Made by a program: the position numbers and the translations under genes. Of a DNA stretch of 23,114 nt, positions 1 to 23,114 are shown piece by piece. The DNA comes from a virus, in IMG/VR virus record IMGVR_UViG_3300036774_000024, positions 1-23,114 of that record; one strand, given 5' to 3'. Below the pieces are notes generated by a model. The model was not told the DNA's origin. It saw only the letters and a list, made by a program, of their open reading frames with translations, and made no database searches. The stretch's first letter is position 1; each line of letters starts with the position of its first letter.

Positions 1-45
1 CACCCGTCCTCTATAGGCCACCCCCGAAAATATTTGAGATTTTGC

Positions 46-74
46 TTGACTTTTCCCTAAACATATGCTATATA
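46..74 (+). promoter_or_regulatory. Candidate sigma70-type promoter for the structural operon
   Basis: A TTGACT hexamer (46-51), a 17-bp spacer and TATATA (69-74) look like a housekeeping promoter; the -35 matches the consensus 5/6 and the -10 matches 4/6. The -10 overlaps an inverted repeat, ACATAT (61-66) and ATATGT (72-77), separated by five bases, which could be an operator. It is the only convincing promoter-like pair seen upstream of the first gene. The downstream genes are so tightly packed that one long transcript is likely. AT-rich DNA throws up such matches by chance, so this is moderate evidence only. Confidence 0.5.
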
Positions 75-81
75 TGTAGTA

Positions 82-153
82 AGCGAATAGAAAACTAGCA
101 ACAATATTACCGGCAATGGTACTTTTATCGACGAGAATAGGATTTTATTCGCT
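82..153 (+). promoter_or_regulatory. 5' leader with inverted repeats around the terS ribosome binding site
   Basis: AGCGAATA (82-89) is exactly complementary to TATTCGCT (146-153), which lies between the weak Shine-Dalgarno AGGA (139-142) and the first start codon (156). The same 3' arm can instead pair locally: GAATA (135-139) with TATTC (146-150), leaving GGATTT in the loop. The two pairings exclude each other. The unusually long 13-nt gap between AGGA and ATG is compatible with a structured initiation region. No function can be assigned. Confidence 0.3.
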
Positions 154-155
154 AA

Positions 156-731
156 ATGCCTAAGAACACGCCACTTCCAGAAAAATATCAAAAAGCACTT
201 TCCCTCCTTGCTGATGGAAAACTCTCATATCGTGAAATTGCGATAGCTTGTAATATTAACGTTGATGAGTTTTATGGCCTCCTTGAAGGAACCAACACTA
301 AATCTCCTCACGTTCAAGAGAAGTTTACTGAAGAATATGAGCGTATAGTAAAACAAATAGATAAGGATATACGCAAATTAGCTAAAAGCTGCAGGAAACA
401 AACACTTTATCTCTTAAACACCTTCCTATCAAAACATCAAGATATTAAGAAATCAGACCATAACACAGTAAGAGCGTTGACATCCATTGCCAACGGCTTG
501 TCTAAAGTGACTCCCAATATAGAAATTGGGAGTTTTTCATATACAAAGGGTTTGAGCCCTGAGGATATATATGCTGAATTTAAACGACTTAGCGGACTTG
601 CATCTGACCGAGGAACAATTCAAAGTACTTCCACGGGAGGAGCAGGAGAAATATCTCTTCCTCCTGGATCAAGAGGTGCAGTTACGCAAGAGCCAGAAGA
701 TCCTATTCTACCAACCGAACCCGAGGCTTAA
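156..731 (+). CDS. terS: Terminase small subunit (putative)
   Basis: A 191-residue protein at the first position of the cluster and directly before the large terminase, where small subunits normally lie. Small subunits bind the packaging site and present DNA to the motor. Residues about 20-45 (KLSYREIAIACNINVDEFYG) look like a helix-turn-helix, followed by a long charged helical part. The last ~50 residues are low-complexity (Ser, Gly, Pro, Glu) and lie where the DNA also encodes the N-terminus of the large subunit in another frame (571-731). The start is the first ATG of the ORF; its Shine-Dalgarno AGGA is weak and 13 nt away. The assignment rests on position and the HTH-like segment, since small subunits are poorly conserved. 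Confidence 0.72.
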   Translation: MPKNTPLPEKYQKALSLLADGKLSYREIAIACNINVDEFYGLLEGTNTKSPHVQEKFTEEYERIVKQIDKDIRKLAKSCRKQTLYLLNTFLSKHQDIKKSDHNTVRALTSIANGLSKVTPNIEIGSFSYTKGLSPEDIYAEFKRLSGLASDRGTIQSTSTGGAGEISLPPGSRGAVTQEPEDPILPTEPEA

Positions 732-2100
732 AGCTTTTCACCTATCCCCTGTTACAGTCAGAGCGGTGTTCGGTGGAAACCGGTGCGGTAAGACGACTTG
801 TGGTGGGATGGAGTTCCTTTTTCACATCACGGGCATCTATCCGGACTGGTATCCCAAGGAAATGCGGTATGCTTATCCGATAAAAGGCCGGATTTGCGCT
901 ACAGACTATACAAAAGGCGTTGGCGAAGTCATAGTACCCTTCCTGGAAGAATGGCTGGATATGAGCCTGGTAGCTCGTAAGATACGGAATCCACTAGGAG
1001 TTCCTACAAAATGGATTCTAAAGAATGGATCGGTCTTTGATATTTTAACCTATGAGCAATCAGTTGAGACATTTGAGGGGTGGAAAGGCCACATTGCTTG
1101 GTTTGATGAGCCACCGCCACGTGATAAATATATCGCAACCCTAAGAGGGTTAGTTGACTATAAAGGACGGTCCTGGCTTACTCTCACACCCCTCAACCAA
1201 CCTTGGATATACGATGAGGTCTATACGAAAAACGAACCAGACAGAATCTTTGTGGTCACAGCCGACATCCGGGATAACCCACATCTTAGTGAGAGTGCAA
1301 TTAAAGAATTCGAGCAAAATCTCACAGAAGATGAAAAAGAGGCTAGGCTTCACGGACGATTCATGCACCTCACGGGTTTGGTATATAAAGAGTTCAACCC
1401 CGATATTAACATCTGTGAACCACCTGCTATCAAACCTACTTGGACCAGATATATGGCGATAGATCCACATGAAAGGACAGCAACAGCTGTTCTCTGGATG
1501 GCAGTAGATCATGATGATAACCATTGGGTCTATGATGAGCTATGGCTTGCGGACATGGATATTGAGCAGATTGCTCATGCAATACATGTTCAAGAAGGGG
1601 ATCTTAAACCTCGCATCAGACTCATAGACCCCCATAACGATAAGGACAATGCAGTGTCCGGAGGTTTTAATATACGTAAAGAACTTATGAAGCATGGCGT
1701 TTACTGCGAGCGTGCGAACTCTGATCCAATGCTGGGGAAGTCCCGTATCAGGCAGGCCCTGAAATCCAAATATGTTTCAATTTATAAGACGGAAGTTCCC
1801 CAGTTGAGGATCAGCAGGAATTGTAAACAGACTATCTATGAATTCCAACATTATATTTGGAAAGATTACCGGCGCAATAAAGAAGAGTTTGGTTTGAAGG
1901 AGGAGGTTCATAAAAAGAACGATCATTTTATGGATTGTCTTAGATACATTTATAACCATACTCCAAGATACATTCCTCCTGAAGATGAAGAAGATACTGC
2001 AGATATCAAGTACGAGGGAACTTATGCTAAGTATCCAGTAAGACAGCCGGCATCTGCTAGCTATCATTCTCTTGTTGAACCTAAAGCGGGGCAATTTTAA
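571..2100 (+). CDS. terL: Terminase large subunit, ATPase and nuclease
   Basis: A 509-residue packaging motor that would dock on the portal, translocate DNA by ATP hydrolysis and cut the concatemer. Walker A is GGNRCGKTT (residues 68-76) and Walker B is AWFDEPP (from residue 176). The C-terminal RNase H-like nuclease has plausible metal ligands D298 (AIDPHE), D353 (LIDPHND) and D455 (DHFMDC). The start at 571 has GAGG (561-564) with a 6-nt gap. It places the first 161 nt inside the small-subunit gene in another frame. The LTEEQFKVLP...EEQEKYLFLL segment resembles the N-terminal linker of many large terminases, which supports the early start. The length is normal for the family, with no sign of interruption. 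Confidence 0.96.
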   Translation: MLNLNDLADLHLTEEQFKVLPREEQEKYLFLLDQEVQLRKSQKILFYQPNPRLKAFHLSPVTVRAVFGGNRCGKTTCGGMEFLFHITGIYPDWYPKEMRYAYPIKGRICATDYTKGVGEVIVPFLEEWLDMSLVARKIRNPLGVPTKWILKNGSVFDILTYEQSVETFEGWKGHIAWFDEPPPRDKYIATLRGLVDYKGRSWLTLTPLNQPWIYDEVYTKNEPDRIFVVTADIRDNPHLSESAIKEFEQNLTEDEKEARLHGRFMHLTGLVYKEFNPDINICEPPAIKPTWTRYMAIDPHERTATAVLWMAVDHDDNHWVYDELWLADMDIEQIAHAIHVQEGDLKPRIRLIDPHNDKDNAVSGGFNIRKELMKHGVYCERANSDPMLGKSRIRQALKSKYVSIYKTEVPQLRISRNCKQTIYEFQHYIWKDYRRNKEEFGLKEEVHKKNDHFMDCLRYIYNHTPRYIPPEDEEDTADIKYEGTYAKYPVRQPASASYHSLVEPKAGQF

Positions 2101-2270
2101 TGAATGGAAGAATAGCAAAGAAGATCCGTAAGGAATTGCGTGGTAAGATGGGGGCAGCTTTAAGAGCTGAGAAAACTAAGGTAGCAAAAGAGTTCAAGGA
2201 TTTTATAAATAAGTTAGACTTTTGGACAAGGCTAAAACTTTGTAGGGAAATCATGAGGAGGAAATTCTAA
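2100..2270 (+). CDS. Small basic hypothetical protein
   Basis: A 56-residue ORF whose ATG overlaps the terL stop (TAATG at 2098-2102), and which itself ends in a TAATG overlap with the next ORF. This suggests coupled translation. The protein is strongly basic and probably helical (KKIRKELRGKM near the N-terminus, EIMRRKF at the end), with one Trp. I do not recognise a family. Position between terminase and portal suggests a minor head or packaging role, which is inference only. The AGGAGG inside its last codons (about 2255-2260) is well placed as the ribosome binding site of the following gene. Confidence 0.6.
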   Translation: MNGRIAKKIRKELRGKMGAALRAEKTKVAKEFKDFINKLDFWTRLKLCREIMRRKF

Positions 2271-2419
2271 TGAGCGGAAGTTCTGGAGGTTCGGGAGTTG
2301 CAAGAGGATACTACGGTAAACAAAGGGAGAGTAAACCACAGGCTACACCGCCCAAAGTAAATGCAAGGGGACCGGTGAGGGAGAATAAAGATGGGCACAG
2401 TTGCAAGAGAGGGCGGTAG
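2270..2419 (+). CDS. Small Gly/Ser-rich hypothetical protein
   Basis: A 49-residue ORF starting inside the preceding stop codon (TAATG), 9 nt after a strong AGGAGG. It begins MSGSSGGSGVARGYYGKQ and continues basic and Pro-rich, with no recognisable domain and probably little order. It overlaps the next gene by 29 nt in another frame. The coupled start and ribosome binding site argue that it is translated. I cannot assign a function. Confidence 0.5.
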   Translation: MSGSSGGSGVARGYYGKQRESKPQATPPKVNARGPVRENKDGHSCKRGR

Positions 2420-2588
2420 CGGGATCCACATCAAGAAGTCACATGAAGGTTTATTCACAGCAAAAGCAAAGAGAGCCGGCATGAGCGTCCAGGCTTACGC
2501 AAATAAAGTTCTTGCATCTGATTCTGCTTCTGCTTCAACTAAGAAACAAGCTAACTTTGCGAAGAATGCTTCTAAATGGAAACATTAA
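2391..2588 (+). CDS. Conserved-looking small phage protein (65 aa)
   Basis: A small basic protein with two recognisable blocks: IHIKKSHEGLFTAKAKRAGMSV (residues 12-33, read as IHIKKSHEGLFT then AKAKRAGMSV) and a C-terminal KKQANFAKNASKWKH. From memory, both blocks recur in short proteins encoded near terminase and portal genes of many phages, but no function is known to me. A GGTGAGGGAG stretch upstream can serve as the ribosome binding site for ATG 2391. The gene overlaps the genes on both sides. It may be DNA-binding or a minor head component; both are guesses. Confidence 0.75.
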   Translation: MGTVAREGGSGIHIKKSHEGLFTAKAKRAGMSVQAYANKVLASDSASASTKKQANFAKNASKWKH

Positions 2589-2746
2589 ACGTTAGATCGT
2601 TATATATTAAATTAATCAATGAGGGAAAAGATCCTAAGGATGCGGCTCGTGAAGCTCAGGAACGTACTGGATTCTCTTTAGTTACCGGACGTCCTATTAA
2701 AAAAGATTTACCCTACAAAAAGGTTTACAATGGCCAATACCGTTAA
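2576..2746 (+). CDS. Small hypothetical protein preceding the portal (56 aa)
   Basis: A 56-residue ORF beginning 13 nt before the end of the upstream gene and ending 17 nt into the portal gene. The sequence reads METLNVRSLYIKLINEGKD, then PKDAAREAQERTGFSLVTG, then RPIKKDLPYKKVY. The ARDPKDAA-type helix followed by RTGFSLVTGRP resembles a motif I recall from small proteins upstream of phage portals. No catalytic residues are visible. The compact overlap with both neighbours supports real translation coupled to the portal. Confidence 0.68.
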   Translation: METLNVRSLYIKLINEGKDPKDAAREAQERTGFSLVTGRPIKKDLPYKKVYNGQYR

Positions 2747-4550
2747 GCAACCAGATGTAAAATCTGAATCTCAGAAAGATCCAATGGTTTCATTTATCGT
2801 TGATGAATTTCAACGTTATGAAAGTCATTGGAGAGACAGATTTGAAAAAGCTAAGAAGATTTACGACATGTGGTTAAATAAACCCCCTACCCGTACTTTC
2901 GATTGGCAGAATCAGGTGCATGTTCCTATGATGGTGGAAGCTGAACAGACTATTACCCCAAGATTATTTGCAGCTTTATTTCCTACTGAGGCTCCTATAG
3001 ACTGCCAGGTATATGGGGAAGCTTCTGAGGAACAAGCGATTATTATTAAGAGTATGATTGCACATGAGTTCAGGGTCTCTGATGTTCAAGGAGAATCTAT
3101 ACCAGCATTAACTCAATGTTGTTTGTTGGGAACAGGTTACATAGAATCTCCGTGGTTAGTTGAACGTACTTGGCAAGTTGATAAAAGTACTATGCAGAGA
3201 TATTTGGCTGTGACTGCTAATCGGCCTGATTGCAAGGCTGTGAACTTTTTTGAATTCTACCCGCATCCGGCTAAGTTATCCATGAGAGATGGCCTGCCTT
3301 TAATAAGGCGACGGTTCTGTGATGCGGAATATTTGAAACGTTTGGCAGAGAATCCTCATTTCAAGATGGAAAATCTGCAAACGGCATTAGCTTCAGAGTC
3401 TGTAGTGGATGTTCCTGCAACCATTGTGGATCAAAATGGCAAGGCTATGAATCTTAAGCAACGTGAGAAATATGAACTTCTTGAATACTGGGGTCCTTGG
3501 GATACGACTTATGAGAAAGATGGTAAACCTAAAAAAGATCTGGCTGTTCCTCATTGGATCATTGTAGTCAACCGGAGTGTTAAGATCCGCAGTATCCCTA
3601 ATCCTTTCAATCATCAACGCCCTCCTTTCTGCAAACTTAAGTTATTTGAAGATGTTAATCCAAGTTGGTTTGGGATTGGCGTGGGTCAGGTAGGTTATCC
3701 TACTCAGGAACGTTTGAACAAAATCGTTAACCAGAGATTGGATAATGTAGACCTTGTTCTTAATAAACAAGGTTTTTACAATGGAAATGATACTTTGATC
3801 AATACTAAGAAACTTCAAGTATCTAAACCTGGGCAATGGCATAAGGTATCTGATACGGTAACATCTATACGTTGGATGGATACTCCTGATGTCACGCAGT
3901 CTTCCTACAAAGAAGAAGAGATAGCAAAACAAGATTTTAGAGAGAGTACCGGAGCCACGGTGCCCTTGATGCCCACAGATGAAGGCCAGCATCGGACTGC
4001 CATGGGGATCAATTTGCTTCAGGGAGCAGCGGGTGCAAGATTTAGACCGGTACTCCGTAGATTAGAGACAGATTTTATCCAAGATCTGGCTTTTATGTAT
4101 CTTTCCAATTTGCAACAGTTTATGACAACTCCGGAATGGATAAGTGTTACCGGAGAACAGGGTAAGAAGCAACCGATTATGATCCGTCCGGAAGATATCC
4201 AGGCTAAAGTTCTGTTTATACCTACTGGTTTATCAGAGACTTTAAATAAAGAGGTTCAGATTGGACAGTTGCTTAGATTCAAAGAGGTTAGTGTTCAAGA
4301 TCCGACAGTTAATCGTACAGAGATCAATAAGCGTATTGCTGAATTAATGGGATTCAAAGACATTGAAAAGTTGCTTATACCTCAGCAGAATAATTTAGTA
4401 CAACCGGGAGGGTTGGCTCCAAATGAACAGCAGCAAATTAGACAGAGATTATCTGAAGGTGCTACACCTGAGCAGATTCGTCTTGAGCTTCTTGGTCCTC
4501 CTCCTGCTAACGAACAGCCTGCTCCTGGTCCCGGAGGTCCTGTTGGCTAA
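2730..4550 (+). CDS. Portal (head-tail connector) protein
   Basis: A 606-residue protein after the terminase, of the size and character of portals of short-tailed phages. Portals form a dodecameric ring at one capsid vertex, through which DNA enters and to which the tail adaptor attaches. Visible features: an N-terminal helical part (DEFQRYESHWRDRFEKAKKIY), the FDWQNQVHVPMMVEAEQTITPRL block, a central part with GVGQVGYPTQERLNKIVNQRLDN (helices lining a channel in this family), and a Pro/Gly/Gln-rich C-terminal tail. That tail overlaps the transglycosylase frame. It is intact, with no frameshift. The assignment rests on sequence character and gene order. Confidence 0.92.
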   Translation: MANTVKQPDVKSESQKDPMVSFIVDEFQRYESHWRDRFEKAKKIYDMWLNKPPTRTFDWQNQVHVPMMVEAEQTITPRLFAALFPTEAPIDCQVYGEASEEQAIIIKSMIAHEFRVSDVQGESIPALTQCCLLGTGYIESPWLVERTWQVDKSTMQRYLAVTANRPDCKAVNFFEFYPHPAKLSMRDGLPLIRRRFCDAEYLKRLAENPHFKMENLQTALASESVVDVPATIVDQNGKAMNLKQREKYELLEYWGPWDTTYEKDGKPKKDLAVPHWIIVVNRSVKIRSIPNPFNHQRPPFCKLKLFEDVNPSWFGIGVGQVGYPTQERLNKIVNQRLDNVDLVLNKQGFYNGNDTLINTKKLQVSKPGQWHKVSDTVTSIRWMDTPDVTQSSYKEEEIAKQDFRESTGATVPLMPTDEGQHRTAMGINLLQGAAGARFRPVLRRLETDFIQDLAFMYLSNLQQFMTTPEWISVTGEQGKKQPIMIRPEDIQAKVLFIPTGLSETLNKEVQIGQLLRFKEVSVQDPTVNRTEINKRIAELMGFKDIEKLLIPQQNNLVQPGGLAPNEQQQIRQRLSEGATPEQIRLELLGPPPANEQPAPGPGGPVG

Positions 4551-4947
4551 TTATTATAACGATTTCTATACTGGCGTTGATCCGGATAGAGTTTATCAAA
4601 TAGAGTCCAGTGGAAATCCTAACGCTTATAATAAATCTAGCCATGCTACTGGGTTAGGACAGATTACACCTATTGCTCTTAAAGACTGGAATCAAATGAA
4701 TTCGGATCAATATAGTTTACCGCAGCTATATGATCCTCAGATTAATCAAAGGGTGGCATACTGGACTTTAACTCAAAGAATACCTAGTATGCTACAGGCT
4801 TACGGTAAAGAAGTCACTCCTGAGAATGTTCTATGGGCTTACCATGACGGGATAGGTAATGTACGCAAGGGGAAGAAGTCTGCTGCAGCTGAAGAATACA
4901 TACGGAGGTATAATGGATATCGAGAAAGCTCGAGAAATACGCAGTAG
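4543..4947 (+). CDS. Lytic transglycosylase (SLT-like), probably virion-associated
   Basis: A 134-residue protein with the SLT fold signature: catalytic Glu21 in YQIESSGNPNAYN, the GLGQITP motif at 37-43, and AYHDGIGNVRKG near residue 95. The family cleaves the MurNAc-GlcNAc bond of peptidoglycan. Next to the portal it is more likely to open the wall during DNA entry than to be the late endolysin. I chose TTG 4543 because GGAGG (4533-4537) sits 5 nt before it and the overlap with the portal is only 8 nt. The frame stays open upstream to an ATG at 4423 (GGGAGGG 10 nt before). That longer 174-residue form would add a hydrophobic, signal-like stretch encoded inside the portal gene, and cannot be excluded. 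Confidence 0.85.
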   Translation: MANYYNDFYTGVDPDRVYQIESSGNPNAYNKSSHATGLGQITPIALKDWNQMNSDQYSLPQLYDPQINQRVAYWTLTQRIPSMLQAYGKEVTPENVLWAYHDGIGNVRKGKKSAAAEEYIRRYNGYRESSRNTQ

Positions 4948-5113
4948 TCAACTTTGGGAAGAGATCTGTACAGAATTAGATTTTTGGATACGTTCTGAAG
5001 AGTTGAAACTCCGCGCTTGCGTACCTGAACAACTGATTGAGATTCAACAAGTTATAGAAACGTTGGAGAAGGTTAAATCATTACCAACGATAGTAATTGA
5101 TAGAGAAGAATGA
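4913..5113 (+). CDS. Small acidic helical protein (66 aa)
   Basis: Start ATG 4913 is chosen because GGAGG (4904-4908) lies 4 nt before it; a longer in-frame ATG at 4859 has no such site. The protein begins MDIEKAREIRSSQLWEEICT and contains ELDFWIRSEELKLRACVPEQ and a Leu/Val-rich helix ending LPTIVIDREE. It looks fully helical. I recall similar proteins (LW..I..ELD.W...L..C.PEQL...Q..I..LE..K.LP) upstream of scaffold genes in other phages. Role unknown; a head-assembly factor would fit the position. It overlaps the transglycosylase end by 35 nt. Confidence 0.75.
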   Translation: MDIEKAREIRSSQLWEEICTELDFWIRSEELKLRACVPEQLIEIQQVIETLEKVKSLPTIVIDREE

Positions 5114-5271
5114 AATATCTTTTAGATAAATTTACAGTACCTGCCTTAGATGCGGAAGCTTATGAGCGCATTTTTGGCAAACGCTCGTCTTCGTCTAAAG
5201 ACGCTCGTGATCAGGACACACGTGAAAGTCCTGCAAAACAAGGAGAGCAGCAATGCCCGACCCCATCGTAG
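5110..5271 (+). CDS. Small hypothetical protein before the scaffold (53 aa)
   Basis: The ATG at 5110 overlaps the preceding stop (ATGA), and the ORF ends 19 nt inside the scaffold gene. It starts MKYLLDKFTVPALDAEAYER and continues IFGKRSSSSKDARDQ, with a polar, charged, presumably disordered tail. The FTVP...YERIFGK segment seems to be the only ordered part. Coupled start and overlap with the next gene support translation. Function not recognised. Confidence 0.6.
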   Translation: MKYLLDKFTVPALDAEAYERIFGKRSSSSKDARDQDTRESPAKQGEQQCPTPS

Positions 5272-6041
5272 CGCCAGCAGCGGGAGCCGCTACCCCGCCA
5301 GCCCAGCCAGCTCAACCGGCTACACCTCCTCCCGTGTCTAAACCAGGAGTTACGCCTCCTCCAGCGGCGCCAAAAGCTGGTGAACCTGCGGTACCAGGTA
5401 CGGTACCTCCTCAGATGGTTCCTATTACGGCTTTACATGAGGAGAGAGAAAAGCGTCAAGCTCTCCAAGCTGAAATGGAAGCTTTGAAAAGGATAGCTGG
5501 ACAGAATGTTCTTTTTGACATTAACGGTAATCCAGTTCCTAATCCTGCACAGGCTCAACCTCCGCAGAATGATTTTGCGAAGCAGATGGATCAATTGTGG
5601 GAGACTGATCCGCGTAAGGCGGTTCAAGCGGAACTGATGGCAGCATTGAGTTGGTATGATGATATCAATGCTAAGATTGATTATCAGGAAGGAGCTTTGG
5701 CTCAGAAGTACGCTGATTTCAATAATTACCGGACTGAAGTTCGTCAGTATGTCCGTTCTCTACCTCCAGATCAGAGAACTCGCGAAGGCATCGTTGAACT
5801 TGCTTATTATGCTGTTCGTGGTCAAAAGATGGACAGTATTATAAACAAAACCAAAGCTGAAATGGAAGCTGAAATAATGCGCAAGATTCAAGCTGGAGAA
5901 TACGCGGCTGGATTACCCGTAGGAGGGGCTTCTCAACCTCCGATAATACCAGGGGCGGTAACGTTGACTCAGGAGCAGAAGAATGCGTGTTTAGCTTTAG
6001 GGATTACTGAGGCAGATTATATCAAAAATATGAAACAATAA
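5253..6041 (+). CDS. Capsid scaffolding-like protein
   Basis: A 262-residue protein with a long Ala/Pro-rich N-terminus (residues 1-55), a charged coiled-coil-like helix (ALHEEREKRQALQAEMEALK, about 60-80), more helical charged sequence, and a basic C-terminal part ending in EADYIKNMKQ. Scaffold proteins of tailed phages are helical, low-complexity and poorly conserved, and lie between portal and major capsid gene, as here. It would template procapsid assembly and then leave. The start ATG follows AGGAGAGCAGCA, a good ribosome binding site. The call rests on position and composition; no protease signature is seen. Confidence 0.75.
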   Translation: MPDPIVAPAAGAATPPAQPAQPATPPPVSKPGVTPPPAAPKAGEPAVPGTVPPQMVPITALHEEREKRQALQAEMEALKRIAGQNVLFDINGNPVPNPAQAQPPQNDFAKQMDQLWETDPRKAVQAELMAALSWYDDINAKIDYQEGALAQKYADFNNYRTEVRQYVRSLPPDQRTREGIVELAYYAVRGQKMDSIINKTKAEMEAEIMRKIQAGEYAAGLPVGGASQPPIIPGAVTLTQEQKNACLALGITEADYIKNMKQ

Positions 6042-6050
6042 GGAGTGGAA

Positions 6051-6323
6051 ATGGGAATATTTCGTCGAGGAATGAATATTGCGGCATTTGGAAACGGTCT
6101 TAAATGTCCAGTATGTGACAGTTCCAGTATTAAGTTTATCGAAAATATAGGCCCTTTCCGATTACGGTATCGTTGTAAAAAATGCAATACGCCGTTTCAA
6201 TATGAGACAGGAAGGGATAATCTTCATCCATATTCTCCTTTTAACAAACCGTTGTTCAACAAGATAGTTGAGCAGCAAGTAAACAAGGGCACGCATCCCG
6301 AGGGAAAGATACTTATTCCCTAA
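6051..6323 (+). CDS. Zinc-ribbon protein (90 aa)
   Basis: Four cysteines in two CxxC pairs, C19-P-V-C22 and C42-K-K-C45, spaced as in a zinc ribbon, with a basic N-terminus (MGIFRRGMN). The remainder is polar and ends GTHPEGKILIP. The start is ATG 6051, 5 nt after AGGAG (6041-6045), rather than the GTG at 6045 that overlaps the ribosome binding site. It lies between scaffold and head genes, so a nucleic-acid or protein-binding role during assembly is possible but unproven. Confidence 0.75.
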   Translation: MGIFRRGMNIAAFGNGLKCPVCDSSSIKFIENIGPFRLRYRCKKCNTPFQYETGRDNLHPYSPFNKPLFNKIVEQQVNKGTHPEGKILIP

Positions 6324-6340
6324 AGCAAAAGGAGTTCCAA

Positions 6341-7171
6341 ATGAAGTGGCATTATGATTTAACAGGAGCAGAAATAATCTTACGTGATGTTCCAGTCTAC
6401 GCTGCAGCTACGCTATCCGATGGCGAAGGATTGATGCTTGATGCAACAGCAACTTCTGATAATCGCTATATCTCTGTGAATGGCACAGGATCAGCGGCAT
6501 TTATTGATGCATTAGGTATATGCAAAGAGAATTTGAGTGTTACTTCTCTTGCAGATCAAGGTGATACAATCACTACTGCAGCAACAACGACTACACCAGC
6601 TATCTCTTCGGTAGCTTGTGCAGTTACGGCTGGTCAAAGATATGCAAAAGCGATCATTAATCCATTTGCAGTATATCTGATGGAGTATGATCAAGGTACA
6701 GCTTCCTATTGTACATGTCCAGCTGTTTCAGCTTCTACTACCTGGACACAGACAGTAGAACAGTATTTTGAGGGTGGATGGATCTATATCTGCAACGCAC
6801 CTTCTACGAGTATAGCTGCTAATCGTGGTCAATTACGCTGGATTGGTGTTTCTACCAATACTTCTTCGTATACACTATTATCAGCTTTGACTTGTACTGC
6901 TGCAGAAAAATGTATCAAGATTTACCCAGTGGGACATCGTATCACAGGTGTGAATGCTTCCGCTGCGAATCAAGAAACAAAACTGTCAATGTTAACTTCA
7001 ATGAGTGCCGGCGCTACACTTATGGTGCAGGTTATTGAAAATTTTGTTGGCGGTTCAAATAAACCGTTAGAACCTATGAGACCTGCTCGCCATTCCGGGA
7101 TACAGGATTCTACATTAAAGTTCTATGCGGATGTTGCTATGATCAACCATGTGTGGAATCAGTTATCTTAA
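6341..7171 (+). CDS. Probable head/decoration structural protein (276 aa)
   Basis: A Thr/Ser/Ala-rich, apparently all-beta protein beginning MKWHYDLTGAEIILRDVPVY, with repeated short strands (TLSDGEGLMLDATATSDNRY; GQLRWIGVSTNTSSYTLLSA). It has a more helical C-terminus (STLKFYADVAMINHVWNQLS). It sits directly before the major capsid gene with a 13-nt gap and has AAAGGAG 7 nt before its ATG. Beta-rich proteins here are commonly capsid stabilising or decoration proteins. I do not recognise a named family. Confidence 0.6.
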   Translation: MKWHYDLTGAEIILRDVPVYAAATLSDGEGLMLDATATSDNRYISVNGTGSAAFIDALGICKENLSVTSLADQGDTITTAATTTTPAISSVACAVTAGQRYAKAIINPFAVYLMEYDQGTASYCTCPAVSASTTWTQTVEQYFEGGWIYICNAPSTSIAANRGQLRWIGVSTNTSSYTLLSALTCTAAEKCIKIYPVGHRITGVNASAANQETKLSMLTSMSAGATLMVQVIENFVGGSNKPLEPMRPARHSGIQDSTLKFYADVAMINHVWNQLS

Positions 7172-7184
7172 CAGGAGGTTTTAA

Positions 7185-7883
7185 ATGAGTATTGTTGCGA
7201 GTGAAAATTTCGCATATTTGCTTGACCCAGGACTCAGGAAGATATTTATGGATGAATATACCCTTCCTGAAGGACAAGTCGATAATTTGTACGGAGTAGA
7301 AAAATCTACGAAGGCAACAGAATATGATCTGGGTATCGGCGGGTTAGGCGATCTTGAGGAATTTACGGGGACTATTCCTTACAATGATTTTGCACAACAG
7401 TATAGGGTTTCCTATACACATAGGGAATGGTGTAAAGGTATTAAAATTGAGCGTAAGTTAGTGGATGATGACCAATACAGCATCATCAACAAGCGTCCTG
7501 CTCAGTTGGCTCTTGTGGCCAAAAGAACACGTGAGAAACATGGCGCAACAGTGTTTAATAATGCATTCAATACCACGATATTTGCTGGTGGAGATACGTT
7601 AGCACTATGTTCCACTGCACATACTTACGTGGGTACGGTAACAACCGTAGGCAACAGTGGTACCACGGCTCTTTCTGCCACAGCGGTAGAAGCAACAAGG
7701 TTACTAGGTCGGCAATTTACAGATGAAACAGATAATCTGATGGTTGCTAACTTTGATACCATAGTTGTTCCTCCGAACCTGGAAGAAACAGCTTGGGAGA
7801 TCGTTAATGCTAATGGTAAGCTTGGAACGGCAGACAATGATCCTAACTTCTCGAAAGGGAAATATAAGATCATCGTTTGGGAT
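7185..7883 (+). CDS. Major capsid protein, exon 1 (residues 1-233)
   Basis: The gene starts at ATG 7185 after AGGAGG (7173-7178). Exon 1 encodes a typical tailed-phage capsid N-terminal two-thirds: SENFAYLLDPGLRKIFMDEY, then FTGTIPYNDFAQQYRVSYTH, KRTREKHGATVFNNAF, and DTIVVPPNLEETAWEIV near the end. The ORF read without splicing runs 14 codons past the proposed junction to a TAA at 7923-7925, giving a 246-residue protein lacking the capsid C-terminus. Splicing after GGGAT (7883) joins Asp233 to Tyr234 of exon 2 and gives KIIVWDYLTDTNNWFMVD, a 298-residue protein. An HK97-like fold is expected from the family; I see no mutation within the exon. Confidence 0.9.
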
Positions 7884-8502
7884 TTTCTTCAATCAGATAG
7901 TCCCGATACGTGGAGATACAACTAATGACACTTGAAGAGAGAGCTTATATAGCTGGTATAGTTGATGGAGAAGGTTGTATTACACTTTCTCAGACTAAGA
8001 CAGTTTACGGTAAAGAAACTTATCGTGCTATGGTAATTGTCGAAACAACCAGCGAAGTTCTACAACAGTATCTTGTGAAAGTTACTGGTCAAGGAGATAT
8101 TAGAAGAAATCCTCATAGCGGTAATCATAAAGACCGCTACCTCTGGTGTTTAGCTGGTAAAACCGTAATTAAGAATTTTTTGTTAGAGATCGAGCCTTAT
8201 TTAGTGATTAAGAAACAACATGCTAATATAATGCTTGATTTTCTTTCAGAGGATGAACTTCATTACGGTAAAGGATGTATTGCAGGACATTTAGATAAAT
8301 ATAGAGCATACCGGCAATTATTCCGTAAGTTAAACTTCCGTGGACGTATTGAAAATCTTGCGAATTCGGAGAAACCCCTGCTTGATAGCGAGGTAACCCC
8401 GAACCAAACTCCGGAAACGGATGTGTGTGTAGAGACTAATGTGCAAGGGCCGAAAGGCGTGATATAGTCCGACACTCCAGCGAAAGTTGGAGATTACAGA
8501 TG
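7884..8502 (+). ncRNA. Group I self-splicing intron in the major capsid gene
   Basis: A 619-nt intron. P1: exon UUGGGAU (7877-7883) pairs with the internal guide GUCCCGA (7900-7906), giving the required U.G at the 5' splice site (7883.7900). P10: AGAUA (7895-7899) pairs with UAUCU (8503-8507), the start of exon 2. Core: P3 CUUGC (8357-8361) with GCAAG (8443-8447); P4 CGGAG (8367-8371) with CUCCG (8409-8413); P7 GACUA (8434-8438) with UAGUC (8465-8469); P8 GCC-GAAA-GGC (8449-8458); P9 CUCCAGC-GAAA-GUUGGAG (8475-8492). P5 is plausible near 8377-8393. The omega G is 8502. GAUAUAGUCC (8461-8470) is the classic conserved P7 3' strand of group I introns. The subgroup is not assigned. Confidence 0.93.
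7925..8467 (+). CDS. LAGLIDADG homing endonuclease encoded in the intron
   Basis: A 180-residue protein with one clear LAGLIDADG motif, AYIAGIVDGEGCI (residues 7-19). It is followed by the usual RYLWCLAGKTVIKNFLLEIE and PYLVIKKQHANIML segments. Single-motif enzymes of this family act as homodimers that cut intron-less alleles and so drive intron homing. Start ATG 7925 has GGAG (7912-7915) 9 nt upstream, and its A is the last base of the stop ending unspliced exon-1 translation (TAATG). A GTG at 7910 in frame is less likely. Residues from about 145 on are encoded by the intron core, and the stop TAG (8465-8467) lies in the P7 3' strand. The frame differs from the capsid frame. Confidence 0.92.
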   Translation: MTLEERAYIAGIVDGEGCITLSQTKTVYGKETYRAMVIVETTSEVLQQYLVKVTGQGDIRRNPHSGNHKDRYLWCLAGKTVIKNFLLEIEPYLVIKKQHANIMLDFLSEDELHYGKGCIAGHLDKYRAYRQLFRKLNFRGRIENLANSEKPLLDSEVTPNQTPETDVCVETNVQGPKGVI

Positions 8503-8700
8503 TATCTAACCGATACCAATAACTGGTTTATGGTTGATAGCCGGATGGCAAAACTTTACCTGAAATGGTTCAATCGTATTCCGATCGAATTCAATAAGGA
8601 TAAAGATTTTGACACCTACATTTCCAAGTGGTCTTGTTATACCAGATACAGCTATGGATTCTCTGGTTGGAGTTGGTTGTACGGGCATAATGTAGCTTAA
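8503..8700 (+). CDS. Major capsid protein, exon 2 (residues 234-298)
   Basis: Encodes the C-terminal 65 residues of the capsid protein: YLTDTNNWFMVDSRMAK, then WFNRIPIEFNKDKDFDTY and a C-terminal GWSWLYGHNVA. The YLTDTNNW and YGHNV blocks resemble the C-terminal part of known phage coat proteins. It has no independent role: it needs splicing to be joined to exon 1. An ATG at 8500-8502 immediately before it would let gene finders call a 66-residue protein, but that G is the predicted last intron base. The stop is followed directly by AAGGAGG for the next ORF. Confidence 0.88.
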   Translation, partial: YLTDTNNWFMVDSRMAKLYLKWFNRIPIEFNKDKDFDTYISKWSCYTRYSYGFSGWSWLYGHNVA

Positions 8701-8711
8701 AAGGAGGCTCT

Positions 8712-8747
8712 ATGGCCTGTAAGAAAAAAGGTAAGAAAAAGAAATAA
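8712..8747 (+). CDS. Lysine-rich micro-ORF (11 aa) after the capsid gene
   Basis: Eleven codons, MACKKKGKKKK, begin 5 nt after a near-perfect AAGGAGG (8701-8707) that lies right behind the capsid stop codon. No longer frame uses that ribosome binding site. Seven of eleven residues are Lys and one is Cys. It could be a tiny DNA-neutralising or capsid-associated peptide, or its ribosome binding site may serve another purpose. Functional evidence cannot come from sequence alone. Confidence 0.45.
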   Translation: MACKKKGKKKK

Positions 8748-8779
8748 CTGGGTAAGTCAGGGTAAAGACCTTGAGTAGC

Positions 8780-8795
8780 GGGCGGGCAACCGCCC
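8780..8795 (+). other. GC-rich intergenic hairpin
   Basis: GGGCGG (8780-8785), GCAA tetraloop (8786-8789), CCGCCC (8790-8795): a perfect 6-bp stem with a GNRA loop in otherwise AT-rich DNA. It lies in the 74-nt gap after the micro-ORF. No U-tract follows, so it is not a canonical intrinsic terminator. It may act as an mRNA stabiliser or processing site separating the capsid message from the following gene. Confidence 0.55.
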
Positions 8796-8821
8796 TCTAT
8801 CCAATAAAAAAGGAGTAATAA

Positions 8822-9781
8822 ATGGGTCTAACGCATTTTCCACACGGCATATTTGCAACGCCAAATCTCGGGGGTAGTGGGGATGAGATAGCTCCTGAAT
8901 TATTTGGTGGCACAACTTTTTATGTGGATTATGAACACGGAAGTGACAGTAATTCAGGGACTTTTGATAAACCTGTTAAACAAATTAACAGAGCAATTAC
9001 TCTTTCTAATTCCTTCAAGGATAGCGAAGTAAATTTAACCGGTGACCTTGGATTTTTTAGAAGGAATAAGATTTATGTCAGACCTTGGGGAGCTGCTGCA
9101 ACTGCAATAGGAAATTATGATCCTATCACAGTTATACCTCAGCATTGTGATATCATTGGTATGGGATCATCGGTACTTTCAAACGGTAGTGGTATTGTTG
9201 GTATTGGTAGTTCAGTCGATGCTACAGCTGCTTTAACCGTTGGTAGTTCCGGGATGAGGGGTGTAAGGTTCTATAATCTACAGTTTCTTGGTGGCGGAAC
9301 AGCTTCAAACGTATTTTCAGCCACTGGTACTGTTATGCGTTGTGGATTTTATAATTGTTCTTTCTATGCTTTACCTGCTACCAATGCGCATATCAATACT
9401 ACTAGTAACTGGGCAGGAAACACGATGTACAGGGTTCATTTTGCACATAACCTAAGTCCTTCAACGAACTTGTACAACTTTGCTTCTACTACAGGTGTGC
9501 AAACCGATAACCTTTGGGAAGAATGTATGTTTAACTGGGCTTCAACAAACAATGTCTATATTGGAACCACTAGTTTAAGTCATGGTTCTATTATGAGGCA
9601 TTGTATTTTTGGTCAAGCTGGAGCTCCAGCAGTAAGTTTTCACGATCACTCTGTAGATGGCGGATATTTCTTAGATCACTGTGCTTTTGATGCAGATGCT
9701 ACAGATCCGCTTGAAAGAGTTGCTGGTGGAAATGATGCCGGATGTATTAAAGGCAAGACTTTAATTACCGGAAGTGAATAA
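8822..9781 (+). CDS. Right-handed beta-helix (pectate-lyase-like) structural protein
   Basis: A 319-residue protein. Near its N-terminus is TFYVDYEHGSDSNSGTFDKP followed by VKQINRAI, the signature that typically opens parallel beta-helix proteins. After that come repeated short turns of the type GVRFYNLQFLGG, CGFYNCSFY, WEECMFNWAS, MRHCIFGQAG and LDHCAFDAD, regular coils with stacked aromatic and Cys/Ser positions. Such proteins in phages are tail spikes, fibres or head decorations that bind or cut surface polysaccharide; no catalytic residues can be identified. Start ATG 8822 has AAGGAG 7 nt upstream. Its place right after the capsid gene leaves open a capsid-surface role rather than a tail spike. 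Confidence 0.78.
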   Translation: MGLTHFPHGIFATPNLGGSGDEIAPELFGGTTFYVDYEHGSDSNSGTFDKPVKQINRAITLSNSFKDSEVNLTGDLGFFRRNKIYVRPWGAAATAIGNYDPITVIPQHCDIIGMGSSVLSNGSGIVGIGSSVDATAALTVGSSGMRGVRFYNLQFLGGGTASNVFSATGTVMRCGFYNCSFYALPATNAHINTTSNWAGNTMYRVHFAHNLSPSTNLYNFASTTGVQTDNLWEECMFNWASTNNVYIGTTSLSHGSIMRHCIFGQAGAPAVSFHDHSVDGGYFLDHCAFDADATDPLERVAGGNDAGCIKGKTLITGSE

Positions 9782-9787
9782 ACTACT

Positions 9788-9813
9788 GGGGTAGGCGGTT
9801 CTCCGTCTACCCC
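9788..9813 (+). terminator. Strong intergenic hairpin, possible weak terminator
   Basis: GGGGTAGGCGG (9788-9798), TTCT loop (9799-9802), CCGTCTACCCC (9803-9813): an 11-bp stem with one G.U pair. It is followed by TAATTTT and then the ribosome binding site AAGGAGG of the next gene. The short T-run is compatible with partial termination or attenuation. An mRNA-stability element is the alternative. Confidence 0.5.
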
Positions 9814-9832
9814 TAATTTTAAGGAGGTATCT

Positions 9833-10129
9833 ATGGGAATTCCGATAAAAGTTCCTTGTTCATTTTGTAAAGGTATCGGAAATAGATATGTTGGTCCTAC
9901 AGGTGCTGGTCAACCTGCTCAACAATTAGTTGCGTGTTCTGAGTGTGGAGGTACCGGTTTTGTTACTTCAGAACAGATTGAAGATACTTTTGATGACGCT
10001 ATACTTGTTGTTCTTGCGGCGCAAGATATAGAGATAGCGGATATTAAATCTAAGTGTAACCATATTAAGAATAAAGTAGATGACATAAAAGATTTGTGCC
10101 AATCAATTTGGGACAAGTTGAATGTTTAA
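9833..10129 (+). CDS. DnaJ-type zinc-finger protein with coiled-coil tail (98 aa)
   Basis: Two CxxCxGxG units, CSFCKGIG (residues 9-16) and CSECGGTG (35-42), form one complete DnaJ-like zinc-binding module, as opposed to the four units of real DnaJ. No J domain is present. Residues 48-98 are acidic and amphipathic, with heptad-like Ile/Leu spacing (IEIADIKSKCNHIKNKVDDI), suggesting an oligomerising coiled coil. AAGGAGG precedes the ATG. It could be a chaperone-like adaptor for folding of the neighbouring fibre or beta-helix proteins, which is inference. Confidence 0.78.
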   Translation: MGIPIKVPCSFCKGIGNRYVGPTGAGQPAQQLVACSECGGTGFVTSEQIEDTFDDAILVVLAAQDIEIADIKSKCNHIKNKVDDIKDLCQSIWDKLNV

Positions 10130-10134
10130 CAAAT

Positions 10135-10156
10135 GGGGTGGCTATCTCTTCACCCC
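10135..10156 (+). other. Intergenic hairpin before the next gene
   Basis: GGGGTG (10135-10140) and CACCCC (10151-10156) enclose a 10-nt loop, followed by CCAATAAGGAGGAG, the ribosome binding site of the gene at 10175. It is the third stem-loop in successive intergenic gaps (after 8780 and 9788). No U-tract follows. Confidence 0.42.
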
Positions 10157-10174
10157 CCAATAAGGAGGAGAGAC

Positions 10175-10627
10175 ATGGTTAGGGCAAAAGGGAAACAAAA
10201 GGTTGTGGAATTACTAAGTCCTATGGAAAAAGAAGGACTTTACGGGGAAAAACAGGATTTGCAGACTCAGTTAAGAGATCTAACAGAGTTTGGTCAAGGT
10301 ACTGCTGCGGTCCAAATTGACAAATCCATTATTCAAAAAAGGATTGATAGGATTGATCAAGCGATTGCTGAGCGGGAACCTCCTAAAATATCAGGATCAA
10401 GAAAAGACGAATTGATTAAAGAAGTTGGAGAGATCAAAGAAAAATTACGCCTAGGAATGCCAACAAGGGAAGAAATGGCTCATCCGGCAAAGAATCCTGG
10501 AGCTGTCAGAAAACATATGCATTGGGACGCAAAGAATAAGACTTTGATAGAACGTTTCAGGACGATTCAACGGTTGATTAATCCTGATGAACCTGAAAGT
10601 ATAGAGAATTTAAGAAAGGATAAATAG
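10175..10627 (+). CDS. Charged helical hypothetical protein (150 aa)
   Basis: Start ATG 10175 is supported by AAGGAGGAG ending about 5 nt before it; the upstream in-frame ATG at 10133 lies inside the hairpin and has no ribosome binding site. The protein is highly charged and helical: QDLQTQLRDLTEF, then QKRIDRIDQAIAERE, and a conserved-looking C-terminal block with MAHPAKNPGAVRKHMHWD and IQRLINPDEPESIENLR. I recall similar C-terminal blocks in phage hypothetical proteins but no function. No transmembrane segment or enzyme motif is visible. Confidence 0.75.
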   Translation: MVRAKGKQKVVELLSPMEKEGLYGEKQDLQTQLRDLTEFGQGTAAVQIDKSIIQKRIDRIDQAIAEREPPKISGSRKDELIKEVGEIKEKLRLGMPTREEMAHPAKNPGAVRKHMHWDAKNKTLIERFRTIQRLINPDEPESIENLRKDK

Positions 10628-10629
10628 GC

Positions 10630-10941
10630 ATGGCTAACAGACTAACTACCAACCCTATTTACGTCGATCAATTTAACGCCGATGTTGTTATTGCTGAAAA
10701 AGGCAGGTCTTTAGTTATAACTAAAGTAGTTATCTTATCAGCCAGCGATGGTGATATTTTTCAATTAGAGGATGGTTTAGGAAATCACATCCTTCATATG
10801 GTTAATACTGGAGCTGCTGATACAGTGTCTGAAGATTTTGATGAATGGCGTTGTTCTGATGGTGTGCAGATCGATGTAAGCGAATGTACTGGTATGGCTG
10901 CAACTAATGGCACAGATGCAGTCTGGATCTACCACACATAG
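10630..10941 (+). CDS. Small beta-rich protein, copy 1 of a tandem pair (103 aa)
   Basis: Shares a clear common framework with the following gene: N-terminal MANRL.TNPIYVD.F, then VIAEKG, LSA.DGD.F.LED..GN.I.HM, ADT.SE, RC..GV.IDVS.CTGM and GTDAVWIY at the C-terminus. This pattern of short strands and turns suggests a small beta-sandwich or barrel virion protein. It starts 3 nt after the preceding stop. In-tandem duplication of such a gene is typical for minor decoration proteins, but I do not recognise the family. Confidence 0.8.
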   Translation: MANRLTTNPIYVDQFNADVVIAEKGRSLVITKVVILSASDGDIFQLEDGLGNHILHMVNTGAADTVSEDFDEWRCSDGVQIDVSECTGMAATNGTDAVWIYHT

Positions 10942-10950
10942 GAGAAAAAT

Positions 10951-11268
10951 ATGGCTAATAGGTTAGATACAAATCCGATCTATGTCGATATCTTTGATGC
11001 TGGGGATATCGTGATTGCAGAAAAAGGAGTTCCGGTTATTCTTAGGAAGATAATTATGCTGTCTGCTACCGATGGGGATAATTTTCTATTGGAAGATAAT
11101 GATGGAAATCAGATCATACATATGTCAAATAATGTCGGTAATGCGGATACAACTTCTGAGATGTATAATGATTTAAGGTGTAATAACGGCGTGGTAATCG
11201 ATGTAAGTGATTGTACTGGTATGGAAGGTAATGACGGTACTGATGCCGTTTGGATCTATTTAGCATAG
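10951..11268 (+). CDS. Small beta-rich protein, copy 2 of a tandem pair (105 aa)
   Basis: A paralog of the gene at 10630, colinear over its full length with a two-residue insertion overall (MANRLDTNPIYVDIFDAGDI; ending GTDAVWIYLA). Conserved Cys residues in RC.NGV and DCTGM are kept in both copies. AGGAG lies 7-8 nt before the ATG. Divergence is spread evenly, so the duplication is not recent and both copies have probably been selected. Possibly they form hetero-oligomers in the virion. Confidence 0.8.
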   Translation: MANRLDTNPIYVDIFDAGDIVIAEKGVPVILRKIIMLSATDGDNFLLEDNDGNQIIHMSNNVGNADTTSEMYNDLRCNNGVVIDVSDCTGMEGNDGTDAVWIYLA

Positions 11269-11276
11269 GAGGATGC

Positions 11277-11507
11277 ATGGAGACTCCCGGAATCATGCCA
11301 GGAGCACGTTTGGCTAAGGAAGAAGTTAATTACCGTATTCATGAGCAATGTTTGAGCTGTGATCATTTCTTTGCTTCAGGAAATTGTGATCTTGTAGCCG
11401 GTAATATTTCTCCTAATAACATTTGCGATAAGTTTGAGATTAAATCTCAACCCGCTTATAAGGATAAACAATTTTTTGTAGATCAGTACAATAAGACGGT
11501 TAAATAA
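11277..11507 (+). CDS. Cys-rich small protein, possible metal or Fe-S binding (76 aa)
   Basis: Four cysteines lie in a C25-x2-C28 ... C37 ... C50 arrangement within EQCLSCDHFFASGNCDLVAG and NISPNNICDKFE. The C..C.FF....C.LV.G.I.P...CD.FE pattern recalls small phage proteins sometimes annotated as high-potential iron-sulfur-like; a structural zinc site is an alternative. The start ATG 11277 lies 4 nt after TAGGAGG; an earlier in-frame ATG (11250) lies inside the preceding gene and is less likely. It ends in a TAATG overlap with the next gene. Confidence 0.75.
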   Translation: METPGIMPGARLAKEEVNYRIHEQCLSCDHFFASGNCDLVAGNISPNNICDKFEIKSQPAYKDKQFFVDQYNKTVK

Positions 11508-11758
11508 TGTTCTATTACGAACCTACAAAGAATATGACTGATGCGTACCATATAGATGGTACGGATAGGTGGTTTGGGAAAGCTGCTAAAGGGGTTGCTA
11601 CATCCCAAGCATGTTGGCAGATCTTTAAGATGGAGTCTTCCGGGGATGATTGGATCATAAAATATCCGGTTGATGTAACTACTGGATTAGGATCTGATGC
11701 TCCCAAATTTATTTGGGATAATGTAGGAAATTACACTTATCATATATTAGGGTTATGA
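11507..11758 (+). CDS. Small hypothetical protein (83 aa)
   Basis: Starts within the stop codon of the previous gene (TAATG), so translation is probably coupled. It is aromatic-rich and probably beta-structured (MFYYEPTKNMTDAYHIDGTD; WQIFKMESSGDDWIIKYPV; FIWDNVGNYTYHILGL). The pattern of Trp/Tyr strands resembles small virion proteins that bind to a fibre or the head surface, but I recognise no family. It ends in an ATGA overlap with a short basic ORF. Confidence 0.65.
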   Translation: MFYYEPTKNMTDAYHIDGTDRWFGKAAKGVATSQACWQIFKMESSGDDWIIKYPVDVTTGLGSDAPKFIWDNVGNYTYHILGL

Positions 11759-11880
11759 AAGCTAAGATAAATAAAAAAGTAAAGATCAGAATAAAGATTT
11801 TTAGATCAGCAACTGGTAAATGGGAAGAACCTTCTCTTTGGTGGCATATTAAAACTTTTTTCATGGAATTAGGGAGGTAG
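11755..11880 (+). CDS. Small basic hypothetical protein (41 aa)
   Basis: ATG 11755 overlaps the preceding stop (ATGA) and the ORF ends 1 nt before the next gene begins. It starts MKAKINKKVKIRIKIFRSAT and ends with a Trp/Phe-rich segment (SLWWHIKTFFMELGR). The GGGAGG ribosome binding site of the next gene is inside its last codons. Translation is plausible from the tight coupling, but no function can be proposed. Confidence 0.5.
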   Translation: MKAKINKKVKIRIKIFRSATGKWEEPSLWWHIKTFFMELGR

Positions 11881-11881
11881 T

Positions 11882-12262
11882 ATGGCTTATTACACAGTAC
11901 TAACCACCGTTGGAAAGGCATGGATAGTAGATAAACTTGACGATACTGTTGCCACCGTAGGTGACTGGGTAGGATGGGGAACAGGTGCAGCAGAGGCTGC
12001 AGTGGGAGACACAGTTTTATCTAGTGAAGATTCCGCTGGTTCTCCACCTTATGCTAGAATTCAGGGAGCAAAGAGCCAACCAGCAGCAGATACCAAAAGG
12101 GTAGTGGCAACGATTGTGTCTAACGGAGCAAAGACGATTACCAACGCTGGGTTATTTACGGCAGATACTTCTGGTACACTTATTGTTCATGGAAACTTTG
12201 CAGGGATCACTTTAGCACTTAATGATCAGATTCAATTCACAATAGATATCCAGATCACATGA
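11882..12262 (+). CDS. Virion/fibre-type structural protein (126 aa)
   Basis: Contains the blocks YYTVLTTVGKAWIVDKLDD, GDWVGWGTGAA, DTVLSSED, ARIQGAKSQP, ATIVSNGAKTITNAGLF and GTLIVHGNFAGITLALNDQI ending in a strand. I recall this order (vgwGtG, T.L..E, tiTnaGLF, GtLi.h..F..i.L...D.i.fTi.i) from a widespread small phage structural protein found near tail-fibre genes. It is all-beta by appearance. GGGAGG precedes the ATG and its end overlaps the next start by four bases (ATGA). Confidence 0.72.
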   Translation: MAYYTVLTTVGKAWIVDKLDDTVATVGDWVGWGTGAAEAAVGDTVLSSEDSAGSPPYARIQGAKSQPAADTKRVVATIVSNGAKTITNAGLFTADTSGTLIVHGNFAGITLALNDQIQFTIDIQIT

Positions 12263-12516
12263 GCGAAGCTTATAGTCAAATACAACCGGATTCAACCGGA
12301 GATAAAATAAGAACAGTAGAACTTACCCTGCTTCAACCAGATGGGACTCGTGTAACCGTAGGAATGCAGGTAATGAGCATTACCGATTCCGAAGGAAACA
12401 TAATAGGAGGTAAGGATTTCCCGATAAACGTAGACTCAAAAAATATAACCAACCTACTAGAAGCACTACTTACTGAAATAAGGGAATTAAAAGAAACCAT
12501 GAACATATCTCATTAA
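12259..12516 (+). CDS. Small hypothetical protein with C-terminal helix (85 aa)
   Basis: Its ATG overlaps the preceding stop (ATGA at 12259-12262). The N-terminal half is beta-like (DKIRTVELTLLQPDGTRVTV; SITDSEGNIIGGKDFPINVD); the C-terminal third is an amphipathic helix (NITNLLEALLTEIRELKETM) that could trimerise. It may be a partner or foot of the structural proteins around it. Not recognised as a named family. Confidence 0.68.
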   Translation: MSEAYSQIQPDSTGDKIRTVELTLLQPDGTRVTVGMQVMSITDSEGNIIGGKDFPINVDSKNITNLLEALLTEIRELKETMNISH

Positions 12517-12526
12517 AGGAGGGAAT

Positions 12527-13225
12527 ATGTCGCTTCAGACCAAAATACTTGGTAAGATCAGAGGGATATTTTTGGATTTACTGCCTTCAGGTAGAGAAGA
12601 AGAACAATTTCATTTGACCGGACAGGCTGAACAAATTGTTGCTTTTGGCGCGTCATATTATCAAGAAATCGTAAGACAGGGCAGGGCGTTTATGGCTAAT
12701 ACTACAACGGCGGTGGCTTCGGTAATAGCTGTTCCTTCCACTGCCTATGGTTTTGCTATTTGGAATGGAGAGTCTGATGGCGGACGTTCCTATATCATAG
12801 ACCAGATTGGCGCCCTCTATACCGTTAATGGTGGTGCAGCTTTGGTTCATAATGGTATTATTGCCTGTCTTGGTCAAGTGCGCGAAGCTTTGCCTACTTG
12901 CACTAATCCAGCAGTTAAACAGATGAATGGTATGGGAAACTCCGATTCCAAGGTTAAAGTAATCCTTGCTGCAGATAACCCTTATGCCGGCGGCGCAGGA
13001 ACAGTCTTATCCACCACGGGTATTGCGGGCAACTGGACGCCAATCGGGAACTCTGTCAACAGTGCGGTTAATGCTCTTCCGGGATTTCAGAGTGTGGTAA
13101 ATATAGACGGCAGAATAATTGTTCCTCCAGGTAGGTTATTACTGGTGCATACTCTCGGTTCGGTTAATACTTCATCGGCACAGCTTTATATCTGGTGGCA
13201 TGAAAAAGTCATACTTAATGGATAG
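12527..13225 (+). CDS. Paralog A of a triplicated structural family (232 aa)
   Basis: First of three consecutive homologous genes. Shared landmarks: KI.GKIRG at the N-terminus, LTGQAEQIVAFGA, EIVRQGRAF, AIWNGESDGGRSYIIDQ, ACLGQVREALPT, GNWTPIG, LPGFQSVVNIDGRIIVPPGR and a final W-containing strand. The lack of signal peptide or catalytic motif, the beta-rich look and its place among fibre-like genes suggest a virion component. AAAGGAGGG precedes the ATG. This copy is the most divergent of the three (for instance WNGES in place of YNNEP). Family name unknown to me. Confidence 0.8.
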   Translation: MSLQTKILGKIRGIFLDLLPSGREEEQFHLTGQAEQIVAFGASYYQEIVRQGRAFMANTTTAVASVIAVPSTAYGFAIWNGESDGGRSYIIDQIGALYTVNGGAALVHNGIIACLGQVREALPTCTNPAVKQMNGMGNSDSKVKVILAADNPYAGGAGTVLSTTGIAGNWTPIGNSVNSAVNALPGFQSVVNIDGRIIVPPGRLLLVHTLGSVNTSSAQLYIWWHEKVILNG

Positions 13226-13234
13226 GAGGATTCC

Positions 13235-13915
13235 ATGGGTGGCGACAAACTACACGGAAAAATACGTGGATTAAATACGGACGCCTTTTATGGCGATGGC
13301 AATGAGGAATGCGAAGCCGAAGTAACCGGACAAGGTGAACAACTATGCGCCACCGGAGCTTGTTATATGTCCGAGATAGCCCGTCAAGGCCGTTCTTTCT
13401 GGATCAATACGATAGCCCAGGTAGCCTCTGTTATCGCTATGCCTACCACAGCCTGCGCTTTTGCTATCTATAACAATGAACCTGATGGCGGTAGATGTTA
13501 TGTTATAGACCAAGTGTGGGCGTTATTTACAGCAAATGCCTCTATCTTACCGCAGGCTTGCCTTGTTGCTTGTCTAGGACAGGTAAGAGAAGCTGTCCCT
13601 ACGAATGCTATGACAGCGACAATCAATCTTAAAAATTACAATGGGACCAATAAGCCAGATTCTCGTTCAAGATGTATTCTGACCGTTACTACATTACCAA
13701 CGACAACAGGATTTGCGGGTAGCTGGATGCCGATTACCGACACAGCTAATGCTGGAGTAGCAGCGCTACCAGGGTTCCAAAGAGTTTATAATATTGACGG
13801 AAGGTATATTGTCCCGCCTGGAAGATACTTCGCGGTTCATTGCGTAAGTGCCAAGACTGACGTTCAAGCGCAATATGGTATTGCCTGGACGGAAAAATAT
13901 CTGGCTCTAGGATAG
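13235..13915 (+). CDS. Paralog B of a triplicated structural family (226 aa)
   Basis: Homologous along its whole length to the genes on both sides: HGKIRGLNTD, VTGQGEQLCATGA, EIARQGRSFW, AIYNNEPDGGRCYVIDQVW, ACLGQVREAVPT, GSWMPI, LPGFQRVYNIDGRYIVPPGR. It has several more Cys residues than copies A and C. AGGAGG lies before the ATG, and the gap to copy A is 9 nt. A heteromeric assembly with the other copies is an attractive inference. Confidence 0.8.
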   Translation: MGGDKLHGKIRGLNTDAFYGDGNEECEAEVTGQGEQLCATGACYMSEIARQGRSFWINTIAQVASVIAMPTTACAFAIYNNEPDGGRCYVIDQVWALFTANASILPQACLVACLGQVREAVPTNAMTATINLKNYNGTNKPDSRSRCILTVTTLPTTTGFAGSWMPITDTANAGVAALPGFQRVYNIDGRYIVPPGRYFAVHCVSAKTDVQAQYGIAWTEKYLALG

Positions 13916-13923
13916 GAGGTTTT

Positions 13924-14598
13924 ATGAACGAGATTAAACTTCTCGGAAAAGTTAGAGGTCTAAACACAGACCAAGTAGAAGAACCGGGAGCAGAAGAAAT
14001 ACAGTTTGCTCTAACCGCCCAGGCTGAACAGCTTGTAGCTCATGGTGCGCAATGGAACCAGGAAAACGTCAGGCAAGGCCGGGCATTCTGGGTAGCCAAC
14101 GCCATAGGAACACCCGTTGCGGCTCTTACTGCCATACCGACTACAGCTGCAGCTCTTGCTATCTATAATAACGAGCCAGACGGCGGACGTTCCTATGTCA
14201 TCGATTATGTCTGGTGCTTTAATGTAGCAGTAACAGCTGTTACCCAATTCCACGCGGGCATGATAGGTTGTCTTGGTGAAGTCAGGGAAGCTATCCCAAC
14301 AGCTGGAGCTCCTGTTATAAAGAACGCTTGCGGTTCTGGTAAACTTGATACACGATGCAGACCTATTATTGCAGGAATGGGTGCAGGTTCTGGTTTAGCA
14401 GCCAACTGGTTTCCCATGGGACCTACTTGGAAATCATCTGTGGTAACTTTACCAGGTTTAGCTATGATTGTTCCAGTTGAAGGTAGGGTAATAGTTCCTC
14501 CAGGAAGGTATTTCGGAGTCGCTGTACTTTCATCCATTACAACCCATACCTATATCTGTGGGATAGGTTGGACAGAAAAACAGTTAATATTAGGATAA
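13924..14598 (+). CDS. Paralog C of a triplicated structural family (224 aa)
   Basis: Third tandem copy: LGKVRGLNTD, LTAQAEQLVAHGA, ENVRQGRAFW, AIYNNEPDGGRSYVIDYVW, GCLGEVREAIPT, ANWFPMG, LPGLAMIVPVEGRVIVPPGR, and a closing GIGWTEKQLILG that matches the WTEKYLALG end of copy B. B and C share more exact blocks with one another than with A, suggesting that the A/BC split is older. AGGAGG precedes ATG 13924. Its stop overlaps the start of the repeat protein (TAATG). Confidence 0.8.
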   Translation: MNEIKLLGKVRGLNTDQVEEPGAEEIQFALTAQAEQLVAHGAQWNQENVRQGRAFWVANAIGTPVAALTAIPTTAAALAIYNNEPDGGRSYVIDYVWCFNVAVTAVTQFHAGMIGCLGEVREAIPTAGAPVIKNACGSGKLDTRCRPIIAGMGAGSGLAANWFPMGPTWKSSVVTLPGLAMIVPVEGRVIVPPGRYFGVAVLSSITTHTYICGIGWTEKQLILG

Positions 14599-15311
14599 TG
14601 AGTCTTCTACTACTTTTTAACCAATCAAGTGGCACTCCAAAAACGTACTACGAGACTTTATCGGTTATTGAGTCTAATGTAGTAACATTGGCTAAACTTT
14701 CCACTTATTTTCGTTCTCTTACTATTTCCAACTCTCCAACTATAACGATTGATAAATTATCTTCTTATTTGCGTTCTTTAACTGCAGTTGAATCTTCTTC
14801 AATTGGAATGTCAAGATTTTGTGGTTACTTTAGGACTTTTAGTACCATTGAAACATCAAATATTGTTCTTTCAACTCTATCTAGTTATTTCAGGATTTTG
14901 TCAATAACAGAAGTATCTGTAATAAATCTTTCACGTTTTTTATCTTTCTTCCGTTTATTTTCAATTATAGAAATAAGTGTTCCAAAGTTAGATACTTTAA
15001 CTTCTTTATTCAGAAGTTTTATAGTTACGGAAGTGAGTATAGTCAATCTAGGAAAGTTGACTTCGTTTTTCCGTTCTTTGATTGTTACAGTGATTTCAGT
15101 AATTACTTTATCAACTATACGGACTGTTGTTAAAACATTGAAAGTGGTAGTTAGTTTTATCGTCAGTTTAACGTCTAACGTAATATACTGGTTGATCTTT
15201 GTATCAGGAAGAATCATTCAGAAAAATTCCATATTAAGAAATTACGGTAGGATTGTTATCCTAACGAGTGGAAAAATATTAAATCGATTAAAAGATAGGT
15301 TCTATGGGTAA
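14598..15311 (+). CDS. 20-residue-repeat protein, probable beta-solenoid fibre (237 aa)
   Basis: ATG 14598 shares its A with the preceding stop (TAATG). After a short N-terminus (residues 1-16) come eight 20-residue repeats in exact register, starting at residues 17, 37, 57, 77, 97, 117, 137 and 157, with a degenerate ninth at 177. The repeat pattern is (Y/F)-F-R-S-L-T-x-x-E-x-S-x-(V/I)-x-L-x-x-L-x-S, two short strands per repeat, very poor in Gly and Pro. A basic C-terminus (FVSGRIIQKNSILRNYGRIV) follows. This looks like a beta-solenoid or elongated fibre and is unlike its neighbours in composition (Ser, Ile, Leu, Thr). Function unknown; receptor contact or a tail/head fibre shaft are possibilities. 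A membrane protein is less likely because Arg/Lys recur every repeat. Confidence 0.8.
   Translation: MSLLLLFNQSSGTPKTYYETLSVIESNVVTLAKLSTYFRSLTISNSPTITIDKLSSYLRSLTAVESSSIGMSRFCGYFRTFSTIETSNIVLSTLSSYFRILSITEVSVINLSRFLSFFRLFSIIEISVPKLDTLTSLFRSFIVTEVSIVNLGKLTSFFRSLIVTVISVITLSTIRTVVKTLKVVVSFIVSLTSNVIYWLIFVSGRIIQKNSILRNYGRIVILTSGKILNRLKDRFYG
14646..15185 (+). repeat. Tandem 60-bp coding repeats (nine units, last degenerate)
   Basis: The repeats of the protein at 14598 have a period of exactly 60 bp with no insertion or deletion, each beginning at a Tyr/Phe-(Phe)-Arg codon block. DNA conservation is weak beyond the TATTT.CGTTCTTT-type boundaries while the protein pattern is kept, so the units have been diverging under selection for protein structure. 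This is not a CRISPR array: there are no conserved repeats separated by unique spacers. Confidence 0.8.
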
Positions 15312-15624
15312 GATACAACTTCAGTCCGGAGAAGTAATACAGGATAGACGCAGAGATGGAGCAAGACTGCGCCTTGATATAGGGGATTGGATAAAGATAT
15401 ATTCTTCAATAGTTATTACACTTTTATCGGGAATTTGGTTTGCTTCTAATGTAAATTTTACGGTAAAACAACATTGTGAGGATATAACTAAATTGAAGAT
15501 TGATGTTGAAAAAGTAACTAAAAATACTAACGATAACACCATGGAAATACAGAGTATAAAAGGAATATTGGCTAAAATCGATTCTAATACAGAAAAACTT
15601 CTTAACATACATCTAGTAAAATGA
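15304..15624 (+). CDS. Membrane-anchored coiled-coil protein, lysis-region candidate (106 aa)
   Basis: A basic N-terminus (residues 1-28), one hydrophobic segment (about 33-50, YSSIVITLLSGIWFASNV), then a polar helix with heptad-like spacing (ITKLKIDVEKVTKNTNDNTM, IKGILAKIDSNTEKLLNI). Such TM plus coiled-coil proteins in phages include holin-associated and spanin-like proteins. It could equally be a structural membrane-contact protein. The start overlaps the repeat gene by 8 nt and the end overlaps the next by four (ATGA). Confidence 0.65.
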   Translation: MGKIQLQSGEVIQDRRRDGARLRLDIGDWIKIYSSIVITLLSGIWFASNVNFTVKQHCEDITKLKIDVEKVTKNTNDNTMEIQSIKGILAKIDSNTEKLLNIHLVK

Positions 15625-15755
15625 AATGTACAAAATGCTCTTCAGAAGACATAGAAAATATTGACGGCTTCCATTTTAAGTGCCGGAAGTGCGGTCATTT
15701 TTTTGATAGAGTAGAACTTGAACTTAACGAAGCCCAGGATGAATGGGCTAAATAG
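15621..15755 (+). CDS. Zinc-ribbon mini-protein (44 aa)
   Basis: Four Cys in two CxxC pairs, C3-T-K-C6 and C21-R-K-C24, with an aromatic strand between them and an acidic tail (DRVELELNEAQDEWAK). This is a minimal zinc ribbon. ATG 15621 overlaps the preceding stop (ATGA). Short zinc ribbons are frequent in phages, often with unknown partners. Confidence 0.72.
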   Translation: MKCTKCSSEDIENIDGFHFKCRKCGHFFDRVELELNEAQDEWAK

Positions 15756-15764
15756 GAGGATACT

Positions 15765-15947
15765 ATGAAGATATTGGTGTCTGCAATATGGAGATTAGCA
15801 AGAGTAGCGATAGCGTTAGGAGCAAGCGGATTCTTGGCATCATTGGTGAAGATGCCTCAGTTGGTATGGGTTGCTCCGGTAATTAATGCCATATTTAAAG
15901 CGATTAGAGATAAATATCCGAAGACAACTTCTTGGATACCGTTATAA
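15765..15947 (+). CDS. Small hydrophobic protein, holin-like candidate (60 aa)
   Basis: Begins MKILVSAIWRLARVAIALGA and continues SGFLASLVKMPQLVWVAPVI, then a basic C-terminus (FKAIRDKYPKTTSWIPL). One or two hydrophobic helices and a positively charged end fit small holin-like or other membrane-active proteins. Proof is lacking. TAGGAGG is 6 nt before the ATG. Its stop overlaps the start of the next gene (TAATG at 15945-15949). Confidence 0.68.
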   Translation: MKILVSAIWRLARVAIALGASGFLASLVKMPQLVWVAPVINAIFKAIRDKYPKTTSWIPL

Positions 15948-16243
15948 TGTGGACTTGGTTAGTTCGTTTATTTGGTGGTTTTAAATTTTGGTCAGGATCT
16001 GTTCCTTTTGAACGTTTAGGTAAGATACTGTTTGTATTGATCATTTGTGTGGGTGTATGCTTTGGATTCTGGAAGATTTTTCTAGAGAAGAAAGTGCAGA
16101 ACATAGAGAAATATATGAACTGCAACGTCACCCAGAATAGGGATTGTTCTGAACAAGTACAATCAGCAGTATCCAAAGCGGCCTATAAACCGTTGTTAGA
16201 TCTTAAAGTCTGGAAGTTGATCCGTATAGGTATTGGAGGATGA
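15947..16243 (+). CDS. Single-TM membrane protein (98 aa), possible spanin-like
   Basis: Start ATG 15947 shares its A with the preceding stop; an upstream in-frame ATG at 15932 is less likely. There is a hydrophobic segment around residues 27-46 (ILFVLIICVGVCFGFW) followed by a charged periplasm-like helix (EKKVQNIEKYMNCNVTQNRD). Two Cys (in NCN and DCS) follow the membrane segment. It could be an inner-membrane spanin or a minor membrane-associated protein; no family is recognised. It forms a block with the two preceding membrane-type genes. Confidence 0.65.
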   Translation: MWTWLVRLFGGFKFWSGSVPFERLGKILFVLIICVGVCFGFWKIFLEKKVQNIEKYMNCNVTQNRDCSEQVQSAVSKAAYKPLLDLKVWKLIRIGIGG

Positions 16244-16249
16244 TAAGGT

Positions 16250-17035
16250 ATGAAAAAGGGGCTTGTGTTGTCGGATCAGCACATCCCTTACCATGCCAAA
16301 CGGATCAACGATTTGATCCTGGAAGAGTTCATTCCTGAGTTCAAACCGGACTATATAGATCTTTTAGGTGATATGATCGATTTCTGGCAGATCTCTAAGT
16401 TCAGAAAAGATCCTGCTAGGAAGAATGATATCCAGAAGGATATTGATACAGCGGTTGAGTATTTAACAAAATTAAGGGAAGTTGCTCCTCAAGCAGAGAT
16501 AATCTTGCACTATGGAAACCATCTGGGAAGATTACGGAAGTATATCTGGGATAGGGCAGCTGAGATCTCTTCCTTGCGTTCTTTGAATTTAAAGTGGCTT
16601 TTGGATTGCGATAAACTTCATCTTAAAGTTATTGAGCAAGAAGAAGGATACGATATCCGTGGTAAGTTAGTCTTGACGCATGGTACCTTGATCAGCCAGG
16701 ATTCTGCTATGACAGCTAAACGCAACCTTCAGAGGTACGGTCAGTCGATTATCTGCGGACATACGCATAGGTTAGGTTCAACTTACAAGACGGACCTGCG
16801 CGGGACCATAGGGGCCTGGGAGAACGGATGTCTTTGTAATCTTGACCTGGTCCATGAGTGGGGTGCAGAGTTGGCCAACTGGCAGCAAGGATTCTCAATC
16901 GTATTCTACAATGAGTGCAAGGATAAAAGATTCCTTGTTCAACAGATCCCGATAATCCAGGAAACATTTATGGTAGGAGAACGGTGCTATGAGTGCGGAA
17001 AAAAAGATATGCCAGTGGTGTCAAATGGAAAATAA
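16250..17035 (+). CDS. Calcineurin-like metallophosphoesterase
   Basis: A 261-residue enzyme with all metal-site motifs in order: DxH as D9-Q-H11 (LVLSDQHIP), GDxxD at 40-44 (LGDMID), GNH at 89-91, H144 in LTHG, and GHTH at 170-173. The family uses two metal ions to hydrolyse phosphomono- or diesters. The substrate cannot be deduced: nucleic acid ends, nucleotides or a host signalling nucleotide are all possible. The C-terminus carries an isolated CxxC (CYECGKK) overlapping a separate zinc-ribbon gene in another frame. Its location within structural genes is not typical for nucleotide-metabolism phosphatases. Confidence 0.93.
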   Translation: MKKGLVLSDQHIPYHAKRINDLILEEFIPEFKPDYIDLLGDMIDFWQISKFRKDPARKNDIQKDIDTAVEYLTKLREVAPQAEIILHYGNHLGRLRKYIWDRAAEISSLRSLNLKWLLDCDKLHLKVIEQEEGYDIRGKLVLTHGTLISQDSAMTAKRNLQRYGQSIICGHTHRLGSTYKTDLRGTIGAWENGCLCNLDLVHEWGAELANWQQGFSIVFYNECKDKRFLVQQIPIIQETFMVGERCYECGKKDMPVVSNGK

Positions 17036-17150
17036 AAAGAAGGAGAAGTTCTGTACTAATTGCGGAAGGCCTATACAAGAAGAACCTTATCCGGAACCGA
17101 CTGCTTGTTTTTCAGAACAACCTTTTATTGATATGGTGGGAAAATGGTAA
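16989..17150 (+). CDS. Zinc-ribbon mini-protein overlapping the phosphoesterase end (53 aa)
   Basis: From ATG 16989 the ORF reads a complete zinc ribbon, C8-Q-W-C11 and C22-T-N-C25 (FCTNCGRPI), then an acidic Pro-rich tail (IQEEPYPEPTACFSEQPFID). GGAG lies about 9 nt upstream. A later ATG (17025) would delete the first CxxC, so the early start is preferred although it lies 47 nt inside the phosphoesterase gene. Its end overlaps the next ORF by 7 nt. Confidence 0.65.
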   Translation: MSAEKKICQWCQMENKKKEKFCTNCGRPIQEEPYPEPTACFSEQPFIDMVGKW

Positions 17151-17602
17151 TATGGTTACTTGCTTTAGCTGTTATCTCCGGTATCTTTTACCGGATGGGA
17201 GGTTCAGATACTTATGACCCTAAGTGGAGGGATTGGGGTTGTTCCCTGGTTTCTCTTGCCACCTTGAGCCTCTGGACGCATTCTAGGGCTATTCTGTGGG
17301 TGTTCCCGCTTATCTTCCTTCTTTCCTGGGGAGCTTTAAGCACTTACCATAAATGGCTTAATCCATTCTTTAAAAAGCCCAAGACAGACTGTTACTGGTT
17401 TAATTGGTTGGCACATGGGTTAGGTATAGGACTTGCCTGCTTACCACTATACGCCATTGGCGTAGTTACCCAACTGGTAGTATTTAGGGCTGTTTTGTTA
17501 GGTATCTTAATAATGATATGGTCTGAGAGGAATGAACAGGTAGTTTGGGAGGAGATCGGCAGGGGAGCGTTTATTGTCTTAACCTTACTTATTTTGAGGT
17601 AA
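17144..17602 (+). CDS. Polytopic membrane protein (152 aa)
   Basis: Three or four hydrophobic segments: VIWLLALAVISGIFYRMGG (residues 2-20), then WVFPLIFLLSWGALS, GLGIGLACLPLYAIGVVTQL and VLLGILIMIWSER. The FYRMGGSD and TYHKW motifs, together with the WF(N)W..HG and EE.GRG blocks, resemble a membrane-protein family I recall from phage structural regions, without known function. A holin role is possible given nearby candidates. Start ATG 17144 overlaps the preceding stop codon region. Confidence 0.72.
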   Translation: MVIWLLALAVISGIFYRMGGSDTYDPKWRDWGCSLVSLATLSLWTHSRAILWVFPLIFLLSWGALSTYHKWLNPFFKKPKTDCYWFNWLAHGLGIGLACLPLYAIGVVTQLVVFRAVLLGILIMIWSERNEQVVWEEIGRGAFIVLTLLILR

Positions 17603-17604
17603 CT

Positions 17605-17805
17605 ATGAGAATCGATTCAGATGCTATTCATTATGGCCGGAATAAAGATATCGGAACGTACCGGGATGATCGGTATGTACGTTGCCGGAAATGCGGCCAT
17701 ATTTGTCATTTAGATAGGGATAGGCGTAGTCATGACGGGGATCATGCTGGCATGGGGATCAAGATCAACGCTACTGCAGTACCGAGAAACTTCACGGAGG
17801 TGTGA
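17605..17805 (+). CDS. Small Cys/His-rich protein (66 aa)
   Basis: Start ATG 17605 follows GAGG (17594-17597) and lies just after the stop of the membrane protein; an earlier in-frame ATG (17545) lies inside that gene. It contains C27-R-K-C30-G-H-I-C34-H35 followed by DRDRRSHDGDH, a compact metal-binding cluster with basic surroundings. A zinc-stabilised nucleic-acid binding fold is plausible. No family is recognised. Confidence 0.65.
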   Translation: MRIDSDAIHYGRNKDIGTYRDDRYVRCRKCGHICHLDRDRRSHDGDHAGMGIKINATAVPRNFTEV

Positions 17806-17807
17806 CT

Positions 17808-17966
17808 TTGATAGTGAGGATTGGAGATAAACTAGTAGAGGTGGAAGAAAAGGATGGTGTTCCGGTAATTAAAGATGTGGCAAGTAAAGAAATCGTGCAC
17901 CCGGATGGCCGGGTAGATGTGGAGATACATATTCCTTGTCTGGTTATCCAGGCAAAGAAAACATAA
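17808..17966 (+). CDS. Small hypothetical protein with TTG start (52 aa)
   Basis: The frame TTG 17808 to TAA 17966 encodes MIVRIGDKLVEVEEKDGVPV, then a polar strand-rich remainder (EIVHPDGRVDVEIHIPCLVI). GGAGG (17796-17800) lies 7 nt before the TTG, and there is no suitable ATG. The next gene follows with a 9-nt gap. The protein looks like a small beta-barrel; function unknown. The non-ATG start makes it easy to miss. Confidence 0.6.
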   Translation: MIVRIGDKLVEVEEKDGVPVIKDVASKEIVHPDGRVDVEIHIPCLVIQAKKT

Positions 17967-17975
17967 GGAGGAGTC

Positions 17976-18377
17976 ATGGCTTCAGGTATATATAACAGAA
18001 TGAAGGCAAACTTAATGAACAAAGTAGTTGATTTGGAGGCAGATACGATCAATGTAGCTCTCTATGATGGTACTCATGCTTTTACTGCAGGAGATACAGT
18101 CTATACCACAACCAATGAACTTGCAACTGCCGGCGGATATACCCAAGGTGGATCCGCATTGGCCGGTAAAGCAGTAACTGAAGCGGCTACAACTAAATGG
18201 GATGCCACCGATCATGCTTGGACTTCAGCTACGTTTACTGCCTATCATGCAGTAATTTATGATGTTACAGCTGCCAGTAATTTGATCGCTTCCATCGATT
18301 TTGGTGGAGCTAAGACAGTTACGGCTGGAACATTTACAATAGTTTGGGATGCGGCAGGAATTATAACTTTAGCATAG
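17976..18377 (+). CDS. Putative virion structural protein (133 aa)
   Basis: Begins MASGIYNRMKANLMNKVVDL and then shows the sequence ADTINVALYDGTHAFTAGD, TNELATAGGYTQGGSALAG and ATTKWDATDHAWTSATFTAY, ending in a run of strands (TVTAGTFTIVWDAAGIITLA). I recall this pattern (IN.ALY...HAF....D.Y...NE...GY..GG..L.G....) as a common small phage structural protein. AAGGAGGAG precedes the ATG. It stands just before the large fibre-like gene and may be an accessory subunit of it. Confidence 0.72.
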   Translation: MASGIYNRMKANLMNKVVDLEADTINVALYDGTHAFTAGDTVYTTTNELATAGGYTQGGSALAGKAVTEAATTKWDATDHAWTSATFTAYHAVIYDVTAASNLIASIDFGGAKTVTAGTFTIVWDAAGIITLA

Positions 18378-18402
18378 CCAAATACTTATAATAGGATAAC
18401 TT

Positions 18403-20487
18403 ATGGCACTTCCAGAGATAGACTATTTTGAAGGTTGCGATACTGATGCCCATGCCCAGGCGGCGTATGTGACGAATGCTACATTAACTTCTCGTTATCC
18501 CACACAAGATACCGACCACGTAAAGGCGACTGATTCCAATTCTGGACAAGAATCTTATCATGCTACCGACCCTACTAAATCTCTTACTGGAACACACATA
18601 GGGCAAGCCTGGGATGCTACTCAAATTGCAAATCAAAGGGTTCATATAGATTTGGGTTCAGCAAAAATAATAAATAAAGTATATTATGAGAATGGACATT
18701 CCAGCGGTCTTTATCCAGAATACGGAGTTAAAAACTTTACTCTTTGGGGTTCAAATTCTGCGACAGCATTTGCCGATTTAGTTTATACTCACGATACCGA
18801 TTGGGTTCAATTAACCACTTCGCAGGCAACTTTCGACATTCACGTTTCCGCTGACCAAGCTGACCCCAAATATATTACCGTTACAAACAATGTTTCTTAT
18901 CGCTACTACGCTTTTAAATTTGCGGATAACTGGGGTAACGTAAATACGATAGGATTAAGGCGCATAGAACTTCAAGAATATCCTCTCCAATCCTACTCCG
19001 AACCCACCATCAAAACTCAAGGTTCTTATTCGTTAAAGGCAGTGGCGGCGATAACGGATTCACTTAATAAAACCCTGACTAAAACATTCTCACCCGCCTT
19101 ATATTTATCAGGAGTAAATACCGCCAAGATAGATATGCATGCAAGCAGGACAGGGGCGAATGTGAAGTTGGGGTTGCACAATACAAAAGTTCCTACTGCT
19201 GAATATGCGACTGGTTCCAATACTTTACTTTCCCATTTTAATGTAGCAAAAGCAACTTCTACTACGGCGGCGACTGGACAGACTATCACTTATGTAGAAA
19301 CGGCAGATTGCACTATCGCACAGCCAAAGTTCGGTGCGATGTCTTTAGTGTTAGATGGAAATTCGGATTACGTAACTGTTCCCGATAGTGATGATTGGAA
19401 CTTTGGCACAGGTGATTTTACTATTGATATGTGGGCAAGAATACCAAGTTTTCCTAATAATAATTTAGGATTATGCGGGCAGTATGTTGACGGTTCGCAT
19501 AGATGGGCTTTTTATTTTGATTGGCAAAATGCAGGAACAGGAGTATATAAAATATCATTCCTTGAAGGTGTGAGTATTGTTTTATCTACAAGTAATATAA
19601 CTTTTGCGGTAGATACTTGGTATCATTTAGCAGTAACGAGAAACGGTAATGCTTGGAATATCTATGTTAATGGCGTATCTTTAGGCTCTGTAACTGACAC
19701 AAGAACAATGCCCGATATTGCTTCCGCTTTAGATATAGGATACGCAGTTGGTGTATATTTTAATGGATATATTGACGAGGTTAGAATATTAAAAGGAACA
19801 GCTATTAACTTCGCTAATGTTACCACCGAACTCACTCCCACAATAAACACAGCAGATACATACCAGACAGTAAGCTGGGATTTGAGTGGAGTGGCGGATG
19901 CGGATAAGAATGCGATTGATAAGTTTATAATCACTCCGACTAATGCGGATGCGGAGAATACGTGTTATTTCGATAACTTCCTCACCGTAGTTAATGTCAA
20001 TGTCAGTATAACCGTACTTACTTTAGTACTTACTCCCAGCGCTGTTACCTATAAGGCCGACTATTCAGTTTCTGCTCAAACTTTAACTGCTACAGCAAAT
20101 AGTGTTGTTTTAAACAGTGCTTATGCGGTACTTGCGCAAGCTTTAACTTCCGGTATAGGAAATGTTGTTTTAGAAAGTGGTTATCTTGTTTCTGCTCAAG
20201 CATTAACTTCTTCAGTAAAATCTGTAGTTTTACAGAGTTCGTATGCAGGAGTAGGTGGAGTATTAACCTTAACCTTGTATGGGCCCACGATTATCATAGA
20301 TTGTGCTCATCCTGTTACTGCTTTAAGTTTAGTATTAGTGCTTTATACAGGATCTTGTGTAGGTACTGCTAATGTATATCCAGTCGTAAATAAAATAAAG
20401 TCGAGGATACCAACATCAGCTTGGGTGCCGGATGAACCAGTCGTTACCGGAGGGTGTTCATTATGCGGTTCATATTTGTATGAATAA
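18403..20487 (+). CDS. Discoidin-like/LamG-like adhesin or receptor-binding structural protein (694 aa)
   Basis: Residues about 30-190 look like an F5/8 type C (discoidin-like) carbohydrate-binding domain: RVHIDLGSAKIINKVYYENG, FTLWGSNSATAF, YRYYAFKFADNWGN. Residues about 295-475 form a LamG/concanavalin-A-like lectin domain: DGNSDYVTVPDSDDWNFGTG, FTIDMWARI, WYHLAVTRNGNAWNIYVNGV, YFNGYIDEVRILKGTAI. Residues about 554-613 are three 20-residue repeats, and the C-terminus has a CSLCG motif. Two sugar-binding-type domains suggest attachment to a host glycan. The N-terminus shows no signal peptide, as expected for a virion protein. Domain calls are from pattern recognition alone. Confidence 0.78.
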   Translation: MALPEIDYFEGCDTDAHAQAAYVTNATLTSRYPTQDTDHVKATDSNSGQESYHATDPTKSLTGTHIGQAWDATQIANQRVHIDLGSAKIINKVYYENGHSSGLYPEYGVKNFTLWGSNSATAFADLVYTHDTDWVQLTTSQATFDIHVSADQADPKYITVTNNVSYRYYAFKFADNWGNVNTIGLRRIELQEYPLQSYSEPTIKTQGSYSLKAVAAITDSLNKTLTKTFSPALYLSGVNTAKIDMHASRTGANVKLGLHNTKVPTAEYATGSNTLLSHFNVAKATSTTAATGQTITYVETADCTIAQPKFGAMSLVLDGNSDYVTVPDSDDWNFGTGDFTIDMWARIPSFPNNNLGLCGQYVDGSHRWAFYFDWQNAGTGVYKISFLEGVSIVLSTSNITFAVDTWYHLAVTRNGNAWNIYVNGVSLGSVTDTRTMPDIASALDIGYAVGVYFNGYIDEVRILKGTAINFANVTTELTPTINTADTYQTVSWDLSGVADADKNAIDKFIITPTNADAENTCYFDNFLTVVNVNVSITVLTLVLTPSAVTYKADYSVSAQTLTATANSVVLNSAYAVLAQALTSGIGNVVLESGYLVSAQALTSSVKSVVLQSSYAGVGGVLTLTLYGPTIIIDCAHPVTALSLVLVLYTGSCVGTANVYPVVNKIKSRIPTSAWVPDEPVVTGGCSLCGSYLYE
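20062..20241 (+). repeat. Three tandem 60-bp coding repeats in the LamG-like protein
   Basis: Units begin at 20062, 20122 and 20182, each encoding Y-x-V-x-A-Q-x-L-T...VVL-x-S. The DNA is still similar (GTTTCTGCTCAA is shared by units 1 and 3; AGTGTTGTTTTA-type blocks recur). A degenerate fourth unit starts at 20242, and a weak forerunner lies just upstream. Confidence 0.8.
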
Positions 20488-20496
20488 GGGGGAAAA

Positions 20497-21159
20497 ATGA
20501 CTAGAGTAGAGATACGTAATTTAGCTCGTAAAGGTTTGGGTGAGACAACGGCAGCCTTTTGGACTGATTTGGAACTTAACGGTTGGGTAGATGATGCTTG
20601 TGATGATCTAGCTTTTAGGGCCAAATGCATCAAAGCTAATGGTAAGATGACAACTGTTTCCGGTACGGCTGAATACACGTTACTTACCGCCTATCCAACA
20701 CTGCTCGCTGTTTTAGAAACCTATTACTATATCAATGGTACAACCTGGGATAAGTTAGATCCTACTTCTAGGGATAAATTAAACTCAGAAGAGTCTGGAT
20801 GGAAGAGTGTCGCAGCTGGTATTCCAGATAAATATTATTGGAGTAAAGAAGAGAACTTGATTGGGTTCTACCCTAAACCAAATGCAACCAATGCTGGAAC
20901 TAACTATGTAGAAGTTTATTATGCCAGAACACATACTGATATTACGGATGATGCTGCTGATCCAGATATACCTTTAGCTTTGCATCCAGCTATTGCTGAC
21001 TTTGTGATTGCAAGAGGAAATGAGACCCGCGGTTGGGGAGATAAGGCTAATGATAGATGGCAAAAGTATTTTACAAAGATTCATGATTATCAGGTTGAAC
21101 GAGATAGAGAACGCGAAGATGATGACATCATTATGAAGTCAATCTACAATATGAGGTAA
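20497..21159 (+). CDS. Head-tail adaptor (connector) protein, podovirus-like
   Basis: A 220-residue protein beginning MTRVEIRNLARKGLGETTAA, with FWTDLELNGWVDDACDDLAF, KLDPTSRDKLNSEESGW, GIPDKYYWSKEENLIGFYPK and YYARTHTDITDDAADPDIPL. The L..W(V/I)DDA.DDLA, GIP..YYW and IGFYP.P blocks are characteristic of tail adaptor proteins that extend the portal in short-tailed phages (T7 gp11 and P22 gp4 type role). AAGGGGGA lies before the ATG. It lies immediately before the large tail gene, the usual adaptor-nozzle order. The fold cannot be proven by eye. Confidence 0.75.
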   Translation: MTRVEIRNLARKGLGETTAAFWTDLELNGWVDDACDDLAFRAKCIKANGKMTTVSGTAEYTLLTAYPTLLAVLETYYYINGTTWDKLDPTSRDKLNSEESGWKSVAAGIPDKYYWSKEENLIGFYPKPNATNAGTNYVEVYYARTHTDITDDAADPDIPLALHPAIADFVIARGNETRGWGDKANDRWQKYFTKIHDYQVERDREREDDDIIMKSIYNMR

Positions 21160-21161
21160 AA

Positions 21162-23114
21162 ATGCCCTTATCATCTGATATACAACCCTGGAGGATCAAG
21201 ACTATCCCAGGTATGAATACCAAGATGGAGAACTTTGAACTTCAATCCAACTGGGTGGAAAAAGCCCAGAATTGTCGTTTTGAAGAAGAACTTGGAGCGG
21301 TTAGTAAACGGCAACCGATTTCTTATTATAATTCCGGAGCCAATAAAATTGGTACTGATCCCATCGTTGGTCTATATCGTTTTTATACGTCTGGTGGAAC
21401 AAGCAAATTTATAGCTGCTGCTGGTGCTGGTCTTTATGTTGGTAATGATTCAACAGGAGTTTGTACGTTAATCCATACATTCGGACAATCTGGAAAACGT
21501 TGTTCATTTGTTACATATAATGACTTAGTTTATGTTTTCAACGGTTATGATAACACAATCGTTTACGATGGTTCCAGTGATAATGTTACTTGGGAAGCAG
21601 GCTCTTGTAAAGCGGTATTATCTGCAGGAGGCACCAATTTAGATACACTTGCCACATATAAATATAAGATCACCTTTGATGCAGCTATTCCAGGGACTAA
21701 TGATGCTATTGTAACTGGGGCAGTCAGTAATACTGTAACTACAGAAGATACAGGAGGTAAACGCAAAGTTCAACTTACTAACATACCTCTAGGTCCTATA
21801 GGATGTATCAACCGTAATATCTACCGTACAATAGGGGGAGGGACAACTGCTTTTTACTTAATAGCTACGATAGCTGATAATACAACGACTACATATCTTG
21901 ATGATGTAGCAGACACGACAGCTACTGCAATACCGACTGTAACAGACACGCCACCTAAGGGAAATATTCCGATCATGTACCGGGAACGCTTATTCTTGGC
22001 TGGAGATCCGTCCAATCCCAATACGGTTTACTATTCTTACCCTTATTTACCTCATATTATGCTTCATACTCAGGGACCGGATACGCTGGAAGTATCTCCT
22101 GATGATAATGATGAAATTACTGGTTTAGCTGTATTTCTAGGGTCTATGATTTGTATCAAGAAAAATAGTATCCGCAAGATGTATGTAGCTGGACCTGATT
22201 CATCTTGGTATGCTGAAGATCCCTTGGTATTCGCAGGAACTCCGGCTCCTTGGTCTGTTACCAATACTACCGGAGGAGTGGTTTTCTTAGGATGGGACCA
22301 TTGGTATATCTTTAATGGTTCCAGTGTGGACCCTATTATAGATGAATTTGATACGACTGATATCCTTCCTGCAAGATATTCAGAAACAGTTTCTTTTTAC
22401 CATGAAGACCATATTCTAGCGGCTTATACAGATACAACGTTGGCAACACAGTACCATAATCGTGTTATGCGTTTTAATGTAAAACGTCAAAAGTTGTCTT
22501 ACGATACTATTGATGCTAACTGTTTTACGGCCAAACGTGGTGGAGATGAGACGGGTGAGCTTTACTATGGTTCTGCCAAAGAAGGATTTATCTTTAAAGG
22601 TACTAATGAAGAGTTAACTTACCGTTTGAATAACAAAACTGATGTCAATCTTGGGACTAAGAGCGGTACTTATGTCGGAGGAACTCAGGCATGTCCTTAT
22701 ATCGAAATAGGTTCTGTTACAACTGCTTCAGCAATACCAGATGATATTTGCATCTTTTGGGACAATGCAACAGAAGGTCCAGGTGCAGGTTGGACAGAGA
22801 TTATTGGGAGTGGGAAGGCTATAAAGATCCATACTACTGCAGGCACTGTATATACTACCGGACATACACATTCAATTACGGGTACTCTTCCATTATCAGG
22901 AGCGGGGAGGCATGATGGAGGAGATAATGAAGGGAGTCAGTGTGCAGATGATCATACACATCCGGTAAGTGGTACTTCTGCTAGTTCAGTCTCTTACCCT
23001 AGATCTATTTTATATAGACTTTTTAAAAAGAACAATACTACAACAGAATATGCTTTTCCTGTAGGTTCGATTATTATGTATGACCAGACTTCGGCTCCTG
23101 AAGGGTGGCAGGTA
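21162..23114 (+). CDS. Large tail (nozzle/hub-like) protein with C-terminal collar motifs, truncated by the window
   Basis: The frame from ATG 21162 stays open for 651 codons to the window end. GAGG overlaps the adaptor stop and lies 5 nt before the ATG. Residues 1-450 suggest a beta-propeller nozzle: WRIKTIPGMNTKMENFELQS, RFYTSGGTSKFIAAAGAGLY, TYNDLVYVFNGYDNTIVYDG, YRERLFLAGDPSNPNTVYYS, WDHWYIFNGSS. The last part has GHTHSITG, DDHTHPVSG and FPVGSIIMYDQTSAPEGW, which resemble fibre-tip HxH metal sites and the tail-collar domain opening. Nozzle and collar appear fused in one frame. The stop codon is outside the window. Confidence 0.78.
   Translation, partial: MPLSSDIQPWRIKTIPGMNTKMENFELQSNWVEKAQNCRFEEELGAVSKRQPISYYNSGANKIGTDPIVGLYRFYTSGGTSKFIAAAGAGLYVGNDSTGVCTLIHTFGQSGKRCSFVTYNDLVYVFNGYDNTIVYDGSSDNVTWEAGSCKAVLSAGGTNLDTLATYKYKITFDAAIPGTNDAIVTGAVSNTVTTEDTGGKRKVQLTNIPLGPIGCINRNIYRTIGGGTTAFYLIATIADNTTTTYLDDVADTTATAIPTVTDTPPKGNIPIMYRERLFLAGDPSNPNTVYYSYPYLPHIMLHTQGPDTLEVSPDDNDEITGLAVFLGSMICIKKNSIRKMYVAGPDSSWYAEDPLVFAGTPAPWSVTNTTGGVVFLGWDHWYIFNGSSVDPIIDEFDTTDILPARYSETVSFYHEDHILAAYTDTTLATQYHNRVMRFNVKRQKLSYDTIDANCFTAKRGGDETGELYYGSAKEGFIFKGTNEELTYRLNNKTDVNLGTKSGTYVGGTQACPYIEIGSVTTASAIPDDICIFWDNATEGPGAGWTEIIGSGKAIKIHTTAGTVYTTGHTHSITGTLPLSGAGRHDGGDNEGSQCADDHTHPVSGTSASSVSYPRSILYRLFKKNNTTTEYAFPVGSIIMYDQTSAPEGWQV

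Follow-up and report, generated by a model that had tools for sequence, protein, structure and literature searches.

In parallel beta-solenoids the coils keep the same length and indels are few, and the solved structures nearest to the protein described here are 3lyc (a putative pectinase), 4opw and 6n2c, the best matches (Z 13-15, ~3 Å) of a low-confidence model based on the protein's relative; they differ from it in being cellular proteins, at 5-10% identity and without sequence relation. Among other short-period repeats, collagen-like proteins carry Gly at every third residue, and pentapeptide repeats have a period of 5 and the form A(D/N)LXX. The nearest system in sequence is a phage protein of 582 aa (positions 3586-5334 of IMGVR_UViG_3300024520_000991, hereafter L036), the C-terminus of which consists of about 14 units of the form RLRTLTASITLVPVLSTITS. 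The window analyzed here, meaning the whole stretch of 23,114 bases, is an IMG/VR virus record from an uncultured tailed phage, and it encodes a protein of eight 20-residue units, without the Gly-X-Y pattern of collagen-like proteins, that shares its repeat with the tail of the L036 protein. We consider it about an even chance (roughly 0.5) that this protein is a short phage beta-solenoid forming part of an accessory fibre, spike, or adhesin.

The gene boundaries proposed by the sequence-only reading (Table 1) proved correct, with the ATG, the stop codon, and the length of 237 aa all verified. The ATG shares bases with the stop codon of the gene before it (TAATG) and lacks a Shine-Dalgarno sequence at normal spacing, leaving a weak ribosome-binding site; the gene is therefore probably translationally coupled to the preceding one. 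Sixteen residues precede the first unit, and the stretch that follows the repeat could serve as a cap or anchor.

Table 1. Coordinates of the repeat gene, its parts, and other annotated genes in the window
Feature	Position	Strand	Description
Terminase small and large subunits	156-2100	+	
Portal	2730-4550	+	
Transglycosylase	4423-4947	+	followed by a scaffold-like gene
Major capsid protein	7185-7925 and 8500-8700	+	followed by a variable block
Three paralogous genes	12527-14598	+	~225 aa each; upstream of the repeat gene
Repeat protein gene	14598-15311	+	237 aa; ATG at 14598, stop ends at 15311
Eight 20-residue units	14646-15125	+	residues 17-176
Degenerate ninth unit	15126-15185	+	residues 177-196, VVKTLKVVVSFIVSLTSNVI; aligns with the L036 units
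C-terminal 41 residues	15186-15308	+	outside the repeat; basic and hydrophobic
106-aa protein	15304-15624	+	overlaps the repeat gene; low GC
694-aa lectin-like protein	18403-20487	+	LamG-3 (E 1e-19) and F5/8-type-C-like match
SU10-type adaptor	20497-21159	+	downstream of the repeat gene

The eight units follow one another without an indel or a register shift, as is typical of the coils of beta-solenoids. Self-similarity of the whole protein (BLOSUM62) reached 1.14 at lag 20, 0.90 at lag 40, and 0.60 at lag 60, and was below zero at all remaining lags within 3-61; for residues 17-176 the value at lag 20 was 1.91, compared with at most 0.40 at the best lag of 3000 shuffles. A pentapeptide repeat was ruled out by the values at lag 5 (-0.76) and lag 10 (-0.62). 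The expectation that the repeat would be unlike collagen was confirmed by a negative value at lag 3 (-0.29) and by a composition of only 8 Gly and 3 Pro among 237 residues. The units had initially been called exact, which holds for their length and register and not for their sequence, given that any two are alike at 3-11 of 20 residues and 21-34 of 60 nucleotides. Their consensus, (Y/F)F R (S/T) (L/F) (S/T) V x E x S V I x L S x L x S, bears out the motif first noticed, (Y/F)FRSLT..E.S...L..L.S: position 1 is Y, F, or L, position 2 is aromatic or L, position 3 is Arg in seven of the eight units (Glu in unit 1), position 9 is Glu in six, and all eight have L or F at position 5 and L, I, or M at position 15.

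At the DNA level, Tandem Repeats Finder detected no repeat. Nucleotide identity at lag 60 (0.529) matched the expectation after synonymous codon shuffling (0.521 +/- 0.017), and between units codon position 2 was the most alike (0.66) and position 3 the least (0.40). Arg at position 3 is encoded by CGT, AGG, or AGA, and Ser by TCN or AGY, so that codons two steps apart are in use for both residues. Because the units resemble each other in nucleotides only as far as the protein demands, the repeats are old and maintained by selection on the protein, in agreement with what had been deduced from their diverged DNA. Among the six frames, only that of the repeat gene shows the full repeat signal and is free of stops.

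A repeat pattern run over 2.9 million viral contigs yielded L036 as the sole true relative. With low-complexity masking off, the window protein matched it by tblastn in the same register (E 3e-7, 45 bits), compared with at most 31.6 bits for column-permuted sequences (n = 200), at most 27.3 for shuffles (n = 200), and 27.7 for the reverse; masking weakened the match by three orders of magnitude in E. The unit profiles of the two proteins agree in register 0, none of 300 permutations did equally well, and their joint profile matched those two records alone among six tested together. Beyond the 20-residue unit and its register, the proteins have in common Arg or Lys at position 3, Leu at positions 5 and 15, Thr or Ser at position 4 and often at 6, and a location in a phage structural region, where a homolog of window gene 11882 lies upstream of the L036 repeat gene. 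The L036 units differ in being more regular and richer in Ala, Val, and Leu, with Pro or Gly at position 13; the window protein for its part has Glu at position 9. The architecture also differs, since the L036 repeat is fused behind an N-terminal domain of ~250 residues (no Pfam match; lectin-like by eye only), whereas the window protein stands alone.

The other nine of the ten contigs retrieved by the DNA pattern were rejected on inspection as pentapeptide-like or other period-20 proteins, and a first, stricter DNA pattern gave no match. Two proteins to which the repeat pattern led (L031:4158-12344 and L033:4414-12843) exceed 2700 residues and contain a strong stretch of period 20; by eye they resemble phage tail-tip proteins. 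Direct searches with the window protein found no relatives in viral contigs, annotated phages, or the PDB, and a profile from five repeat blocks found no match in the PDB; in the tblastn of annotated phages, part of a sequence like this is masked, so that negatives there are weak. Apart from L036 itself, further scans with L036 gave three matches, all in cellular genomes and all false. The repeat profile had one match in 970 cellular genomes, which are samples from three phyla and thus do not prove absence; it was dismissed because it falls in a reading frame without repeats. Literature searches retrieved nothing on this 20-residue repeat. The proposal that the repeat is new was thus upheld insofar as Pfam, NCBIfam, the PDB, and the annotated-phage collection held no reliable match to the protein, and is qualified by a weak match of phrog_22415 (unknown function) to the relative: this family matched the L036 repeats at E 6e-5 and a made-up repeat consensus at E 5e-6, did not match the window protein itself at E 1, and has poor specificity, as it also matched in two cellular control genomes. 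Nor did any confident match to a membrane or non-repeat family, or predicted disorder, emerge. While the repeat sequence is absent from the family libraries searched, the kind of structure it suggests is familiar.

For the window protein alone, AlphaFold2 returned a helical model of low confidence (pLDDT 46) that was unusable, and the mean Chou-Fasman propensity was 1.15 for beta and 0.98 for alpha structure. A second model, of L036 units 1-11 as a monomer with the window protein as the second row, was all-beta with a pair of strands in most of the 11 units, also at low confidence (pLDDT 56, pTM 0.47). Foldseek found no PDB match to this model below E 0.5 and no viral structure below E 0.014, the best viral match (E 0.014, TM 0.54) being to an uncharacterised protein from an uncultured member of the Caudovirales. 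VIA-align, run on Foldseek's top chains, gave the highest scores to 3lyc (Z 14.9; rmsd 2.8 Å over 175), 4fd0 (Z 13.4), the tapirin C-terminal domain 6n2c (Z 13.3; 3.1 Å over 214), the putative adhesin 4opw (Z 13.2), and the Awp1 adhesin domain 7o9q (Z 12.7), although regular repeat models often give middling Z with unrelated solenoids, here including leucine-rich repeat (LRR) proteins. We read these bacterial and fungal surface proteins as beta-solenoids. The initial suggestion of a solenoid is thus moderately supported, and we put a beta-solenoid fold at about 65-70% likely, the rest falling to fibre-shaft, LRR-like, or membrane alternatives. The accompanying view that the repeat differs from beta-helices found no support, as the model itself gives a beta-helix-like solenoid.

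Modeled in this way, about nine coils of 20 residues would stack into a parallel beta-solenoid, with a pair of short strands in each coil, near positions 3-9 and 12-16. L5, V7, V/I12-13, L15, L18, and F2 would line the inside of the coil, Ser, Thr, and Glu would sit at its turns, and the single Arg at position 3 of each coil may build up an Arg ladder along the surface. A rod of this kind, gaining about 0.48 nm with every coil, would be ~4-4.5 nm long.

The repeat gene sits among virion structural genes, all on the same strand, with those for terminase, portal, and capsid upstream and the SU10-type adaptor gene downstream (Table 1). Within the major capsid gene, ~600 bases (7902-8502) form an interruption that contains an out-of-frame 185-aa ORF resembling a LAGLIDADG endonuclease by eye; no Rfam intron matched this insertion at the gathering score. 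Two relatives (L010 and L011) carry a related ORF elsewhere in the major capsid gene (around residue 94), and the gene is continuous in several others. Phages with a related portal have the core genes in common, and the stretch from window gene 10133 to the adaptor varies by phage. In one relative (G1), the slot of the repeat gene is taken by a collagen-like lipoprotein, which is likewise followed directly by a membrane/coiled-coil protein; in another (G2), the variable stretch encodes a secreted protein rich in Gln and Gly. Three portal relatives (L051:10476-10964, L054:9668-10165, and L059:9167-9829) encode proteins of 160-220 aa with EVPKYVEK-type repeats, two of which end in a Cys-x-x-Cys tail. 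The three paralogs that precede the repeat gene have no reliable family match; they recur one-to-one and in the same order, at 70, 73, and 78% identity, in a contig with different portal and capsid genes (L064:4641-6716). That contig has the paralog block without the repeat gene, which shows the latter to be separable. The lectin-like protein (Table 1) has a period-20 stretch of its own at the C-terminus (QALTSSVKSVVLQSSYAxxA), and its identity with the present repeat was unsupported (permutation p 0.61).

From this setting, the protein, encoded in an accessory stretch of the genome that varies, would be produced alongside the structural proteins of the virion and would act as part of an accessory fibre, spike, or adhesin touching the host surface. 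We infer its place in the virion, its oligomeric state, and its surface binding; the protein itself shows no signal of a receptor-binding, tail-attachment, or trimerisation element (domain or motif). The fibre role named in the sequence-only reading is likewise suggested by the position in the structural cluster, the collagen-like protein in the relative's slot, and the lectin-like neighbor. A more far-reaching version, which we regard as doubtful, is that the repeat represents a class of 20-residue beta-solenoid not described before, carried by phages and bearing a ladder of Arg or Lys, that moves from phage to phage as a gene of its own or as a tail attached to larger proteins and serves as a spacer of adjustable length or a rod that binds polyanions.

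Instead of a monomeric solenoid, the 20-residue unit could be a beta-hairpin running along the axis of a trimeric fibre shaft of the triple beta-spiral or beta-prism type. The L5-x-V7 ... I13-x-L15 pattern, in which the intervening residues are polar, recalls adenovirus-type shafts, as does the Pro or Gly at position 13 in L036, and the AlphaFold2 model was of a monomer only. That monomer, however, already forms a regular solenoid-like stack that matches solved beta-solenoids, and position 13 of the window repeat is mostly V or I, not Gly or Pro, so that we hold a shaft to be unlikely.

A role in the membrane or cell envelope, exerted with the overlapping downstream gene in, for example, lysis or superinfection exclusion, appears equally unlikely. 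The product of that gene has a basic N-terminus, a hydrophobic segment at about residues 36-54, and a coiled-coil-like C-terminus, making it a membrane protein by eye. GC and GC3 are 0.30 and 0.24 in the repeat gene and 0.32 and 0.23 in its neighbor, compared with a GC of 0.45-0.47 in the preceding genes; this common low GC, together with the overlap, suggests that the two form a cassette (14598-15624) whose genes arrived together. In addition, the repeat protein has a GRAVY of +0.61, its hydropathy rises above the usual 19-residue threshold in two places toward the end of the repeat, and its single-sequence AlphaFold2 model was helical. Nevertheless, these hydropathy peaks are limited to the last units; with one Arg per unit and many Ser and Thr, most of the repeat has no run of membrane-span length; inspection by eye revealed no signal peptide; and the L036 repeat is attached to a large protein in the structural region of another phage.

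Still less probable is a degenerate LRR of the bacterial 20-residue type. Its LxxLxLxxNxL pattern resembles the hydrophobic spacing 2-5-7-12-15-18, several LRR proteins were among the structural matches (Z 7-12), and one was the top PDB row of Foldseek (E 0.51); but position 10 has S, S, S, T, V, I, V, I in place of the conserved Asn, no Pfam LRR model matches at E 1, and these matches have an rmsd of 5-7.8 Å compared with 2.8-3.4 Å for the best beta-solenoids, PcpA (4cp6; 2.9 Å over 146) being the exception. A spurious or decaying ORF without a product, to which the lack of a close relative and the weak ribosome-binding site could point, is scarcely credible in view of the codon-position pattern between units and the single stop-free frame that carries the full signal.

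If the beta-solenoid fold is confirmed, this protein would add a solenoid repeat sequence class that is unmodelled in the family libraries searched, and would show one repeat type standing alone in one phage and used as a C-terminal extension in another. General views of phage fibres would stay unchanged. Within this group of phages, the accessory region appears to be a site where repeat proteins, be they collagen-like, Gln/Gly-rich, or of the 20-residue type, swap.
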